DNA from: Billgrantia saliphila
GTDB taxonomy: Bacteria; Pseudomonadota; Gammaproteobacteria; Pseudomonadales; Halomonadaceae
Direction: 5' to 3'
Assembly: GCF_002930105.1 (NCBI RefSeq)
Contig: NZ_PJRN01000004.1
Location: forward strand, 248,001-312,000
DNA: 64,000 bases
Shown here: positions 1-64,000 of the stretch, piece by piece
Layout: each line of letters starts with the position of its first letter
How positions within the stretch are numbered: position 1 is the stretch's first letter
Program-made: the position numbers and the translations under genes
Notes under the pieces: model-generated
Database searches by the model: none
What the model was told of the DNA's origin: nothing
The model's input: the letters and a program-made list of their open reading frames with translations, nothing else

Positions 1-874
1 GGGCAATCGACAGAAAGGCTAGCACAATCGCCAAAAATCCCAGGGAGCCGACGACTGTCGGCATGAGACGGCGATCAGCGAGGCGACCACCCACCAAGTT
101 GCCAAGGATGAGACCGGCACCAAACAGGATCAACAACGGCCCTACTGACGTCTCGGCGAAGCCCGTAACACGCGTCAGAATGGGAGCGATATAGGTAAAG
201 GCAGTGAAGACACCCCCATAGCCAAGTATCGTCATCGCCAGACCCAGCCAAACCTGTTTGCGCTTGAGCGCACCCAACTCCGCACGAACCCCCTGCCGTG
301 ATTCTTGTTTCGTTTCGGGCACGAGCAGTGCAGTAGCGATGAAGGCAACGATAGCAATGCCGGTGACGGCCCAAAAAGTCGCCCTCCAGCCAAATGCCTG
401 TCCAATGTAGGTTCCGAGTGGCACCCCAAGGATGTTTGCCAGCGTGGCGCCGGTGAACATGACGGCAATCGCTGTCGCTTGCTTCTCCTTTTGCACAAGG
501 CTCGTTGCCACCACCGCACCAACACCGAAAAAAGCGCCGTGAGCGAAGGCCGTCATTATGCGCGCAGACATCAGCATCCAATAATCAGGCGCGATCGCGC
601 AGCAAAGATTTCCAAAGGTGAACAGGGCCGTCAGGCCCAGCAGTAACTGCTTTCTAGGGAGTCCCGCCGTAAGTGCTGTCAGCAATGGTGCACCTACAAC
701 GACACCCAAAGCATAACCTGTGATCAAAAGCCCAGCCGCTGAGATTGATACTTCGAGGTCCCTGCCAACTTCCAGCAGAAGGCCCATTATCACGAATTCC
801 GTCGTGCCGATACCGAAGGCAGTTGCCGTCAAAGCGTAAAGAGCGATAGGAAGGCCGGAGTACTGCGGCACCAT
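1..874 (-). CDS. MFS transporter, DHA1 (AraJ/YdhP-like) efflux type, 3' end missing
   Basis: The reading frame runs off the left edge of the window, so the C-terminal third is absent; about 291 codons are visible. The protein is strongly hydrophobic with regularly spaced membrane segments. Its N-terminus contains FGIGTTEFVIMGLL, typical of the AraJ/YdhP sugar or drug efflux branch of the major facilitator superfamily, and a loop with GRLADRRLM resembles the motif-A repeat. The start ATG at 874 is preceded by GAGGA at a suitable distance. The gene is divergent from a LysR regulator (ATG at 1006), so that regulator probably controls it. The substrate cannot be told. Confidence 0.85.
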   Translation of the reverse strand, partial: MVPQYSGLPIALYALTATAFGIGTTEFVIMGLLLEVGRDLEVSISAAGLLITGYALGVVVGAPLLTALTAGLPRKQLLLGLTALFTFGNLCCAIAPDYWMLMSARIMTAFAHGAFFGVGAVVATSLVQKEKQATAIAVMFTGATLANILGVPLGTYIGQAFGWRATFWAVTGIAIVAFIATALLVPETKQESRQGVRAELGALKRKQVWLGLAMTILGYGGVFTAFTYIAPILTRVTGFAETSVGPLLILFGAGLILGNLVGGRLADRRLMPTVVGSLGFLAIVLAFLSIA

Positions 875-1005
875 GCTGAGATCCTCACTTGGAAAACTTG
901 ACCCTAAGGAAAGGGGCTCGGCCCAAGCATGCTGCGAGAGAAATTATTTGACTACATGGCACTTTGGAATAGCATATGTGAATTTGTTTCACGGATCGAC
1001 AGCAT

Positions 1006-1926
1006 ATGAACTACGGCAACCGCAGCGGCGAAATGGAAGTCTTCGTACGGGTTATCGAGGCGGGAAGCTTTTCCGCAGCGGCACGCGAATTGGGACTCAC
1101 CCCATCGGCCGTCAGCAAGCTGATTGCCCGAATGGAAGTACGCCTTGGCATACGCCTTCTGACACGCACCGCAAGGACCCTGGCGCCGACACCTGAAGGA
1201 GAAGCCTATTATCAGCGCAGTGTGCGCATTCTTGCCGACATTGATGAGGCGGACCGCGCTGCGACGGAAGGCGTTGCGCCCAGCGGCAGATTACGCGTAT
1301 ATGCGTCAATTCCATTCGGCAACAACCTGCTCGCACCGCTGCTACCACGCTTCTTGGCTCAGTACCCTCGGATAAAGCTTGATCTCAGTTTTTCCGATGA
1401 GACAGCCAATCTGGTGGAAGAACGAGCCGATATTGCCATACGCATGGGTCCCCTACCGGACTCCGACCTCAAGGCACGGCGGCTCGGCACGACTCGGCTT
1501 TATATGGTCGCCTCACCCGACTATCTAGCGCAATACGGCACACCAGACAGGCCGGCCGACCTAGCACTCCATAATTGTCTCAATTTCAATTTCCAGCGCA
1601 CTATCGGACCGTGGCGTTTTGTTGAAGATAGAATCGATGCGCCCATCACAGGCAATGCAGAAGCAAACAACGGCGAAACACTACGTCAGCTCGTACTGGC
1701 AGGACTCGGCATGGGCCGGTTAGCCGCCTTCCATGTCGCTGACGACATTACCAGCGGCAGGCTCCTCCGAGTGCTGGCCGAGCACGATCTCAGTCACACG
1801 GAGGATATCCATGTGGTTTATGTCGATCGACGCCACATGGCGGGTCGCATACGGGCCTTCATCGATTTCCTAATCGAAGAGGTTGGACCCGTGCTTCGGA
1901 AGGCGGAACAGCGATGCGGCATATGA
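1006..1926 (+). CDS. LysR family transcriptional regulator
   Basis: 306 aa, the normal LysR length. The N-terminal winged helix-turn-helix covers residues 7-65, with the recognition region SFSAAARELGLTPSAVSKLI. A LysR substrate domain follows from about residue 92 (SGRLRVYASIPFG) to the end. It belongs to the large AaeR/DmlR-like subgroup that often represses or activates a divergent transporter or oxidoreductase. The divergent MFS gene is separated by about 130 bp, where the shared operator should lie; no certain operator could be picked out. The effector is unknown. Confidence 0.93.
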   Translation: MNYGNRSGEMEVFVRVIEAGSFSAAARELGLTPSAVSKLIARMEVRLGIRLLTRTARTLAPTPEGEAYYQRSVRILADIDEADRAATEGVAPSGRLRVYASIPFGNNLLAPLLPRFLAQYPRIKLDLSFSDETANLVEERADIAIRMGPLPDSDLKARRLGTTRLYMVASPDYLAQYGTPDRPADLALHNCLNFNFQRTIGPWRFVEDRIDAPITGNAEANNGETLRQLVLAGLGMGRLAAFHVADDITSGRLLRVLAEHDLSHTEDIHVVYVDRRHMAGRIRAFIDFLIEEVGPVLRKAEQRCGI

Positions 1927-2105
1927 GAAGAGACGAACAAGTCGCTGGATCGGACTTCGTACCGATTCGCCCAGCGACCCCATGCCCTCTCTGCATGCCA
2001 TCCACGATATTCGAACAGGAACACTAGCAGGTCGAAAATCTACAATGCCGCGCCCGACGCCCGGGCTAGCTTGGGGCTTGTCATTCACCGTCAGGAGCTC
2101 CTTCC

Positions 2106-2564
2106 ATGCGCATGAACTACTTTTCCGCCAGCCCCACCGGTCTAAAGGCAATGATCGAACTTCAGCGCCACGTTTCCCGCTCAGGGGAAGAGGGCGAACT
2201 GGGCGACGGGCTGCTGGGTTTGATCTACACCCGCGTCTCGCAGATCAATGGTTGCGCCTATTGCATCGACATGCACACCAAGGACGCCCGCAAGGCCGGC
2301 GAGACCGAACAGCGGTTATACGCCCTGAGCGCCTGGCGCGAAACGCCCTTCTACACTCCCCGCGAGCGCGCCGCCCTGGCCTGGGCCGAGGCCAATACCC
2401 TGGTCGCCGGGAATGGCATCGACGATACCCTGTTCGAGGCGACCCGCGAGCACTTCTCCGAGAAGGGGCTGACCGACCTCACCCTGGCGATCTGTACCAT
2501 CAACGCCTGGAACCGCCTGTCGATCAGCTTTGCCGCCGATGCCGGCAGCTATCAGCCCACTTGA
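2106..2564 (+). CDS. Carboxymuconolactone decarboxylase/AhpD-like protein
   Basis: 152 aa. The motif GCAYCIDMHTKDARKAG carries the CxxC plus histidine of the AhpD-like peroxidase-related superfamily, which gives thiol peroxidase-reductase activity or a decarboxylase fold. The rest (LSAWRETPFYTPRERAALAWAEA) matches the usual family pattern. The start ATG at 2106 follows CAGGAG; a second in-frame ATG at 2112 is also possible. It stands alone between the LysR gene and the small XRE gene. A role in peroxide or organic hydroperoxide defence is inferred from the family. Confidence 0.9.
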   Translation: MRMNYFSASPTGLKAMIELQRHVSRSGEEGELGDGLLGLIYTRVSQINGCAYCIDMHTKDARKAGETEQRLYALSAWRETPFYTPRERAALAWAEANTLVAGNGIDDTLFEATREHFSEKGLTDLTLAICTINAWNRLSISFAADAGSYQPT

Positions 2565-2636
2565 GGATAGCGCGCCGCTCGACCTTGGCGCGAGCGGCGC
2601 ACCTCGGCGGACGTCAGTCATTGTCATGCCCGAGAT

Positions 2637-2680
2637 GCCAAGCTTGCTTGTCACAACACTCAGTGCCAAACAAGCTTGGC
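2637..2680. promoter_or_regulatory. Twin palindrome upstream of the small XRE gene
   Basis: Two identical 8-bp palindromes CAAGCTTG occur at 2639-2646 and 2671-2678, centres 32 bp apart (about three helical turns). They sit inside a perfect 10-bp inverted repeat GCCAAGCTTG / CAAGCTTGGC that ends two bases before the ATG of the XRE gene. This is the expected arrangement for an autoregulatory operator. Direct binding is inferred. Confidence 0.6.
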
Positions 2681-2682
2681 CT

Positions 2683-2880
2683 ATGGACAATCGCATTCGC
2701 TCGCTGCGCAAGGCGCGAGGTTTGACCCAGGCGGCCCTGGCCGAGGCCATGGGTGTCTCACGCAATACCATCAACTCCATAGAAGTCGGCCGCTACGTGC
2801 CTTCGCTACCACTGGCCTTTCGCCTGGCGCGCTATTTCGACAAACCCGTCGAGGAGGTATTCGATGACTGCACACCGTGA
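2683..2880 (+). CDS. Small XRE-family helix-turn-helix regulator
   Basis: 65 aa, almost entirely a Cro/CI-type helix-turn-helix (RSLRKARGLTQAALAEAMGV, then SRNTINSIEVGRYVPSL), like the YozG/YgzD one-domain regulators. I chose the ATG at 2683 because the homology begins there; a longer frame upstream codes for unlikely sequence. No Shine-Dalgarno is visible and the operator-like palindrome ends just before the start, so the message may be leaderless. The gene overlaps the next one by 17 bp. Small XRE genes of this sort are commonly paired with a gene for a small membrane protein, as here. Confidence 0.88.
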   Translation: MDNRIRSLRKARGLTQAALAEAMGVSRNTINSIEVGRYVPSLPLAFRLARYFDKPVEEVFDDCTP

Positions 2881-3268
2881 CGCGCGCGACGGCTCCAAGC
2901 CACTGGTCGTACCGCTGTTCGCCGTAGCGCTCGGCATCGCGATGTGCCTGCTTTCGTGGCTGGCCGCGGGCGCCCCCGGCGTGGGTCTGGCAATGCTTGC
3001 CATCATGCTGGGCTATGCTGCGGTAATGCGCTTCGGCCAACGTTTCGAGTCGGTTCAATTGCTCAGCCACGACTCACCGCTGGATGAACGTCACGCCCTG
3101 ATCCAGTTGCATGCCCTGCGCGCCGCCTACTTCGTCGTGCTCGCCGTCGCGCTGGTCGGCTTCTTCTGGGAGATCGCCCGCGGCGCTCCGGGCGCCTTCA
3201 CGTTGATATGCGCCGTTGGTGGCGGCACGCACCTACTCGCTACCGTCATCCTGCGCCGGCGCCTTTGA
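2864..3268 (+). CDS. Small integral membrane protein co-transcribed with the XRE regulator
   Basis: 134 aa with four likely membrane segments, at roughly residues 14-34, 38-55, 86-106 and 111-128. The central loop (RFGQRFESVQLLSHDSPLDERHALIQLHA) contains DERH, as in the DUF2178-like membrane proteins found next to YozG-type regulators. The start overlaps the XRE stop, so the two are probably translationally coupled. The family has no established function; a role in membrane stress or as a partner of the regulator is a guess. Confidence 0.8.
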   Translation: MTAHRDARDGSKPLVVPLFAVALGIAMCLLSWLAAGAPGVGLAMLAIMLGYAAVMRFGQRFESVQLLSHDSPLDERHALIQLHALRAAYFVVLAVALVGFFWEIARGAPGAFTLICAVGGGTHLLATVILRRRL

Positions 3269-3328
3269 GTTACCGGCGGGTCGCCGGTCGTTACGCCTCG
3301 GTACTCGAACGTCCGCTGGGATCTGCCG

Positions 3329-4165
3329 CTAGCGGCCAAGCTCAACAGCCTGTCCGGTCACGACGATGCCGCCGCTCAAGGGAATATCAACCTCGATCCG
3401 GCTGGGCCGTCCCATCGCCTCGCCCTGCACGATCGTCAGCCGGGCGGGTGTCTGGAGCAGGCCCGCGTCGCGCAGGTAACCGCCCAGGGCTGCGGCCGCC
3501 GCGCCGGTAGCCGGGTCCTCCACCACGCCGCCCACCGGGAAGGGATCGCGAGCGTGGAAGTGCTCCTCGCCCTCGCGCCAAACCAGCTGCAATGTGGTCA
3601 GGCCCTCGCGCAGCATCAGCGCCTTGAGCCCTTCGAAGTCGTATTCGAGCCGTTCGAGGCGCGCTTTCTCCTTACACGCCAGTACCAAATGCCAGGCCCC
3701 GGCGTAGGCCAGTGCGGGCGGAATCTCGAGATCGAGTTCCTCTGCCTGCCAGCCGAGCAGCTCACGCACCTCCTCGACCAACTCCGGCTCGGCGGGCCGG
3801 AACTCGGGCGTCACCGAGACCAGCGAGGCCTGCCATTTCCCTTCCACCTGATTGACCGTAACCATCACCTCGCCCACGGCGGTGTCGAGCATGTAGCTGC
3901 CGGCCCCGCCCAACTGACCCATTAGCACGCCGCTTGCCACCGTGGCATGGCCGCAGAAGCTCACCTCCGCCTCGGGGCTGTAGTAACGCACCGTGCGTCG
4001 CTCACCCGTCCTCGCGATGAAGGCGGTTTCGGAATAACCCACCTCGGCGGCGATGCGCTGCATCTCTGTCGGCTCGGGCAGCGCCTCGCCCAGCCACACT
4101 CCGGCGGGGTTGCCGCCGCGCGGGTCGTCGGTGAAGGCAGCAAGGCGATAGAGGGTTCCGCTCAT
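3329..4165 (-). CDS. PhzF family isomerase-like protein
   Basis: 278 aa, the usual PhzF length. The N-terminus (LYRLAAFTDDPRGGNPAGV) has the family signature, EVGYSETAFI holds the conserved glutamate region of the active site, and FCGHATVASG and PATGAAAAALGGYL are the two other signature blocks. The family shares a diaminopimelate-epimerase fold. PhzF itself isomerises DHHA in phenazine synthesis, but most members lie outside phenazine operons, as here, and have no known substrate. The start ATG at 4165 is preceded by AAGGAGA; a longer upstream frame lacks this support. Confidence 0.93.
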   Translation of the reverse strand: MSGTLYRLAAFTDDPRGGNPAGVWLGEALPEPTEMQRIAAEVGYSETAFIARTGERRTVRYYSPEAEVSFCGHATVASGVLMGQLGGAGSYMLDTAVGEVMVTVNQVEGKWQASLVSVTPEFRPAEPELVEEVRELLGWQAEELDLEIPPALAYAGAWHLVLACKEKARLERLEYDFEGLKALMLREGLTTLQLVWREGEEHFHARDPFPVGGVVEDPATGAAAAALGGYLRDAGLLQTPARLTIVQGEAMGRPSRIEVDIPLSGGIVVTGQAVELGR

Positions 4166-4539
4166 GATTGTCTCCTTGGGAGCGATGGGTCCCCTCATTG
4201 TGGGCCGAACCGGGGCGAACACAATGGCCGCTGCCGTCTGTCGCGTTCACTGAAGTTGATGGCCGAAGTATATCGATGCTCGCGTCGTGGTAATGCGTGC
4301 GAATCTGGTGTTCGGCCAAGTGGCACGGCGAAAAAAATGCGGTAACGTTGAGAACGGGGTCGTTGCCACCCAGCCATACCGGGGCAGCGCGTGGCGCGAA
4401 GGAGGCGGCCTAGAGAGGTTCAGCCATCCGAGACGTTCCTCGCCAGCTAAGGTGCATCATCCCTGTCTTGCGCGCTGAAGTGGATTCGGTGCATTCGGCC
4501 CCGTCATCGTTGGCTTCAATTCTTTTCGGAGCAAGAATC
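4166..4539. other. Intergenic region between phzF-like and GFA genes
   Basis: 374 bp between divergent genes. Frames crossing it are short and without recognisable protein features. No clear operator or terminator was identified; it must contain the two promoters. Confidence 0.5.
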
Positions 4540-4947
4540 ATGGAATACCCAATCAAAGGCTCTTGCCAATGTGGCGGGGTAACCTATCAATTGCTGGAAC
4601 CCCCCTTGAAGGTTTTCGCCTGCCATTGCAAGGAGTGCCAGAAACTCTCCACGAGCGCCTTCAGCATCACTGCGGTGGTGAATGCCGATGCGGTGGAGTT
4701 CCAAGGAGAAATGGCGGATTGGCAAAGGGCGGCAGAGAGCGGGAACATCAATGCCGCGAAATTCTGCCCCACCTGCGGCAATCGGATCTATCACTACAAC
4801 CCGAACGCCCCGGAGAAGATCAAGCTCAAACCCTCCAACCTGTCGGACACGAGCATCATCAACCCCATCGTCCATGTCTGGGTGAGCGAAAAGCAAGCCT
4901 GGTATACGATACCCGAGGGCGTCGAGGCGTATGAAAAACAATCATGA
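4540..4947 (+). CDS. GFA family (CENP-V/GFA domain) zinc-binding protein
   Basis: 135 aa. The zinc-binding cysteines are in the expected order: GSCQCGGVTY near the N-terminus, CHCKECQK at about residue 28, and CPTCGNRIY at about residue 78. The domain is that of the glutathione-dependent formaldehyde-activating enzyme family (Gfa). For most members the activity has not been shown, so a specific role in formaldehyde metabolism is not claimed. The ATG at 4540 follows GGAG; an upstream extension is unlikely. No operon partner. Confidence 0.92.
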   Translation: MEYPIKGSCQCGGVTYQLLEPPLKVFACHCKECQKLSTSAFSITAVVNADAVEFQGEMADWQRAAESGNINAAKFCPTCGNRIYHYNPNAPEKIKLKPSNLSDTSIINPIVHVWVSEKQAWYTIPEGVEAYEKQS

Positions 4948-5199
4948 AGGAACCCGCAGCTAGCCAAGGCTATCGACCCCACCAACCAAGTGGTGCGCCT
5001 AGGCCCGCCACTTTTGGTTGCACCAGCCTACATCTCGTCTGCCTTTTCGAAGCAGAGTGACGAGCGCCCCTTCCGCTTGATTGATCATGCCTGCGCTTGT
5101 TTGCGCCACGTAGGGTAAGTCTACGCTCAAGGAAAGAGCGCTAATCTCACAAGGGAACCTGCCAGCACTCCCCAGTTGGCACACTACAAGGAAGACACC

Positions 5200-5928
5200 A
5201 TGACCACACTGGTAGTGGGCGCCAGCGGCGCGACGGGGCGGCTGTTGGTGGCACAGCTACTCGAGCGCGGCCAGCGGGTGAAGGTCATCGTTCGTTCGCC
5301 CGAAAAACTGCCGAACGATCTTAAGTCCCACCCCTCCTTGTCCATCTTTCACGCAACGCTCCATGAGCTCAGCGAAGACGATCTCGTCCAGCATGTCGGT
5401 GGATGCACGGCGATCGCGTCGTGCCTGGGGCACAATCTCACCCTGCGAGGAATGTATGGGCCGCCGCGCCGGCTCGTGGCAGATGCCACCCAATGGCTGT
5501 GCGAGGCTGCCCGGTCGGCTCGACCACCGCGGCCCGTGAAGTTCGTGCTCATGAATTCCGCCGGCAACCCCAACCCCGATCTCGACGAGCCGATCTCCGT
5601 TGGCCAGCGGTGCGCCATCGGCCTGGTTCGTGTGCTGCTGCCTCCTCATGTGGATAATGAGCTGGCAGCCGATTACCTGCGCACTCAGGTCGGCCAGAGG
5701 GCCCGGGCAGTCGAGTGGGTCGCGGTCCGGCCGGATTCTCTCATCGACGCCGATGAAGTCACGGCGTACGAGGTGCATCCCTCCCCCACACGCAGCGCGG
5801 TATTCAATGCGGGCAAGACCAGCCGGATCAACGTGGCGCACTTCATGGCCGAGTTGATTACCAACGACGCCACCTGGAACCAATGGAAAGGGCAGATGCC
5901 GGTGATTTACAACGAGGGCTATGCGTAG
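5200..5928 (+). CDS. NAD(P)-dependent oxidoreductase, atypical SDR (NAD(P)H-binding)
   Basis: 242 aa. The N-terminal TTLVVGASGATGRLLVAQLL is a GxxGxxG dinucleotide-binding motif of the atypical short-chain dehydrogenase group with NmrA-like or flavin-reductase-like members. A conserved mid-region FVLMNSAGNPNPD follows. The start at 5200 is supported by AAGGAAG about 6 nt upstream; an upstream TTG frame is less likely. The gene stands alone. Substrate unknown. Confidence 0.88.
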   Translation: MTTLVVGASGATGRLLVAQLLERGQRVKVIVRSPEKLPNDLKSHPSLSIFHATLHELSEDDLVQHVGGCTAIASCLGHNLTLRGMYGPPRRLVADATQWLCEAARSARPPRPVKFVLMNSAGNPNPDLDEPISVGQRCAIGLVRVLLPPHVDNELAADYLRTQVGQRARAVEWVAVRPDSLIDADEVTAYEVHPSPTRSAVFNAGKTSRINVAHFMAELITNDATWNQWKGQMPVIYNEGYA

Positions 5929-6089
5929 AGCGAGAAAGGGCGAGACACACCGCTGGCCCCCGTTACGCTTTTGTCTTTCTGGAACTAACGGACACCCGAT
6001 GGGCGGCCGAGACCTTGCCTATGCCGTGTCCAATGCTTTTGGGCTACGCTCCACAAAGGAAGCAGCATTAGGGAAGAGGGAGACTGGAC

Positions 6090-7691
6090 ATGGACGAACA
6101 GCATCGCCCGCCCGGCAGTAATGCGGACCCGCCCGGGGGGCAAGGGAAGGGTGGGCGATCAGCCAAGATGATTTGGGGCTTGCGCGTCTTCGGGTTGGTC
6201 GCGGCGCTGCTCGTCTGGCTCGCCATGGGCCAAGCCGAAGGGCTGTCGTCAGACGCACGTTGGGTCGCGATGATCGCCACCCTGATGGCGGTCTGGTGGA
6301 TGACCGAGGCGATCCCGCTCTCGGCCACGGCGCTGCTACCGATCGTGCTGATTCCGATGCTGACGGAGCGGACCGTCGGCCAGGCTACGGCGCCCTACGC
6401 CAGCTCCATCGTGTTTCTTTTCCTCGGCGGCTTCCTCATCGCCATCGCGATGGAGAAATGGAATCTCCACCGGCGCATCGCGCTCTTGACGCTTGCTCGT
6501 GTGGGGATCGAGCCGAAACGGATCGTACTTGGCATGATGCTCGCTACGGGCTTCCTGTCGATGTGGGTCTCCAACACCGCGACGACGCTGATGATGCTGC
6601 CGATCGGGCTGTCCGTGCTCCGTCTGGTGGCCGAGCGTAGCGGCGAATCTGCGGAAACGGTCGCCTCCAGCCACGATCATCACCGGGCAGGCCACGTCGA
6701 CTTCATCTTCGACGAGAATATACAGCGCTTTGGCGTCTGCCTCCTTCTTGCGATCGCCTGGTCGGCGAGCATGGGCGGTCTTGGCACCTTGCTTGGCAGC
6801 CCGCCTAACGCCATCGTCGCCGGCTACGCCGCCGATGAACTGGGCCGCACCATCGGCTTCCTCGAATGGATGATGCTTGGTGTGCCGCTGGCCTTTACCT
6901 TCATCCTGGTGGCCTGGGTACTGATGACGCGCGTGCTCTACCGCTTCGACGTCGCGGAGATACCCGGCGGCAAGGAAATGATCGACGGTGAGATCCAAAA
7001 GCTCGGACTGCTCAGCCAAGGCGAGAAAATGGTGATGATCGTCTTCGGCTCGGCAGCGTTCCTGTGGGTCGTGCCCGGCGTTCTCGGCAACATCCCCGGG
7101 GTGGGCGAATGGCTGGGACCGCTCGGTGAACTCGATGATACCGCCATCGCTATCGCCGCCGGCATTGCGCTGTTCATCCTGCCAGCCAGAGGTCGCAACG
7201 AGATGGTGCTGAATTGGCATGATGCCGAGGACGGGCTGCCTTGGGGCGTATTGCTGCTGTTCGGCGGCGGCCTGAGTCTCGCCGGCGCGGTCGCCGGCAC
7301 CGGATTGGATAGTTGGTTTGGCGAGCAAATTACCGGTCTCGAGGTGCTCCCGATCCTGCTGCTGGTCGCGGCTGTCGCCACGATCGTGCTCTTCTTGACC
7401 GAAGTGACCAGCAACACGGCGACGGCCGCTACCTTTATCCCCGTGCTCGGGGGCGTGGCGGTCGGTATCGGCGCCGACGCGATGACGCTGCTCATCCCGG
7501 CCGCCTTAGCCGCGACCTGTGCCTTCATGCTGCCGGTCGGCACGCCACCTAACGCCATTGTTTTCGGCACCGGAGCGGTCACCATCGCCCAGATGGCACG
7601 TGGCGGGGTCGTTCTCAATCTGATCGGTATCGTATTGATCACCGCCTTCTGTTATCTGCTCGGCGGCGTAGCACTTGGGCTACAGTTCTGA
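6090..7691 (+). CDS. DASS/SLC13 family sodium:dicarboxylate or sulfate symporter
   Basis: 533 aa with about 11-13 membrane segments. The two family hallmarks SNT are present, in MWVSNTATTLMMLP and EVTSNTATAATFIP; these SNT hairpins bind Na+ and substrate in VcINDY. The companions GSPPNAIVAGY and GTPPNAIVFGTGAV are also seen. The N-terminal 27 residues are hydrophilic and rich in Gly and Pro. Na+-coupled uptake of C4-dicarboxylates or sulfate at the inner membrane is expected; the substrate cannot be fixed. The start follows GAGGGAGA. It is a single-gene unit. Confidence 0.94.
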   Translation: MDEQHRPPGSNADPPGGQGKGGRSAKMIWGLRVFGLVAALLVWLAMGQAEGLSSDARWVAMIATLMAVWWMTEAIPLSATALLPIVLIPMLTERTVGQATAPYASSIVFLFLGGFLIAIAMEKWNLHRRIALLTLARVGIEPKRIVLGMMLATGFLSMWVSNTATTLMMLPIGLSVLRLVAERSGESAETVASSHDHHRAGHVDFIFDENIQRFGVCLLLAIAWSASMGGLGTLLGSPPNAIVAGYAADELGRTIGFLEWMMLGVPLAFTFILVAWVLMTRVLYRFDVAEIPGGKEMIDGEIQKLGLLSQGEKMVMIVFGSAAFLWVVPGVLGNIPGVGEWLGPLGELDDTAIAIAAGIALFILPARGRNEMVLNWHDAEDGLPWGVLLLFGGGLSLAGAVAGTGLDSWFGEQITGLEVLPILLLVAAVATIVLFLTEVTSNTATAATFIPVLGGVAVGIGADAMTLLIPAALAATCAFMLPVGTPPNAIVFGTGAVTIAQMARGGVVLNLIGIVLITAFCYLLGGVALGLQF

Positions 7692-7780
7692 TGGCGCGAC
7701 GTGGGACATCAGAAGTTTCTGCCGTTGCTTCGACCGAAGCGCTATGACGTTCTGGCGTAACAACAAGAATCGAGGTAGCC

Positions 7781-8131
7781 ATGCAAGTCAAACGCATCAT
7801 GTCCAACACAGCGACCTCGGACCTCGCCAAGGCGGAAGCCTTTTACGGAGATATCCTGGGCCTCGAGCTCCTGATGGATCACGGCTGGTTTCGAACGTAC
7901 GGCACGAACGAAAAGATGACCGTTCAGGTGAGCTTCGGCACCGAGGGCGGCTCCGGCACGCCGTTGCCCGATCTCTCCATCGAAGTCGACGATATCGAAG
8001 CGGCCTTGGCGCGGTGCGAGGAGGCAAACGTGGCCATCGAGTATGGACCGGCCAGCGAGCCGTGGGGCGTGCGGCGGTTTTATGTACGTGATCCCTTCGG
8101 CAAGCTCGTCAATATCCTGCAGCATGAGTGA
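7781..8131 (+). CDS. VOC family (glyoxalase/bleomycin-resistance fold) protein
   Basis: 116 aa, one VOC domain of two beta-alpha-beta-beta-beta units. The first unit contains DLAKAEAFYGDILGLELL and the C-terminal unit ends with FYVRDPFGKLVNILQH, a common VOC signature with the metal or substrate-side glutamate replaced. GAGGTAGCC precedes the ATG. Members range from glyoxalases to dioxygenases and drug-binding resistance proteins; the activity cannot be assigned. It lies alone between the DASS symporter and a LuxR gene on the other strand. Confidence 0.9.
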   Translation: MQVKRIMSNTATSDLAKAEAFYGDILGLELLMDHGWFRTYGTNEKMTVQVSFGTEGGSGTPLPDLSIEVDDIEAALARCEEANVAIEYGPASEPWGVRRFYVRDPFGKLVNILQHE

Positions 8132-8211
8132 ATGCGCCCGGCCAAAGGGTGTATCGCGTGGCCATTGCCGAGAGCGGCAGGCGTTAGCGGGAATCCTTCG
8201 TGCCCCTTGGC

Positions 8212-9039
8212 TCAGCCGTGGCCGGTCAGCCGCGCGAACAGCGGCATCAGCAGCGCGAACAGCTCCGCCTGTGAGGAGATGCTGCACTTGGCGTAGAGCT
8301 GGCGACGGAAGACCTTCACCGTCTGGGCGCTGACGTTCAGGTGCAGGCCGATGGACAAGGAGGAGTGACCTCGCAGGATGAACAGGGCGACTTCGGCCTG
8401 GCGCGGGCTCAGCCGGATGCGGTATTCCTGCTCCAAGGCCTCGCGCAGGCGCTCGACCAGTGGCGCCGGCACCGCCTCGGCGGCACTGGCGGGGCGATAG
8501 TCCCGCCAGTGCGCTTCCAACAAGGCGCAGAGGACCTTCGCATTCTGCCGCAGCGCTTGGATCTCACGCTTACCGAAGGGCTTCCCGCTGGATCGATCCC
8601 TCCCAAGGCAGGCGGTTAGCGTAATGTCCACGTCAATGCTGGCGAAGACCGCGACTTCATCGAGTAGCGTGGTCTGCTTGTAGTAATTGTTGTAGTAGTG
8701 AGTGCGTCGGAAATGATCCGGCGCCACCTCCATCAGCCGTCGTATCCCCCGCACGCTGCCCTTGAGATGCTCGCGATAGAACGGATCCAGCAGATAGGCT
8801 CCGCCCAGGTATTGGCTGTCCATCGGCAGGTAGACTACCGGATCGGTGTACTCCCGATAGAGCACGGCCGGCCGGTGTTCGCCGTGGTAGGCAATGACGA
8901 TCAGGTTGTCGAAGGCGGCCAGACCTTTCGCCAGCGCCGAGAATCGATGGGGCAATTCGGGGGTCGCCAGGGCCTTGACGGCAGCGGCCAGAAGCTCGTC
9001 ACGTTCGCTCTGTTTCACCAATTCGTGTGTCCGGATCAA
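8212..9039 (-). CDS. LuxR-family helix-turn-helix regulator
   Basis: 275 aa. The C-terminal GerE-type domain (LSPRQAEVALFILRGHSSLSI, then VSAQTVKVFRRQLYAKCSI) is clear, residues about 210-270. The N-terminal 200 residues have no receiver domain and no acyl-homoserine-lactone pocket that I recognise. The start is uncertain: the first start codon is TTG at 9039, with an in-frame GTG at 9018, and neither has a good Shine-Dalgarno. The gene is divergent from the ACR3/BASS-like carrier, a likely target. The PuuP-nitrilase genes downstream are another possible target. Confidence 0.88.
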   Translation of the reverse strand: MIRTHELVKQSERDELLAAAVKALATPELPHRFSALAKGLAAFDNLIVIAYHGEHRPAVLYREYTDPVVYLPMDSQYLGGAYLLDPFYREHLKGSVRGIRRLMEVAPDHFRRTHYYNNYYKQTTLLDEVAVFASIDVDITLTACLGRDRSSGKPFGKREIQALRQNAKVLCALLEAHWRDYRPASAAEAVPAPLVERLREALEQEYRIRLSPRQAEVALFILRGHSSLSIGLHLNVSAQTVKVFRRQLYAKCSISSQAELFALLMPLFARLTGHG

Positions 9040-9143
9040 ATGAATGGGGAAACTTACCGCCCTTCCGGCGCCTTTCTCACAGAAACCCTCGGTAGCTTAC
9101 TGCCGACAGTGATCATTGTAACCTTACGGAGGAAAGAGCATTC

Positions 9144-10109
9144 ATGCGCGACTGGCTGGAGCGACGGCAATCCTGGATTTATCTGGCCTTTATCCTGGCG
9201 GGACTGGCTATCGGGCTAGGCCTGCCGGAGATGACCTCCCGGCTGGAAGCCTTCCTCTGGCCACTGCTTGGGGGCCTGCTCTATGCCACCTTCACCCAGG
9301 TTCCCCTGACGCGGATTGGCCAGGGCATGAAGGATGGGCGTTTCATGGCGGCCCTGCTGCTCGGCAACTTCGTGGTGATTCCTCTTGTTCTGGGCGGGCT
9401 GATGGCCATCCTGCCCATGTCGCCCGCCGTGCAGGCCGGCGTGCTGCTGGTTCTGCTCGTCCCCTGTACCGACTGGTTCATCAGCTTTACCCACCTTGGC
9501 AAAGGCGATGCTGGCAGGGCCATTGCCGCCACGCCGGTGCTCTTGCTCGTACAGCTGCTGGCCTTACCCATCTATCTCTGGCTCTTCCTGGGCGTGGAAT
9601 GGTTGCAGTCTGCGATCAGCCACCATCTGCTCAGCGCGTTTGGAGGGCTGATCCTCACCCCCCTGGCCCTGGCCTGGGCGACCGAGTGTTTGGCCAAGCG
9701 CAGCCTCAATGCCCGACGGTGCGTTCACGGCTTGGGCATGCTGCCCGTGCCGCTGCTTGCGCTGGTAGTCTTCGTCATTGCGGCATCACAGGTAACGACC
9801 GTCGCCGACCTCAGCGGGGTGCTTTTGAAGGTGTGGCTGATCTTCGTCGCCTACTTGATCTTCGCCGCTTTCCTGGGCAAGACCCTCGGCACAATATTCC
9901 AGCTTCCCACGCGTTCGGCCAGAACCCTGACGTTCAGCTTCGGCACCCGCAACTCCTTCGTGGTGCTGCCCATCGCCCTGACGCTGCCCGAGGCCTGGCA
10001 TGCTGCCGCTGTAGTCATCGTCTTCCAGTCGCTGGTCGAACTGTTCGGCATGGTGGCCTACCTGACCTGGGTGCCGGGCAAGCTGCTCCCCGAGCCCTCG
10101 CACGCTTAG
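9144..10109 (+). CDS. BASS/ACR3-like transporter (arsenic resistance protein-like)
   Basis: 321 aa with about 9-10 membrane segments. VLLVPCTDWFISFTHLGKGD resembles the PCT motif around the essential cysteine of ACR3 arsenite exporters, and SFGTRNSFVVLPIALTLP matches the second conserved segment of the bile acid:Na+ symporter superfamily. The start ATG follows GGAGG at 9128-9132. No arsR or arsC gene is adjacent, so arsenite as substrate is not established; an organic anion is equally possible. It is probably controlled by the divergent LuxR protein. Confidence 0.85.
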   Translation: MRDWLERRQSWIYLAFILAGLAIGLGLPEMTSRLEAFLWPLLGGLLYATFTQVPLTRIGQGMKDGRFMAALLLGNFVVIPLVLGGLMAILPMSPAVQAGVLLVLLVPCTDWFISFTHLGKGDAGRAIAATPVLLLVQLLALPIYLWLFLGVEWLQSAISHHLLSAFGGLILTPLALAWATECLAKRSLNARRCVHGLGMLPVPLLALVVFVIAASQVTTVADLSGVLLKVWLIFVAYLIFAAFLGKTLGTIFQLPTRSARTLTFSFGTRNSFVVLPIALTLPEAWHAAAVVIVFQSLVELFGMVAYLTWVPGKLLPEPSHA

Positions 10110-10306
10110 TTTCACGACCTTCTGACTCCCTTCGCCGCTCCCGGCCATACTCGCAGGCCATACCACGCTGGGGTTATATACGCTCCGAAGGCCGCTCAAT
10201 ACCGTTGTAGAGGAGTGGTGTGGCGGGACCCCGCTCGCCACACGAACGCGTCGTACCGGCTTGGCAAAGGCCAGGCGACGGCGCCAACGTGTCCTGGAGA
10301 CGGATC

Positions 10307-11683
10307 ATGACGGAAAACAATATCAAACTGGAAAGAACCCTATCCCTGAAGGCCGTGGTGCTGTTCGGGCTGGCGTACATGACGCCACTGATCGTGCTCG
10401 GCACCTTCGGCGTGATCGCTAGCGCCACCGAGGGCGCCGTGCCCACGGCCTACCTGATCACGACCGTCGCCATGCTGTTCACGGCGTATAGCTACGGCAT
10501 CATGGCGCGGACCTATCCGGTATCCGGCTCGGCCTACACCTACGCGCGCAAGGCCATCGACTCGCGGGTCGGCTTCATGGTGGGCTGGAGCGTGCTGCTG
10601 GATTACTTCTTCCTGCCCATGGTGATCTGGCTGATCGGCGCCGCTTACTTGAACGCACGGTTCCCGGAAGTGCCGAGCTGGATCTTCCTGCTGGGCTTCA
10701 TCGGCATCACCACGTTCCTCAACGTCTACGGCATCAAGCTGGCGGCCAAGGTGAACTCGCTGCTGATGGCGTTCCAGATCCTGGTGATCGCCTTCTTCGT
10801 GCTGCTGTCGGTGCGCCACGTATTCGCCACCGGCGGTACCGATGCGCTGTTCAGCCTGGGACCGTTCCTGGGTGACGATGCCGGCTTTACCGCCATTGCC
10901 GCGGGCGCCGCGGTGGCCGCCTACTCCTTCCTCGGCTTTGATGCCGTTACCACCCTGACCGAGGAGACCATCGAGCCCAAGCGCAACATTCCGCGGGCGA
11001 TCATGCTCACCGCGCTGATCGGCGGTGGTATCTATGTGCTGGTGGGTTACACCACGCAACTGGCGCATCCGGGCAGCAATTTCGTCAACGCCGATTCCGC
11101 CGCCTTCGAGATCGCCAGGATGATCGGCGCGGATCTGTTCGGGGCCATCTTCCTGGCCGGGATGGTGCTGGCGCAGTTCACCTCCGGCCTGGCCGCCCAG
11201 GCCAGTGCCTCTCGCCTGCTGTTCGCCATGGGGCGAGACGCCGTGCTACCGCGCAAGCTGTTCGGTGCCCTGCATCCGCGTTTTCGCACCCCGGTGTTCA
11301 GCATCGTACTGACCGGCGCCATCGGCATCATCGCCCTGTTCATGGATGTGCTGTCCGCCGCCTCGTTCATCAACTTCGGCGCGTTCATCGCCTTCACTAT
11401 GGTTAACCTCTCGGTGATCTTCCTGGTCAACAGGGATGCGGATGCGATGCGCCGTTATGGTGTCCTCAAGGGCGTGGTCGTGCCGCTGGTGGGTGCCCTG
11501 ATCAACCTCTGGCTGATGAGCAAGCTGGACATCAATGCCGTGGTCCTGGGGCTGGTCTGGCTGTCCATCGGGCTGGCACAGCTGATTTATCTGACCCGCT
11601 TCTTCCGTCGCGAACCGCCGGAAGTGGACTTCGACGAATCGGAACCCGAGCCGGCGCCCGCCGGAGTGGAAGCCAACCTGTAA
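10307..11683 (+). CDS. puuP: APC superfamily permease, PuuP-like (putrescine importer)
   Basis: 458 aa with 12 likely membrane segments. From memory the sequence follows E. coli PuuP closely: FGLAYMTPLIVLGTFGV, VSGSAYTYARKAI, RVGFMVGWSVLLDYFFLPM, FLGFDAVTTLTEET and SRLLFAMGRDAVLP all have direct counterparts. Putrescine or another amine is therefore the likely substrate. I chose the ATG at 10307, after CTGGAGA, because the PuuP-like part begins there; the frame is open from 10220 but encodes unlikely sequence. The next gene, a nitrilase-superfamily amidohydrolase, starts 12 bp downstream and is surely in the same operon. Confidence 0.88.
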   Translation: MTENNIKLERTLSLKAVVLFGLAYMTPLIVLGTFGVIASATEGAVPTAYLITTVAMLFTAYSYGIMARTYPVSGSAYTYARKAIDSRVGFMVGWSVLLDYFFLPMVIWLIGAAYLNARFPEVPSWIFLLGFIGITTFLNVYGIKLAAKVNSLLMAFQILVIAFFVLLSVRHVFATGGTDALFSLGPFLGDDAGFTAIAAGAAVAAYSFLGFDAVTTLTEETIEPKRNIPRAIMLTALIGGGIYVLVGYTTQLAHPGSNFVNADSAAFEIARMIGADLFGAIFLAGMVLAQFTSGLAAQASASRLLFAMGRDAVLPRKLFGALHPRFRTPVFSIVLTGAIGIIALFMDVLSAASFINFGAFIAFTMVNLSVIFLVNRDADAMRRYGVLKGVVVPLVGALINLWLMSKLDINAVVLGLVWLSIGLAQLIYLTRFFRREPPEVDFDESEPEPAPAGVEANL

Positions 11684-11695
11684 CGGAGACACCCC

Positions 11696-12583
11696 ATGCC
11701 CAGATACTTGCCTGTCCTGGTTCTCCAGGACGCCTCCCGACCGCCCGGCACGGACGCCGAGCTGCGGGATTTCGAGGCCGCACTGGCGGAGCACCTGAGC
11801 GACTTCGGGGCCGGGTTCGAGCCGCCAAGGATGGTGGTCTGCCCCGAATTCCATCTCTGCGGCGCCACCGGCACCCCAGAGCAGCGACGCGCTCAGTGGG
11901 AGGCCGCCGCCGAGCCGATCGACGGCCCCCGCCACCGGCACCTGGCGCGTATCGCCCGCAATCTGGGCATCTGGCTGCTGCCGGGCACGGTCTGCGAACG
12001 GGGCGAGGATGGCCACCTGTACAACACCGCACCGGTGTATTCGCCCCAGGGCGAGCGGGTGACCGCCTATCGCAAGTGCTTCCCCTGGCGCCCGTATGAG
12101 CCTTTTCGGCCGGGGAGACGCGTCGAAGTATTCGATATACCCGGCGTGGGCCGGGTCGGCCTGGCGGTCTGCTACGACATCTGGTTTCCCGAAGTGGTAC
12201 GACAACTGGCCTGGCTGGGGGCCGAGGTGGTCATCAACCAGGCCGCCACCTCCACCTGTGACCGCGCCCAGGAACTGGTGCTGGTGCAGGCCAACGCCAT
12301 CTTTAACCAGGTGTTCATGGTCAGCGCCAACGCGGCCACTCCCTCCGGCGAAGGCCAGAGCCTGATCGTCGACCCCGAGGGCAACGTTCGTACGCAAATG
12401 CCCGGGGCGTCCTCGGGCACCCTTACCGATGTCCTGAACCTGGATGAGGTCGAGCGTGTACGTACCTTCGGCACGGCGGGCTTGAACCGCATGTGGTCGC
12501 AATGTCGCAACGACGACCCGGTGCTGGAACTGCCGATGTACGATGGCCGTATCGATCCACGCCGCTGGAATCCTGAACGATGA
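11696..12583 (+). CDS. Carbon-nitrogen hydrolase (nitrilase superfamily)
   Basis: 295 aa. The catalytic triad is visible: Glu51 (CPEFHLCG), Lys127 (YRKCFPW) and Cys159 (GLAVCYDIWFPE). It hydrolyses a C-N bond, probably an amide. It follows the PuuP-like permease by 12 bp with its own GGAGA, so import and hydrolysis of an amine-derived amide such as an N-carbamoyl or N-acyl polyamine is a reasonable inference. No polyamine-specific residue could be checked. Confidence 0.9.
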   Translation: MPRYLPVLVLQDASRPPGTDAELRDFEAALAEHLSDFGAGFEPPRMVVCPEFHLCGATGTPEQRRAQWEAAAEPIDGPRHRHLARIARNLGIWLLPGTVCERGEDGHLYNTAPVYSPQGERVTAYRKCFPWRPYEPFRPGRRVEVFDIPGVGRVGLAVCYDIWFPEVVRQLAWLGAEVVINQAATSTCDRAQELVLVQANAIFNQVFMVSANAATPSGEGQSLIVDPEGNVRTQMPGASSGTLTDVLNLDEVERVRTFGTAGLNRMWSQCRNDDPVLELPMYDGRIDPRRWNPER

Positions 12584-12643
12584 ACGGTCCGCGAGGCCAC
12601 TATTCCGCGACAGAATGAAAAATAGAAAGCATCTAAAAAGAAA

Positions 12644-12667
12644 AGAGGGAGGCGTACGCCTCCCTCT
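12644..12667 (-). terminator. Perfect palindrome terminator
   Basis: A 24-bp perfect palindrome (12-bp arms AGAGGGAGGCGT). Reading leftwards, the minus strand continues with a T-rich tail (TTTCTTTTTAGAT), giving a good Rho-independent terminator for the EF-hand gene. On the plus strand the tail is weaker (CTTGTG), but it may also stop the nitrilase message. Confidence 0.8.
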
Positions 12668-12727
12668 CTTGTGCGGGCTAGCTTCGTGAACTCGCCCGCA
12701 GCGCTTGGTCATGCCAGACACTCGCGA

Positions 12728-13003
12728 TCAACGCTCGCGGTAGTTGAACTCCTGACGGGTAAGCACGCCGTCGTGGTTGCGGTCCATGAACTGGAAGATA
12801 CCCGGCAGGGAGCCCGCTTCGGCTTCTTCGCGGGAGAGACGACCATCGGCGTCGAGGTCCAGCTTCTCGAAGCTGTTCTGGTCGGAATGGGCGGATGAGG
12901 CGGCCAACGGCATCTGCATTTCCTCGGCGCCCCTTTCGGCCAGGGCAACACCGGAGGCAAGGGCAAGTGCCAGGAACAGGGCGGTTTTCTGAGTTTTCAT
13001 CAT
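12728..13003 (-). CDS. Small secreted EF-hand protein
   Basis: 91 aa. The signal peptide (TALFLALALASGVALA) is cleaved after about residue 22. Two EF-hand loops follow: DLDADGRLSREE and DRNHDGVLTRQE, each with Asp at positions 1, 3 and 5 (Asn at 3 in the second), Gly at 6 and Glu at 12. It should bind Ca2+ in the periplasm or outside. ATG codons at 13003 and 13000 are both possible starts. It is a single gene with a strong terminator and sits back to back with a LysR gene. Function unknown beyond calcium binding. Confidence 0.9.
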   Translation of the reverse strand: MMKTQKTALFLALALASGVALAERGAEEMQMPLAASSAHSDQNSFEKLDLDADGRLSREEAEAGSLPGIFQFMDRNHDGVLTRQEFNYRER

Positions 13004-13186
13004 TTCACTCTCTCGATTCGTTACAGGGATTAGGTCCGCACTTCTCGATTGATGGTGTTACTAGTGCCGACCCGATGGTTGTATTCTAGAGGACACCAAT
13101 CCTCTGACTAGAGCGTGATATTCAAACTTAGCGTTTCCCCTGGGAAACGATTAAACTGCGATGGATTCCCGCCCGGTAGCGATGCG

Positions 13187-14101
13187 ATGAACGATCTCAA
13201 TGACCTCTACTTTTTCCATGCCGTGGTGACCTATCAGGGCTTCTCCGCTGCCTCGCGCCATATCGGCGTACCCAAGGGAACGCTCAGCAAGCGCATCGCG
13301 CGGCTCGAGGAGCGGCTCCAGGTTCGCCTGCTGGAGCGGTCGACCCGCAAGATTCGCACCACCGACGTGGGTCATGCGTTCTTCGAGCACTGCCAGACCG
13401 TGCTCGCCGGCGCCGAAGCGGCGGAAACGGTGGCGGCGCAAGCATATGCTGAGCCCAACGGCATCGTGCGGCTCAGCTGTCCGCAGGGGTTGATCCAGAA
13501 CCTCATCGAGGAAGTGCTGCCGGCCTTCATGAAGACTTATCCCAAGGTCCGCGTACACATGCAGGTCTTCGACCGTCGCGCCGATCTGATCGAGGATCGT
13601 CTCGACATCGCCATCCGCGTTCGCAGCCGGCCGGACATGGCGGACGCCTCGCTGATCATGCGCCCGCTGGGGCAGAATCACCTGGTGATGGCGGTGAGCC
13701 CTGCCGTGCACGCCGCCTGCAAACAGGGGCTGACCATCGACGAACTCGCCGAGGTGCCGACGCTTTCGATGGGGGGAGAAACGGATGAGGTCCGCTGGGA
13801 ACTGACGGGGCCGAACGAGGAGACGCGCCTGATCACCCTGCGCCCGCGCCTGATGTGCAGTAACTTCGACATGCTGCTTGCCGCAGCGTGCCAGGGGCTT
13901 GGCGTGGCGCTGCTGCCCATTCACATCTGCCGGGTGAGCTTTGCCAAAGGGGATCTCGTCCACGTACTGCCGGAGTGGCGCTCACCCTTCGGCACGATCC
14001 AGGCGGTCTTCGCCTCACGCAAGGGTCTCGTTCCCTCCGTGAGGGCCCTGATCGACTTTCTCGCCCAAGCCATTCCCTGCAAGCTTTCGGTCGAGGGCTG
14101 A
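13187..14101 (+). CDS. LysR family transcriptional regulator
   Basis: 304 aa. The N-terminal winged helix covers residues 3-60 (FHAVVTYQGFSAASRHIGVP, then KGTLSKRIARLEERL) and the type-2 periplasmic-binding-like effector domain follows. The ATG at 13187 is chosen by homology; the open frame upstream encodes unlikely sequence. It is divergent from the EF-hand gene, 183 bp away, and no other obvious target is adjacent. Target and effector unknown. Confidence 0.92.
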   Translation: MNDLNDLYFFHAVVTYQGFSAASRHIGVPKGTLSKRIARLEERLQVRLLERSTRKIRTTDVGHAFFEHCQTVLAGAEAAETVAAQAYAEPNGIVRLSCPQGLIQNLIEEVLPAFMKTYPKVRVHMQVFDRRADLIEDRLDIAIRVRSRPDMADASLIMRPLGQNHLVMAVSPAVHAACKQGLTIDELAEVPTLSMGGETDEVRWELTGPNEETRLITLRPRLMCSNFDMLLAAACQGLGVALLPIHICRVSFAKGDLVHVLPEWRSPFGTIQAVFASRKGLVPSVRALIDFLAQAIPCKLSVEG

Positions 14102-14296
14102 GATCAGCTCGCGCCGGCTCGACATTCAGCTCTCTAGCGTACGCATCCGAACCCCGGCACCGAGCCCAGGGTGTGCTTCCTGTAGGCCCGATGCCACTAG
14201 CAGACAAGGTAACAGGCGCACTGATGCGCTTTACGCTATATCTAACGTCATGCAGACCAGGCCATCGCTGCTCCGGACATTATTACGGAGACCATT

Positions 14297-14566
14297 ATGG
14301 ATGAAGACCTCGAACGGATGAGTCGCGAAGCACTGATCGAAGAAACCAAGCGATTACGCCAAGGTATCCGTGAGCACCGCGACTGCAGCCGACACGATCT
14401 CTGTTGGCATCACCCTGCCCTCTGGGGACTGCTACCCGACAGTACCGATCCGGTTCCCGTGGTACCGGAATGGCCTGAGTTCATGAAGGGATGCATAAAG
14501 TACCGCCAATCTCTGGATGAGCAGTTGCCAAGCGCGCCGCGTACCGATGCCCCCTACGAGGAGTGA
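14297..14566 (+). CDS. Conserved small protein of unknown function
   Basis: 89 aa with SD CGGAGA before the ATG. The middle carries a striking motif, HDLCWHHPALWGLLP, followed by VPEWPEFMKGCIKYRQSLDEQ. I recognise this pattern from small hypothetical proteins in other proteobacteria, but it has no known function. The N-terminal third is an acidic and basic helix (RMSREALIEETKRLRQGIRE). The paired Cys/His residues could bind a metal, which is a guess. It is probably a single gene. Confidence 0.78.
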   Translation: MDEDLERMSREALIEETKRLRQGIREHRDCSRHDLCWHHPALWGLLPDSTDPVPVVPEWPEFMKGCIKYRQSLDEQLPSAPRTDAPYEE

Positions 14567-14681
14567 CACTTCACCGTAGATAGGGATGACGGGCATCGGT
14601 GGGTCGTGCCTCCTAGTCTCGAGTATTTAATCCTATGGACGCCATATTGCAGTTGCCCAGTTGAGAGGAAGGAGAACAGGC

Positions 14682-15545
14682 TTGCACATCATTCTTGGAG
14701 GAACCGGCCAGGGTGGATCAGCGACGGCCCGTGCGCTGCTGAAACGCGGCGAGCCAGTCACCGTCGTCACGCGCGATGCCTCACACGGCTCGGACTTGAG
14801 GGACGCAGGTGCCCGTATCGCTGTCGTCGACATCCATGACATCACAGGTTTGCGTGATGTGTTCCGCACCGGCACGCGCGCTTTCCTACTCAATCCCCCC
14901 GCCGCGCCTTCCGGCGACACTGACACCGAAGAGCGGGCGAGCGTCACGGCTATCGTTGAAGCCCTGGACGGGTCGGGATTGCAGAAGATAGCTGCCGCAT
15001 CCACCTACGGCGCACGCCCTGGGGAGCGATGCGGCGATCTCACCGTGCTCTACGAATTCGAGGAAAAGCTTGGTGCCCAATCCATCCCTACGGCAATTAA
15101 TCGTGGCGCCTACTACATGAGCAATTGGCTCGGGATGCTCGACACCGTGCGTAAGCACGGCACGCTGACGAGCTTCTTTCCGGCCGATTTCGCCTTTCCG
15201 ATGGTCGCACCACAGGACCTGGGCGAGGCGGCCGCGCGCCGACTTATGGAATCGGCACACGAAACCGGACTTCACTTTGTGGAAGGGCCGGAGCGTTACT
15301 CTCCACGCGACGTGGCCGACGCGTTCGCTGAGGCGCTCGGCATTACGGTCGAGGTCGAAACTATCCCGCGCGAAGATTGGGAGAAGACATTCTTGCAGTT
15401 CGGTTTCTCGCAAGAAGCCGCGAAGTCCTATGCTTGCATGACGGGTACGGTTGTAGACGACAAGGCCGAATGGCCGGACCGCCCTGAACGCGGGACGACC
15501 ACGCTACGTGATTTCATTCGAGGTAACGTGGAAGCAACTGGGTGA
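14682..15545 (+). CDS. NmrA-like NAD(P)-binding protein
   Basis: 287 aa. The N-terminal HIILGGTGQGGSATARALL is the GxxGxxG dinucleotide-binding motif of the NmrA/HSCARG or NAD(P)H-quinone reductase QorB group. The start is a TTG at 14682, with AGGAAGGAG 8 nt upstream; a second in-frame TTG at 14661 lies in front of that SD and is unlikely. The stop overlaps a GTG in the next frame, so the DUF1801 gene is probably in the same transcript. It could be an NADPH sensor or an oxidoreductase. Confidence 0.88.
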   Translation: MHIILGGTGQGGSATARALLKRGEPVTVVTRDASHGSDLRDAGARIAVVDIHDITGLRDVFRTGTRAFLLNPPAAPSGDTDTEERASVTAIVEALDGSGLQKIAAASTYGARPGERCGDLTVLYEFEEKLGAQSIPTAINRGAYYMSNWLGMLDTVRKHGTLTSFFPADFAFPMVAPQDLGEAAARRLMESAHETGLHFVEGPERYSPRDVADAFAEALGITVEVETIPREDWEKTFLQFGFSQEAAKSYACMTGTVVDDKAEWPDRPERGTTTLRDFIRGNVEATG

Positions 15546-15589
15546 TTCGACCACAAGGCAGACGCTGGAATGAACGCTTACAGGTCATC

Positions 15590-16057
15590 ATGAAAAAAGA
15601 AACCAAACAAACCGCCGCGAAGGCTTCCAAGCCTATGAAAGGTTCCGACAAGGAGCCCGCTCTCCTCTCGGGCGGCAACCCTCAGATCGCCAAGGCCGAT
15701 GGCGATGCCCCGGTCCAAGCCTACATCGCGGCCATGCCGGGCTGGAAGAGCGAAGTCGGGCGCCGCCTCGACGCGCTTATCGTCCAGACCGTGCCCGATG
15801 TGCGCAAGGCCGTGAGATGGAACACGCCCTTCTACGGCATCGAGGGCCAGGGCTGGTTTCTCGCCTTCCATTGCTTCACGAAGTACATCAAGGTGACGTT
15901 CCTCAATGGCGCTTCGTTGCACCCAATGCCGCCTGGCGAGTCAAAGGTTCCGAATACCCGCTATTTCCATATCCATGAGGACGATCCGCTGGACGAGGAA
16001 CTCATGGCGAACTGGATCGGGCAAGCATCCGAGCTACCTGGGGAGAAAATGTTTTGA
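15590..16057 (+). CDS. DUF1801 domain protein
   Basis: 155 aa. DUF1801 features: YIAAMPGWKSEVGRRLDALI, VRKAVRWNTPFYGIEGQGWF and KVTFLNGASL. The fold resembles YdhG; no enzymatic role is established. The first 40 residues are lysine-rich, low-complexity sequence. The ATG at 15590 is taken; a GTG at 15542 overlapping the stop of the previous gene (GTGA) is a real alternative that would add 16 residues. It lies in tandem with the NmrA-like gene. Confidence 0.85.
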   Translation: MKKETKQTAAKASKPMKGSDKEPALLSGGNPQIAKADGDAPVQAYIAAMPGWKSEVGRRLDALIVQTVPDVRKAVRWNTPFYGIEGQGWFLAFHCFTKYIKVTFLNGASLHPMPPGESKVPNTRYFHIHEDDPLDEELMANWIGQASELPGEKMF

Positions 16058-16140
16058 TGTATGGCGCGGCCTACCCTCAGCAGTGCTCTCTGTGGCCGAA
16101 AAGAAGCCTTAAGTTAGTAATCAGGAACAGGCTCCCTTAG

Positions 16141-16163
16141 CCCTCGCCCAAGGCGGGTTTTCT
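16141..16163 (+). terminator. Weak hairpin with T tail after the DUF1801 gene
   Basis: CCCTCGCC-CAA-GGCGGG followed by TTTTCT. The stem has a bulged T. It is placed correctly, 84 bp after the stop, for a Rho-independent terminator. Confidence 0.4.
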
Positions 16164-16217
16164 CACGACATCGCGGCCCTGTACAGCGGGACCGCCGGGA
16201 TGAAGGACGCGCTCCCG

Positions 16218-16958
16218 TTACAGCGTCTCTTCCAGCAGCATGGCGATTCGTTTGTGATGCAGGGCATCGGCGGCGGCATCGTAGGAGGGGGCGTCCTTGG
16301 CCGTGAAGCCGTGGGCGGCGCCCTTGTAGAGCTCGGTGGTGAAGTGCACGCCAGCTGCGGCCAGCGCTTCGTCCATGCGGGCAATCTGCTCGGGGGGCAG
16401 CAGCTCGTCCTTGTCGGCGTGGCCGAAATAGACGCGCCCCTTAATGGTGCCAACTACGGGCACGGGACTGTTCGGATCGTCGGCTTCCGCCAACCGGGCC
16501 GAGTGGAAACCCGCCGCAGCGGCGACGCGGTCTGGGTACTCGGACGCCATCCGCAGTGCGAAGGTCGCGGTCATGCAGTAGCCCACCACGCCTATCTTTC
16601 CCTCCGCGAACTCACCCTCGTTATCGATGCAGTCCAACAGGGCGGCGAAGTCGCGGGATTGCGCTTCGGGCGTGAGGCGGCCGGCATACTCGACCAGCGT
16701 CGGTCGCACGTCCGGGTCGCGGAACGACTTGCCTTCCGGCACGACGTGGCCGCTCGCATCGCGGTAGTAGATGTTGGGCATCAACACGGCATAGCCATTG
16801 TCCGCGATCTGCTGGGCTTTTTCGTGATAGCAGGGGCGCAGACCTCCGATATCAGTAAACACCACCACGGCGGGAAGGGGGCGATCGGTGCCCCCTGGCG
16901 TGAAGACATGAGCGTCCATGGTGCCGTCGGCAGCGGGGATTTCGATAGCACGAGACAT
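16218..16958 (-). CDS. Dienelactone hydrolase family protein
   Basis: 246 aa, alpha/beta hydrolase fold. The nucleophile is Cys128 in VGYCMT, where serine esterases have GxSxG; the Asp is in FGHADKDELL and the His in AAHGF, giving the Cys-Asp-His triad of dienelactone hydrolases. The N-terminus MSRAIEIPAADGTMDAHVF is typical. The family opens dienelactone in chlorocatechol degradation, but isolated members like this one have broader esterase roles. It is divergent from the RibD-C reductase gene. Confidence 0.93.
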   Translation of the reverse strand: MSRAIEIPAADGTMDAHVFTPGGTDRPLPAVVVFTDIGGLRPCYHEKAQQIADNGYAVLMPNIYYRDASGHVVPEGKSFRDPDVRPTLVEYAGRLTPEAQSRDFAALLDCIDNEGEFAEGKIGVVGYCMTATFALRMASEYPDRVAAAAGFHSARLAEADDPNSPVPVVGTIKGRVYFGHADKDELLPPEQIARMDEALAAAGVHFTTELYKGAAHGFTAKDAPSYDAAADALHHKRIAMLLEETL

Positions 16959-17127
16959 GATGGGCTCCGGGTTGTCGATGGAGAATGGATGTCGTCCGCG
17001 ACGAATGTCACCAAAGCCATCTAACCAGAGACCGGCCCTGTTGACGAGGTCGTTGCTTTGCCGCCCCGTCGATTTCGCAGCACCTCATTCGACGACTGGA
17101 TGCAAAGCAAACCAGGAGGATGAGCTC

Positions 17128-17796
17128 ATGCGAAAAGTGATCGTTGGCGCGATGGTGTCACTGGATGGTGTCATGCAGGCACCCGGCGGGCCGCAGGAAG
17201 ATCCGACCTGTGGTTTCCGCTACGGCGGCTGGGTCGCGCCGCTGGTGGACGAGGTATTCGGAGAAGAGATCGACAAGCTGTTCGGCCAGCCGTTCGACCT
17301 GCTGCTCGGCCGCAAGACATATGAGATCTTCGCCGCGCACTGGCCGTATGCCGAGGAAGGGCCGGACGATTCCATCGCCAAGACCTTCAATTCGATCAAT
17401 AAATACGTGGCGACACGAAAGGGCCTGGAGCTGACCTGGAAGGACTCGGTAGCCCTCCACGATGCGGTGGCGGATGTCGCCAAGCTGAAGCAGGACGACG
17501 GTCCGGCGCTCGTCACCCAAGGCAGCACCGAGCTGATCCACTCGCTGCTCGCGAACGATCTGGTCGACGAGATCAATCTTTTCATCTGCCCCGTCGTGCT
17601 GGGAAAAGGCAAGAAGCTGTTCGACGATGGCGCAAAGCCGGCAGCATTCGAACTCGCGGCCAATCGCGTGTCACCCAACGGTATCGTGATCGCGAAGTAT
17701 GTACGCGACGGCGCGGTGAAGACCGGCGATTTCGCCATGGACCCGCCCACTGCGGCGGAAGTGGCAAGACGCGAGAAGATGCAGCAGGAAGGTTAG
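17128..17796 (+). CDS. RibD C-terminal/dihydrofolate-reductase-like protein
   Basis: 222 aa. VGAMVSLDGVMQAPGG and LLLGRKTYEIFA are hallmarks of the RibD C-terminal (DHFR-like, NADPH-binding) domain, and LVTQGSTELIHSLLANDLVDE and PVVLGKGKKLFDDG complete it. There is no N-terminal deaminase domain, so it is the single-domain YyaP/YwjB type. The ATG follows AGGAGGA at 17114-17120. Reductase activity is likely; the substrate is not known. Confidence 0.93.
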   Translation: MRKVIVGAMVSLDGVMQAPGGPQEDPTCGFRYGGWVAPLVDEVFGEEIDKLFGQPFDLLLGRKTYEIFAAHWPYAEEGPDDSIAKTFNSINKYVATRKGLELTWKDSVALHDAVADVAKLKQDDGPALVTQGSTELIHSLLANDLVDEINLFICPVVLGKGKKLFDDGAKPAAFELAANRVSPNGIVIAKYVRDGAVKTGDFAMDPPTAAEVARREKMQQEG

Positions 17797-17802
17797 CGCT
17801 CC

Positions 17803-17979
17803 GTGATGCATGAGCGGCTGGTGCGGGCGCGGGCCACTTGGCGTCTGGATCAGGTCGGTGGAGAGGAGATACGCGATGGCATGCTGTCTGCCTACCGTTT
17901 CGCCGACTTGGACCCGTACCGAGCTGCTACCCACAACAAGGGTATCATGAACAGGGTCAGCGCCGTGGTGCTGGCCTCG
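17803..17979 (+). pseudogene. Remnant of a class II HMG-CoA reductase gene
   Basis: Fifty-nine codons, beginning GTG-ATG, that match only the interior of a class II 3-hydroxy-3-methylglutaryl-CoA reductase: RLVRARATW, GGEEIRDGMLSAYRFADLDP and ATHNKGIMN followed by VSAVVLA. The lysine of HNKGIMN corresponds to the catalytic lysine (Lys267) of the Pseudomonas mevalonii enzyme. Homology stops abruptly at VVLAS, where family members continue with TGNDWRAVEAGAHAYA. Both the N- and C-terminal parts, over 85% of the gene, are missing. It is squeezed between two intact genes and cannot be functional. Confidence 0.75.
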
Positions 17980-18065
17980 AAGCCGACTTCATTCGCAAGA
18001 AACGGAGTTTTCCACGCCCTGCGCCGCTCTAGGTTGGAATCTCATTCCCTATCCGAGCGCTGCAG

Positions 18066-19025
18066 ATGAATACGATCCATCGAACCATGGGCCCGTTTGA
18101 GTGGCTGCTCCTGGTGACGCTGTCTCTGCTGTGGGGCGGCTCATTCTTCTTCGTGGGGGTGGCCGTAAAGGAGTTGGGGCCGCTTACCATCGTGGCGTTG
18201 CGTGTGGGGCTGGCGGCGTTGGCGCTGAATGCGCTGATCATACTGCTGGGCAAGCGCATGCCGCGCGATCCGGCGCTCTGGGCAGCTTTCTTCGCCATGG
18301 GCCTGCTCAACAACATGATCCCATTCAGCCTTATCGCCTGGGGCCAGGGACATATCACCAGCGGCCTGGCGTCGATTCTCAATGCCACCACGCCCCTCTT
18401 CACCGTCGTCGTGGCGCACTACCTAACTCGCGACGAGCCTCTGACCTCGGGTCGCGTCGCCGGCGTCCTGATCGGCTTTGCCGGGGTTGCCTTCATGCTC
18501 GGTGCGGATATTCAGGCAGGAACGAGCAACCGCTCATGGGCTCAGATCGCAGTGCTGGCAGGTGCCCTTTCCTATGCTTTCGCCGGTGTATTCGGGCGTC
18601 GCTTCCGCACGCTTGGCTGCTCACCCATGATCACTGCTTGCGGACAGGTCACGGCATCGGCCACGGTGCTGATGCCCCTGGCCCTGATGGAGGAACGCTT
18701 CTGGGAGCCTCCCTGGCCGGGGCTCGAAACCTGGTCGGCGCTGCTCGGCCTGGCCCTGTTGTCCACCATGCTGGCGTATATCGTCTACTTTCGCCTGCTG
18801 GCCACTGCAGGGGCCACCAATCTGCTACTGGTAACCTTCCTGATACCGATCAGCGCCATTCTGCTTGGCACGCTCTTCCTGGGCGAACGGCTGGAACCTC
18901 GACACCTTGCCGGCATGGGGCTGATTGGGGTGGGACTCGCGGCCATCGATGGGCGACCACTGGAGAGGATCAGAGAGCTAAAGAAGAGGACCGGCGCCCT
19001 GTATAGAAACCGATCCCGCGAATAA
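18066..19025 (+). CDS. EamA/DMT superfamily transporter (RhaT/YdcZ-like exporter)
   Basis: 319 aa with ten membrane segments in two EamA repeats. The N-terminus SLLWGGSFFFVGVAVKELGP is typical, and the second repeat ends LGTLFLGERLEPRHLAGMGLIGVGL. Members export metabolites or amino acids; the substrate is unknown. The start at 18066 lies just beyond the HMG-CoA reductase remnant, whose frame runs into it. The C-terminal tail (RIRELKKRTGALYRNRSRE) is basic and cytoplasmic. The nitrilase gene follows after 40 bp. Confidence 0.93.
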   Translation: MNTIHRTMGPFEWLLLVTLSLLWGGSFFFVGVAVKELGPLTIVALRVGLAALALNALIILLGKRMPRDPALWAAFFAMGLLNNMIPFSLIAWGQGHITSGLASILNATTPLFTVVVAHYLTRDEPLTSGRVAGVLIGFAGVAFMLGADIQAGTSNRSWAQIAVLAGALSYAFAGVFGRRFRTLGCSPMITACGQVTASATVLMPLALMEERFWEPPWPGLETWSALLGLALLSTMLAYIVYFRLLATAGATNLLLVTFLIPISAILLGTLFLGERLEPRHLAGMGLIGVGLAAIDGRPLERIRELKKRTGALYRNRSRE

Positions 19026-19065
19026 TATAAGCGTTTGGCGGAACCGAACGGAAGGAAGACAAGCG

Positions 19066-19824
19066 ATGAAACTCTGTGCCGTGCAGTGCGCCTCCATAAC
19101 GGGCGATATCGAACGCAACGTGGCTCGGCACGCGGAGTGCGTCGCGCTGGCCGTGTCGCATGGGGCAGGGCTGGCCGTCTTCCCCGAACTTTCATTGACC
19201 GGCTACGCGCCCTCGCTGGCGAAGCGACTGGCCACCCATCCGGACGATGCCCGGCTGGACGCTCTGCAGCAGCTCAGCGACGCCCACGGCATCGCAATCG
19301 CCGCGGGGCTGCCGCTGGTCACGCCCGACAAACCGCGCATCGGCATGGTGCTGTTCCAGCCGCATGCAGCGCGTCAGGCGTATGCCAAGCAGATGTTGCA
19401 TACCGACGAGCTGCCCTACTTCAGCGCTGGAGAACGGTCGCTGGTCTTCGAAGCCGACGGTCGGCGCATCGTGCCGGCCATCTGCTATGAATCGCTGCAA
19501 CCCGAGCATGCCTCAGCAGCCGCAGGCCTCGGCGCGCAGATATACCTAGCCAGCGTGGCTAAACAAGCCGGCGGCATGGAGGCCGCCCATGCGCACTATG
19601 CCGCCATTGCCCGCGAGCACGTCATGACGGTGCTGCTCGCCAATTGCCTGGGCCCCTGCGACGGCGATGCGGGCGCGGGACGCTCGGCAGCCTGGAATCA
19701 TCAGGGCGAGCTTGTCGCCTCGCTCGACGACACTCGGGAAGCTCTGCTCTTGTACGACACCGAACGACACACCGTGGCCATTCTGCCAGGCGATGCTGAG
19801 GAAGCGAGAGGAAACGCACGATGA
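19066..19824 (+). CDS. Carbon-nitrogen hydrolase (nitrilase superfamily)
   Basis: 252 aa. The triad is Glu41 (FPELSLTGY), Lys108 (YAKQMLH) and Cys140 (PAICYESL). FPELSLTGY and ICYE are typical of the amidase branch. SD AAGGAAG precedes the ATG. It overlaps the following flavodoxin-fold gene by 4 bp (ATGA), so both are translated from one message. It is not closely related to the other nitrilase at 11696-12583: the two share only the catalytic blocks. Confidence 0.91.
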   Translation: MKLCAVQCASITGDIERNVARHAECVALAVSHGAGLAVFPELSLTGYAPSLAKRLATHPDDARLDALQQLSDAHGIAIAAGLPLVTPDKPRIGMVLFQPHAARQAYAKQMLHTDELPYFSAGERSLVFEADGRRIVPAICYESLQPEHASAAAGLGAQIYLASVAKQAGGMEAAHAHYAAIAREHVMTVLLANCLGPCDGDAGAGRSAAWNHQGELVASLDDTREALLLYDTERHTVAILPGDAEEARGNAR

Positions 19825-20414
19825 AGTGCCTGGTGGTCAAGGCCCACCCCTTGGACGAAAGCCTGTGTTCTTCCCTAACGGAGCATGTCGTCGAAGTGCT
19901 TGAGCGTGCTGGGCATAGCGTGGAACTCGAGGACTTGTACGCCCAGGCTTTCGAACCGGCCCTGACCGCCGCCGAAAGGCGCAGCTACTACATCCGTTAC
20001 GACGCCGAACGGGTCAGCGCCGAGACTGAGCGGCTGCAATCGGCGGAGGCGATCGTGCTGGTTTTTCCCACCTGGTGGTTCGGTTTTCCTGCCATTCTCA
20101 AGGGCTGGTTCGATCGCGTCTGGGCGCCTGGCATCGCCTACGATCATGCTGACGACCTAGGTCCGATCGCGCCGAGGCTGGACAGGCTCAAGCACATGCT
20201 CGTCGTCACGTCTCTGGGCTCGCCCTGGTGGGTCGACCGGCTGGTGCTGTGGCAGCCGGTAAAGCGCGTGTTGAAGACCGCCATTGTACGGACTTGCGCC
20301 CCGGGCTGCCGTCTTCGAATGCTGTCAATCTACGGCAGCGAAAGCTTGTCAGCCGAACGAGTGACACGTTTTAAGACACAAATCGAGAGGACTTTACGGC
20401 ACTGGCCTTGCTAA
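19821..20414 (+). CDS. NAD(P)H-dependent oxidoreductase, flavodoxin_2 fold
   Basis: 197 aa. The FMN-binding P-loop-like start (CLVVKAHPLDESLCSSL) and FPTWWFGFPAILKGWFDRVW are diagnostic of the NQO1/MdaB/YwrO family of quinone reductases. It is translationally coupled to the upstream nitrilase. Likely a two-electron quinone or nitroaromatic reductase in the cytoplasm. A second member of the family lies at 31423-32172. Confidence 0.92.
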   Translation: MKCLVVKAHPLDESLCSSLTEHVVEVLERAGHSVELEDLYAQAFEPALTAAERRSYYIRYDAERVSAETERLQSAEAIVLVFPTWWFGFPAILKGWFDRVWAPGIAYDHADDLGPIAPRLDRLKHMLVVTSLGSPWWVDRLVLWQPVKRVLKTAIVRTCAPGCRLRMLSIYGSESLSAERVTRFKTQIERTLRHWPC

Positions 20415-20519
20415 GAGATACCCACTGGACATGGCGCGCTGACGCTTTACTTTTAACGTTACGCAACGCATCGAGTTACGAAATGGAACCCACTATAACG
20501 ATACGAAAAGGTTCTCTTC

Positions 20520-21131
20520 ATGCGCCATTCCAGGGTAGCCGGCTACCTCCTTTCCGCCCTGCTGTTGGCGCCTCTCGCCTTCGCCGAACCGGAATCCGAG
20601 GAGAAAGTCATCATCATCAAGGCCGAAGTTTTGGAGCAAGTCGTTGCACCCGACAAGGAGGCGAGTGCCTTGGCCGAGCCGATTACTCGGCAGGAAGCTC
20701 AGGTAGTCGACCCTGCTGGCACCAATCCACTGAATGATCCGCTGACTTGCCTGGCACGCACCATCTACTGGGAAGCGAAAGGCACCCTTGGCCTCGACAT
20801 GGAATCGGTGGCCAGCGTCGTCATGAACCGACTGGCCCATGAGGATTTTCCCAATACCATCTGTGAAGTAGTCAAGCAGGGCTCCGAACGGAGCCCGTGC
20901 CAGTTCTCCTGGTGGTGCGACGGACGCCCCGATGAAGTCGTCGAAGGCAACGCCTACGAAATCACCAAGGAGGTGGCGCGGCGAGCGCTCAACCGGCAAT
21001 TACCCGACAAGACCGATGGCGCTCTCTATTTTCATGACCGCAGCGTAATGCCCGACTGGGCACATGAGTTCCAACTCACCACCGAGACCGATGCCTTCTT
21101 TTTCTACCGGCCTCAAGCCAGCGTAAAGTGA
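20520..21131 (+). CDS. SleB-type cell wall hydrolase, exported
   Basis: 203 aa. A signal peptide (YLLSALLLAPLAFA) is followed by a short acidic linker and a Hydrolase_2 (SleB) domain from about residue 75: LTCLARTIYWEAKGT, VASVVMNRLAHEDFP and CQFSWWCDG. The conserved Glu in YWEAKG is the probable catalytic acid. It should cut peptidoglycan in the periplasm. SD AAGG is weak. The same protein architecture recurs at 21778-22377, so this is half of a local duplication. Confidence 0.92.
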   Translation: MRHSRVAGYLLSALLLAPLAFAEPESEEKVIIIKAEVLEQVVAPDKEASALAEPITRQEAQVVDPAGTNPLNDPLTCLARTIYWEAKGTLGLDMESVASVVMNRLAHEDFPNTICEVVKQGSERSPCQFSWWCDGRPDEVVEGNAYEITKEVARRALNRQLPDKTDGALYFHDRSVMPDWAHEFQLTTETDAFFFYRPQASVK

Positions 21132-21456
21132 TAAGTGTGTTTGCGCTCGACAGCCATTACTCCAGGCGAAGCCAGACCACCGCTGCAAGAGATCAAACGC
21201 AGAGCTCCCTAACAAATGCAAAAAAATAATTACCAAAGTAGCAAGAACTCGAATTGAATTGTAATACTCTCGCACCAAGACCAATTGCTGGAAGTCGAAA
21301 GTCACCACAGAAGCACGTTACGGCACGGTTTCGGTCGAATCGGAGTTGACGCTACTCAGCCAAGTGACCACGCTAGGAAAAACAATAAGCCCAAATGGAT
21401 CCGGGCATTCTCGTTATGGCTAATGTCGCCAAGGATCTCACGCAGGAGAACGCGCC
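21132..21456. other. AT-rich intergenic region
   Basis: 325 bp with lower GC than the flanks, including long A and T runs around 21210-21260. No frame of convincing coding character was found. It should hold the promoter of the small gene at 21457. No clear operator. Confidence 0.5.
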
Positions 21457-21654
21457 ATGTTCGTGTCACTACTTCCCCGCACCGCCCCCATTTCCTCCAC
21501 TCCGCATGAGACGGACATCGAATCGTTGCTCGACAGCATGATGAGTGACGAGGGACTCACTCGTCAGCAGCAGGATCAACTGCTCGATCTGCTGATTCTC
21601 GAGCGTGCCGAGATCAAGCGCCAGCTCAATCGCCTGCGCGAGGAGCACAGCTGA
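21457..21654 (+). CDS. Small hypothetical protein, helical
   Basis: 65 aa, starting ATG after GGAGAAC. The C-terminal two thirds (LLDSMMSDEGLTRQQQDQLL, then LILERAEIKRQLNRLREE) form an amphipathic, probably coiled-coil helix rich in Gln, Leu and Arg/Glu. No homology recognised. It lies between the two SleB-type genes on the same strand, 123 bp before the second. Confidence 0.6.
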   Translation: MFVSLLPRTAPISSTPHETDIESLLDSMMSDEGLTRQQQDQLLDLLILERAEIKRQLNRLREEHS

Positions 21655-21777
21655 CGCAACACACAACCGACCGCGACAGGCACGGCGCGTTGAAAGGCCT
21701 GCTACGGCTCTGCCACCCTTTTCATCTCCCCAGGCACGCTGGCTCAACGAGCGGGGGAGCGAGACACGGAGCCGCCC

Positions 21778-22377
21778 ATGCGTCATCTTGGGATAGCCGC
21801 CTGCCTGCTGGCACTGCTGCTGAACAGCCCGTCAGCCGTTGCCGAGCCGGAACGGTCGGCGGAAGCCGCCGTCGACAAGGCGGGAGAGCTGGAGCAAGCC
21901 GCCCGCCAGGGCGAGGTGCCCGAGAGCGGTCCGCTGACGGCCGGCGAAGCACGGGCCATCGACCCTGCCGGCGAAGCACCGCTCGACGATCCGCTGACCT
22001 GCCTGTCGCGCACGCTCTACTGGGAGGCCAAGGGCAAGTCCGAAACGGAAAAGGAAGCCGTTGCCAACGTGGTGATGAACCGGCTCGCCCACGAGGCCTT
22101 CCCCGACTCGGTCTGCGAGGTGGTAAAAGAAGGAACCGAACGCCCCCCCTGCCAGTTCTCTTGGTGGTGCGATGGACGTGCCGACACCGTGGTCGAAGAG
22201 GAAGCGTTCGAGGTCGCCAGGAGAGTCGCTCGCAGGGCACTCAACCAGGAGCTGCCCGACCGTACCAACGGTGCTCTCTTTTTTCATGACCGCAGCGTAA
22301 TGCCCAGTTGGGCCAGTCAGTTCGTTCAAACCGGCGAAACCGAGCACTTCCTGCTGTATCGACCCGCCGACGACTAG
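21778..22377 (+). CDS. SleB-type cell wall hydrolase, second copy
   Basis: 199 aa, parallel to 20520-21131 throughout: signal peptide (MRHLGIAACLLALLLNSPSAVA), variable acidic linker, then DPLTCLSRTLYWEAKGK, VVMNRLAHEAFPDSVCEVVK, CQFSWWCDGRAD and a terminal block FHDRSVMPSWASQF. The catalytic Glu in YWEAKG is kept. The two mature domains look about two-thirds identical, whereas the linkers differ. SD GGAG. Both are likely active peptidoglycan hydrolases. Confidence 0.92.
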   Translation: MRHLGIAACLLALLLNSPSAVAEPERSAEAAVDKAGELEQAARQGEVPESGPLTAGEARAIDPAGEAPLDDPLTCLSRTLYWEAKGKSETEKEAVANVVMNRLAHEAFPDSVCEVVKEGTERPPCQFSWWCDGRADTVVEEEAFEVARRVARRALNQELPDRTNGALFFHDRSVMPSWASQFVQTGETEHFLLYRPADD

Positions 22378-22398
22378 CCAGTCGGCCCGATACGCGGA

Positions 22399-23061
22399 TC
22401 AGCGTGTGGCCGGTGCCGGCGTCGGCGAAACCCCTTGCGCCAGCGCCGCGGCATGCTCCGCCTCGAGCGCGCGCCGATACCCTTCACGCGACTTCAGGCG
22501 CTGCCAGTAGTCCGCCACCGCCGGCTTGAAACGCTCGTCCAGCCCGAGAGACTCCGCCAGCAGCAGTGCATATCCCACCGAGATATCGGCGGCGGTGAAG
22601 CGTCCACACAGGTATGCCCGCTGCGACAACAGCGGTTCAAGCGTGCGCAGCCGCGACAGGAACCAGCGGGTATAGTCTTCGGCCACTTGCGGCTGTCGCC
22701 GCTCCGTCGGTTCGAAGTGGGTGTAGCGCAGCACCAAAGTCTGCGGAAAGGTCAGGGTCGCCTCGCCGAAGTGCAGGAGATTCAAGTAGGCGGCATAGTC
22801 CGGCTCGACAGGGGCCACGCCCAGGCCCGCTTCGGGGTAACGCCATGCGAGGTACTCGCAGATGGCCGCCGACTCCGTCATGCGCGCCTCGCCGTCGATG
22901 AAGGCGGGTACCGTTCCCAGCGGATTGATCTCCAGGAAAGCCTCGTCATGCACACGGGGCGGGAAAGGATGCATCGTCAGCGCGTAGGGCACGTCCAGCT
23001 CTTCGAGCATCCATAGCGGACGAAACGAGCGCGCCCCGACGCAGTGGTGCAGTTTGATCAT
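22399..23061 (-). CDS. Glutathione S-transferase family protein
   Basis: 220 aa. The N-terminal thioredoxin-fold domain is KLHHCVGARSFRPLWMLEEL, with NPLGTVPAFIDGEARMTESAAICEYL containing the Ser of the glutathione site (ES). The C-terminal helical domain follows. The ATG at 23061 is chosen because it overlaps the LysR stop (ATGA). It is the second gene of a LysR-GST pair. Substrate unknown. Confidence 0.92.
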   Translation of the reverse strand: MIKLHHCVGARSFRPLWMLEELDVPYALTMHPFPPRVHDEAFLEINPLGTVPAFIDGEARMTESAAICEYLAWRYPEAGLGVAPVEPDYAAYLNLLHFGEATLTFPQTLVLRYTHFEPTERRQPQVAEDYTRWFLSRLRTLEPLLSQRAYLCGRFTAADISVGYALLLAESLGLDERFKPAVADYWQRLKSREGYRRALEAEHAAALAQGVSPTPAPATR

Positions 23062-23981
23062 GCGGTATCCTTGCGTACGTGTTGCGGTGAAAGGTCGCCA
23101 AACGCGGCCATCACATGGCCCGCCAAGGCCTCGCAAGCCTGGCCGATACCGCCCCGCTTGACTATCGCCAGCTGGTACTCGCCGAGCGGCGGCAGCAGGC
23201 TCGGATCGATGCGTCGCAGCGGCGGGCGGACCAGGCTCACGGGAAATGGCGCGACCGCCAGATCGGCGAGCATGGCGGCCTCCTGACCGGCACAGTGCTC
23301 ACAGGAGTAAGCGATACGGTAACTCACCCCGGCACGGCCCAGAGCGTCAAGCGCCATGCCCCGCCAGGCACAGCCTTGATGCGCCAAGGCCACCGGCAGC
23401 GGGGAACGCTGGGCAGCAATGCCGCCTTCACGCCCGACCCACACCAGTGGTTCGCTGTGGACGATCTCGCCACGCGGCTCCTGCCCGGGATTGCCGGCCG
23501 TGAGCAGCACCAGATCGAGCTCGCCGGCATCCAGGCGCGCGAGCATCTCGCGGCTACTGCCCACCACCACATCGACCTGCACCGCCGGATGCGAGCGTGC
23601 GAACTGCGCCAGCACGCTGGGCAGGATGCGCGTGCCCACGTCGTCGGTGGTGCCGAAGGCTACCCGCCCCTCCAGCTTGGGCGCCAGGAACTGGGTCACC
23701 GCCTCTTCGTTGAGCTTGAGCAACCTTCGCCCGTAGCCCAGCAGCACCTCCCCCTCCGGCGTCAGTCGCACCTGACGGGCTTCACGCACGAACAGCGCCT
23801 GCCCGAGAGTCTCCTCCAAACGCTTGATCTGCATGCTGAGCGCCGATGGAGTACGGAACACCTGGCGCGCCGCGCGAGTAAAGCTGCCGCATTCGGCAAT
23901 GGCCACGAAGGTACGCAGCACGTCGCTGTCCAGCAGCGGCAACGAGAGGGGGGCGCTCGATAGTTCGGCGTGTTGTGTCAT
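23058..23981 (-). CDS. LysR family regulator
   Basis: 307 aa. Winged helix at about residues 20-80 (LRTFVAIAECGSFTRAARQV, then FRTPSALSMQIKRLEE). It then has FGTTDDVGTRILPSVLAQF and the effector domain. The stop overlaps the start of the downstream GST gene by 4 bp, so the regulator and the enzyme form one operon, an unusual order for LysR genes, which are more often divergent. Upstream it is divergent from the DUF1127 gene. Confidence 0.92.
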   Translation of the reverse strand: MTQHAELSSAPLSLPLLDSDVLRTFVAIAECGSFTRAARQVFRTPSALSMQIKRLEETLGQALFVREARQVRLTPEGEVLLGYGRRLLKLNEEAVTQFLAPKLEGRVAFGTTDDVGTRILPSVLAQFARSHPAVQVDVVVGSSREMLARLDAGELDLVLLTAGNPGQEPRGEIVHSEPLVWVGREGGIAAQRSPLPVALAHQGCAWRGMALDALGRAGVSYRIAYSCEHCAGQEAAMLADLAVAPFPVSLVRPPLRRIDPSLLPPLGEYQLAIVKRGGIGQACEALAGHVMAAFGDLSPQHVRKDTA

Positions 23982-24132
23982 GGCCTTACCGTTCAGTTTT
24001 ATTTAAAACTCAATGTAGACCTTTTCGTTGGATTGATCAAAAGGCTCGTTCCATCCTCCTTCTAAGATCGAGATCGAAGCTTCCTATCTCTCGCGAGGGG
24101 ACGGCGGTCTCGAACGTCACTCAGGCAGAGCA

Positions 24133-24170
24133 ATGGCGAAAGCGGCGGCGGCGCCGGTCGCTTTCGCCAT
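24133..24170 (+). promoter_or_regulatory. Strong hairpin in the DUF1127 leader, before the ribosome binding site
   Basis: Perfect 12-bp arms ATGGCGAAAGCG (24133-24144) and CGCTTTCGCCAT (24159-24170) close a 14-nt GC-rich loop that contains CGGCGCCG. The hairpin ends one base before the AGGAGGT at 24172-24178 and there is no T-run, so a terminator is unlikely. An RNA element controlling processing or translation is inferred. Confidence 0.6.
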
Positions 24171-24183
24171 CAGGAGGTGAGAG

Positions 24184-24513
24184 ATGAGCCAGTACGAACC
24201 GCTGCATCGAATCGAGCCCGTCGAGCGACGCGACGCGCCGGAACCCGAGCCCGATTTCTACATGCCGGCTATGCCGCCCCTGGGACTGATCCGCGCCATC
24301 GAGCGCTGGTGGCAGACCTACCGGTTTCGCCGGCAATTCCGCCGACGCTTCCTGCACCTGCTGGCCTACGATGACCATATGCTCGAAGACATGGGCCACT
24401 GCCGCGATGACATCCTGTGGGCCTCGCGCCTGCCGCTGAAGGAAGATGCGGAACAGGCGCTGGAGCAGCGCCGGGCGATACGCAAGGCGGCGCAGCAGAG
24501 GCGCCGACGTTAG
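24184..24513 (+). CDS. DUF1127 domain protein
   Basis: 109 aa. The DUF1127 core lies at about residues 55-85: FRRRFLHLLAYDDHMLEDMG, then CRDDILWAS. Upstream is a Pro/Glu-rich N-terminus and downstream a basic helix. The strong SD AGGAGGT is separated from a hairpin by one base. In Rhodobacter, small DUF1127 proteins are linked to stress sRNAs (CcsR, CcaF1) and RNA turnover; that this one acts the same way is inference. It converges with the N-acetyltransferase gene, with a gap of 5 bp. Confidence 0.87.
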   Translation: MSQYEPLHRIEPVERRDAPEPEPDFYMPAMPPLGLIRAIERWWQTYRFRRQFRRRFLHLLAYDDHMLEDMGHCRDDILWASRLPLKEDAEQALEQRRAIRKAAQQRRRR

Positions 24514-24518
24514 CCCCC

Positions 24519-25418
24519 TCAGGTCCCAAGCTGTTCACCTTCGGAGGAAGTCTCAGCGAGCGTCTCGGCTCGCCGGAGCAGGATGCTCTCCTGCTCCGGT
24601 GTCAGTTTCAGCCCGAACCGCTCATGCAGCACGCCGGCCAGTTCACCGGCAGCGATCTGATGCAGCTCCGGCTCGCTACCCGGCCGGAAGACCTTCAACT
24701 CCAGATCGGTCAGCGCAAGACGTAACTCAGCGCCATTGTGCTGAGCCACGATTCGCCGCACGAAAGGGGACGCAGGATGATGTGACACTAGGTAATTGTA
24801 TTCGGCGAAGTCGGCACGGTAGTAGGGCTCGTCGCTGAACTGGTAAAGATTGAACCAGTCACCGTGCCGCCGATGGCGCAGCAGCCAATACCCCAGCGGA
24901 GAGCGCTCCAGGCGATACTCCCACGGGCCGTGACTCACCTCGTTACCGGCCTCGAGCAGAATTGGCTCTCGCGGTCCGATGTTGCCTACCCCGACATCGA
25001 TCAGCCAGTCGCGGCCAGCCACTTTCACCACCAGCATCGTATGGCCGAGCGGGGTGACCACACGCTCGTCGTCGCCCATCAGCATTCTTGCGCTACGGCC
25101 CTCGACGTCGAAACCAAGCCGATCCAGCACTGTAGCAAACAGTATGTTTTGCTCATGGCAATAACCGCCGCTCCGGCGCCGTACCAACTTGTCCTGAAGG
25201 CTTTCCAGGTCGAGGCGTATTTCGCCACCGGTAATGATTTCAAGATTCTCGAACGGCACCGCGGCGAGATGCGCCTGCTGGAGGGCCTTCAATGTCTCCA
25301 GGCTGGGAGTCAGGTCGCCCCGATAACCGACACGTGCCAGGTAAGCCTCGAGATCGAGCGCCGGAGTCTCCCACCGGGCCGATTCATGGAGTGGATGGTC
25401 AATCGTTTCAGCCTGCAT
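24519..25418 (-). CDS. nat: Arylamine N-acetyltransferase
   Basis: 299 aa. The catalytic triad of the NAT family is visible: Cys87 (RSGGYCHEQN), His126 (GHTML) and Asp141 (DVGVGN). It transfers acetyl from acetyl-CoA to aromatic amines and hydrazines in the cytoplasm. The ATG at 25418 follows AGGAGA. The promoter upstream has a SoxR-type box (see 25485-25515), so the enzyme may be induced by redox-active xenobiotics. Confidence 0.93.
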   Translation of the reverse strand: MQAETIDHPLHESARWETPALDLEAYLARVGYRGDLTPSLETLKALQQAHLAAVPFENLEIITGGEIRLDLESLQDKLVRRRSGGYCHEQNILFATVLDRLGFDVEGRSARMLMGDDERVVTPLGHTMLVVKVAGRDWLIDVGVGNIGPREPILLEAGNEVSHGPWEYRLERSPLGYWLLRHRRHGDWFNLYQFSDEPYYRADFAEYNYLVSHHPASPFVRRIVAQHNGAELRLALTDLELKVFRPGSEPELHQIAAGELAGVLHERFGLKLTPEQESILLRRAETLAETSSEGEQLGT

Positions 25419-25484
25419 GATGAACTCTCCTGTACCGAGTGGCCTAGAGCCTTAGTGAATGCCCTAGGAGTGAGCTTGAAACGC

Positions 25485-25515
25485 AGGCTAATACCTCAAG
25501 CTAACCTCAGGTAAA
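25485..25515 (-). promoter_or_regulatory. SoxR-type promoter of nat
   Basis: On the minus strand: -35 TTTACC (25510-25515), a 19-bp spacer, and -10 TAGCCT (25485-25490). The spacer and -35 overlap CCTGAGGTTAGCTTGAGG (box 25494-25511), which on the plus strand agrees with the E. coli soxS box CCTCAAGTTAACTTGAGG at 15 of 18 positions. The 19-bp spacer and box placement are those of MerR-family promoters. Confidence 0.75.
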
Positions 25516-25578
25516 GGAAACAAATTTCTATCGTGCTCATAGCCATTCACGATGCCGAATGGCACGCCGACTTTTCTC

Positions 25579-25633
25579 TCAACCACTTGGTTGACAAAGA
25601 GGCATGGAGCCACTATTTAAACCATATGGTTGA
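25579..25633. promoter_or_regulatory. Two ArsR-type operators at the arsR start
   Basis: Palindrome TCAACCACTTGGTTGA at 25579-25594 (7-bp arms, 2-bp centre) and TAAACCATATGGTTGA at 25618-25633, centres 39 bp apart. Both fit AACCA-NN-TGGTT. The second contains the ATG of the arsR gene (25626), so binding would block its translation start region and transcription. Confidence 0.75.
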
Positions 25634-25997
25634 ACATAACGAAACACACCTGGACCGGATCTTCCACGCCCTGGCCGATCCGACCCGACGCGCCCTGCTC
25701 CAACGACTGACGGCCGGCGAGTGCAAGGTCGGCGAGTTGGCCGAGCCGTTCGACATCTCGCTGGCTGCCGTTTCCAAGCATGTGCGCGTGCTGGAGCAGG
25801 CGGGGCTGGTAAAGCGACGTATCGAAGGGCGCGCCCATTACTGCCGGCTGCAGCCGGAGCCGCTGGTTGAGGCGGAGCGGTGGCTAAGCTTCTACGAAGG
25901 TTTCTGGAGCCAGCGCTTAAATGCGCTGGAAGCGGCCCTGAAGGCGGAACTTGATGGCACGTCACCAAAGGAGGAAAAAGCGGATGGACGACGCTGA
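25626..25997 (+). CDS. ArsR-family regulator of an SRPBCC/VOC/DUF899 operon
   Basis: 123 aa. A winged helix-turn-helix of ArsR type: RIFHALADPTRRALLQRLTA, then ISLAAVSKHVRVLEQAGLVK and RRIEGRAHYCRL. It has no metal-binding Cys motif (ELCVCDL), as in the SdpR-like branch often paired with AHSA1 genes. Start 25626 is preferred by homology and lies inside an operator; the frame is open from 25533. It overlaps the next gene by 14 bp. Confidence 0.9.
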   Translation: MVEHNETHLDRIFHALADPTRRALLQRLTAGECKVGELAEPFDISLAAVSKHVRVLEQAGLVKRRIEGRAHYCRLQPEPLVEAERWLSFYEGFWSQRLNALEAALKAELDGTSPKEEKADGRR

Positions 25998-26535
25998 TTA
26001 CGGCCGGCCAATCGCCGAGGACAGCATCCGCTTCGAGCGCCTGTTGCCGGGGCCCATCGAGCGGGTCTGGGCCTATCTCACCGAATCCGACAAGCGTGGC
26101 CTGTGGCTCGCCCCCGGTGCCATGGAAGCCCGCCAGGGCGCCTCCTTCGCTCTACGCTTCCACAACACCGCGCTGACGCCCGACAGAACGCCGCCAACCG
26201 AGCGATTTCGTCACTACGATGGCAGCTTCACGACGTATCACAAGGTGCTGCGCTACGAGCCACCCCACGTGCTCACCTGGACCTGGGGCGGTGGCGACGA
26301 AGCCCCTTCGGAGGTCACCTTCGAACTCAGCGAGGCCGGCGATCAGGTGCGCCTGGTCGTGACGCACCGCCGCCTCGCCGATGACGACACCCGGATCACC
26401 GTGGCCAGCGGCTGGCATACCCATCTCACCATTCTCGAGGACGTGCTGCAGAGCTACCGCCCTGCCCCTTTCTGGCCCACGTTCGAACGCCTGGAGGAGG
26501 AGTACCGATGCCGCATCATGTCACCCCGCAACTGA
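25984..26535 (+). CDS. SRPBCC (AHSA1-like) domain protein
   Basis: 183 aa. The START-like fold shows in SIRFERLLPGPIERVWAYLT, PPHVLTWTWGG and the C-terminal GWHTHLTILEDVL. Members bind hydrophobic ligands. The SD AGGAGGAAAAAG is in the arsR 3' end, and the start overlaps the arsR stop. Second gene of the four-gene operon 25626-27628. The pairing of ArsR with AHSA1 is very common in proteobacteria; the role of the ligand is unknown. Confidence 0.9.
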   Translation: MDDADYGRPIAEDSIRFERLLPGPIERVWAYLTESDKRGLWLAPGAMEARQGASFALRFHNTALTPDRTPPTERFRHYDGSFTTYHKVLRYEPPHVLTWTWGGGDEAPSEVTFELSEAGDQVRLVVTHRRLADDDTRITVASGWHTHLTILEDVLQSYRPAPFWPTFERLEEEYRCRIMSPRN

Positions 26536-26927
26536 TGTTCGAAGGCAATGCCGAGCAGGCCATGCACTTCTATGTCTCGCTGTTCGACGATTCCGACATC
26601 GTCCGGCTCGAGCGTTATGGCCCCGAAGCACCGGATAGGGAAGGCAGCATCAAGCAGGCCGAATTCACCCTGGCGGGTCGGCGCTATACTTGTATCGACA
26701 GCCACATAGCGCACCCTTTCACGTTCACCCCTTCGATATCGTTGTTCGTCGAGTGCGACAGCCGTGAGGAGTTCGAGCGCCTACTCGAGCAGCTATCGGA
26801 ACAGGGTGAGACGCTGATGCCACCAGACGACTACGGCTTCAGCGAACGCTTCGCCTGGCTCAATGACCGCTTCGGCGTGTCGTGGCAGCTCAACCTGGCC
26901 CGAGCTTCTGTGGAGACGCGACAATGA
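26508..26927 (+). CDS. VOC family protein, PhnB-like
   Basis: 139 aa. HHVTPQLMFEGNAEQAMHFY is the N-terminal signature of the PhnB/3-demethylubiquinone-methyltransferase-like VOC group, and RFAWLNDRFGVSWQLNL closes the domain. It overlaps the SRPBCC gene by 28 bp and the DUF899 gene by 4 bp (ATGA), so the four genes are translationally coupled. Despite the Pfam name, no methyltransferase activity is implied. Confidence 0.9.
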   Translation: MPHHVTPQLMFEGNAEQAMHFYVSLFDDSDIVRLERYGPEAPDREGSIKQAEFTLAGRRYTCIDSHIAHPFTFTPSISLFVECDSREEFERLLEQLSEQGETLMPPDDYGFSERFAWLNDRFGVSWQLNLARASVETRQ

Positions 26928-27628
26928 CGCCCCCAATCGCCCTGCCGCCCATCGTTTCCCAAGCGGAGTGGCAGGCCGCTCTCGAATCACAGATCGCCCG
27001 CGAGAAGGCCCACACGCGCGAGCGCGATAGACTGAACGCCGCTCGCCGGCGGCTGCCGATGGTCGAGGTGCGCCCGGATTACGTCTTCGAAGGGCCGAAG
27101 GGCCCGGTCACCCTGGTCGATCTCTTCGAAGGTCGGCGCCAGTTGATCGTCTACCACTTCATGTTCGGCCCCGATTGGGAGGCCGGCTGTGACGGCTGCT
27201 CGTGGGTGGTCGATGCCATGACTCATCCCGCGCACCTGCATGCCCGCGACACCACGCTGGCGCTGGTCTCGCGGGCGCCGCGAGAGAAGCTTGAGCGCTA
27301 CCGCCAGCGCATGGGCTGGCAACACCCGACGTGGTACTCGTCCCAAGGCAGCGATTTCAACCGAGACATGGGCGCGACGACCTGTTGCGATGCCCCTGAT
27401 GCGGACCGCGGCGAGCGCCACGGTATCAGTGTTTTCCTGCACGATGGCGAACGGGTGTTTCGTACCTACGCCACCGGCAAGCGAGGCGTTGAGTACCTGG
27501 GCAGCCTGTGGACCTATCTGGACCTGACGCCTTACGGCCGACAGGAAAGCTGGGAGGATTCACCGCAAGGCTGGCCGCAGACGCCGCCCTACGTGTGGAA
27601 CCGACGCCATGACGAGTACGAGGCATGA
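26924..27628 (+). CDS. DUF899 (thioredoxin-like) family protein
   Basis: 234 aa. Family hallmarks: PPIVSQAEWQAALESQIARE, LIVYHFMFGPDWEAGCDGCS, HPTWYSSQGSDFNRDMG and DLTPYGRQESWEDSP. The GCDGCSW segment gives a CxxC-like pair in a thioredoxin-like fold. Function of the family is not established; a redox role is plausible. It is the last gene of the ArsR operon, with no terminator in front of the next, oppositely oriented gene. Confidence 0.92.
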   Translation: MTPPIALPPIVSQAEWQAALESQIAREKAHTRERDRLNAARRRLPMVEVRPDYVFEGPKGPVTLVDLFEGRRQLIVYHFMFGPDWEAGCDGCSWVVDAMTHPAHLHARDTTLALVSRAPREKLERYRQRMGWQHPTWYSSQGSDFNRDMGATTCCDAPDADRGERHGISVFLHDGERVFRTYATGKRGVEYLGSLWTYLDLTPYGRQESWEDSPQGWPQTPPYVWNRRHDEYEA

Positions 27629-27674
27629 CGTGCCCGCTGTTAAGCGGCACGCCATCGAGACGGGCAAAAGTAAA

Positions 27675-27692
27675 CGCCCCTGGACAGGGGCG
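27675..27692 (-). terminator. Terminator of the YjfB-like gene
   Basis: CGCCCCTG-GA-CAGGGGCG, 8-bp arms. On the minus strand it is followed by TTTACTTTTG, a T-rich tail as needed for termination of the gene at 27718-27921. Confidence 0.7.
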
Positions 27693-27717
27693 CGGAAATG
27701 ATTGCTTGAAGAGGGCT

Positions 27718-27921
27718 TCAGGCGTAGGTGTTGACCAATGTCCCCAGCGAGCCGTCGCTGGCGAGCTGCGGCTGCAGCGAAGCCGACTCCAACAGAGCGG
27801 TCACCTGATCCTTCTGCATGTCCAGGGCCTGCTTGAAGACCTGCATCTGCGCCTGCTGGGCGGTTTGGGCCTGTTGCATGACCAACGCCTGGCTGACGAT
27901 ACTGTTGACGGCTGAATCCAT
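27718..27921 (-). CDS. Putative motility protein, YjfB family
   Basis: 67 aa. The N-terminal helix SIVSQALVMQQAQTAQQAQM followed by KQALDMQKDQVTALLES is typical of the small YjfB (putative motility protein) family, with the conserved C-terminal end (LGTLVNTYA). It is likely a short alpha-helical protein, cytoplasmic or linked to the flagellar export system. No flagellar gene is in the window. The gene has its own terminator. Confidence 0.88.
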   Translation of the reverse strand: MDSAVNSIVSQALVMQQAQTAQQAQMQVFKQALDMQKDQVTALLESASLQPQLASDGSLGTLVNTYA

Positions 27922-28041
27922 GTCCCGCTCTCCTGTTCTTGGTTCTTCTGTTTCGTCAAATTAACAGCGAATGGCGTCGCTGGCAAAAGGTCGATCAACA
28001 AGCGGGTTCGACGGCGTAGACAACTCGCCAAGGAGCGCCAC

Positions 28042-28578
28042 ATGACGGAAGCGGAATCCCTGCGCCTCGCCATTGATGAGCGGGTCGAGTTGGTAGATTA
28101 CGACCCCCGCTGGCCCATACGCTTCGACGCCGAGTGTCGCCGCTTGCAGGAAGGCTTCCCTGAAAGCCTGATCGACGTGCAGCATATCGGCAGCACCGCG
28201 ATACCGGGCATGTCGGCCAAACCCATCATCGACGTCATGGCCGGCGTCGCTTCCATGGCCGTGGCCGACTCCCTGTTCGAGCCCATTCTAGCTCACGGCT
28301 ACGTGACCTCCGCCGTATTCAACGCCAGCCTGACCGACCGACGCTGGTTCATGCGCCACGCCCATGGCCGGCGAACCCATCACCTGCACGTGGTGGTTCA
28401 CGACGGCGAGCTGTGGCACCAGCGGCTGGCCTTTCGTGATGCCTTGCGCGCCGATCCGATCCAGGCCACTCGCTACGCCGTTCTCAAGCGCGAACTGGCT
28501 TCCCGTCACCAAGCGGACCGCGAAGCCTATACCCAGGCCAAGAGGGATTTCGTGCGCTCGATCGTCGGGTCGGGATGA
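28042..28578 (+). CDS. GrpB/UPF0157 family protein
   Basis: 178 aa. VQHIGSTAIPGMSAKPIIDVM is the family signature, with a nucleotidyltransferase-like fold (GST.IPGM.AKPIID). HHLHVVVHDGELWHQRLAFRD is the second conserved block. SD AAGGAGC precedes the ATG. In other bacteria the domain can be fused to dephospho-CoA kinase. No specific reaction is established. Confidence 0.92.
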   Translation: MTEAESLRLAIDERVELVDYDPRWPIRFDAECRRLQEGFPESLIDVQHIGSTAIPGMSAKPIIDVMAGVASMAVADSLFEPILAHGYVTSAVFNASLTDRRWFMRHAHGRRTHHLHVVVHDGELWHQRLAFRDALRADPIQATRYAVLKRELASRHQADREAYTQAKRDFVRSIVGSG

Positions 28579-28609
28579 CGGAGCTTCTTCCATAAGGAGC
28601 CTGAGCCCC

Positions 28610-29044
28610 TCAGTAAAGATGCACCGCCTCGAAGTGCGCCACGGTTTCGCCGTCCGCATCCTCAAGAGTCAGCGCCTGGCCTTCAATCTGCCAAGTCGTC
28701 GCTGCTTCGAGTGCGCCAAGAAAAACCTGCTCGGTCTCGGCGCCCTCCAGGCAAGCCATACGCGTGGTGACCAAGGGGCCGAAGCGCAGGGAGTCGTTCT
28801 CCAACCGGTAGCTGCCTGCCAGGCGGTTGCAGCCGGTGGAGCCCGCCAGGCGGTTCTCCTCGGCGTGCAGCACGAAATGCGCCTCGCGCTGGTTGTCCAC
28901 CGCCTCGGCAGTGACATCGCCGACTCGGATCAGCTTCCAATAGGTGTTCTCCAGTGGCTCATCATGCATCGGACTCTCCATGCTGGCACAACCCGCCAGG
29001 ACGATAGCCAGCGACCCCAACAACGTGGCGAAACGCCTTTTCAT
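28610..29044 (-). CDS. META domain lipoprotein (HslJ-like)
   Basis: 144 aa. Signal peptide with lipobox LAGC (Cys at about residue 19), so it is anchored to the outer or inner membrane from the periplasm. A META domain follows, with LENTYWKLIRVGD, GSTGCNRLAGSYRL and TRMACLEGAETEQVFL. E. coli HslJ is involved in heat and novobiocin tolerance. The start is the ATG at 29044; the frame extends upstream without coding character. Confidence 0.9.
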   Translation of the reverse strand: MKRRFATLLGSLAIVLAGCASMESPMHDEPLENTYWKLIRVGDVTAEAVDNQREAHFVLHAEENRLAGSTGCNRLAGSYRLENDSLRFGPLVTTRMACLEGAETEQVFLGALEAATTWQIEGQALTLEDADGETVAHFEAVHLY

Positions 29045-29187
29045 TTCTCGTTCCCTCGACAAGCGATGTAGTTCTCCCGCCGCTAGCGCGGCGGGCTCCA
29101 TACGCCGTTACTGTCGGAGAAGCCATGGCGAATAGCCAGTCAAGATTTGCCGGTATCACGACCGGCCTACCGGCACGAAACGTGTTC

Positions 29188-29508
29188 TCAGCCGAGAATG
29201 TCGACGCCCCGGTGCCATTCCTCGACGCCTTCCACCAGGATGACATCGCCCACGGCATTGGCGGTGCGCAGCGGCATGATGCGCCGGTAGGCGTCGGAGC
29301 GATACCAGGCGCGGGCACTCTCCATGTCGGGAAAGCCGAGCACGATCGTATCGCCCTGCCAGCTGCCTTCCAGCACTTCGGTCTTGCCGCCGTGGACGAC
29401 GTACTTGCCCCTGTAGGGTGCCAGGGTGGCGTCGATGTGCTGCAGGTATTCGACGATCTCCGGCCCCATGGTGACGTCCTGCAGGCGGGCGATGGCGTAG
29501 GCGGGCAT
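29188..29508 (-). CDS. DUF1330 domain protein
   Basis: 106 aa. DUF1330 signature: PAYAIARLQDVTMGPEIVEY, LAPYRGKYVVHGG and VLGFPDMESARAWYRSD. A ferredoxin-like dimeric alpha/beta barrel fold. I chose ATG 29508 because GAGGA sits just upstream; an in-frame ATG at 29538 is weaker. Divergent from the XRE regulator; the shared space holds a 29-bp inverted repeat. Confidence 0.9.
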   Translation of the reverse strand: MPAYAIARLQDVTMGPEIVEYLQHIDATLAPYRGKYVVHGGKTEVLEGSWQGDTIVLGFPDMESARAWYRSDAYRRIMPLRTANAVGDVILVEGVEEWHRGVDILG

Positions 29509-29562
29509 GGCGCTTTCCTCTTGTGGTGGGTTCGCCATCGATCATCGCCCCGGTTCGTCGTC

Positions 29563-29591
29563 GTGGCGATTACCCGTGAGGTAATAGCCAC
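29563..29591. promoter_or_regulatory. Inverted repeat operator, 12-5-12
   Basis: GTGGCGATTACC-N5-GGTAATAGCCAC, arms matching at 11 of 12 positions, centred between the DUF1330 and XRE genes. The same architecture (ATGGCGATTACC-N5-GGTAGTTGCCAA) recurs at 48338-48366. It is a strong candidate operator for the XRE regulator encoded next to it. Confidence 0.7.
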
Positions 29592-29619
29592 ACTTACCGA
29601 GCGGAGGTATCGTGCCAGC

Positions 29620-30444
29620 ATGACGACCCAGACACCGACACCCAGCGTTGGAGAATTACTGCGCCATTGGCGCCAGCGGCGCCGGCTGAGCCAGTTGGCA
29701 CTCGCCGCGGACGCCGACATATCCCAGCGCCACCTGAGCTTTCTCGAATCCGGACGCGCCTCTCCCAGCCGCGAGATGCTGCTGCGCCTGGCGGAGCAAC
29801 TGGCCATCCCCCTGCGCGAGCGCAACCGGCTGTTTCTCGCCGCCGGCCTGGCCCCGGCCTACGGCGAACGTGCGCTGGATACGCCGGAGCTGGCCACGGT
29901 ACGCCGCGTGGTCGACCAGTTGCTGGATGCTCATGCGCCCTACCCGGCGCTGGCCGTGGATCGCCACTGGTCGCTCGTCGCCGCCAATCGCCCGCTCGGC
30001 CTGTTGCTCGAGGGCGTCGACCCGGCGCTGCTCGAGCCCCCCGTCAATGTGCTGCGCCTGAGCCTCCACCCGCGAGGGCTCGCCTCGCGCATACTCAATT
30101 TCCGCGAATGGCGGGCGCACATACTCGAGCGCCTGGCCCGTCAGAGCGAAAGCATGCCCGATGGCTCCCTGGCCGACCTGGCCGACGAGCTGCGCAGCTT
30201 TCCCGTGCCCATCGGCGCTCGCCCCCACCACCCGACTTCACGCGCACAATACGCCGGGATCGCCGTGCCGCTCGAGCTGGCCCTGCCGGATGGCAGCGTC
30301 CTAACGCTGCTGAGTACCACTACGGTATTCGGCACCCCACTCGACGTGACGCTGGAGGAGCTCGCCATCGAGTCGTTCTTCCCTGCCGACGAGGCGACCC
30401 GTGAGATCATGCAGCGGCTGGCCGCCGACGAACAGGTACGGTAA
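29620..30444 (+). CDS. XRE regulator with MmyB-like ligand-binding domain
   Basis: 274 aa. N-terminal helix-turn-helix (SVGELLRHWRQRRRLSQLAL, then DISQRHLSFLESGRASPS), then a C-terminal MmyB-like domain (LAVDRHWSLVAANRPLGLLL, PRGLASRILNFREWRAHIL), a PAS-like fold of this family that probably binds a small hydrophobic ligand. Start 29620 is chosen by homology; the frame is open far upstream. GGAGG lies about 13 nt before it. Divergent from DUF1330, which it likely represses. Confidence 0.9.
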   Translation: MTTQTPTPSVGELLRHWRQRRRLSQLALAADADISQRHLSFLESGRASPSREMLLRLAEQLAIPLRERNRLFLAAGLAPAYGERALDTPELATVRRVVDQLLDAHAPYPALAVDRHWSLVAANRPLGLLLEGVDPALLEPPVNVLRLSLHPRGLASRILNFREWRAHILERLARQSESMPDGSLADLADELRSFPVPIGARPHHPTSRAQYAGIAVPLELALPDGSVLTLLSTTTVFGTPLDVTLEELAIESFFPADEATREIMQRLAADEQVR

Positions 30445-30448
30445 CTTC

Positions 30449-31330
30449 TCAGGCGCGGCTATCGCCCTGCCCCGACAGCCGCACCTGGCTTGCCTGTACC
30501 GCCTCGGCGACGAAGGCCATGAAGGCACGGATGCGCGCCACCCGGCGCAGGTCGGGGTGGGTCAGCAACCACAAGTCAGTGGCGAGTTCGTCAATCGGTT
30601 CCCCAAGGCGCACGAGCGACGGTTCGGCGTCGGCCAGGTAGCAGGGCAGCACGGCGCGGCCGAGCCCGTCGCGGGCGGCCGCCAGCATGCCGAACATGGT
30701 ATCGACGCGATAACGGCAATGCTCGTTCGCGCCGTTCTCGGCCATCCATGTGTCTAGTGCGAGATAGCCTAGGTGTCGATCCGGCCCCACCCAGGCATCG
30801 GTAGCGGTACCGGCGCGGACGTAGACCGCCTGGGCGATGCGTCCGACCCGCCGCCCCACCAGGTGTTCGGGCGGCGACAGCGAGGGCCGCACCGCCACAT
30901 CGGCATCACGTTGAGAGAGATTGAACAGCTGATTGGAGACCGCCACCTCGAGGACGATCTTGGGGTGGGCGCGCTGGAAGTCGGCGAAGATTGGCGACAG
31001 CAGTCCCATCAGCAGCGTATCGGTGGTGGTCACACGGATGCTGCCGGAGAGGCGCAGGTCGCGTCCCGCCACGCGCCGCTCGGCGCCATGTACCTCGGCC
31101 GCCACACGGGCCGCAGTAGCCGCCAGGTCCTCCCCCGCCGGCGTCGGCGCGTAACCCGTACGCGAACGCTCGAACAGCGCCACGCCCAGGCGCTGTTCGA
31201 TGGCGTTCAGCCGCCGAAAGACCGTGGCATGGCTGGCCCCCAGCCGACGCCCGGCGCCGGAGAGCGTACCCATCTCGGCGATGGCCTGTACCACGCGCAG
31301 GTCATCCCAGTGCAATGCCTGTTCATTCAT
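30449..31330 (-). CDS. LysR family regulator
   Basis: 293 aa. Winged helix: QAIAEMGTLSGAGRRLGASH, then ATVFRRLNAIEQRLG. Conserved RSRTGYAPTPAGEDL follows, then the effector domain (RVTTTDTLLMGLLSPIFADF). Start 31330 fits homology; 31381 is an upstream alternative with a poor SD. Divergent from the quinone reductase gene, which is the probable target. Effector unknown. Confidence 0.9.
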   Translation of the reverse strand: MNEQALHWDDLRVVQAIAEMGTLSGAGRRLGASHATVFRRLNAIEQRLGVALFERSRTGYAPTPAGEDLAATAARVAAEVHGAERRVAGRDLRLSGSIRVTTTDTLLMGLLSPIFADFQRAHPKIVLEVAVSNQLFNLSQRDADVAVRPSLSPPEHLVGRRVGRIAQAVYVRAGTATDAWVGPDRHLGYLALDTWMAENGANEHCRYRVDTMFGMLAAARDGLGRAVLPCYLADAEPSLVRLGEPIDELATDLWLLTHPDLRRVARIRAFMAFVAEAVQASQVRLSGQGDSRA

Positions 31331-31422
31331 GCAAGGTTCGTTGTCGTTTTTTGAGAATGTCCGTTCAACAGAGTACCGCATAGCCTGGAGGTGTTCCCCC
31401 TTGGCTAACCGGAGACACCGCC

Positions 31423-32172
31423 ATGGACGTGCTGATCGTGTTTTGCCACCCCGAACCTCGCTCCTTCAACGGCGCTCTAAAGGACGTCGCCATGGAAACC
31501 CTCGAACGGCAGGGTCACCGGGTGGAAGTCTCGGATCTTTACGCCGAGGGCTTCGATCCGGTGGAGGGAGCGGCGCACTACCCCGAGCGCACCGAGCCCG
31601 ACACCTTCTTTCCGCTCACCGAGCAGCGCCACGCTTACGACCAGGGGAGTCTGCCCAGCGACGTGCAGCGTGAGATCGCGCGCCTCGAGCGCGCCGACCT
31701 GGTGATCCTGCAGTTCCCGCTGTGGTGGCATGCTCAACCGGCCATGCTCAAGGGCTGGTTCGACCGGGTGTTCGTCTACGGCGGGCTCTACTCCGGCAGG
31801 ATGCGCTACAACCGAGGTCGCTTCCCCGACAAGCGCGTGATGCTCTCGGTGACCACCGGCGCCCCGGCACCGACCTTCACCCGCCACGGCCGCAGCGGGC
31901 ATATCGTGGCGCTGCTATGGCCGATCCACTATTCGCTCTACTACCTCGGCGTCAGCGTATTGCCGCCCCAGGTCACCTACGGCGTTCAGGGCGGCGGGCT
32001 GAGCTACGAGGCGGAAACGGCATTCCACCAGCGCCTGGAAGCCGAGAAGGAGGCCTGGGCGCAGCGGCTCGAAGGGCTCGACAACGAAGCGCCGATTCCC
32101 TTCGCCGGCTGGGACGACTGGGACGAGCAGGGCGTGCTGAAGGCGGGGCATCCCGAGGCCTGGCGGCTTTGA
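31423..32172 (+). CDS. NAD(P)H quinone oxidoreductase, flavodoxin_2 fold
   Basis: 249 aa, NQO1-like: VLIVFCHPEPRSFNGAL is the flavin-binding start, and LVILQFPLWWHAQPAMLKGW is diagnostic. It carries the longer C-terminal part (HGRSGHIVALLWPIHYSLYY) characteristic of human NQO1 relatives, absent from the shorter paralogue at 19821-20414. SD GGAGA. Two-electron reduction of quinones is expected, and control by the divergent LysR is likely. Confidence 0.92.
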   Translation: MDVLIVFCHPEPRSFNGALKDVAMETLERQGHRVEVSDLYAEGFDPVEGAAHYPERTEPDTFFPLTEQRHAYDQGSLPSDVQREIARLERADLVILQFPLWWHAQPAMLKGWFDRVFVYGGLYSGRMRYNRGRFPDKRVMLSVTTGAPAPTFTRHGRSGHIVALLWPIHYSLYYLGVSVLPPQVTYGVQGGGLSYEAETAFHQRLEAEKEAWAQRLEGLDNEAPIPFAGWDDWDEQGVLKAGHPEAWRL

Positions 32173-32176
32173 AAGC

Positions 32177-33448
32177 TTAGGCGGGCCGCCGCCCGTGGAA
32201 GCGGTTCACGCGGTAGGGTGCCATGTCCAGCGCCGGCCTCTCTCCTGCCACCAGCGCTGTGACGAGCTCCGCCGTAATCGCCGCCTGAGTCAGACCCAGG
32301 TGCTGGTGACCGAAGGCGAAGTGAATGTTCGCAGAGTCGGGATGGGTGTCGATGACCGGCAGCGAATCGGGCAGCGTCGGGCGAAAGCCCATCCACTCCG
32401 TGGAAGCGTCGAGCCCCGACGCTTCCGCCAACAGCCGGGCGGTATGACGACGCAGCGACGCATAGCGGCGCTTGATCGGCGACAGCGAGAGCCCACCCAG
32501 CTCGGTGAAGCCGACTACTCGCAGGCCGCAAGTCATCGGCGTCATCACACAGCGGCGCTCTGCCGAGCCCACCGGCCGACGCAGGGCAGTCCCCCGCCCG
32601 GGAAGCGTCAAATGGTAGCCGCGCTCGGTTTCCAGTGGCACCTCGAGGCCGACGCCCCGGGCCAGATGATGGCTCCAGGCACCTGCCGCCACCACTACTT
32701 GGGCGAAGGCCAGCTCCCCCTCATCGGTTGCCAGCGTCACGCCACTCGGCGTGGGTATCAGGCGCTCGACCCGGGCTTGGCGAATCTCGCCTCCACGGGC
32801 CTCGAACGCTTGCGCCAGACGACGAACCAGGACAAGCGGGTCACGCACCTGGTGGGCACCGGGAAATAAGAGGCCATGGCTCAGACGTCCCGACAATCCC
32901 GGCTCCCGCGCGCGGATTTCTTCGGCCTCGAGCCACTCCACCTCGACCCCCCAGTGCTGCAGATGGGCCATGTGACGCTTGGCCTCGGCACGCCCCCGGT
33001 CGGATTCCCACACCAGCAGGTAGCCCGAGGCCACCAGCTCCTCCTCGGCGCCGATACCGGCCAGACAGCGCCGCCAGGCGGCCACGGCCGACTCGTTGAG
33101 CGCCGCCAGTGCCTGGCGCCCTTGCGTCACCTGAGCGGGGCGGGCCGCGGCGATGAAGCGCGCCAGCCAGGGCAGCAGCCGCGGCAAATAGCGAAACGGC
33201 AAGGCCACGGCGCCATGCGGGTCCAGCCACAGGCGTGGCGCCTGGCGCAGCATGGCGGGCGTCGACAGCGGGTCGATCGACTCGATGGCGAGAAAACCGG
33301 CATTGCCGGAGGAGGTTCCCTCGCCCGGCCCCTGGGAATCCAGCACCGTGACCGACAGACCGCGCTGCTGGAGCGCCAGCGCGGTAGTCATGCCAATTAC
33401 CCCCGCGCCCACCACGGCGACACGAGAGCCAGCGTTGGCCTGGATCAT
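32177..33448 (-). CDS. FAD-dependent D-amino acid dehydrogenase-like (DadA family)
   Basis: 423 aa. N-terminal FAD motif VAVVGAGVIGMTTALALQQR followed by LDSQGPGEGTSSGNAGF, typical of the DadA branch of the DAO superfamily. The C-terminal FAD contact IHFAFGHQHLGLTQAAITAE also fits. It oxidises D-amino acids or related amines, passing electrons to the respiratory chain. The start ATG follows GGAGGAG. There is no alr/dadX partner, so the exact substrate is uncertain. Confidence 0.88.
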   Translation of the reverse strand: MIQANAGSRVAVVGAGVIGMTTALALQQRGLSVTVLDSQGPGEGTSSGNAGFLAIESIDPLSTPAMLRQAPRLWLDPHGAVALPFRYLPRLLPWLARFIAAARPAQVTQGRQALAALNESAVAAWRRCLAGIGAEEELVASGYLLVWESDRGRAEAKRHMAHLQHWGVEVEWLEAEEIRAREPGLSGRLSHGLLFPGAHQVRDPLVLVRRLAQAFEARGGEIRQARVERLIPTPSGVTLATDEGELAFAQVVVAAGAWSHHLARGVGLEVPLETERGYHLTLPGRGTALRRPVGSAERRCVMTPMTCGLRVVGFTELGGLSLSPIKRRYASLRRHTARLLAEASGLDASTEWMGFRPTLPDSLPVIDTHPDSANIHFAFGHQHLGLTQAAITAELVTALVAGERPALDMAPYRVNRFHGRRPA

Positions 33449-33486
33449 TCACGCTCCTCCATGGCTGGCGTGCCAGAATGATGGTG

Positions 33487-34086
33487 TCAGCGTGCCAGTC
33501 TCTCCATCAACGGCTGGATGGAAACGTTGCGAGGCTCACCGTCGAAGTCGTCGCGTACCAGCTCCTGAGCGCGCCGCTGCAGATAGCGACCTGAACCTTC
33601 GACCTCTGCGATACGCTCGATGTCGGCCAGCGCTTCGATCAGCTGCGGGGTCAGCCGGTCGAGCACCGGACGCACGTCCTCGGCGAGGTCGGGGGGATCG
33701 GCGAAGGGCGAGCGCCCCTCCTGCAGCCACTGGTGGTGAAGGCGTCGCTGGACCTGCTTGCTGGCCTCGAACTGCTTCTCGAAGAAGCGCCGGGCGAAGT
33801 CCTCGTCGACGCCGGCTTCCCCGGCCTGCGCCGTCACCTGGTCGAGGATCTGCGCTTCCCGTTCGGGGGCTTCGATGGGCGCGCCGGAGTTCCACTTCGC
33901 CTTCGCCACCGCCGGGGCCACGTCCAGTCGCTCGTCGACCAGTACCAACATACGGTCGATCACCGCCTTGTCCTCGTCGGGCGGTTCCGGCGGCTGGAGC
34001 TGGCAACCGACCAGCAGCAGACTCAGGACGACCGAAAAGGCGGTATGCCGCCACGAAAGGAAGCGTCGCGCGCTATCAGGATGCAT
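33487..34086 (-). CDS. aroQ: Periplasmic-type chorismate mutase (AroQ-gamma), predicted lipoprotein
   Basis: 199 aa. Signal peptide with lipobox LLVGC (Cys28), then an all-helical AroQ domain: MLVLVDERLDVAPAVAKAKW, SGAPIEAPEREAQILDQV and VDEDFARRFFEKQFEASKQV. The exported *AroQ class converts chorismate to prephenate in the periplasm; lipid anchoring of this copy is read from the lipobox. The substrate must reach the periplasm, so a function in aromatic biosynthesis is puzzling, as for other members. SD GGAGAG. Confidence 0.88.
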   Translation of the reverse strand: MHPDSARRFLSWRHTAFSVVLSLLLVGCQLQPPEPPDEDKAVIDRMLVLVDERLDVAPAVAKAKWNSGAPIEAPEREAQILDQVTAQAGEAGVDEDFARRFFEKQFEASKQVQRRLHHQWLQEGRSPFADPPDLAEDVRPVLDRLTPQLIEALADIERIAEVEGSGRYLQRRAQELVRDDFDGEPRNVSIQPLMERLAR

Positions 34087-34182
34087 GGAGTCACTCTCCG
34101 TTGGGGATTCGCAGCCATTGTGGCAAGGAATCGGCGTTTCGGCCTCCCTTCGCTTGCGATTCGACTGTTCGGGCCCGTGTCG

Positions 34183-35979
34183 CTAGCGCAACTCGCCGAG
34201 CCACTTCTGGAATGCCGCGGCTTCCATGGGCCTGGCGAACCAGTAGCCCTGCACCTCGTTGCAGCCAAGCGCCTCGAGGTATTCGCAGGTCCGCTTCGTC
34301 TCCACGCCTTCGGCGACGACGTGATAGCCCAGATCGTGGGCCATCCTCAGCATCGACTTGACCAGGGTGCGGCTGCGCGACTCGACATCGAGCCCGCGAA
34401 TGAAGGTGCGATCGATCTTGACGATCTTGGCGGGGATGTCCTGCAGGTAGGCCAGGCTGCTGTAGCCGGTACCGAAGTCGTCGATGGCGATGCGCATGCC
34501 GGCCGCTTCCAGCGTATCGAGCTGCTGCCAGGCGGCCCGTCCCTGGGAGAACAGCGCGGTCTCGGTCAGCTCGATCTCGATGGCTGCAAGCGGCAGCCCC
34601 GCTTCCGCTATTCGGGCCAACAAGCGTTGGGCGAAGTCGGCCTCGTCCAGGTTGCAGGCCGAGACGTTGAGCGACACGCAGAGCGCCAGCCCCTGATCGT
34701 GCCAGGCCTTTACCTGGTCAATCGCGGTGCGTAAGACCCAGGCGGTCAGCGGGGTGGCCAGCGGCGTATTTTCGATCAGCGGAATGAATTCGACGGGCGA
34801 GACTTCGCCGAGCTCCGGGTGACGCCAGCGCAGCAGCGCCTCCGCGCCGCGACAAGCGCGCGACCCCAGCTCGACGCGCGGTTGATAAACCAGGCGCAAC
34901 TGGTCGCGGCTCTCCAGCGCCTCGCGGAAATCGGACAGCAGCCGAAAATGTCGCCGGTAGCGTGCATCGAGAGCGTGCGAATAGACGCCAGCGCCGGACT
35001 CCGTCTGACGGGCATCCTGGCAGGCGCTATGGGCGGTGCGCAGGCTATCCGCCGCTCCCTCCGCCCCCAGGCTCAGCGGGGCCACGCCGATGGCGGGACG
35101 CACCAGCACCGGGGCCTCGCGAATCAGGTCGAGGGACATTAGCGCCTGACGCAGGCGCAGCGCCTCATCAAGCAGCTCGCTTTCGTCATTGCCTTCCACC
35201 AGATGCACGTACTGACAGGGTCCGACCGAGTAGAGCCGCTGCGCGATGCCCAGCGTTTCCTGCAGACCGCGCCCCGCCACGTGGGTCAGTTCATCCAGGT
35301 AGGCGGGCCCCATCACCCGATTCAGCATGCTGGCCTGGGCGATATCGAGCACCTCGGTGAACAGGGCATAGCGCTGCTGACCGGGCGCGTCCCGCAGCAG
35401 GTCGTCGAGGTCTTCGACGAACTGGCTGCGGTTGGGCAGGCCGGTCAGCGGATCGATGCGTCCGAAGGCATGCTGCATCTCGATCTGGGCCATGACCATG
35501 GCGGCCATGTCCTGGAGAATCGCCACCTCCTCTTCGCTGATGTCGCGCGGCTGGGTATCGAGCACGCACATGGCGCCCAGGGTATAACCCTCCTGGGTCT
35601 GCAGAGGCGCGCCGGCATAGAAGCGAATACCCGACCGGGCCAGCAAGCTGTCGCGATAGGTCGGCGACTCCAGCAGGTCCGGCACGATCACCACGTCCGA
35701 CGAGTCGGCCACCTCGCCACAGCACGCCTGAAAACGCGGGATTTGCCAGTGCTCCACCCCCACCCGCGACTTGAACCACTGGCGATCGGCATCGGTCAGC
35801 GAGACCGCGGCGATGGGCATGCCGAAGAATTTGCTGGCCATCCGGGTGATGCGGTCGAAGCTCTCGCTCGGCGGCGTATCCAGCAGATTGAGTTGGCGCA
35901 GGGCATAAAGTCGCGCCTGCTCTCGACCTTGCTCCCGTTCCTGGTGCGCCTGCTCGGGGCCGTAACCGTGCTCGTCCAT
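34183..35979 (-). CDS. GAF-(degenerate GGDEF)-EAL phosphodiesterase
   Basis: 598 aa. GAF domain at residues about 25-165, then a GGDEF-like region 175-335 in which the signature is lost (the position reads VGPCQYVHLVEGND), then a complete EAL domain 345-598. EAL residues are all present: Glu380 (GAEALLRW), Asn438, Glu470, Asp500-Asp501 (DDFGTGYSSL), Lys521, Glu557 (AEGVET) and Gln577. It should hydrolyse c-di-GMP, with the GAF domain and the dead GGDEF as regulators. SD GGAG. Confidence 0.92.
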   Translation of the reverse strand: MDEHGYGPEQAHQEREQGREQARLYALRQLNLLDTPPSESFDRITRMASKFFGMPIAAVSLTDADRQWFKSRVGVEHWQIPRFQACCGEVADSSDVVIVPDLLESPTYRDSLLARSGIRFYAGAPLQTQEGYTLGAMCVLDTQPRDISEEEVAILQDMAAMVMAQIEMQHAFGRIDPLTGLPNRSQFVEDLDDLLRDAPGQQRYALFTEVLDIAQASMLNRVMGPAYLDELTHVAGRGLQETLGIAQRLYSVGPCQYVHLVEGNDESELLDEALRLRQALMSLDLIREAPVLVRPAIGVAPLSLGAEGAADSLRTAHSACQDARQTESGAGVYSHALDARYRRHFRLLSDFREALESRDQLRLVYQPRVELGSRACRGAEALLRWRHPELGEVSPVEFIPLIENTPLATPLTAWVLRTAIDQVKAWHDQGLALCVSLNVSACNLDEADFAQRLLARIAEAGLPLAAIEIELTETALFSQGRAAWQQLDTLEAAGMRIAIDDFGTGYSSLAYLQDIPAKIVKIDRTFIRGLDVESRSRTLVKSMLRMAHDLGYHVVAEGVETKRTCEYLEALGCNEVQGYWFARPMEAAAFQKWLGELR

Positions 35980-36119
35980 TCAAGGGGTCTCCGCCGTTGT
36001 GCGCCGGCACGTTAAACGTCGCCCCTTCAGCCTAATCAAACCTAGCTATCGTGACCATAACTTGGATTTGCCGCGAAACGGCCGATCTCCCCTCTTGCAG
36101 CTCAAACCGGCAGATCGCC

Positions 36120-36989
36120 CTAACGCTCGTCCTCGTCATCCTGCTCGTTGCGAGCCTGCGCTGCCAGGTGCTCGGCCTGTTCTTCCCGCGCATCCTCGAT
36201 CACGGCCAGCAGGTCATCGACGTCCACCACGCGGGTGTCATGCTCGAAGCAGCCCGTCAACTGGCTTTCCGGATGCAGCTCACCGACCTCGTAGAGCGCC
36301 CAGATCTCTTTACCATAGTCGGTGCTCAACAGTTCCGGGGCAAAGCGGCCGAAGTAGCGGCGCATATTGTCGACGTCTCGCTCGAACATCATCTCGGCGC
36401 TGTTGTTACCCGCGGCATCCACTGCCTGGGGCAGGTCGATGATCACCGGGCCATCGGCGGCCAGCAGTACGTTGAACTCGGACAGGTCACCGTGAACCAG
36501 GCCCGCACACAGCATCTTCACCACGTCGCGAATGATCTTGTCGTAGTACTCGCGGGCCTGCTCGGAGCTCAGGGTCACATCGTCCAGGCGCGGGGCCGTC
36601 AGGCCCTCGGCATCGCTGATCATCTCCATCAGCAGCACACCGTCGATGAACCCATAGGGCTGCGGCACCCGCACCTCCGCTGCAGCCAGCCGGTAGAGGG
36701 CATCGACCTCAGCGTTGAGCCAGGCCTGCTCCTGCTCCTTCTGGCCATAGCGGGTCTTCTTGGCCATGGCTCGCGAGCGGCGGCTGTTGCGCTCGCGGCG
36801 CCCCTCCTGGTACTGCACCGCCTGCTTGAAACTGCGCTGTTTCGCCTCCTTGAAGACCTTGGCGCAGCGACGCTCCCCGTGGGAACGCACCACGTAGACC
36901 TGGGCCTCCTTGCCACTCATCAGCTGACTCTCGACCGCCTCGATCAGACCGTCATCGACCAGTGGCTGCAATCGCTTGGGTATCTTCAC
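36120..36989 (-). CDS. RIO1-like protein kinase (PA4780 family)
   Basis: 289 aa. ATP-binding Lys44 (RCAKVF), catalytic loop HGDLSEFN (166-173) and metal-binding Asp185 (IIDLPQ) define a RIO-type kinase. The basic segment GRRERNSRRSRAMAKKTRYG near residue 65 is typical of the PA4780 group. The start is GTG at 36989 after GAGGGGGAAAG. DbpA is upstream with a 29-bp gap, in the same direction, consistent with a joint role in ribosome assembly. Confidence 0.92.
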   Translation of the reverse strand: MKIPKRLQPLVDDGLIEAVESQLMSGKEAQVYVVRSHGERRCAKVFKEAKQRSFKQAVQYQEGRRERNSRRSRAMAKKTRYGQKEQEQAWLNAEVDALYRLAAAEVRVPQPYGFIDGVLLMEMISDAEGLTAPRLDDVTLSSEQAREYYDKIIRDVVKMLCAGLVHGDLSEFNVLLAADGPVIIDLPQAVDAAGNNSAEMMFERDVDNMRRYFGRFAPELLSTDYGKEIWALYEVGELHPESQLTGCFEHDTRVVDVDDLLAVIEDAREEQAEHLAAQARNEQDDEDER

Positions 36990-37018
36990 CTTTCCCCCTC
37001 TTCTCTCTCAGCGGCCAA

Positions 37019-38419
37019 TCAGCGGCTGACACGCCGGGCGCGGAACGAGCGCCCCTTGAGTTTGCCCGTGCCGAGCTGGGCGAGCGCCGCCTTGGCGACC
37101 TCGCGCTGCACGGCCACGTAGGCGCTGCGCTCCAGTACCTTGATCTTGCCGACCTGATCGCCGGCGATGCCGCCATCGCCGGTCAGGGCGCCAAGGATAT
37201 CGCCAGGGCGCACCTTCTGCTTCTTGCCGCCGTCGAGCTGCAGCGTGGCCATATCCGGCTTGAAGGGTGCCTGTGCCAATACATCGCGCGGCGGCAGCGG
37301 CGCATCCTCGAGCGGCTCACCGAGGAACTCGACCAACCGCTCCAGCCGATAGGCTTCGCGCTCGGTGACCAGAGTGCAAGCCACACCGGAGCTGCCGGCA
37401 CGGCCGGTACGCCCGACGCGGTGTATATGCACCTCGAGGTCACGGGCAATCTGGTAATTGAACACTGCATCCAGCGCTTCGATATCCAGCCCGCGTGCTG
37501 CCACGTCGGTCGCCACCAGAACGGAAACGCTGTGGTTGGCGAACAGGATCAGGATGCGGTCACGATCGCGCTGTTCCAGGTCGCCATGCAGTGCCAGAGC
37601 ACTGAAGCCAGCCTCGCAAAGGGCATCGGCGACCTCCTGGGTCTCGCGCCGGGTGTTGCAGAACACTACGCTGGAACGCGGCTTGTATTGCAGAAGCAAC
37701 CTGCACAGCACAGAGAAGCGCTCCGGCTCGTCCGCCACCCGGTAGACGCGCTGGCGAATGGTGGTCTCGTCATGGACCTCGGCCACCGCCACCTCGGCAG
37801 GGTCACGCATCAGTCCCTCGGCAATGCGCCGGATGTCGTTGCTGTAGGTTGCGCTGAACAGCAGGGTCTGACGGCTGGCCGGCGTCTCGGCGACAATCGC
37901 CTCCATGCTGGCCTGGAAACCCATGTCGAGCATCCGGTCGGCTTCGTCCAGCACCAAAGTCTCGAGAGAAGTGAGAACGAGCGACCCCTTGCGCAGGTGC
38001 TCCTCCACCCGGCCCGGGGTACCCACGACGACATGCGCACCATGAGCCAGCGAGGCAAGCTGTGGTCCGAAAGGGGACCCGCCGCACAGGGTAAGGACCT
38101 TGACGTTGGCCAGGGTACGCGCCAGCCGCCGAATCTCCCCCGCCACTTGGTCGGCCAACTCGCGGGTCGGGCAGAGCACCAGCGTCTGTACGCAAAAGCG
38201 CGTCACGACGAGACGCGACAACAGCCCCAGGCCGAACGCCGCAGTCTTGCCCGAGCCGGTCTTCGCCTGGGCGATCACGTCACGGCCCGCCAGCATCAAA
38301 GGCAGGCTCCTCGCCTGGACGGGGGTCATGGCGCGGTAGCCGAGCGAATCGAGATTGGCCAGCAGCTCTGGCGTCAGCGGCAGTGAGGCAAAAGCCCCAT
38401 CGTTGGGAGAATCGGACAC
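37019..38419 (-). CDS. dbpA: DEAD-box ATP-dependent RNA helicase DbpA
   Basis: About 466 aa. All DEAD-box motifs are present: Q motif region TPVQARSLP, AKTGSGKT (I), PTRELADQV (Ia), TPGR (Ib), DEADRMLDMGF (II), SAT (III), ATDVAARGLD (V) and HRVGRTGR (VI). The C-terminal domain with GGKKQKVRPGDILGALTGD is the DbpA RNA-binding domain that targets 23S rRNA helix 92. The start is uncertain: GTG at 38419 best matches E. coli DbpA in length but has no clear SD. Confidence 0.94.
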   Translation of the reverse strand: MSDSPNDGAFASLPLTPELLANLDSLGYRAMTPVQARSLPLMLAGRDVIAQAKTGSGKTAAFGLGLLSRLVVTRFCVQTLVLCPTRELADQVAGEIRRLARTLANVKVLTLCGGSPFGPQLASLAHGAHVVVGTPGRVEEHLRKGSLVLTSLETLVLDEADRMLDMGFQASMEAIVAETPASRQTLLFSATYSNDIRRIAEGLMRDPAEVAVAEVHDETTIRQRVYRVADEPERFSVLCRLLLQYKPRSSVVFCNTRRETQEVADALCEAGFSALALHGDLEQRDRDRILILFANHSVSVLVATDVAARGLDIEALDAVFNYQIARDLEVHIHRVGRTGRAGSSGVACTLVTEREAYRLERLVEFLGEPLEDAPLPPRDVLAQAPFKPDMATLQLDGGKKQKVRPGDILGALTGDGGIAGDQVGKIKVLERSAYVAVQREVAKAALAQLGTGKLKGRSFRARRVSR

Positions 38420-38584
38420 TATAAAGAGGACCTGCAACGGATTGTGCGGTTGCCGAGGCGGCAAGCAAACGAAGGCGGGGTACCGAGAGGCACGAGCCGA
38501 GGATAAAGGAAGGCAGACAGAATAGCAGAAAGCGACGGGCGATGGGGAACTACGGCTCAAGGTCACGATGATGACGGAGGATGC

Positions 38585-38620
38585 CGGGCAGGGTGCCGGC
38601 CTCCACCGGCACCCTGCCCG
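38585..38620 (-). terminator. GC-rich hairpin after the efflux operon
   Basis: Perfect 15-bp stem CGGGCAGGGTGCCGG / CCGGCACCCTGCCCG with a 6-nt loop, 40 bp after the stop of the outer-membrane gene. There is no T run on either strand, so it may be a terminator that acts without one or an RNA-stabilising hairpin. Confidence 0.55.
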
Positions 38621-38660
38621 TCTGTCACTCTCGCGTTGCTCGAGCGTTGCTGTGGGGCGA

Positions 38661-40103
38661 TTAGGTGGTTTCAACCTCCCTCGGGCCGCTCACGCTTTCA
38701 CCGATGCGCTCCTCCCAGCCACCGGCCAACGCCCGGTAGAGCCCTACCAACGCGGTGGCGGCGCGAACATTACCGCGCGCCAGGCTGTCCTCGGCTTCCA
38801 GCAGCGAACGCTCGGCGTCGATCACCGCGAGGAAGTCGACCACCCCCACCTCGAAGCGCACCCGTGCCTGACGGGCCGCCTCGGCGCTGGCTTCGGCGGC
38901 CGCTTCCAGGTGCTCGCGCTCACGTCGCGCCTGGGCATAGCGGGCGAGCGCCGTCTCGGTCTCCTCCAGGGCCAGCAGGATTGCCTGCTCATAGCGGGCC
39001 AGGTTGGCATCGGCATCGGCGTCGGCCGCCGCCATTCGCGCCCTCACCCGACCGCTGTCGAGGAACGACCAGTCGACACCCAGTGCGATCAGCCGCGTCT
39101 CGCTGTCGCGGCCGAACAGGTCGCTAGTGCTGGCGGCCTGGGTGCCCAGCAGGCCGTTCAGGGTGAATCGCGGGTAGAGGTCGGCGGTGGCCACACCGAT
39201 ACGCGCGGTGGCGGCATGCAGACGCCGCTCCGCCGCAGCGATGTCGGGGCGGCGACGCAGCAGCTCGCCGGGAAGCCCCGCGGCCACTTGGTCGTGCAGC
39301 GCCGGCAGTGGCGCAGGTGTCTCCAATCGAGCGATCAAGGCGGCGGGCTCGCGACCCGTCAATACGGCGAGCCGATGAGTGATCGCGGCGATCTCCCCTT
39401 CCAGCGACGGGATGCGCGACAGGGTACTCTCGAGCTGCGCCCGGGCACGCACGCTGTCGAATTCGGTGCCACGCCCCGCCTCGAGCCGGGCATCGACCAG
39501 CGCCAGCGACTCGCGCTGGTTGTCAGCGTTGGCCCGCGCCACGCGCAGCTGTTCCTGCAAGCCGCGCAGACGCACGTACTGGTCGACCAGTTCGCCGACC
39601 ACTACCACTTGCATGGCGCGCAGGTCGGCGGCCGAGGCTTCCACCTCCGCCCGCTGGGCCTCCACGTTGCGCCGCACGCGACCGAAGAAGTCGAGTTCCC
39701 ATAGCGCCGACACACCGGCGTCGAAGCTGTCGAAGTCGCGTTGGGAGCGCGTCGCCTCCGGCATCTGGTCGGCGCTGGCGCGCTGGTGGGCGGCGCCGGC
39801 TTGGGCGGTGACGCTGGGCGCCAGGTCGCGGCGCGCCTGGCGCAGCAGCGCCAGGTTGCGGTCATGACTGGCCAGGGCGATGCGCAGGTCGTGATTGGCG
39901 TCGAACGCCGCATCGACCAACTCGTTCAACATCGGGTCGTCGAAGCGGCGCCAGAAGTCGCGTTCGGCTGCCTCGGTCGTGATCAGCCCCGCCTCGGCAC
40001 GCGCCAGACTGGCGGGAGCCGTCGGCTCCGGCGTCCGGTAGTCGGGGCCCACGGCGCAGGCGGCCAGCGCCAGCGTCAACGGCAGGATCATCAGGTTACG
40101 CAT
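38661..40103 (-). CDS. RND efflux outer-membrane lipoprotein (NodT/OprM family)
   Basis: 480 aa. Lipobox LAAC after the signal (ILPLTLALAAC), then GPDYRTPEPTAPASL, and two OEP repeats with long coiled-coil helices (ERELELA-type heptads; DFWRRFDDPMLNELVDAAF near residue 50). It is the channel that carries drugs across the outer membrane, completing the tripartite pump. The start overlaps the stop of the RND gene by 8 bp. Confidence 0.93.
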   Translation of the reverse strand: MRNLMILPLTLALAACAVGPDYRTPEPTAPASLARAEAGLITTEAAERDFWRRFDDPMLNELVDAAFDANHDLRIALASHDRNLALLRQARRDLAPSVTAQAGAAHQRASADQMPEATRSQRDFDSFDAGVSALWELDFFGRVRRNVEAQRAEVEASAADLRAMQVVVVGELVDQYVRLRGLQEQLRVARANADNQRESLALVDARLEAGRGTEFDSVRARAQLESTLSRIPSLEGEIAAITHRLAVLTGREPAALIARLETPAPLPALHDQVAAGLPGELLRRRPDIAAAERRLHAATARIGVATADLYPRFTLNGLLGTQAASTSDLFGRDSETRLIALGVDWSFLDSGRVRARMAAADADADANLARYEQAILLALEETETALARYAQARREREHLEAAAEASAEAARQARVRFEVGVVDFLAVIDAERSLLEAEDSLARGNVRAATALVGLYRALAGGWEERIGESVSGPREVETT

Positions 40104-43100
40104 GGTATTGCCCCTCCATCGGCATCTCCTCTCGGGGCGGCTCTTCCTGCCCGCGCGTGACCAGCTTGCGCAAGGCGACGTAGAACACCGGGGTCAGGAA
40201 CAGACCGAACAGGGTCACGCCGAGCATGCCGGCGAACACTGCCGTGCCCAGCGCCTGGCGCACCTCGGCGCCGGCACCGCCGGCCAGCATCAGCGGCACC
40301 ACCGCCGCGGTGAAGGTGATCGAGGTCATGATGATCGGCCGCAGGCGCAGGCGGCACGCCTCCAGCGCGGCCTCGACGATGCCGCGACCCTGTATCTCGA
40401 GTTCGCGGGCGAATTCGACGATAAGGATGGCGTTCTTGCACGCCAGGCCGATCAGCACCACCAGTCCCACCTGCACGAAGATATTATTGTCACCGCCGGT
40501 GAGCTTCACCCCGATCAGCGCCGAGAGCATGCACATCGGCACGATCAGAATCACCGCCAGCGGCAGTGTCCAGCTCTCGTAGAGCGCGGCGAGCGCCAGA
40601 AATACAAGCAGGATCGCCAGCGGGAACACCACCAGCGCCGCCCCGCCCTGGTTGACCTGCTGGTAGCTGAGGTCGGTCCATTCGAAGGTCATGCCCGCCG
40701 GTAGCACCGCCGGGGCAAGGTGCTCGACCACCTCGATCGCCTGGCTCGACGACAGCACTCGCGGGTCCGCCTCGCCCATCAGGTCGGCGGCCGGGTAGCC
40801 GTTGTAGCGAATCACCGGGTCGGGCCCGAAGGTCCGGTCGACCCGGATCATGCTACCGATCGGCACCATTTCGCCGTACGCGTTACGGGTGCGCAGGCGA
40901 TCGATGTTCTCCACGTCCATACGGTAATCGCCGTCGGCCTGGGCCATGACCTGCCAGGTACGACCGAAGCGGTTGAAGTCGTTGACGTAGACTGAGCCCA
41001 GGTAGACCTGCAGGGTCTCGAACAGGTCGGTCAACGCCACGCCCTGGGTCTTGGCCTTGACCCGGTCGACGTGCAGGTCGAGCTGCGGCACGTTGGACTG
41101 GTACGAGGTGATCGGATAGCCCATGCCCGGCGTCTGCATCAGCGCGCCGCTGAAACCATCGACAGCCTGCTGAAGTTCGCCATAGCCCAGCCCGGCGCGG
41201 TCCTGAATGAACAGCGAGAAGCCCGAACCCGAGCCGATACCGAGGATCGCCGGCGGGGTGAAGGCGAAGCTGAACGCCTCCTGCAGGCCGCCGAACTTGC
41301 CGTTGAGTTCGGCGACGATCTCCTCGGCGCTGCGCGAGCGCGCTTCGAACGGGTCGAGGCCGAAGAACACCGTGCCGGTGTTGGGCGTGTTGGTGAACTG
41401 CAGCGGATTGAGCCCTGGGAAGGCCACCGCCGAACTGACACCGTCGGTTTCCAGCGCCAGGTCGGTCATGCGCCGGATCACCTCCTCGGTACGATCCAGC
41501 GAGGCCCCTTCCGGCAGCTTGGCTCCGCCGATCAGGTACATCTTGTCCTGCGTGGGAATGAAGCCGCCGGGTACCAGCTGGAACATCGTCCCGGTACCCA
41601 CCAGCAGCAGCGCATAGACGGCGAACACCACGCCGCGCCGACGCAGGCTACGCGTCACGCCGCGCTGGTAGCGCTCGGAGCTGGCGCCGAAGAAGCGGTT
41701 GAAGGGCCGGAACAACCAGCCGAAGAGGAAATCGATCAGGCGCGACAGGCGGTCCTTCGGCGCGTCGTGGGGCTTGAGCAGCATCGCCGCCAGCGCCGGC
41801 GACAGCGTCAGCGAATTGATCGCCGAAATCACCGTGGAGATGGCGATGGTCACCGCGAACTGACGGTAGAACTGCCCGGTAACGCCCTCGAGAAAGGCCA
41901 TCGGCACGAACACCGCGCACAGCACCACCGAGATGGCGATGATCGGCCCGCTTACCTCGCGCATGGCCTGGTGGGCCGCTGCTAGCGGGGCGAGCCCCTC
42001 CTCGATGTTGCGCTCGACGTTCTCCACCACCACGATGGCGTCGTCGACCACGATGCCGATCGCCAGCACCAGCCCGAACAGGGTCAGCGTATTGATCGAG
42101 AACCCCAGCAGGTAGAGTACGGCAAAGGTGCCGACGATCGACACCGGCACTGCCAGCAGCGGGATCACCGAGGCGCGCCAGGTCTGCAGGAACAGCGTCA
42201 CCACCAGCACCACCAGCAGCACCGCCTCGAGCAGGGTCTTGATCACCGACTTGATCGAGTCGCGCACGAACACGGTGGGGTCGTAGACGATCTCGTATTC
42301 CACGCCGTCGGGGAAGCGCTCAGCCAACTCGTCCATCTTGTCGCGTACCGCATCCGACAGCGCGATGGCATTGGAGCCCGGCGCCTGGAAGATACCGATG
42401 GCCACCGCTTGCTGATTATCGAGCAGCGAGCGCAGCGAATACTCGGCGGCACCGAGTTCGATGCGCGCCACGTCGGAGAGATAGGTGATCTGGCCGTCGC
42501 TGCCGGCCTTGACCACTATGTTGCCGAACTCCTCCTCGGTGGTCAGGCGCCCCTGGGCGTTGATCGAAATCAGGAAGTCCGAGCTCGTGGGCGTCGGCGG
42601 CGCACCGAGCTGCCCCGCCGAAACCTGCACGTTCTGCTCGCGGATCGCGGCGATGATATCGCCCGCGGTGAGTCCGAGGGCAGCGGCACGATCGGGGTCG
42701 ATCCACACCCGCATGGCGTAGTCGCCGGCGCCGAACAGCATCGCCTGGCCCACCCCGGGCAGGCGTGCCAGCTCGTCGCGCACGTGCAGTGCCGCATAGT
42801 TGCGCAGGTAGGTACTGTCATAGCGCCCGTCGGGCGAAATCAGCTGCGGCACCATGGTCAGGTCGGGCGACTGCTTGTCGGTGGTCACGCCCTGTCGACG
42901 CACCGCCTCGGGCAGCCGGGCCAGCGCCTGGCTGACCCGGTTCTGCACCTGAACCTGGGCCTCGTCCGGGTCGGCGCCGGGACGGAAAGTCAGCGTCATC
43001 GCCAGCACCCCGTCGGAGCCGGCCACCGACTTCATGTACATCAGATTCTCGACCCCGGTGATCGCCTCCTCCAGTGGCGTGGCCACCGTCTCGGCGATCT

Positions 43101-43272
43101 CCTTGGGGTTGGCGCCGGGATAGACCGCGCGCACCTGTACGGTGGGCGGCACCACATCGGGGTACTCGCTGACCGGGAGCAGCGGGATGGTGATCGCCCC
43201 GGCGATGAAAATCAGGATCGACAGCACCGCGGCGAAGATCGGCCGGTCGACGAAGAACTTGGCGAAATCCAT
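40096..43272 (-). CDS. RND multidrug efflux permease (HAE1, MexF-like)
   Basis: 1058 aa, the usual size. N-terminus FAKFFVDRPIFAAVLSILIF, central GIVVDDAIVVVENVERN (TM4 proton-relay Asp pair region), and C-terminal IGLACKNAILIVEFARE all fit the HAE1 family and are closer to MexF than AcrB in my judgement. The large periplasmic loops carry the drug-binding domains. It uses the proton gradient to expel drugs. Middle gene of the operon; SD GGGAGGGAG. Confidence 0.95.
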   Translation of the reverse strand: MDFAKFFVDRPIFAAVLSILIFIAGAITIPLLPVSEYPDVVPPTVQVRAVYPGANPKEIAETVATPLEEAITGVENLMYMKSVAGSDGVLAMTLTFRPGADPDEAQVQVQNRVSQALARLPEAVRRQGVTTDKQSPDLTMVPQLISPDGRYDSTYLRNYAALHVRDELARLPGVGQAMLFGAGDYAMRVWIDPDRAAALGLTAGDIIAAIREQNVQVSAGQLGAPPTPTSSDFLISINAQGRLTTEEEFGNIVVKAGSDGQITYLSDVARIELGAAEYSLRSLLDNQQAVAIGIFQAPGSNAIALSDAVRDKMDELAERFPDGVEYEIVYDPTVFVRDSIKSVIKTLLEAVLLVVLVVTLFLQTWRASVIPLLAVPVSIVGTFAVLYLLGFSINTLTLFGLVLAIGIVVDDAIVVVENVERNIEEGLAPLAAAHQAMREVSGPIIAISVVLCAVFVPMAFLEGVTGQFYRQFAVTIAISTVISAINSLTLSPALAAMLLKPHDAPKDRLSRLIDFLFGWLFRPFNRFFGASSERYQRGVTRSLRRRGVVFAVYALLLVGTGTMFQLVPGGFIPTQDKMYLIGGAKLPEGASLDRTEEVIRRMTDLALETDGVSSAVAFPGLNPLQFTNTPNTGTVFFGLDPFEARSRSAEEIVAELNGKFGGLQEAFSFAFTPPAILGIGSGSGFSLFIQDRAGLGYGELQQAVDGFSGALMQTPGMGYPITSYQSNVPQLDLHVDRVKAKTQGVALTDLFETLQVYLGSVYVNDFNRFGRTWQVMAQADGDYRMDVENIDRLRTRNAYGEMVPIGSMIRVDRTFGPDPVIRYNGYPAADLMGEADPRVLSSSQAIEVVEHLAPAVLPAGMTFEWTDLSYQQVNQGGAALVVFPLAILLVFLALAALYESWTLPLAVILIVPMCMLSALIGVKLTGGDNNIFVQVGLVVLIGLACKNAILIVEFARELEIQGRGIVEAALEACRLRLRPIIMTSITFTAAVVPLMLAGGAGAEVRQALGTAVFAGMLGVTLFGLFLTPVFYVALRKLVTRGQEEPPREEMPMEGQYHA

Positions 43273-43373
43273 GACAAGACTCCCTCCCGGTGCGGACAGC
43301 CAAGTCCGCGCCGAAGATCGTTCAGGGGTTTATACGTTTGTTATGTCACATCGAGCGGTGCCGCCTGGGGCGT

Positions 43374-44591
43374 TCAGCGCACGGCGGCCAGCTCGCTGCC
43401 ACCCTCAGCCTGGCCGCGCATGTCGACGCTTTCCGCCGCCACCTGCATGCCGGGGAAGAAGATCCGCTGGGCGCCATTCACGACCACCTGGTCACCGGGT
43501 TCGAGACCGGCGGCGACGACACGCAGCCCATCGGCCATGCGCCCCAACTGCACGTCGCGACGCATGGCGCGTCCCTCTTCGTCGACCACGTAGACGTACT
43601 TGCGGTCCTGGTCGGTGAGCACGGCCTTGTCGTCGATCAGCAGCGAGCCCTCTGCCTCCCCCGCGAGTAGCTGCACACGGGCGTACATGCCCGGGGCGAA
43701 GCGGCCTTCGCTATTGTCGAGCACGGCGCGGGTCAGGATGGTACCGGCCTCGGCATCCAGGTGGTTGTCGACGAAGTCGACCTCGCCGCGGTAGGGAAAG
43801 CCTTCATCGGACGCCAGCCCCACGCGCACCGGTATGCCGCCCAGGCGGAAACTGGAACGCTCGCCGCTGCGCGCCATGGCGTCGTAATGCAGGTAGGCCT
43901 GCTCATTGCTATGGAAATGCACGTGGACCTGGTCCAGGGAGACGATACGGGTCAGCGGGGTGGCTTCGGACACCAAGTTGCCCGGCGTCACCAGGGCGCG
44001 ACCGGTGCGTCCGGCGATCGGTGCGCGCACTTCGGTGAATTCCATGTTGAGCCGGGCCGTCTCGGCACTGGCCCGGGCGGCGAGTATGTCGGCCTCGGCC
44101 GTGGCCGCCGCCGCCCGCCGCTGGTCCAACTCTTCGCGGGAGATCGAGCGGCTCTGGGCCAGCGCCTCGGCCCTGGCGGCCTCGCTGCGGGCCAGCTCGG
44201 CCCGGGCCTGGGCCCGCTGAAGCTCGGCCTCGGCGCGTTCCAGCTCGGCACGATAGGGGCGCGGGTCGATCGTGAACAGCACGTCGCCCTTCTCGACCTC
44301 CTGGCCTTCGGTGTAGTGGATGCTATCGATGTAGCCCGAAACGCGAGGACGCAGGTCCACCGTTTCCACCGCCTCGATGCGGCCAGTGAACGCATCCCAC
44401 AGCTCGACGTCCTCGACCAGCACCTGGGCGACGCTGACCTGAGGCGGTGGCGGGCCCTGCTGAGCACCCTCCTCCTCGGCGCCATCCGCCAGGCTATCGC
44501 AACCCGCCAGAACGATGAGTCCGACAACCATGGCGGTGACCATGAAGATTCGCCGGCTCCCTTGTTTCACGAACATCTTGTGGACGTTCAT
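43374..44591 (-). CDS. RND periplasmic adaptor lipoprotein (MexE-like)
   Basis: 405 aa. Signal with lipobox LAGC. The HlyD/AcrA layout is clear: barrel-sandwich halves (VETVDLRPRVSGYIDSIHYT; VRAPIAGRTGRALVTPGNLV) flank a long coiled-coil hairpin of alanine-rich heptads (residues about 115-175). The order adaptor, RND, OMF is that of mexEF-oprN. It is the first gene of the operon; the RND gene starts 101 bp later. SD GGAGAGGG. Confidence 0.94.
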   Translation of the reverse strand: MNVHKMFVKQGSRRIFMVTAMVVGLIVLAGCDSLADGAEEEGAQQGPPPPQVSVAQVLVEDVELWDAFTGRIEAVETVDLRPRVSGYIDSIHYTEGQEVEKGDVLFTIDPRPYRAELERAEAELQRAQARAELARSEAARAEALAQSRSISREELDQRRAAAATAEADILAARASAETARLNMEFTEVRAPIAGRTGRALVTPGNLVSEATPLTRIVSLDQVHVHFHSNEQAYLHYDAMARSGERSSFRLGGIPVRVGLASDEGFPYRGEVDFVDNHLDAEAGTILTRAVLDNSEGRFAPGMYARVQLLAGEAEGSLLIDDKAVLTDQDRKYVYVVDEEGRAMRRDVQLGRMADGLRVVAAGLEPGDQVVVNGAQRIFFPGMQVAAESVDMRGQAEGGSELAAVR

Positions 44592-44881
44592 TGTTTCCCT
44601 CTCCTAGTACCAAGTAGCAGTTTGCAGTTGTCGGTTTGGATCCGGCAGGCAAATTCTTTAATTGACTTAGTTTTTGCGTGACTTTGTTTATGTCGTTTAT
44701 TGGCGTTGTGATTCGACATCAGCAAACTTTGCCGTATGCCACTCTATTACGTTGCCGAACACTTGATTAGTCAGGCCGACAGGGAAATACTGTCCCATTG
44801 GCGGGATAGTCTCCGTGCGGCCATTCTCGTCTTTCGCAGCACTCCCTCCCTGACGTTGCAGGCACGGCACAGGACATCGAT
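44592..44881. promoter_or_regulatory. Divergent control region of RND operon and LysR gene
   Basis: 290 bp, with an AT-rich core around 44655-44720. An imperfect inverted repeat ACTGTCCC-N6-GGGATAGT lies at 44789-44810, and a smaller repeat GACAG/CTGTC overlaps it. These are reasonable LysR binding sites, about 70 bp before the LysR start; no activator site has been proven. Confidence 0.45.
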
Positions 44882-45859
44882 ATGCTGCAGGATCTGAACG
44901 ACGCCCTGATCTTCGCCAAGGTGGTGGAGCAAGGCAGTTTCATCGCCGCTGCCAACCAGCTGCGCCTCTCCAAGACCACCGTCAGTCGCAAGGTGCAGGC
45001 TCTCGAACAGCGCCTGGGCGCGCGCCTCCTGCACCGGACGACCCGCCGCCTGAGCCTGACCGAGGCCGGCTCCATCTACTTCGATTACTGCAACCGCATC
45101 GCCCGCGATCTGGGCGAGGCGGAAAGAGCCGTGCACCATCTCGAGGAGAGCCCCCGTGGCTGGCTCAGAGTCACTGCCCCCTTCACCATGTGCACCGAAT
45201 TCACCTCGGTCCTGATACGGGATTTCCGCCAGTTGCACCCCCAGGTGCGCATCGAACTGGTGCTCTCCAACGAGCGCCTCGATCTGGTCGCCAACCAGAT
45301 CGACGTGGCGCTGCGTGTGGGCGCCCTGCCCGACTCCAGCCTGGTGGCGCGTCCCCTGGCCCGCTTTCGCTCGTTCGTCTATGCCAGTGAGACCTACCTC
45401 GCTCGTCATGGCGAACCCAGAGTGCCGTCGGAACTGGCTTCTCACCCGGTCCTGGCCAAAGCCATGGATCAACGCGGCCAGCGCTACGTCTGGCAACTGC
45501 GCAACAGCGCGAGCCAGGAAACCGTCGAAGTGGAAGTCGACCCGGTGGCCATCGCCAACGACCCCTTCGCCCTGCGTGGCATGCTCGAAGATGGACAGGG
45601 CATCATGCTCGCCAATGAGTTCGTTGTCTGCCTCGGTGCGGAACCCACGCGGCCACGGCGCATCCTCGAAGGCTGGGAGGGCCCCGAGGTGGAGCTGAAC
45701 GCGGTCTTTCCGGGCGGGCAACTCATCTCGCCCAAGGTTCGCACCTTCGTCGATTTCGTCGTCGAGAGCATGCGGATCGAGAGCCTATCGGCACCCGAGC
45801 CGTGGCAGCCTCCGGTTTACACTGGCGCTTCGGCCGAGGCCGTCGACGAGACGGCTTGA
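44882..45859 (+). CDS. LysR family regulator, probable regulator of the RND operon
   Basis: 325 aa. Winged helix: FAKVVEQGSFIAAANQLRLS, then KTTVSRKVQALEQRLG. Effector domain from about residue 90. Divergent from the adaptor gene, so control of the pump is likely, as MexT controls mexEF-oprN; the relation to MexT itself is not claimed. The C-terminal tail (EPWQPPVYTGASAEAVDETA) is unusually long. SD is weak. Confidence 0.9.
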   Translation: MLQDLNDALIFAKVVEQGSFIAAANQLRLSKTTVSRKVQALEQRLGARLLHRTTRRLSLTEAGSIYFDYCNRIARDLGEAERAVHHLEESPRGWLRVTAPFTMCTEFTSVLIRDFRQLHPQVRIELVLSNERLDLVANQIDVALRVGALPDSSLVARPLARFRSFVYASETYLARHGEPRVPSELASHPVLAKAMDQRGQRYVWQLRNSASQETVEVEVDPVAIANDPFALRGMLEDGQGIMLANEFVVCLGAEPTRPRRILEGWEGPEVELNAVFPGGQLISPKVRTFVDFVVESMRIESLSAPEPWQPPVYTGASAEAVDETA

Positions 45860-45893
45860 GCCGGTTGCCGGCGCGTTGCCTGCCGCTGCTCCG

Positions 45894-46310
45894 TCATGCG
45901 ATGTCGGGCATTACCGCCTCCGCTTCGATCTCGATCAGCCATTCCGGCTCGGAGAGGCCGCTTACGATCATCCAGGAGGTCGCCGGTGGCGACTGGGGAA
46001 AGCGCGAGCGCAGCGCTTTCACCACCCCCTCCTGATCGTAGCGGGCGGCCTCGGCGATATAGATGCGCATCATCACAATGTCCGACAGATCGCCGCCCAG
46101 CGTGCCGAGGATCGCTTCGATATTGTCCAGCGCAGCGAAGGCCTGCCCTTCGAGATCTGGACCGACCAGGCATTCATGGGCGTCGACACCGACCTGGCCC
46201 GAGAGCAGGACTCTACAACCGCCTTTCACCATAACGGCCTGGCTGAAACCGTACTGCAGCGTATCCGGCACCCCACGCGGATTGACGACTTCCCGTTCCA
46301 CTCCTTTCAC
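45894..46310 (-). CDS. RidA/YjgF/UK114 family protein
   Basis: 138 aa. LLSGQVGVDAHECLVGPDLEGQ-type motif (GxVGxD) and DIVMMRIYIAEAARYDQ are family marks. The start is GTG at 46310, with AGGAGG 8 nt upstream on the minus strand; the longer frame upstream is not real. RidA proteins hydrolyse reactive enamine/imine intermediates, although this divergent form may differ. It is the second gene after the ABC exporter, 31 bp downstream. Confidence 0.88.
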   Translation of the reverse strand: MKGVEREVVNPRGVPDTLQYGFSQAVMVKGGCRVLLSGQVGVDAHECLVGPDLEGQAFAALDNIEAILGTLGGDLSDIVMMRIYIAEAARYDQEGVVKALRSRFPQSPPATSWMIVSGLSEPEWLIEIEAEAVMPDIA

Positions 46311-46341
46311 TACCTTCTCCTCCTGTTGTGGGCGTGCTTGC

Positions 46342-48231
46342 TCACGACTCCACGCCCAGCGCCCGGTCGCTGCGCTCGGCGTCCTCGTCGAGGTCCAACG
46401 CCAGGAACCCCCCGGACTGCCGGCGCCACAGCGAGGCATAGAGGCCATCCTGGGCAAGCAGCTCACGGTGGGTGCCGCTCTCGACGATGCGCCCCTCGTC
46501 GATCACCACCAGGCGGTCCAGCATGGCGATGGTCGACAGGCGATGAGCGATGGCGATGACCGTCTTGCCCTCCATCAGGGTATAGAGCTGCTCCTGGATC
46601 GCCGCCTCGACCTCGGAGTCGAGCGCCGAGGTGGCCTCGTCGAGCACCAGGATCGGCGCGTTCTTGAGCAGCACCCGGGCGATGGCGATACGCTGGCGCT
46701 GGCCGCCGGAGAGCTTGACGCCGCGCTCGCCGACGTGGGCATCCAGCCCTCGACGACCTTCGAGATCCACCAGTTCGTCGATGAAGCTGTCGGCGTGGGC
46801 GCGGCGTACCGCCTCCAAGATCTCCTCTTCGCTGGCGTCGGGGCTGCCGTAGCGGATGTTGTCGCGCACCGAGCGATGCAGCAGCGAGGTGTCCTGGGTG
46901 ACCATGCCGATCTTCTGGCGCAGCGACTCCTGAGTGACCCGGGAAATGTCCTGACCATCGATCAGGATGCGCCCGCCCTCCAAGTCGTAAAAACGCAGCA
47001 GCAGGTTGGCGAGGGTCGACTTGCCGGCCCCCGAGCGGCCGATCAGCCCCACCTTCTCGCCCGGGGCGATGTTCAACGTGAGGCCATCGAACACCCGATT
47101 CGTCTCGCCGTCCGGACGGGCGTAGCCGAAGCGCAACGCGTCAAAGCGAATCTCGCCACGGGGGACCGTGAGCGCGGTGGCATCGGGTGCGTCCTTGATC
47201 GCCGGTTCGCGGGCGATGGTGTTGATGCCGTCCTGCACCGTGCCGATGTTCTCGAACAGTCCCGCCACTTCCCACAGAATCCAGTTGGACATGAAGCGGA
47301 TGCGCATCACCAGGGCGATGGCGACGGCGATGATGCCGAGCGACACGGCCTCGAGATACCAGGCGCCGATGGCAACCGCCGCCACCCCGGCCAGCAGCAG
47401 TGAGTTGAGCAGAGTCAGGCTCACGGTAAGACCGGTAGCCAGGCGCATCTGGCGATGCACGGTGACCATGAACTGCTCCATGGCCTCGCGGGCGTAGGCC
47501 TGCTCGCGCCGGGTGTCGGCAAACAGCTTGATGGTCTGGATGTTGCTGTAGCTGTCGACGATACGCCCGGTCATCACCGCGCGGGCGTCGGCCTGCGCCA
47601 TGGAGACCCGCCGCAAGCGCGGCACGAAGTACCACAGGATGGCCACGTAGCCGGCCAGCCATACCACCAGCGGCAGCATCAGCCAGGGCTCGGCCTGGCC
47701 CATCACCAGCATGGCGCCGGCGAAATAGACCAGCACGTAGACCATGAGGTCCAGCAGCTTGGTGACCGTCTCGCGGATCGCCAGGGCCGTCTGCATCACC
47801 TTCTGCGAGACGCGCCCGGCGAACTCGTCCTGATAGAACGCCAGGCTCTGGCTGAGCATGTGGCGGTGCGCCAGCCAGCGGCCGATCATGGGATAGTTGC
47901 CGAAGATGCCCTGGTGCATCACCAGCGACTGGAACAGTGTGAGCAGCGGCAGGCCAATCGCCACCAGTGCCGCCATGCCGGCCAGGCGCCAGCCATACTC
48001 GGCGAAGAACCCCTCACGCTCGGCATCCGAGAGCCAGTCCACCAGGTCGCCCATGTAGCTGAAGAACACTACCTCGGCGGCCGAGACCAGGGCCGTCAGC
48101 AGTGCCAGTGCCGCGAGCAGCGGCAACAGCGGACGCGAAAAATGAAGAACGAAGGCGGCGAGCCCACGCGGCGGTGTCTCGGTCTGCCCCGAAGGATAGG
48201 GATTCACCAGGGTTTCGAAAAAACGAAACAT
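46342..48231 (-). CDS. ABC exporter, fused permease-ATPase (MsbA/MdlB-like)
   Basis: 629 aa. N-terminal six-helix TM domain (about residues 30-320), then the ATPase with Walker A GRSGAGKST, signature LSGGQRQRIAIARVLL, Walker B ILVLDEATSALD and His switch IAIAHRLST. A half-transporter that should work as a homodimer exporting lipids or drugs. Start ATG 48231 is chosen by homology (MFRFFETLVNPYP). The promoter upstream carries a SoxR box and the 12-5-12 repeat in the leader. Confidence 0.94.
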   Translation of the reverse strand: MFRFFETLVNPYPSGQTETPPRGLAAFVLHFSRPLLPLLAALALLTALVSAAEVVFFSYMGDLVDWLSDAEREGFFAEYGWRLAGMAALVAIGLPLLTLFQSLVMHQGIFGNYPMIGRWLAHRHMLSQSLAFYQDEFAGRVSQKVMQTALAIRETVTKLLDLMVYVLVYFAGAMLVMGQAEPWLMLPLVVWLAGYVAILWYFVPRLRRVSMAQADARAVMTGRIVDSYSNIQTIKLFADTRREQAYAREAMEQFMVTVHRQMRLATGLTVSLTLLNSLLLAGVAAVAIGAWYLEAVSLGIIAVAIALVMRIRFMSNWILWEVAGLFENIGTVQDGINTIAREPAIKDAPDATALTVPRGEIRFDALRFGYARPDGETNRVFDGLTLNIAPGEKVGLIGRSGAGKSTLANLLLRFYDLEGGRILIDGQDISRVTQESLRQKIGMVTQDTSLLHRSVRDNIRYGSPDASEEEILEAVRRAHADSFIDELVDLEGRRGLDAHVGERGVKLSGGQRQRIAIARVLLKNAPILVLDEATSALDSEVEAAIQEQLYTLMEGKTVIAIAHRLSTIAMLDRLVVIDEGRIVESGTHRELLAQDGLYASLWRRQSGGFLALDLDEDAERSDRALGVES

Positions 48232-48337
48232 GACAACTCCATCGTCAAGAAAACTTCGGAAATTCACTTTTTACCGTTTGGCGATGATAGTTATCCAACG
48301 AAGGATGACTCCATCAGCCTCGCCTGACTCCCTCGCA

Positions 48338-48366
48338 ATGGCGATTACCTCTCGGGTAGTTGCCAA
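48338..48366. promoter_or_regulatory. Inverted repeat, second copy of the 12-5-12 motif
   Basis: ATGGCGATTACC-N5-GGTAGTTGCCAA. The left arm matches the 29563-29591 copy at 11 of 12 positions and the right arm at 9 of 12. It lies about 22-50 bp downstream of the SoxR-type -10 of the ABC operon, where a bound repressor would block transcription. Confidence 0.6.
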
Positions 48367-48387
48367 CCTTCGAGCGGCGATGAAGGG

Positions 48388-48418
48388 AGCCTAAGACCTC
48401 AAGTTAAGTCGAGGTCAA
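48388..48418 (-). promoter_or_regulatory. SoxR-type promoter of the ABC exporter-RidA operon
   Basis: Minus strand: -35 TTGACC (48413-48418), 19-bp spacer, -10 TAGGCT (48388-48393). The box on the plus strand, CCTCAAGTTAAGTCGAGG (48397-48414), matches the E. coli soxS box CCTCAAGTTAACTTGAGG at 16 of 18 positions. Spacer length and box position are exactly those of SoxR targets. Confidence 0.8.
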
Positions 48419-48627
48419 GCACTTCTTCGCCGCCGAGTTCGGTGAAAGCGAATACAGTAGGAGCCACCTCACCAAAAGGAAAATCACTATTCGAAATCCT
48501 ATATATCAAGCACGCTTATATATTAAGAATGCGTGACAAAGTTCACTGTAGAGGTCCCCTTGATGGCTTGTCAGACTTCCAGCGACACGTTAAAAAGTCA
48601 TCCTCCACTGTCCCAGGAAGACGCGAA

Positions 48628-49077
48628 ATGTCGGCCCCACTCCAGCGCGAACTCAGTGTCGGCGAGGTTGCCAGCCGTAGCGGCCTGGCGGTGTCGGCCA
48701 TTCACTTCTACGAGGCCAAGGGGCTGATCAAGAGTCGCCGCAACGCCGGCAACCAGCGCCGCTTCTCCCGGGACGTGCTGCGCCGCGTGGCGATCATCAA
48801 GGTCGCCCAGCGCACCGGCATCAGCCTGGACGAGATACGGCGCGCCTTCGAGACCCTGCCCGACTCCCACGCGCCGACCGCCGCCGACTGGCGGCGCCTC
48901 TCGGCCAGCTGGCGAGAGGCGCTGGACGAGCGCATCGATCGCCTCACGCAGCTGCGCGACCAGCTCGACCACTGCATCGGCTGTGGCTGTCTGTCGATGG
49001 AGGAGTGCCCCCTTCGCAACCCGGCGGATGAACTGGCCGAACAGGGCAGCGGGCCCCGGCTGCTGGATCCCGATTGA
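48628..49077 (+). CDS. soxR: SoxR, redox-sensing MerR-family regulator
   Basis: 149 aa. Winged helix-turn-helix at the N-terminus ([20 protein letters not shown], then [20 protein letters not shown]), dimerisation helix, and [2Fe-2S] cysteines 116, 119, 121 and 127 in [17 protein letters not shown], the Cx2CxCx5C pattern of SoxR. It is oxidised by redox-cycling compounds and activates promoters with a 19-bp spacer. The ATG at 48628 is chosen by homology. There is no soxS gene nearby; as in most non-enteric bacteria it should regulate target genes directly. Confidence 0.96.
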
Positions 49078-49208
49078 AGCATGTCTTTTCCTGTCGTTTC
49101 GGTGAGCGGGGTTTCGACAGCGTGACCGAGCGAAGGCGCAACGTTTAAGCGCCACGGAGTGAAGACGACACAAGCTGCTATTCTGTCGTCACCCCCTGGA
49201 GAACAACA

Positions 49209-49820
49209 ATGAACGATCCACTCGTGCTATATACCCACCCCATGTCCCGCGGGCGGATCGCTCGCTGGATGCTGGAAGAGGTAGGTGCCCCCTATCGCAC
49301 CGAACTCGTCGCCTTCGGTTCGGCCATGAAGTCGCTACCCTTTCTGGCTCTCAACCCCATGGGCAAGGTGCCGGTCCTGTGTCACGGCAACACGGTGGTG
49401 ACCGAGTGCGCCGCGATCTGCGCCTACCTGGCCGATGCCTTTCCCGACGCCGACCTGGCCCCACCGCCGGCCGATCGTGGCAGCTATTATCGCTGGCTAT
49501 TCTTCGCCGCCGGCCCCTTCGAAGCTGCGGTGACCGACCGAGATCTCGGCATGGAACCCAATATCGAGCAGCAGGGTCGGGTCGGCTACGGCACCATCGA
49601 GTCGGTGCTGGAAACGTTGGAACTGGCAATAAGTGAGCATGAATACATCGCCGGCGCCCATTTCACGGCAGCCGACGTCTACCTGGGTTCGCATATAGGA
49701 TGGGGGCTACAGTACGGCAGCCTGGAGCCCTGCCCCGCCTTTACCGACTACTGGGCCCGTGTCAGCGATCGCGAGGCTTATCGGCGCGCCAAGGCGCTGG
49801 ACGATCAGGCCATGCGCTAA
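49209..49820 (+). CDS. Glutathione S-transferase family protein
   Basis: 203 aa. Thioredoxin-fold half (LYTHPMSRGRIARWMLEEVG, FLALNPMGKVPVLCHGNTVV, TECAAICAYL) and helical C-terminal half with HFTAADVYLGSHIGWGL. The Ser of the usual ES glutathione contact is replaced by Cys (TEC). SD GGAGAAC. It lies 131 bp downstream of soxR, on the same strand, and could be in its regulon, but no SoxR box is seen directly before it. Confidence 0.92.
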   Translation: MNDPLVLYTHPMSRGRIARWMLEEVGAPYRTELVAFGSAMKSLPFLALNPMGKVPVLCHGNTVVTECAAICAYLADAFPDADLAPPPADRGSYYRWLFFAAGPFEAAVTDRDLGMEPNIEQQGRVGYGTIESVLETLELAISEHEYIAGAHFTAADVYLGSHIGWGLQYGSLEPCPAFTDYWARVSDREAYRRAKALDDQAMR

Positions 49821-49901
49821 GCTTCGTTCGAACCTCTCTCGACTCAACGACACGGCCGAGAGCCGGCATGGGGCGTCAGCGCCTGGCACGCACTCTTTCG
49901 G

Positions 49902-50123
49902 TCATTGCGCCTCGTAGGGGCGGGCCCACATGTCGTCGGGTTGATGGCGACCCAGGATCTCCTCCGCTTCCGGCTTCGATTCATCCGGTACGATGACCTT
50001 GATCTGACTGGCCTCCTTGTCGAAATGGAGCTTCTCGCGCGGGTAACCCTTCGAGATCAGATCATCGTAGGCGTTGGTCGCCTTCATGAGGTCGTGATAC
50101 GTCGCCGTTAAGGTCTGAGTCAT
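49902..50123 (-). CDS. Small hypothetical protein, stress-protein-like
   Basis: 73 aa, starting ATG after AGGAGGA. LTATYHDLMKATNAYDDLIS, then GYPREKLHFDKEASQIKVIV resembles the general stress protein 17M-like/DUF1269-type small proteins, but I cannot assign a family with certainty. The leader contains a strong hairpin, and a CTATACT -10-like element (see 50164-50205) would suit RpoS promoters. Confidence 0.7.
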   Translation of the reverse strand: MTQTLTATYHDLMKATNAYDDLISKGYPREKLHFDKEASQIKVIVPDESKPEAEEILGRHQPDDMWARPYEAQ

Positions 50124-50163
50124 GAGATCCTCCTTCCATTGGTTGCCGGTCAGGCACGACGGT

Positions 50164-50205
50164 CATCCCGCCGCGCGGGATGTCCCTATGCTACTCCCAG
50201 TATAG
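50164..50205 (-). promoter_or_regulatory. Leader hairpin and possible RpoS-type -10 of the 49902-50123 gene
   Basis: Perfect hairpin CATCCCGC-CGC-GCGGGATG at 50164-50182, in the likely 5' leader about 40 nt before the ATG, with CTATACT on the minus strand at 50199-50205. The element is positioned as a -10. Both are read from sequence; the sigma factor is inferred. Confidence 0.45.
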
Positions 50206-50231
50206 TGAATGGCTCACATCGTCCAGTTCGC

Positions 50232-51425
50232 TCAGGGCACAGCGCTTTGGTGAAGCTGCCAGTCGTTGTCGGTCAGCGCCTCGCCGCCCTCTGGCGTGAC
50301 CCGCACGGTATCGCTCAGTCCGATCCCCCATTGTCCCGGAATGCGCAGGCACAGCGGCAGGTGAAAGACCATGTCGGCCTCGAATTCGCGCGGCTGCCCG
50401 CGGGCGATGTAGCCGCTGCCCTCGACCCAGCTCGGCGGGAACTGCGCCCCCACGGCATAGCCGAACACTCCGGAGAAGAACACCCGCTCGGCGTGGGGCG
50501 CGAGCGCGGCCTCGGCGGCGCGGGCGGCATCGTCGAAGCTGCGGCCGGGGCGCATGGCATCGATCAGGGCATCGTAGACACTTCGGCAAACGTCGCGTAG
50601 CGCTTGCATCTCGGCGCTGGCCCGCCCCGCCACTGCGGTGCGCATCATCGGCGCGGTGTAGCGACGATAGGCCGCGCCGAATTCGAGGAAGACCGGCTCA
50701 TCCGAGGCGATACGGTGCCGCTGATGGTTCATGTGGATCACGCTGCTGCGCCGCCCGGCGGTAACGATAGGCTGCATGCTCATGAACTCGCTGCCGCCCG
50801 CCAGCATGGCGCGGGCTCCCTCCGCCGCCACGTCACCGTCGGTCATGCCGGCGGCAAGGACCTGGGTGGCCGCATCGAGCCCCAGCGAGGTGATCCTGGC
50901 GCTCTCGCGCAGGCAGGCCAGCTCCGCCTGGCTCTTGACGATGCGGATACGGTCGACGAGATCACCACCGTCGTCGCGAAAACGTTCGGCGCCCAGGCGC
51001 GCCTGCAGTTCACGCAGTACGCCATGACGCAGCCCGGCGCCATACAGATCGAGGCCGATGGCGCGAAAAGGTGCGAGCGTCTCGGCCAGCGGTTCGATCA
51101 CCTCGCCGATACCCTCCCAGCGATAGCCCAGTAGTTCGTCCGCCCGTGCGGTCACGACTGCCGGTCCGGTCTCGATGGAGGGGACCTGCAGCACCAACCG
51201 CTCGGCGGAACACACCAGGCAGGTATGTACCGACACCTCGAAGGTGTTGTAGCCGGTCAGGTAGTAGATATCGGCGGGATCGGTCAGCAGCAGGGCGTCC
51301 AGGCCGGACTCACGCATGGCACGGCGCACGCGGCTCAGGCGGGCATCGAATTCGCTGACGGGAAAGGCCAGCTCGGCGGACTCGAGTTGCTCGGCAAGGG
51401 CGTGGCGGTAACGATGATGGTCCAT
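50232..51425 (-). CDS. M24 family protein, ectoine hydrolase (DoeA)-like
   Basis: 397 aa, creatinase/aminopeptidase P fold: N-terminal creatinase domain (GLDALLLTDPADIYYLTGYN) and M24 domain from about residue 165. The usual metal-binding Asp pair is absent; the position reads FLEFGAAYRRYTAPMMRT. This resembles DoeA ectoine hydrolase (which has FFEIAGCYRRYHAPMSRT by my memory), so it belongs to the metal-independent M24 group. Substrate could be ectoine or another N-acyl or cyclic amidine; there is no doeB or doeX neighbour. SD GGAGG. Confidence 0.85.
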   Translation of the reverse strand: MDHHRYRHALAEQLESAELAFPVSEFDARLSRVRRAMRESGLDALLLTDPADIYYLTGYNTFEVSVHTCLVCSAERLVLQVPSIETGPAVVTARADELLGYRWEGIGEVIEPLAETLAPFRAIGLDLYGAGLRHGVLRELQARLGAERFRDDGGDLVDRIRIVKSQAELACLRESARITSLGLDAATQVLAAGMTDGDVAAEGARAMLAGGSEFMSMQPIVTAGRRSSVIHMNHQRHRIASDEPVFLEFGAAYRRYTAPMMRTAVAGRASAEMQALRDVCRSVYDALIDAMRPGRSFDDAARAAEAALAPHAERVFFSGVFGYAVGAQFPPSWVEGSGYIARGQPREFEADMVFHLPLCLRIPGQWGIGLSDTVRVTPEGGEALTDNDWQLHQSAVP

Positions 51426-51574
51426 CTACAGGGCCTCCGGCGGCAAGGGTTGTCCCCTGGCAGTGTAGTCATGACTCTGGTCATGCCACCCATGGCGAAG
51501 GCGAAATAAGGCTGTTCCGAGCCATGTCGGTTTCGTAGAATCCAGCCTCGTATCCGATGCAACAGGACAACGTT

Positions 51575-52297
51575 ATGGGCAGGGCCTTTCAAAACCGCAA
51601 GGAATCCATGGCCAAGACGGCCGCCGCCAAGACCAAGGTGTACAGCAAGTACGGGCGCGAAATTTATGTCTGCGCCAAGCAGGGCGGCACCGACCCCAAC
51701 GGCAACCTGGCGCTGCGTGGGCTGATGGAGCGTGCGAAGAAGGACCAGGTGCCCAGCCACGTGATTGAGAAGGCGCTCGACAAGGCTAGCGGGGTGGGTG
51801 GCGAAGACTACTCGCCGGCTCGCTACGAAGGCTTCGGTCCGGGCAATTGCATGGTCATCGTCGACTGCTTGACCGACAACCCGAACCGCACCTTCGGCGA
51901 CGTGCGCGCCTGTTTCAACAAGGCCAAGAGCAAGCTCGGCACGCCGGGCAGCGTCAGCCACATGTTCGACCACTGTGCCATCCTTGCCTTCTCCGGCAGC
52001 GACGAGGAAGCTACGCTGGAGGCGCTGATGGAGGCCGATGTCGATGTCACCGACATCGAGAACGAGGAGGGCCATATCACCGTCTTCGCCCCACATACCG
52101 AATACGCCAAGGCCAAGCAGGCGCTGATAGATGCCTTCGGCGAGATCGAGTTCGAGGTCGACGAGATCCAGTTCGTTCCGCAGACTACCACCCCGGTCGA
52201 GGGCGACGACGTGGCCATGTTCGAGAAGCTGCTCGACACTCTCAACGAGCTGGACGATGTGCAGAACGTTTACCACAACGCCGAAGTAGTCACCTGA
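51575..52297 (+). CDS. YebC/PmpR family protein, YeeN-like
   Basis: 240 aa. The YebC architecture shows in [70 protein letters not shown] and YHNAEVV at the end. The N-terminal GRAFQNRK is of the YeeN type rather than the canonical YebC, so this is the second family member expected in this genus. YebC proteins act as transcription regulators or in translation. Start ATG 51575 by homology. Confidence 0.93.
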
Positions 52298-52303
52298 CGC
52301 AGC

Positions 52304-52336
52304 GCGCCGCACCGGCCTTCAGGCACGGTGCGGCGC
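52304..52336. terminator. Convergent terminator hairpin
   Basis: Perfect 11-bp arms GCGCCGCACCG / CGGTGCGGCGC with an 11-nt loop, between the convergent yeeN-like and DUF3618 genes. CCTTTTC follows on the plus strand after 7 bases, which suits the YeeN message. Confidence 0.65.
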
Positions 52337-52364
52337 AGTCACACCTTTTCAGGCTTGATGTTTC

Positions 52365-53582
52365 TCAAGCACCGCGGGGCGGCGTGGAGCCGCTGCCGCC
52401 GGGCTTCGAGCCGGAGGAGCCTGGGGAACCGGTGCCCGGGGTACTGGAACCCGAAGTGCCGGAGCCGGAGGTGCTGCCGGGGGCATGGGAACCGCTAGCG
52501 CCAGTCCCACCCTTTTTCGCCGCCGATTCGCTTCCGGTGCTTGCGCCAGCCCCCGTGGAAGTCGAACCGGCCCCCGTGGAAGTCGAGCCAGCCCCCGTGG
52601 AAGTCGAACCGGCCTTGGCGTAGCGCTCCTCGCTCGACCGATTCTCCACGTAGCTGGACGCATTGGAGGGGCTCGTATCACGAGCTGGCTGGGCACCGTG
52701 TTCGCGGGCTTCCGACTTCACCCGCTCCGCGGTCTCGTGCAGTTTCTCCTGCGCCCGCTCGGCCTGCTCCTGGCCAGCTTCGGTGGCACGATGCATGGCG
52801 CGGTCGCGGATATCTCCGAGATACTCGTTCTCCACCCGAGTCGGCGAAAACAGGCTGCCGAGCACGGCACCCATGGCAACCCCGAGAGCCCCGGCTACCA
52901 GCGGATGATCCTGAACGAAGTGACCAGCCTGGGAGCCGGCATCGCGCGCGCGATGAGTGATCGACTGCCCTCCCTGGCCCTGGGAGCGCATCCGTCCGCC
53001 CATGTGCTGAGCGCGCTCGCGCATCTGATCGCTCATGTGCTGGGCACGGTCACGTACCTGGCTACCCATGTGCTGGGCGCGCTCTTTCATGTTGCCGGCC
53101 ATCTGTTGGGCCTTCTGCGTCATGCCGCCATGGCCGTGCTCATCCGAACCATGCTGCTGGGAGGCCCCCAGCGCAGCGGGGTCATGCCCCATGGTGGTGG
53201 TACCGGCGCCGCTGACTGTGCTACCTGGCATGCCGCCACCGTCGGGCATGCGCGTGGCAGGCATCGTCGAGCCGGGATAACCGCCAGCATAACGCCCATG
53301 GTCGTCGTGTGCATGGCTCGAGCGGCGCTGTGCGAGCAGCAGCCAACCCAGACCGATGCCGGTCACCATGACGGGCAAGGGGTTTTCACGGATCGCTCTT
53401 CCGATTGAGGTGACGGCATCTTCGGCCCCGCCATGACGTAGGTAATCGTAGGTAGTATTCATAAGCTTTTGGGGAGAGAATCTCTCTTCGATTTCGTGAA
53501 GGGTCTCATCCAGACGCGCCCGCGTCTGATGAATCTCGTGTTCGATTTCGTCCGATGTGCGCCGGTCATCCTGCTGGCTCAT
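52365..53582 (-). CDS. DUF3618 protein with repeat-rich tail
   Basis: 405 aa. N-terminal DUF3618 domain (TSDEIEHEIHQTRARLDETL, then ENPLPVMVTGIGLGWLLLA, one TM near residue 70), then a hydrophilic part with a repeated RAQHM block, a second hydrophobic segment (VAGALGVAMGAVLGSLFS), and a low-complexity C-terminus with three GSTSTGA repeats and Gly/Ser/Thr/Pro. Probably an inner-membrane envelope stress protein. It overlaps the upstream holin-X-like gene by 4 bp (ATGA). Confidence 0.85.
   Translation of the reverse strand: MSQQDDRRTSDEIEHEIHQTRARLDETLHEIEERFSPQKLMNTTYDYLRHGGAEDAVTSIGRAIRENPLPVMVTGIGLGWLLLAQRRSSHAHDDHGRYAGGYPGSTMPATRMPDGGGMPGSTVSGAGTTTMGHDPAALGASQQHGSDEHGHGGMTQKAQQMAGNMKERAQHMGSQVRDRAQHMSDQMRERAQHMGGRMRSQGQGGQSITHRARDAGSQAGHFVQDHPLVAGALGVAMGAVLGSLFSPTRVENEYLGDIRDRAMHRATEAGQEQAERAQEKLHETAERVKSEAREHGAQPARDTSPSNASSYVENRSSEERYAKAGSTSTGAGSTSTGAGSTSTGAGASTGSESAAKKGGTGASGSHAPGSTSGSGTSGSSTPGTGSPGSSGSKPGGSGSTPPRGA
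52546..52608. repeat. Three 21-bp direct repeats coding GSTSTGA
   Basis: Units at 52546-52566, 52567-52587 and 52588-52608, CCAGCCCCCGTGGAAGTCGAA with one or two changes. In frame with the DUF3618 gene, so copy number can change without a frameshift. Confidence 0.85.
52995..53091. repeat. 45-bp period repeat coding RAQHM blocks
   Basis: The minus-strand protein repeats ERAQHMGSQVRDRAQHMSDQ with period about 15 residues, three units. The matching DNA shows GCTGGGC/GCTGAGC-containing blocks about 45 bp apart. Boundaries are approximate. Confidence 0.6.
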
Positions 53583-54016
53583 TTGAGCTCCTCCTTGACC
53601 GCCTCTTCATGCTCCTGGGTCAGCTCCTTGTCGCGACGCAGGCTGGCCATGGTGCGCGTCGGCATTAGGTTTTCCTTCTTGAGCTTATTGCGCCCTGCCT
53701 GCAGCATGATCAAGCCGATCACGACGACCACACCACCCACAATCAGGGCGGAGAGCCAAGGTGTCGTTTCCGGAGGAAGCACGGTATTGAGACCGAAGAC
53801 CGCTGCAGCGAGGAGTACGAGAAAACCGCTGAACAGCACTGCCCCGGCCGTGGCGATCGATGCGATGCCACCCATGACCTTGGTGGTCTTCTCGCTCATC
53901 TCGACCTTGGCCAGCTCGGACTCCTTGCGCACGAGGGCCGTCACTTCACGGGCCAACTCCGTAAATAGCGAGCCGAGCGAAGCACTTTCCGTCCTGATTC
54001 TGTTATCCGCTTCCAT
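53579..54016 (-). CDS. Holin-X/DUF1469-like membrane protein
   Basis: 145 aa. An amphipathic N-terminal helix (SLFTELAREVTALVRKESEL) precedes two TM segments (about 47-75 and 88-108), the layout of the phage_holin_3_6/DUF1469 family in which the Pfam name does not imply phage function. Basic tail. It lies between the repeat-tailed protein and the DUF3618 gene and overlaps the latter by 4 bp. Likely a membrane stress-module partner. No other phage gene is present. Confidence 0.85.
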   Translation of the reverse strand: MEADNRIRTESASLGSLFTELAREVTALVRKESELAKVEMSEKTTKVMGGIASIATAGAVLFSGFLVLLAAAVFGLNTVLPPETTPWLSALIVGGVVVVIGLIMLQAGRNKLKKENLMPTRTMASLRRDKELTQEHEEAVKEELK

Positions 54017-54079
54017 GAGGTTTTGCCTCCCTTAGCGTTACTCGACATTGGCGAACGTTAACGGCGAGTGCCGAGACGC

Positions 54080-54177
54080 TCAGTAGCGCGGTGAATCACC
54101 CTGGCTGTAGCGCGACGTATCGCCCTGGCTGTAGCGCGACGTATCGTCCTGGCCGTAGCGCGACGTATCGTCCTGGC
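54080..54177. repeat. 24-bp direct repeats at the 3' end of the gene at 54080-54622
   Basis: About four units of CCTGGCTGTAGCGCGACGTATCG-type sequence, coding DDTSRYGQ, DDTSRYSQ, GDTSRYSQ and a degenerate GDSPRY at the end. In frame with the gene. Confidence 0.8.
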
Positions 54178-54622
54178 TGGAGCTACGCAGGAAGCGGGAC
54201 AGCATGAAGCCTGCGGCAACCGCCCCGCCAAAGAACACAGCGGGATGCTGGCGGCTGTAGTAGCGTGTCTGTTCCATCAGCGAGGAAAGGTCGCGCTCGC
54301 GCAGAGTCTGCGAGAAGGCATCGGAGCGCTTGGCCAGCTCGTTGACGCAACCGGAGAAATAGGGCTGTTCCTGCTTGTCGAACTCGTCGGCCATTTTGTG
54401 CAGCACCGTCGAGACCCTTTCCGCCTGATCGGCTGCCGCCGACTTCTGACGGTCGAGCAGGCTTTCGGCCTGCTGGCGCGCGGCGTCGCGCAGCTCGTCC
54501 TTGGTTTCGCTCGCTTCTCGCTTCAGTTCCTCGCGGTTCAGCCCGTGATCGCGGCTGTCGTTGGCACCGGGATTTGCCCCGCTCGAAGTTCCAGCATTGT
54601 CGCGGCTATGGGTATCGCTCAT
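54080..54622 (-). CDS. Repeat-tailed envelope protein of the DUF3618 module
   Basis: 180 aa. A helical, charged central part (REELKREASETKDELRDAAR, then EQTRYYSRQHPAVFFGGAVA) with one membrane segment (about residues 130-147, VFFGGAVAAGFMLSRFL), followed by the repeated D/G-TSRY tail. Start ATG 54622 follows AGGAGG. It is the first gene of a module with the holin-X-like and DUF3618 genes, all minus strand. No specific function known. Confidence 0.82.
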   Translation of the reverse strand: MSDTHSRDNAGTSSGANPGANDSRDHGLNREELKREASETKDELRDAARQQAESLLDRQKSAAADQAERVSTVLHKMADEFDKQEQPYFSGCVNELAKRSDAFSQTLRERDLSSLMEQTRYYSRQHPAVFFGGAVAAGFMLSRFLRSSSQDDTSRYGQDDTSRYSQGDTSRYSQGDSPRY

Positions 54623-54960
54623 TACGCCACCTCCTTGTCTCGCCATCTGACAAAGCCCGCCAATACCGACGTGGCTTATCCATTCACGAATTTCCAGCTA
54701 ACACTCGAAAAATAGTCCCCATGCCTCCGCTGTCAATGCAGCGCGACCGCTGCACCCAAAAAGAGTGAAATCCCAGCAAGAAAGGAAAAGTTAGGTAACG
54801 TTTCACCTCATTTCGACTAACACAAAGATACGCAATCAAGCCCACTCATCATGCTGTCCCGCTCCGGCATCGCGCCAGGCTCGCCGCAGCGAAGCCCACC
54901 CTCTGCGGAGCCTCACCGACCCGAGACCCGAGCGGCTCATTTCCAGCCGGATGGGCGGCC
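54623..54960. other. Intergenic region between the envelope module and the FtsH-like gene
   Basis: 338 bp. It holds the promoter of the envelope module. AGGTAACGTTTCACCT at about 54793-54808 is a near palindrome, and GGTAACGT recurs before the DUF3008 gene at 59814-59821. No gene-like frame was found. Confidence 0.45.
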
Positions 54961-56895
54961 TCACTCCACCATTTCCACTTCCACCAATCCATCGATCAGT
55001 TCGCGGATCTCGGCGGCATCCAGGGTCTCGCGCTCCTCGAGCGCCTGGGCGAGAGTATCCAGCGCCCGGCGGTTGCGCTCGAGCAGTTCGCGCCCGCGCG
55101 CTTCCAGCTCAATCAGCAAGCGACGGATCTCCTCGTCAACCACGCCCGCCATGGCCTCGCTGTGCTCGCGGGCCTGGGCCATCTCCTTGCCGAGAAAGAC
55201 ATGCTCATGGCTCTCCGAAAACGCCGCCGGTCCCACGCGCTCGCTCATGCCCCAGCGCCCCACCATGCGGCGCGCCAGACGGGTCGCCTGCTCGATGTCG
55301 TTCTCGGCGCCGCTACTGACCTCACCGAACGTGACCGCTTCGGCCAGGCGTCCGCCGAACATCACGGTGATGCGATCGCGCAGGTAAGCTTCGCCCAGGT
55401 TGTAGCGCTCCTCGTCGGGTACCTGTGCCGTTACGCCGAGCGCCCTGCCACGCGGCAACACGGTCACTTTCTCCAGCGGATCAGCCTTCGGCAGCAGGTA
55501 GGCCAACAGGGCATGACCCGATTCGTGATAGGCGACTACGTGGCGTTCGTCCTGGGCCAGACCCACGTCCTTGGTCTCGCCCAGTAGCAGCCGGTCGCGG
55601 GCATCGGCGAAGCAGGCCCAGTCGACCTCGTCCTGGCCCCGCCGACCGGCGAACAGCGCCGCCTCGTTGGTCAGGTTGGCAAGGTCGGCACCGGAGAAGC
55701 CGATGGTAATCTCCGCCAACCGCGCCAGGTCGACATCGTCGGCCAGCGGCATCTTGCGGGTGTGCACCTCAAGAATGCGACGACGCGCCTCGCGATGCGG
55801 ATTCTCCAGCGTGATCTTGCGATCGAAGCGGCCCGGACGCAGCAACGCAGAATCCAGTACGTCGGGGCGGTTGGTCGCGGCCAGTACCACCACGGATTCC
55901 TCGACCTCGAAGCCATCCATTTCGGCCAAGATCTGATTGAGGGTTTGTTCGCGCTCGTCGTGTCCGCCTCCCATGCCCGCACCGCGCGAGCGGCCGATGG
56001 AATCGAGCTCATCGATGAAGATCACCGCCGGGGCCTGCTCCTTGGCCTGCTTGAACAGGTCACGCACCCGCGAGGCCCCTACGCCGACGAACATCTCGAT
56101 GAACTCCGAGCCGCTGATACTGAAGAACGGCACCCCGGCCTCGCCGGCCACAGCACGCGCCATCAGCGTCTTGCCCGTGCCCGGCGGCCCCATCATCAGG
56201 ATTCCGCGCGGAATCTTGGCGCCGAGGGCGTGAAAGCGGTCGGGCTCCTTGAGAAAGTCGATCACTTCGGTGATCTCCTGCTTGGCATTCTCGGAGCCAG
56301 CCACGTCATCGAGGCGCACCTGGCTCTCCTCGCTGCGTATCTGTCGCGCGCCGGACTTGCCCATGCTGAAAAGACCACCGCCTCCCGACATGGCGCGCTG
56401 CTGCATCCGGCCCCAGAACCAGAACAGCAGACCGAGAATCAGAATCCACGGCAGCGCCCCCAGCAGCACGCGCTGCCACCAGGGCGGATCGATGGGCTCG
56501 GCAGCGACGTGCACGCCGTTGGCCTCCAGGCGCTCGAGCAGGCGGGAATCCTCGACATCGGGTCGGGTGGTCTCGAAGGTCTCGACCTGCTCTTCTTCGC
56601 GGGCTTCCTGCCCCGCCTCGTTGAAACGGCCCTCCATCGACTGGCCGCGCAACGTGACCTCCTCGACCTGCCCCTCCTGAACGGCTTCGAGGAACTCGGA
56701 GTAGGTCAGCTCGACCTGGGCGCGCTGTTCATTGTTCTCCAGGAAATTGAAGAGCAGCAATATGGCGATGGCGAACCAGAGAAACAGCAGCCACTGCGGG
56801 CGCTGCTGCCGGGGCGACGCGGAGCCCGGCTCCATGTCCATGGGTGAACGACCACCGGAAGGGGCGTTCGATGGCTTCTGCGAATCAGAGGTCAT
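54961..56895 (-). CDS. FtsH-type ATP-dependent zinc metalloprotease, paralogue
   Basis: 644 aa. N-terminal cytosolic tail (about 33 residues), TM at 34-51, periplasmic region, TM at about 142-162, then AAA domain with Walker A GPPGTGKT (236-243), Walker B VIFIDE (291-296), SRH (RPGRFDRK), and protease with HESGH (457-461) and the downstream Asp. It degrades membrane and cytosolic proteins. The tail and periplasmic part are longer and unlike the housekeeping FtsH. No ftsJ or folP neighbour, which marks it as an accessory copy. Confidence 0.94.
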
Positions 56896-56943
56896 TGAGG
56901 CACTCGCTTCCTTGGAATGTGCCTAATGACCATGGTTACCCCG

Positions 56944-56964
56944 GCCGACCTTTGCAAGGTCGGC
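56944..56964. terminator. Small hairpin between FtsH-like and creatininase genes
   Basis: GCCGACCTT-TGC-AAGGTCGGC, 9-bp arms, no T run. It could weakly terminate the creatininase message; uncertain. Confidence 0.35.
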
Positions 56965-57003
56965 GCGGCGAAACGGAGAGTGGGAACGGATTGCAGTAAA
57001 AGT

Positions 57004-57756
57004 CTAGGAACGGCCGGCAAAGGCCCGGTAACTCTCCCACACATCGTCCACCCCGGCCTCGAATAGCCGCTGGCCATGTTCGACGCTGGCAAGCGACGGA
57101 TCCGAGCCCATGCGGCCATCGGGAAAGCGACGGCGGAACTCGTCGGCATCGCATTGGGCGCTGCCGACGGGTGCGATCCGCGGCGACATCACCACCTCCT
57201 TCATTGCCTCGGGTCGCGCGAACCAGGAGAGAGAGATCTCGGAAGCGGTGGCGTGTGAGCCTTCGGCATCGCCGTAGAAAGACGTCGACAGTTCCCGTAC
57301 CCGCGGTCCGGCAAACCAGTTGCCAAAGGTAAGGTGGAGCTCGGCATCGGACCGAGGGCCGAATCGCATGCTGCGTTCGGTATACACCTCAGCGAAAGCG
57401 GCACTCATGGTGCCGACGTTGCCGCCGTGCCCGTTGAGGAAGTATACGTGCGTGAAGCCGTGCCGCGAGAGCGAGGTGATGGTATCGCGCAACACGGCGA
57501 TCAGCGTGCTGGGCCGCAGGCTGATGGTGCCGGGAAACGCCAGGTGATGCTGGGCCATGCCCAGGTTCTGGGTCGGCGCCACCAGCACCCCGTGGCGCTC
57601 GCCTATCTCCCAGGCGATCGTCTCGGGGCAGATGGCATCGGTCCCAACCAGGCCGTTGGGGCCGTGCTGCTCGGTGGAGCCGATCGGCACGATGATGCCG
57701 GTATCGCGTTGCAGGTAGGCCTCGACCTCGGGCCAGGTGGCATGTTGCAGCCTCAT
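57004..57756 (-). CDS. Creatininase family amidohydrolase
   Basis: 250 aa. IGSTEQHGPNGLVGTDAICP holds the metal-binding Glu, His and Asp; FLNGHGGNVGTMSAAFAEV and DAEGSHATASEISL hold the other metal ligands. The family covers creatininase, MftE and related cyclic-amide hydrolases; the substrate of this one is not known. SD GGGGAGAA. Tautomerase lies next, on the same strand, 51 bp before its start. Confidence 0.93.
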   Translation of the reverse strand: MRLQHATWPEVEAYLQRDTGIIVPIGSTEQHGPNGLVGTDAICPETIAWEIGERHGVLVAPTQNLGMAQHHLAFPGTISLRPSTLIAVLRDTITSLSRHGFTHVYFLNGHGGNVGTMSAAFAEVYTERSMRFGPRSDAELHLTFGNWFAGPRVRELSTSFYGDAEGSHATASEISLSWFARPEAMKEVVMSPRIAPVGSAQCDADEFRRRFPDGRMGSDPSLASVEHGQRLFEAGVDDVWESYRAFAGRS

Positions 57757-57807
57757 GCTGTTCTCCCCGTTAGCGCTCTTGGTGACTTCCCATGCGATGA
57801 CGTGCGA

Positions 57808-58008
57808 TCAGCTCTGGCCCACCTGGGATCTGTCGCACCCCATCATGCCACCCTTGGCCCAGTTCTCGCCGTCCACTTCATGGAAGAAGACCTGAACGCT
57901 ATCGTTTGGCAAGCCATAAACGTCGGCAAATGCCTCGGTAATGCGACTCGCCAGTTCGCGCTTGCGATCCAGGTCGCGGGAGAATTGCTGAATGGTCACG
58001 ATGGGCAT
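57808..58008 (-). CDS. 4-oxalocrotonate tautomerase family protein
   Basis: 66 aa. Starts MPIVTIQQFSRDLDRKRELA; after removal of Met, Pro1 is the catalytic base. The length and pattern fit the 4-OT family, but with an extended C-terminal tail (GGMMGCDRSQVGQS) that is unusual. SD AGGAG before ATG 58008. Probably co-transcribed with the creatininase gene. Confidence 0.9.
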   Translation of the reverse strand: MPIVTIQQFSRDLDRKRELASRITEAFADVYGLPNDSVQVFFHEVDGENWAKGGMMGCDRSQVGQS

Positions 58009-58150
58009 GGCCGACTCCTTTTGATGACAGAGACATATTCGGCCGAATGCGGTCGCCTCGCAACAATGTCGACTGGAGTGTCGGCTGCTCCTGCGCCGCC
58101 GCTGGTCCTTTCCTCCCGCAAGCGCCCCAGCGAACCTCATGTCGTGAGCG

Positions 58151-59539
58151 CTACTTCCGCTGCATTGGCTTCGGGTCGCTATACTCCATGCGCGACCACA
58201 GGCGCCCCTGCAGAAGATCGCAGCCCTGCTCGCGAAGGTAGTCGACCTGGCTGCGTGAGCCGACGCCGCTGGCGGCAACGCGGATACCCAACTCATGGGC
58301 CATGCCGATGACCGAACGTACGATCGCTTGATGACGAGCGTTGTCCAGGCAGCCGTCGATGAATAGCGGTCCGAGTTTGAGGGTATCAACGGGCAAGCGG
58401 CTGATATGGCTGAGCATCGAATAGCCGCTGCCAAACCCATCGATAGCCAAACGCACGCCGATGACCTTGAGCTGCTCGAGTATGTCGATGGCATGCTCGG
58501 GGTCTTGCATCAGGCTACTCTCGGTCAATTCGATTTCGAGCAATTCCGCCGGCAGGCTGCTGTCGAGCAGGGCGTCTCGCACCCGCTCGGGCAGTACGTT
58601 CCCCCTCAAGCCCTCGTCGGCGACGTTCACGACCACCCGCACGCCCGACCCCGCCTCGTGCCACGAGTAGGCGTGTCGACAAGCATGGGTCAATACCCAC
58701 TGGCAGATCGCGTCCACCTGGCCGATGTCGCGCGCCGCACGCATCCATTCGCCCGGCTCCAGCACGCCGAAGCGGGGCGAGTGCCAGCGGGGTTGAGCCG
58801 ACACCGCCACCACCTGACCACTTTGGGCACAGAGGATGGGGCGGTAGCGCAACTCCAGCTCACGGCGCTCCAGTGCCCCGCGCAAGTCGCAACGCAGGGC
58901 AATGCAATCGGGGCCGTCGTCGAGCAGTTCCGGCGAGAAGAAGCAGAACTGTCCGCTGCCACCGACCTGCGCCCGGCGCCGCGCCAGGTTGGCGTGCCGC
59001 ATGAGCATGGTGACCGTATGGCCGTCATCGGGATAAAGACTGGCACCGATGCAGCAGCTGCCGAGCACCTCCTGTCCCTCCAGTTCGACCGGCTGCCGAA
59101 TTGAGGTCAGCAAGCCCTCGATCTGCGGCAACAGCTCATCCACATCCGCCACGTCCGGCAGCACCACCATGAACTCGTCACTGCCGAGCCGGCTGACGCT
59201 GCCGGTCTCACCGATGAAGTTCGCGATGCGCTGCCCCACTCGTTGCAGATAGGCATCGCCCGTGACATAGCCCAGCGAGTGATTGATCTCCTTGAGCCTG
59301 TCGATATCGAGATGCAGGATGCCTACGCGGGTCTCCCGTGCCGCGGCCTGCGCCAACAGCGTCGCCAGCTGCCGCTCGGCTTGGCGGCGTGTCGTCAGAC
59401 CGGTGATGTCGTCACAGCGGGGCTCGTCGTCACCGAACGCCGGGGGAGAGAGCGAGTGTCGACTGTCACGTGAATGGTCGTGTCGGGTTTGGCTGGACGC
59501 CCTGCTAGGCGACCGGCGCCGGGTGGCGAACTGGCGCAT
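58151..59539 (-). CDS. Degenerate GGDEF-EAL protein
   Basis: 462 aa. The GGDEF domain (about residues 40-175) reads GSDEF at 119-123. The EAL domain (about 215-462) has lost its catalysts: the EAL position is SAQPRW (247-252), DDFG is DGFG (367-370), the Lys/Asp motif is KLG (388-390) and VAEGVET is AASGVGS (421-427). It keeps EIELTES and a Gln444. It is likely not an active phosphodiesterase but a binding or signalling protein. No TM. ATG 59539 with GGGAAGG upstream. Confidence 0.9.
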   Translation of the reverse strand: MRQFATRRRSPSRASSQTRHDHSRDSRHSLSPPAFGDDEPRCDDITGLTTRRQAERQLATLLAQAAARETRVGILHLDIDRLKEINHSLGYVTGDAYLQRVGQRIANFIGETGSVSRLGSDEFMVVLPDVADVDELLPQIEGLLTSIRQPVELEGQEVLGSCCIGASLYPDDGHTVTMLMRHANLARRRAQVGGSGQFCFFSPELLDDGPDCIALRCDLRGALERRELELRYRPILCAQSGQVVAVSAQPRWHSPRFGVLEPGEWMRAARDIGQVDAICQWVLTHACRHAYSWHEAGSGVRVVVNVADEGLRGNVLPERVRDALLDSSLPAELLEIELTESSLMQDPEHAIDILEQLKVIGVRLAIDGFGSGYSMLSHISRLPVDTLKLGPLFIDGCLDNARHQAIVRSVIGMAHELGIRVAASGVGSRSQVDYLREQGCDLLQGRLWSRMEYSDPKPMQRK

Positions 59540-59925
59540 GAGATTCCCTTCCCCATGAAAATGGCAGCACAAGGATTAGTAATTATTGATTAAGGAGCCG
59601 CATGTCCAACGGCTCGTACTTGGCCAGGGGCAAAAACGTCGGTATGAAATCGTCAAATACCATGGAGTAACAGACTCAGTCAAAAGCCTCCGGTTACTCT
59701 TTTAAACCCTTTTTTAAGCCTTCTTCTCAAGTTATTGAAACGTGCGCCGTTTCAGCACATTCCCACACGATGTCACAATCACCGCTTGTTCATGACTACT
59801 CGGCAACAAGTTTGGTAACGTATTGAAACATCTGGACTCATTCCGACTGACTAAGATAATTCAAGCAAGCCGGAGAATGAGATCCCACGAAAACGCAAGA
59901 TCGTTGATAGAAGAAGGAGGACACC
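59540..59925. other. Intergenic region before the DUF3008 gene
   Basis: 386 bp, T- and A-rich at 59698-59735. It contains an inverted repeat TGAAACG-N5-CGTTTCA (59736-59754) and two copies of TATTGAAACRT (59733-59743 and 59821-59831). GGTAACGT at 59814-59821. It should hold the promoter of the DUF3008 gene and of the GGDEF-EAL gene. Confidence 0.5.
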
Positions 59926-60114
59926 ATGCCAGCCAAGTCCCAGGCCCAGCAGATGGCTGCCGGTGCCGCCCTCTCAGCCAAGCGTGGCGAGAAGAAAGTC
60001 AGCGAACTCGAGGGCGCCGCCAAGCAGATGTACGAATCGATGGATGAGCAGGAGCTGGAGAAGATGGCTTCGTCCAGCCAGAAGAACAAACCCGAGCACA
60101 ACAGGAAATCGTGA
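59926..60114 (+). CDS. DUF3008 family small protein
   Basis: 62 aa. MPAKSQAQQMAAGAALSAKR, then EKKVSELEGAAKQMYESMDE is the family pattern, a small, charged helical protein found in many Halomonas and related genomes. Strong SD AGGAGGA. Function unknown; the pattern resembles stress-induced small proteins. Confidence 0.88.
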   Translation: MPAKSQAQQMAAGAALSAKRGEKKVSELEGAAKQMYESMDEQELEKMASSSQKNKPEHNRKS

Positions 60115-60220
60115 CCCAAGGATATGTCGCCACACCTTGACCGGTTTTCGCTTTGACGCTTCCTGACGTGGGCGGGCTACGCTGTAACGTAACGCCAAGA
60201 ATCACGACAGGAGGCTAGCG

Positions 60221-61687
60221 ATGCAGGAGCGCGACGTCGATGTCGCCATCATCGGTGCCGGTACGGCAGGGTTGAGTGCTTGGCAGACCGCCCGCCACTA
60301 TAGCGATCGAGTCGCGTTGATCGAAGGCGGCGAGCCCGGTACCACTTGTGCTCGGGTGGGCTGCATGCCCTCCAAGCTACTGATCGCGGCCGCCGAGACC
60401 GCCCATCAGACCCGTGAGGCCTCCGGTTTCGGCATTTATACCGGGAACGTGCGAGTCGACGGCCGGGCGGTTCTCGCTCGGGTACGCGAGCAACGCGACC
60501 GCTTCGTGGAAAGCGTCTTCGATTCGATGCAGCGCATCGAGCCGGACAATCGCCTGTCCGGCCACGCCCGGTTCGAGAATCCGCATACGTTGCTCGTTGG
60601 CGATCGGCTGCGCCTGCATGCCCGCAGCATTGTGATCGCCACCGGCTCTCGTCCGCACTGGCCCGATATGCTGGACGCCGCAGGCGATCGCCTGGTGACC
60701 AGCGACGACGTCTTCGAATGGCAGGACCTGCCCGAGTCGGTGGCCGTCTTCGGTCCGGGCATCATCGGCCTGGAACTGAGCCAGGCGCTGCAGCGCCTCG
60801 GCGTGCGTCTGCGCGTGTTCGGCAAGAGCGGCTCCATCGGCCCGTTCGAGGACGAAGCCCTTCGCGACTATGCCGACTGCACTTTCAACGAGAGTTTCTA
60901 TCTCGATCCGGCGGCCAAGATCGAGAACATCGAACGCGATGGCGACCGAGTGGCCATTACCTTCCTCGAGCGCAGCAACGGCAAGCGCCTGACCGAACGC
61001 TTCGATTATCTGCTGGCAGCGACCGGCCGACGCCCCAATCTCGACCGGCTCGATCTCGAGAATGCCGGCCTTGTACTTAACGACAAGGGCGTGCCGCACT
61101 ACAACCCCTTCACCCTGCAGTGCCAAACCGCCGATGGGCAGGGCAGCGCAATCTTCATCGCCGGTGACGCCAATCAGGAGCGTCCATTGCTCCACGAGGC
61201 CAACCAGCAGGGGCGCATCGCCGGCGACAACGCCGGGCGTTATCCGGACAGGCGCGCAGGCCGGCGCGTCACCCCCTTCTCCATCGTCTTCACCGACCCG
61301 CAGATGGCCACCATCGGCCATAGCCGGCGCGAGCTCGAACAGCACCTGGACGGATGCAGCGGTGTCGCCGTGGGCGAAGCTTCCTTCGAGGACCAGGGCC
61401 GTGCCGTGGTAATACGCCGGAATCGCGGACTGATGCGCCTGTACGCCGAACACGGCACGGGACAGTTTCTCGGCGCCGAGCTGTTCGGCCCCCACGTGGA
61501 GCATCTCGCCCACCTGCTGGCCTGGGCCATGGAACAGCGCAGCGAGGTCAGCCGTATGCTGGAGATGCCGTTCTACCATCCGGTTCTCGAAGAGGGCCTA
61601 CGCAGCGCCCTGCGCGACTTGAGCGCCAACCTGCAGCAGGGACCCGCTCTCACCGAGCGGTGCATGGAGTTCGGCCCGGGGGGTTGA
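60221..61687 (+). CDS. Dihydrolipoamide dehydrogenase-like flavoprotein
   Basis: 488 aa. FAD motif VAIIGAGTAGLSAWQ, redox-active Cys43 and Cys48 (TTCARVGCMPSK), NAD(P)-binding motif VFGPGIIGLELSQAL, and the C-terminal His-Glu (YHPVLEEGL). The spacing is that of class I disulfide oxidoreductases. GxGxxG of the NAD site reads GPGIIG. There is no pyruvate or oxoglutarate dehydrogenase operon nearby, so a role as a general lipoamide or disulfide reductase is more likely. SD GGAGGC. Confidence 0.92.
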   Translation: MQERDVDVAIIGAGTAGLSAWQTARHYSDRVALIEGGEPGTTCARVGCMPSKLLIAAAETAHQTREASGFGIYTGNVRVDGRAVLARVREQRDRFVESVFDSMQRIEPDNRLSGHARFENPHTLLVGDRLRLHARSIVIATGSRPHWPDMLDAAGDRLVTSDDVFEWQDLPESVAVFGPGIIGLELSQALQRLGVRLRVFGKSGSIGPFEDEALRDYADCTFNESFYLDPAAKIENIERDGDRVAITFLERSNGKRLTERFDYLLAATGRRPNLDRLDLENAGLVLNDKGVPHYNPFTLQCQTADGQGSAIFIAGDANQERPLLHEANQQGRIAGDNAGRYPDRRAGRRVTPFSIVFTDPQMATIGHSRRELEQHLDGCSGVAVGEASFEDQGRAVVIRRNRGLMRLYAEHGTGQFLGAELFGPHVEHLAHLLAWAMEQRSEVSRMLEMPFYHPVLEEGLRSALRDLSANLQQGPALTERCMEFGPGG

Positions 61688-61708
61688 TCAAGATTATTCC
61701 TGATCGGC

Positions 61709-62896
61709 TCAATCGTTAGCGTATAGCCAGCGTGCCCGGCCCGACGACTTGGCGCGATAGAGGGCCTCGTCGGCCTGACGATAGACATGGTTGGGAGTAA
61801 TGCCGCGACCGTGTCCCACCAGATAGAGTCCCGCGGAAACCGATACGGTGGCGCGCGGCCCCACGGGTGCCGGCTCGCCCATCGCCTCCACGGCGGCAAG
61901 CAGTTGATCGGCCATGGCGGCCGCCTGCTCACGGGTCTCGGTATGGAAGACCACGCCGAACTCCTCGCCGCCGAGCCGGAACACGATATCCTCGCCGCGA
62001 GAGAAAACCCGCCCAACGACGCTCGCCAGCCGCTTGAGCAGTTCGTCGCCTTGAGGGTGTCCATAGTGGTCATTAAAGGCCTTGAAGCGGTCGATATCAA
62101 ACAGCAGGAAGGCCAGCTGGCGGTGGTCCCGGTCATGGCGTGACAGCTCACGATCGAGCACGTCGACGAATGTTCGGCGATTGTAGAGACCGGTCAGCGG
62201 ATCGTGGCTGGCCAGCTCGGAGAGCTGATCGCTGACCTCACGCAGCCGCGTCATCGCCTGCTTGCGGTGATGCACGTAAAGCGCCATGACAGCCGCTTGA
62301 AAGCACATCGCCATGGTGAAGGTCAGGGCTCCATCGAGCAGCATGGCACTATCGCGCAGCCCGGGTCCGAAGCCCGACGAGAGCGCAATGTTGAGCGCCG
62401 CCGTCATCAGCAGGGTGCCGGCCAGGCCGCGCCGGATGTCGTCGAGCAACAGGAAGGCCAAGGCAGGATAAATCAATGGCAGGGTCATGGTCAGGGGATT
62501 GTTGGCTCCGACGATGGCCAGTCCCAGCAAGAAGACGAACAAGCATAGATGGGTAATGCGTGATGCCATCGTCACCGAAACGCCGCGGCGCAGGGCGACG
62601 ATGACACCTACGGCGACCGCCAGGCCCGCCATGTCGATGGCCAAACGGCCGAACGTCCCCTCCTTCATTGTCACCAAGTTGAGGATGAGGAAAGTGCCCC
62701 AGACGAAGATGGCGGCGCTCTGGATCAGGTTGAGCAGAGTGATGCGCAAGTAGTCGGGGCTGCGCTCCGAGGTACGCCCCCCTGAGGTCAGCAGGTTGCG
62801 CCAGATGCGTGACAAAACACCCTGGGGGGCGTCGGGTGGATCATTTCGAGTCGGGCAAGCATGCTGCTCCACCATGACGCGCTCTGGCTTGCTCAT
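61709..62896 (-). CDS. Membrane-bound diguanylate cyclase (GGDEF)
   Basis: 395 aa. About six TM segments in the N-terminal half (residues 50-210), then a GGDEF domain (225-395) with the active motif GGEEF (RLGGEEFGVVF) and the substrate/metal residues (FDIDRFKAFND). It makes c-di-GMP from two GTP at the membrane. SD AAGGACAG. It converges with the lipoamide-dehydrogenase-like gene. Confidence 0.93.
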   Translation of the reverse strand: MSKPERVMVEQHACPTRNDPPDAPQGVLSRIWRNLLTSGGRTSERSPDYLRITLLNLIQSAAIFVWGTFLILNLVTMKEGTFGRLAIDMAGLAVAVGVIVALRRGVSVTMASRITHLCLFVFLLGLAIVGANNPLTMTLPLIYPALAFLLLDDIRRGLAGTLLMTAALNIALSSGFGPGLRDSAMLLDGALTFTMAMCFQAAVMALYVHHRKQAMTRLREVSDQLSELASHDPLTGLYNRRTFVDVLDRELSRHDRDHRQLAFLLFDIDRFKAFNDHYGHPQGDELLKRLASVVGRVFSRGEDIVFRLGGEEFGVVFHTETREQAAAMADQLLAAVEAMGEPAPVGPRATVSVSAGLYLVGHGRGITPNHVYRQADEALYRAKSSGRARWLYAND

Positions 62897-63170
62897 TGCC
62901 TGTCCTTTCGAATCGTGCCCGGCGTATGCGCTGCAGTGCGTCAGGCCGAGCTTGGCTAAAGTCGAATTAACAAGTTACCAGATTGCAACATAACGGAGTC
63001 CAACGCTTTGCACTCGTGCGGGACAGCTTTTCACGCAATCCGACGAACCGCCTCGCCGGACCAATACTCCATGACGAACCCGCCAAGCCGGTCAGCTGGC
63101 GTTATGCTGATGAAAGGATCCATCGCCAAAGCGCTCCTCGGAGCGGACGCTCAAACACAGGAGAATCGTA

Positions 63171-63524
63171 ATGGCAGATATCGCTTCCCGGTTGCGGTCG
63201 ATCAAGGATGGCGTCACACAACTGGCAAGACTCGCCGCTCCGGACCAGAACGATGCCGCCCGCCAACTGGCAGAGACCCTGGGGCGCGAACTCGACCGTG
63301 TCATTGACGACGCCACCGATAATACTTTCACGTCACCGGACGACGCCACACCGCCCCTACCGAGCGCTCCTCGTCACACGACGCTGCGCTGTCCGGTCTG
63401 TTCTCTGCGCTCGTTCACTTACCGGCCAGGCACGGTGCGCGAAGCTCACGACTCCGCGACAGGCTTCGAGGCACTCTACCACTGCCTGAGTTGCGGTCAC
63501 GAGGCGTGGATCGAGGTGGAGTGA
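63171..63524 (+). CDS. Zinc-ribbon-like small protein
   Basis: 117 aa. An N-terminal helix-rich part (IASRLRSIKDGVTQLARLAA) then a Cys4 zinc ribbon: RCPVCSLRSF and HCLSCGHEAW, about 35 residues apart, with an HTTLRC turn. SD AGGAGA. I do not recognise the family. It converges with the AsmA-like gene, a gap of 10 bp. Confidence 0.75.
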   Translation: MADIASRLRSIKDGVTQLARLAAPDQNDAARQLAETLGRELDRVIDDATDNTFTSPDDATPPLPSAPRHTTLRCPVCSLRSFTYRPGTVREAHDSATGFEALYHCLSCGHEAWIEVE

Positions 63525-63534
63525 TGCCCTCTCC

Positions 63535-64000
63535 CTATTCCTCGAATTGAGATAGCGCCCGCTCACAGCCCATGCCGACCTCCTCGCCGCCGCCCGGATC
63601 GACCCAAGGCAGGATCGCCAGCGGCGGTGCCACCAGCGCTCCCAGCGCGGAGAGTGCGCCGCGCGCCAGCAGTTCACGGGTCACCACGTCGACTTCCGGC
63701 TCGCGCAGCGAGCCCTTGAGCGTTACCGGCGAATTGCCGGTGAACAGGGTCGGGTCCTTGTTGTGACCCTCGAAGGCCAGATCCATGCGTTCCGTTTCCA
63801 GGTTGATGGCACCGGCTCCCATGAAGTGGGCGATCTCGGTGGCCATGAAGAACTGCGACAGATCGACCAGACCGTCGTCGGCCACCAGGTGCGCATAGCT
63901 GCATTCAAGACGCACCTGCTCCTCGTCGGCCAGTGCTGCTAACAGTGCATTGGCCACGTTCAACGGCAGCAGTTCGGCCGCGATGATGTCCATCCAACCC
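63535..64000 (-). CDS. AsmA-like/DUF748-type protein, start missing
   Basis: The frame runs off the right edge; about 155 codons are seen. The C-terminal part (LPLNVANALLAALADEEQVR, then TRELLARGALSALGALVAPP) and repeated beta-rich pattern (GAINLETERMDLAFEGHNKD, SPVTLKGSLREPEVDV) are typical of the C-terminus of AsmA family proteins, which help lipid transport in the envelope. Only the tail is seen, so this is a family call. Confidence 0.75.
   Translation of the reverse strand, partial: GWMDIIAAELLPLNVANALLAALADEEQVRLECSYAHLVADDGLVDLSQFFMATEIAHFMGAGAINLETERMDLAFEGHNKDPTLFTGNSPVTLKGSLREPEVDVVTRELLARGALSALGALVAPPLAILPWVDPGGGEEVGMGCERALSQFEE

Follow-up and report, generated by a model that had tools for sequence, protein, structure and literature searches.

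A predicted SoxR-dependent promoter at an arylamine N-acetyltransferase gene of Billgrantia saliphila and its recurrence among relatives

The nat1 and soxR loci of Billgrantia saliphila

The window considered here, a stretch of 64,000 nucleotides from a single contig of Billgrantia saliphila, carries an arylamine N-acetyltransferase (NAT) gene, nat1, and a soxR gene that is divergent from a gene for an ABC exporter (Table 1). The nat1 reading frame is intact, and its product resembles NATs of solved structure (2bsz, 3d9w, 4nv7, and others) over most of the protein. The predicted triad of NAT1, Cys87-His126-Asp141, lies at the aligned NAT triad positions, and these residues presumably have the catalytic roles familiar from the NAT literature. 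Against the N-hydroxyarylamine O-acetyltransferase equivalog NF011621 the protein scores 139.6 bits, below the cut-off of 493, and is thus not filed as that equivalog. By family the nat1 product is an arylamine N-acetyltransferase, for which acetyl-CoA-dependent arylamine acetylation is the predicted activity. The closest named NAT loci, those of Billgrantia bachuensis and Halomonas socia, are 86% identical. On the other side of the nat1 promoter an ArsR-type regulator gene, near which two palindromes are found (about 25580-25594 and 25620-25633), heads an apparent operon (25533-27628) that continues with AHSA1-type, 3-dmu-9_3-mt/glyoxalase-fold, and DUF899 genes.

Table 1. Genes and predicted promoter elements of the nat1 and soxR loci (window coordinates).
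Feature	Position	Strand	Evidence or match
nat1 (nat), arylamine N-acetyltransferase, 299 aa	24519..25418	-	PF00797, 201.7 bits (gathering score 22.8)
nat1 promoter, -10-like hexamer TAGCCT	25485..25490	-	19 bp from -35
Predicted SoxR box of nat1, CCTGAGGTTAGCTTGAGG	25494..25511	-	15/18 to soxS box
nat1 promoter, -35-like hexamer TTTACC	25510..25515	-	exact match
ArsR-type regulator gene	25533-25997	divergent from nat1	PF12840, PF01022
ABC exporter, MsbA-like membrane and ATPase domains, 629 aa, ATG 48231	46342..48231	-	PF00005, PF00664
ABC exporter promoter, TTGACC-N19-TAGGCT	48388..48418	-	
Predicted SoxR box between soxR and ABC exporter	48397..48414	-	2 mismatches to soxS box
soxR, 149 aa	48628..49077	+	TIGR01950, 231.4 bits (cut-off 116.9)

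The first-pass annotation of this DNA proposed a SoxR-type promoter, TTTACC-N19-TAGCCT, at 25485..25515, overlapping an 18-bp box with 15 matches to the soxS box. The promoter is found exactly so on the minus strand, and the count is right, since the box departs from the reference at 3 of its 18 positions; its left half-site carries two substitutions. The 18-bp reference used for matching is what we take to be the soxS box of E. coli, and it is consistent with the E. coli box given in a study of Stenotrophomonas maltophilia (PMC4411124). The nat1 dyad overlaps the -35 element and fills the 19-bp spacer, the arrangement demanded of a SoxR-activated promoter, and the overlong spacer of 19 bp is present at both the nat1 and the ABC exporter promoters. 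The -10 element is far from TATAAT and is separated by 66 bp from the ATG at 25418. Shuffling the window 100 times at the dinucleotide level produced no match to the nat1 promoter motif.

The same annotation pointed to an ABC promoter with the same -10 style (TAGSCT) 23 kb away. That promoter is real, but the gene next to it was overlooked as soxR. Residues 8-148 of its product align to E. coli SoxR (2zhg), and the four [2Fe-2S] cysteines at positions 116, 119, 121, and 127 (C-X2-C-X-C-X5-C) match those of the E. coli protein. This is a true soxR by sequence, and activation of its product by redox-cycling compounds is predicted. The predicted box lies between soxR and the divergent exporter gene.

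Searching the 4.34 Mb genome with the 18-mer, at up to 3 mismatches, returns three places, the soxR/ABC region, nat1, and C43:207450, the last of them without promoter geometry; at genome scale this is a weak test. The 27-bp promoter scaffold TTKACCTNNANNNNNNTTNAGGTNNTA is a strong one. At up to 2 mismatches it finds three sites, soxR/ABC, nat1, and C42:206071, while the reversed pattern finds none in the same genome and the scaffold itself none in three simulated genomes of the same size and with the dinucleotide make-up of the window. The scaffold was defined after boxes in relatives had been inspected, and conservation and co-occurrence with SoxR therefore bear most of the weight. Downstream of C42:206071 lie a gene for an NADPH-FMN reductase (PF03358) and then a second NAT gene, nat2, whose product is 40% identical to NAT1, so that all three scaffold sites serve a pump or a NAT unit. 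The earlier annotation was correct about the nat1 box but missed both the second nat of the genome, which likewise lies behind a box, and the FMN reductase that often shares an operon with nat. Elsewhere in the genome (G000:C47:187807-191127), TTGACCCTGTAGTGGCTACAGGGTGT is found near another MerR-type gene and resembles a metal operator of the CadR/PbrR type.

Distribution of SoxR, NATs, and the predicted box

SoxR scores above the cut-off in 36 of the 90 genomes of the genus sample, and a NAT was found in 38 (query NAT1 of the window, E ≤0.001). The latter comprise 24 genomes with nat1 orthologues, defined as 62% identity or more, and 15 with more distant NATs, the B. saliphila genome having both. 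All 24 nat1 genomes possess SoxR. A NAT is present in 35 of the 36 SoxR-positive genomes (G078 is the exception) versus 3 of the 54 SoxR-negative ones (G044, G045, G056), and a scaffold site with at most one mismatch in every SoxR-positive genome versus 3 of the 54 others (G028, G034, G044). Such sites number 104 in the SoxR-positive and 3 in the SoxR-negative genomes; the reversed pattern yields 2. Fisher tests that ignore relatedness give 2.5e-20 for NAT with SoxR and 5e-22 for the box with SoxR.

Because genomes of one genus are not independent, a tree of rpoB was built for a test of pairs. Of the 90 genomes it covers 85; rpoB gave no match in G056, G062, and G069 and only fragments in G063 and G082, so that one SoxR-negative genome with a NAT (G056) and one SoxR-positive genome with a NAT (G063) are not placed on it. 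On this tree soxR changes 12 times. Across 11 independent pairs that differ in soxR, NAT differs in the same direction in 10, in the opposite direction in none, and is unchanged in 1 (median p 0.002). For nat1 alone the same test is not significant (median p 0.06). In 20 of the 24 nat1 genomes no more than about 60 kb of a shared contig separates nat1 from soxR, and joint gain and loss may thus partly reflect linkage. Linkage alone does not explain the box, since in G011 and G017 about 1.86 Mb of a single contig lies between the two genes.

A search for the 19-bp spacer motif in front of the nat genes of related species had been put forward as a check on the first proposal, and the motif is kept in all 24 nat1 units. 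The box directly precedes nat1 with 0-1 mismatch in 19 units and with 2 mismatches in three (G006, G017, G049); in the remaining two (G032, G027) it is followed by an FMN reductase gene and then by nat1. The other NATs of SoxR-positive genomes form 12 units, all of them behind a box. Seven of these have an FMN reductase gene after the box (G000, G052, G047, G051, G081, G018, G038), and five have no detected reductase between box and gene (G063, G015, G022, G023, G026); in the last four of the five about 390-410 bp separate the box from the aligned start, with the reading frame extended upstream. A box therefore stands before 36 of 36 NAT units in SoxR-positive genomes of the genus, directly or via the reductase, and before none of the 3 NATs in SoxR-negative ones. 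The nat1 copy of G067, counted among the 19 direct units with 0-1 mismatch, is truncated and in two pieces; it lacks about residues 43-199, yet its box (L096, G067:C1:776500-780500) is a full match to the scaffold.

Upstream regions of 22 of the 24 nat1 genes were aligned, the two reductase operons being excluded. The -10 element is TAGCCT or TAGGCT in all 22, and the -35 element is TTTACC in 18 and TTGACC or TTGATA in 4. Columns of the right half-site and the -10 element are at least 95% conserved; the left half-site is less conserved, and most columns between the -10 element and the start codon are not conserved. The TTAA centre is altered in some nat1 boxes.

Several lineages carry soxR beside the NAT unit itself. 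Four genomes of the genus (G047, G051, G081, G038) have soxR in divergent orientation to the reductase-nat2 unit, and the box separates the two. In Vreelandella nigrificans (L017) soxR is directly divergent from nat1 and the box has 2 mismatches, and in a metagenome-assembled genome of the Ectothiorhodospiraceae (L016) soxR is divergent from an FMN reductase-nat1 unit with a weak box (4 mismatches). The V. nigrificans genome (G465) has two SoxR genes about 12 kb apart on one contig. Among 12 named NAT loci, all from genomes with SoxR, the box has 0-1 mismatch in six, 2 in two, and 4 in L016, where it precedes the reductase. The NAT of an Acinetobacter (L021) has only a 3-mismatch site, and no box stands at those of Luteimonas and Nocardiopsis (L019, L020), though all three genomes encode SoxR. 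Three loci (L010, L013, L015) are the same contigs as loci of the genus sample and are not independent of it.

Outside the genus the link between SoxR box and NAT is patchy. In a class sample of 369 genomes, with a below-cut-off NAT match in G390 left out, SoxR is present in 24, a NAT over the cut-off in 28, and both in 6 including B. saliphila itself (p 0.019 for co-occurrence with the latter excluded). Two of the five other genomes with both have a 1-mismatch box at the NAT (G260, G377), which in G260 lies between the NAT and a divergent soxR; G363 has only a 3-mismatch site, and G345 and G279 have no scaffold site at the NAT. Of the 22 class-sample genomes with a NAT and without SoxR, 14 were scanned; none has the scaffold near the NAT, and two (G175, G090) have a scaffold site anywhere. 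In a phylum sample of 398 genomes a NAT occurs in 66, and contexts were examined for 30, one being the B. saliphila genome. A box with 0-1 mismatch within 1 kb upstream is found in 5 of the other 29 (G757, G709, G697, G806, G810), the last three of which belong to one genus; the best site has 2 mismatches in G733, 3 in G664 and G842, and 4 or more in the remaining 21. The best value of the reversed pattern in these contexts is 4 mismatches. In G709, which lies outside the class, soxR is divergent from the NAT gene with the box between.

Control of nat

Placement of nat in the SoxR regulon, as first suggested, is strongly supported by this comparative evidence, the 24 conserved boxes and the presence of SoxR in all 24 genomes in particular, and SoxR very probably activates nat directly through the predicted box. 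SoxR, encoded 23 kb away, would bind the dyad that lies in the nat promoter between its -35 and -10 elements. At SoxR-activated promoters an overlong spacer keeps transcription low, and oxidized SoxR relieves this silencing. The 19-bp spacer would likewise keep the nat promoter nearly silent until oxidized SoxR distorts the DNA, so that nat would be switched on directly once redox-cycling compounds oxidize the iron-sulphur cluster of the regulator.

Promoters of the MerR family have this layout in common, and the likeness to the soxS box might reflect no more than the half-sites and 19-20 bp spacers typical of MerR regulators in general, with nat under a regulator of the family other than SoxR. 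In the B. saliphila genome the SoxR model also gives five weaker matches of MerR type, the altered TTAA centres of some nat1 boxes would fit such a regulator, and three SoxR-negative genomes keep a scaffold site. Those five MerR-type genes, however, have nothing closer to the scaffold than 5 mismatches within about 1.5 kb, the scaffold follows SoxR across the genus (36/36 versus 3/54 genomes), and in several lineages the divergent neighbour of the NAT unit is soxR, identified either through the family model or through identity. We rejected another MerR protein as the regulator on this co-occurrence and adjacency, and we consider such control improbable.

Smaller still is the probability that the divergent ArsR-type repressor (25533-25997) is the main control of nat, with the SoxR-like box secondary or inactive. 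The gene is divergent from nat, with two palindromes; these palindromes, however, are placed about 90-135 bp upstream from the -10 element of nat and closer to the ArsR gene, and the box is also kept where the upstream neighbour is soxR or an FMN reductase gene instead. Palindrome position and the boxes kept away from any ArsR neighbour led to the rejection of this arrangement. A chance box before a constitutive nat is equally remote. At 3 mismatches the 18-mer also occurs elsewhere in the genome, as C43:207450 illustrates, but shuffles and simulations contain no match, the columns of the right half-site and -10 element are conserved where most of those from there to the start codon are not, and a box stands at all 36 NAT units of SoxR-positive genomes in the genus; a chance match was rejected on these grounds. 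Direct activation by SoxR accounts for the box more readily than any of the three.

Acetylation and the SoxR response

Bacterial arylamine N-acetyltransferases are well studied, and their natural role is often unclear. Outside the enterics, SoxR regulons are known for pumps and oxidoreductases, and early bioinformatic surveys of SoxR boxes exist. To our knowledge no NAT has been described as a direct target of SoxR. Among the open-licence literature matches listed, no statement of direct SoxR control of a NAT was found; a prior mention is possible. SoxR of Streptomyces coelicolor directly controls six genes, for an ABC transporter, a flavoprotein reductase, oxidoreductases, an epimerase/dehydratase, and a monooxygenase, according to excerpts of PMC4146615. 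As in that regulon, boxes in the genus studied here precede genes for ABC exporters, FMN reductases, and short-chain dehydrogenases (SDRs). NAT units, the commonest partner of the box besides the neighbour of soxR itself, are an addition by comparison, and the word acetyltransferase is absent from the text of the S. coelicolor study. In S. maltophilia, excerpts of PMC4411124 describe soxR divergent from the efflux gene mfsA, with a box between the -35 and -10 elements that matches at 14 of 18 positions, a spacer of 19 bp, and loss of SoxR binding on mutation. The architecture resembles that described here; unlike nat, the target is an MFS pump and not an acetyltransferase. In E. coli the arylamine N-acetyltransferase gene nhoA falls in one co-expression module with soxS, soxR, sodA, and fpr, as given in part of PMC11446759. 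The scaffold search finds no SoxR box at nhoA, and any SoxRS link there would be indirect.

All three predicted SoxR sites of the B. saliphila genome precede pump or NAT genes and the pairing recurs in relatives, which makes it likely that acetylation joins export as a defence and that these bacteria neutralize redox-cycling poisons by acetylating them in addition to exporting them. In the proposed scheme NAT would cap arylamine groups on aromatics that are redox-active, such as aminophenols, aminoquinones, and aminophenazines, and would in this way curb the redox cycling of these compounds. Reduced forms would come from the NADPH-FMN reductase encoded with nat2, and parent compounds or products would leave the cell through the ABC exporter. 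Binding and activation by SoxR, the inducers, the substrates, and the order of steps are all matters that we infer from sequence, and we infer acetylation after a reductase step, followed by export through the pump, more weakly than activation of nat by SoxR. For the whole pathway of reduction, acetylation, and export we hold the chances to be about even. A broader proposal is equally balanced between holding and failing: acetylation may be a standing arm of a SoxR response, composed of FMN reductase, NAT, and ABC pump, that disarms redox-cycling aromatic amines, has recruited at least two distinct NAT subfamilies, recurs in no fewer than two Pseudomonadota classes, and gives a physiological reason for many bacterial NATs. 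If true, the conserved direct link would identify a signal that induces NATs, would predict as their substrates redox-active arylamines, perhaps antibiotics of microbial origin such as phenazines or phenoxazinones, and would add a conjugation step to SoxR responses.

Other genes also lie behind boxes in SoxR-positive genomes of the genus. Full-length products of eight box targets other than NAT were assigned by Pfam, one example each; those from SoxR-positive genomes are a second ABC exporter, an FMN reductase, a metallo-beta-lactamase-fold protein, an ABM-domain protein, an SDR, DoxX, and a membrane-fusion protein of RND type. MFS names among the targets rest on resemblance only, and two shortened stretches matched no Pfam family. 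The DUF2938 example (Pfam) comes from a SoxR-negative genome, G044 (L126), where the scaffold precedes a gene for a small predicted membrane protein, as it does in SoxR-negative G034 (L121); another MerR-type regulator may act at these two sites. The metallo-beta-lactamase-fold protein recurs behind boxes of the genus (L112, L143, L149, L151, L158, L160, L119), and in G028 (L119) the box before its gene remains while SoxR was not found in that genome. Convergent with nat1, or near it at about 700-1700 bp, a gene for an SDR-family dehydrogenase has a SoxR-type box of its own at several loci of relatives (L011, L012, L024, L034, and others).
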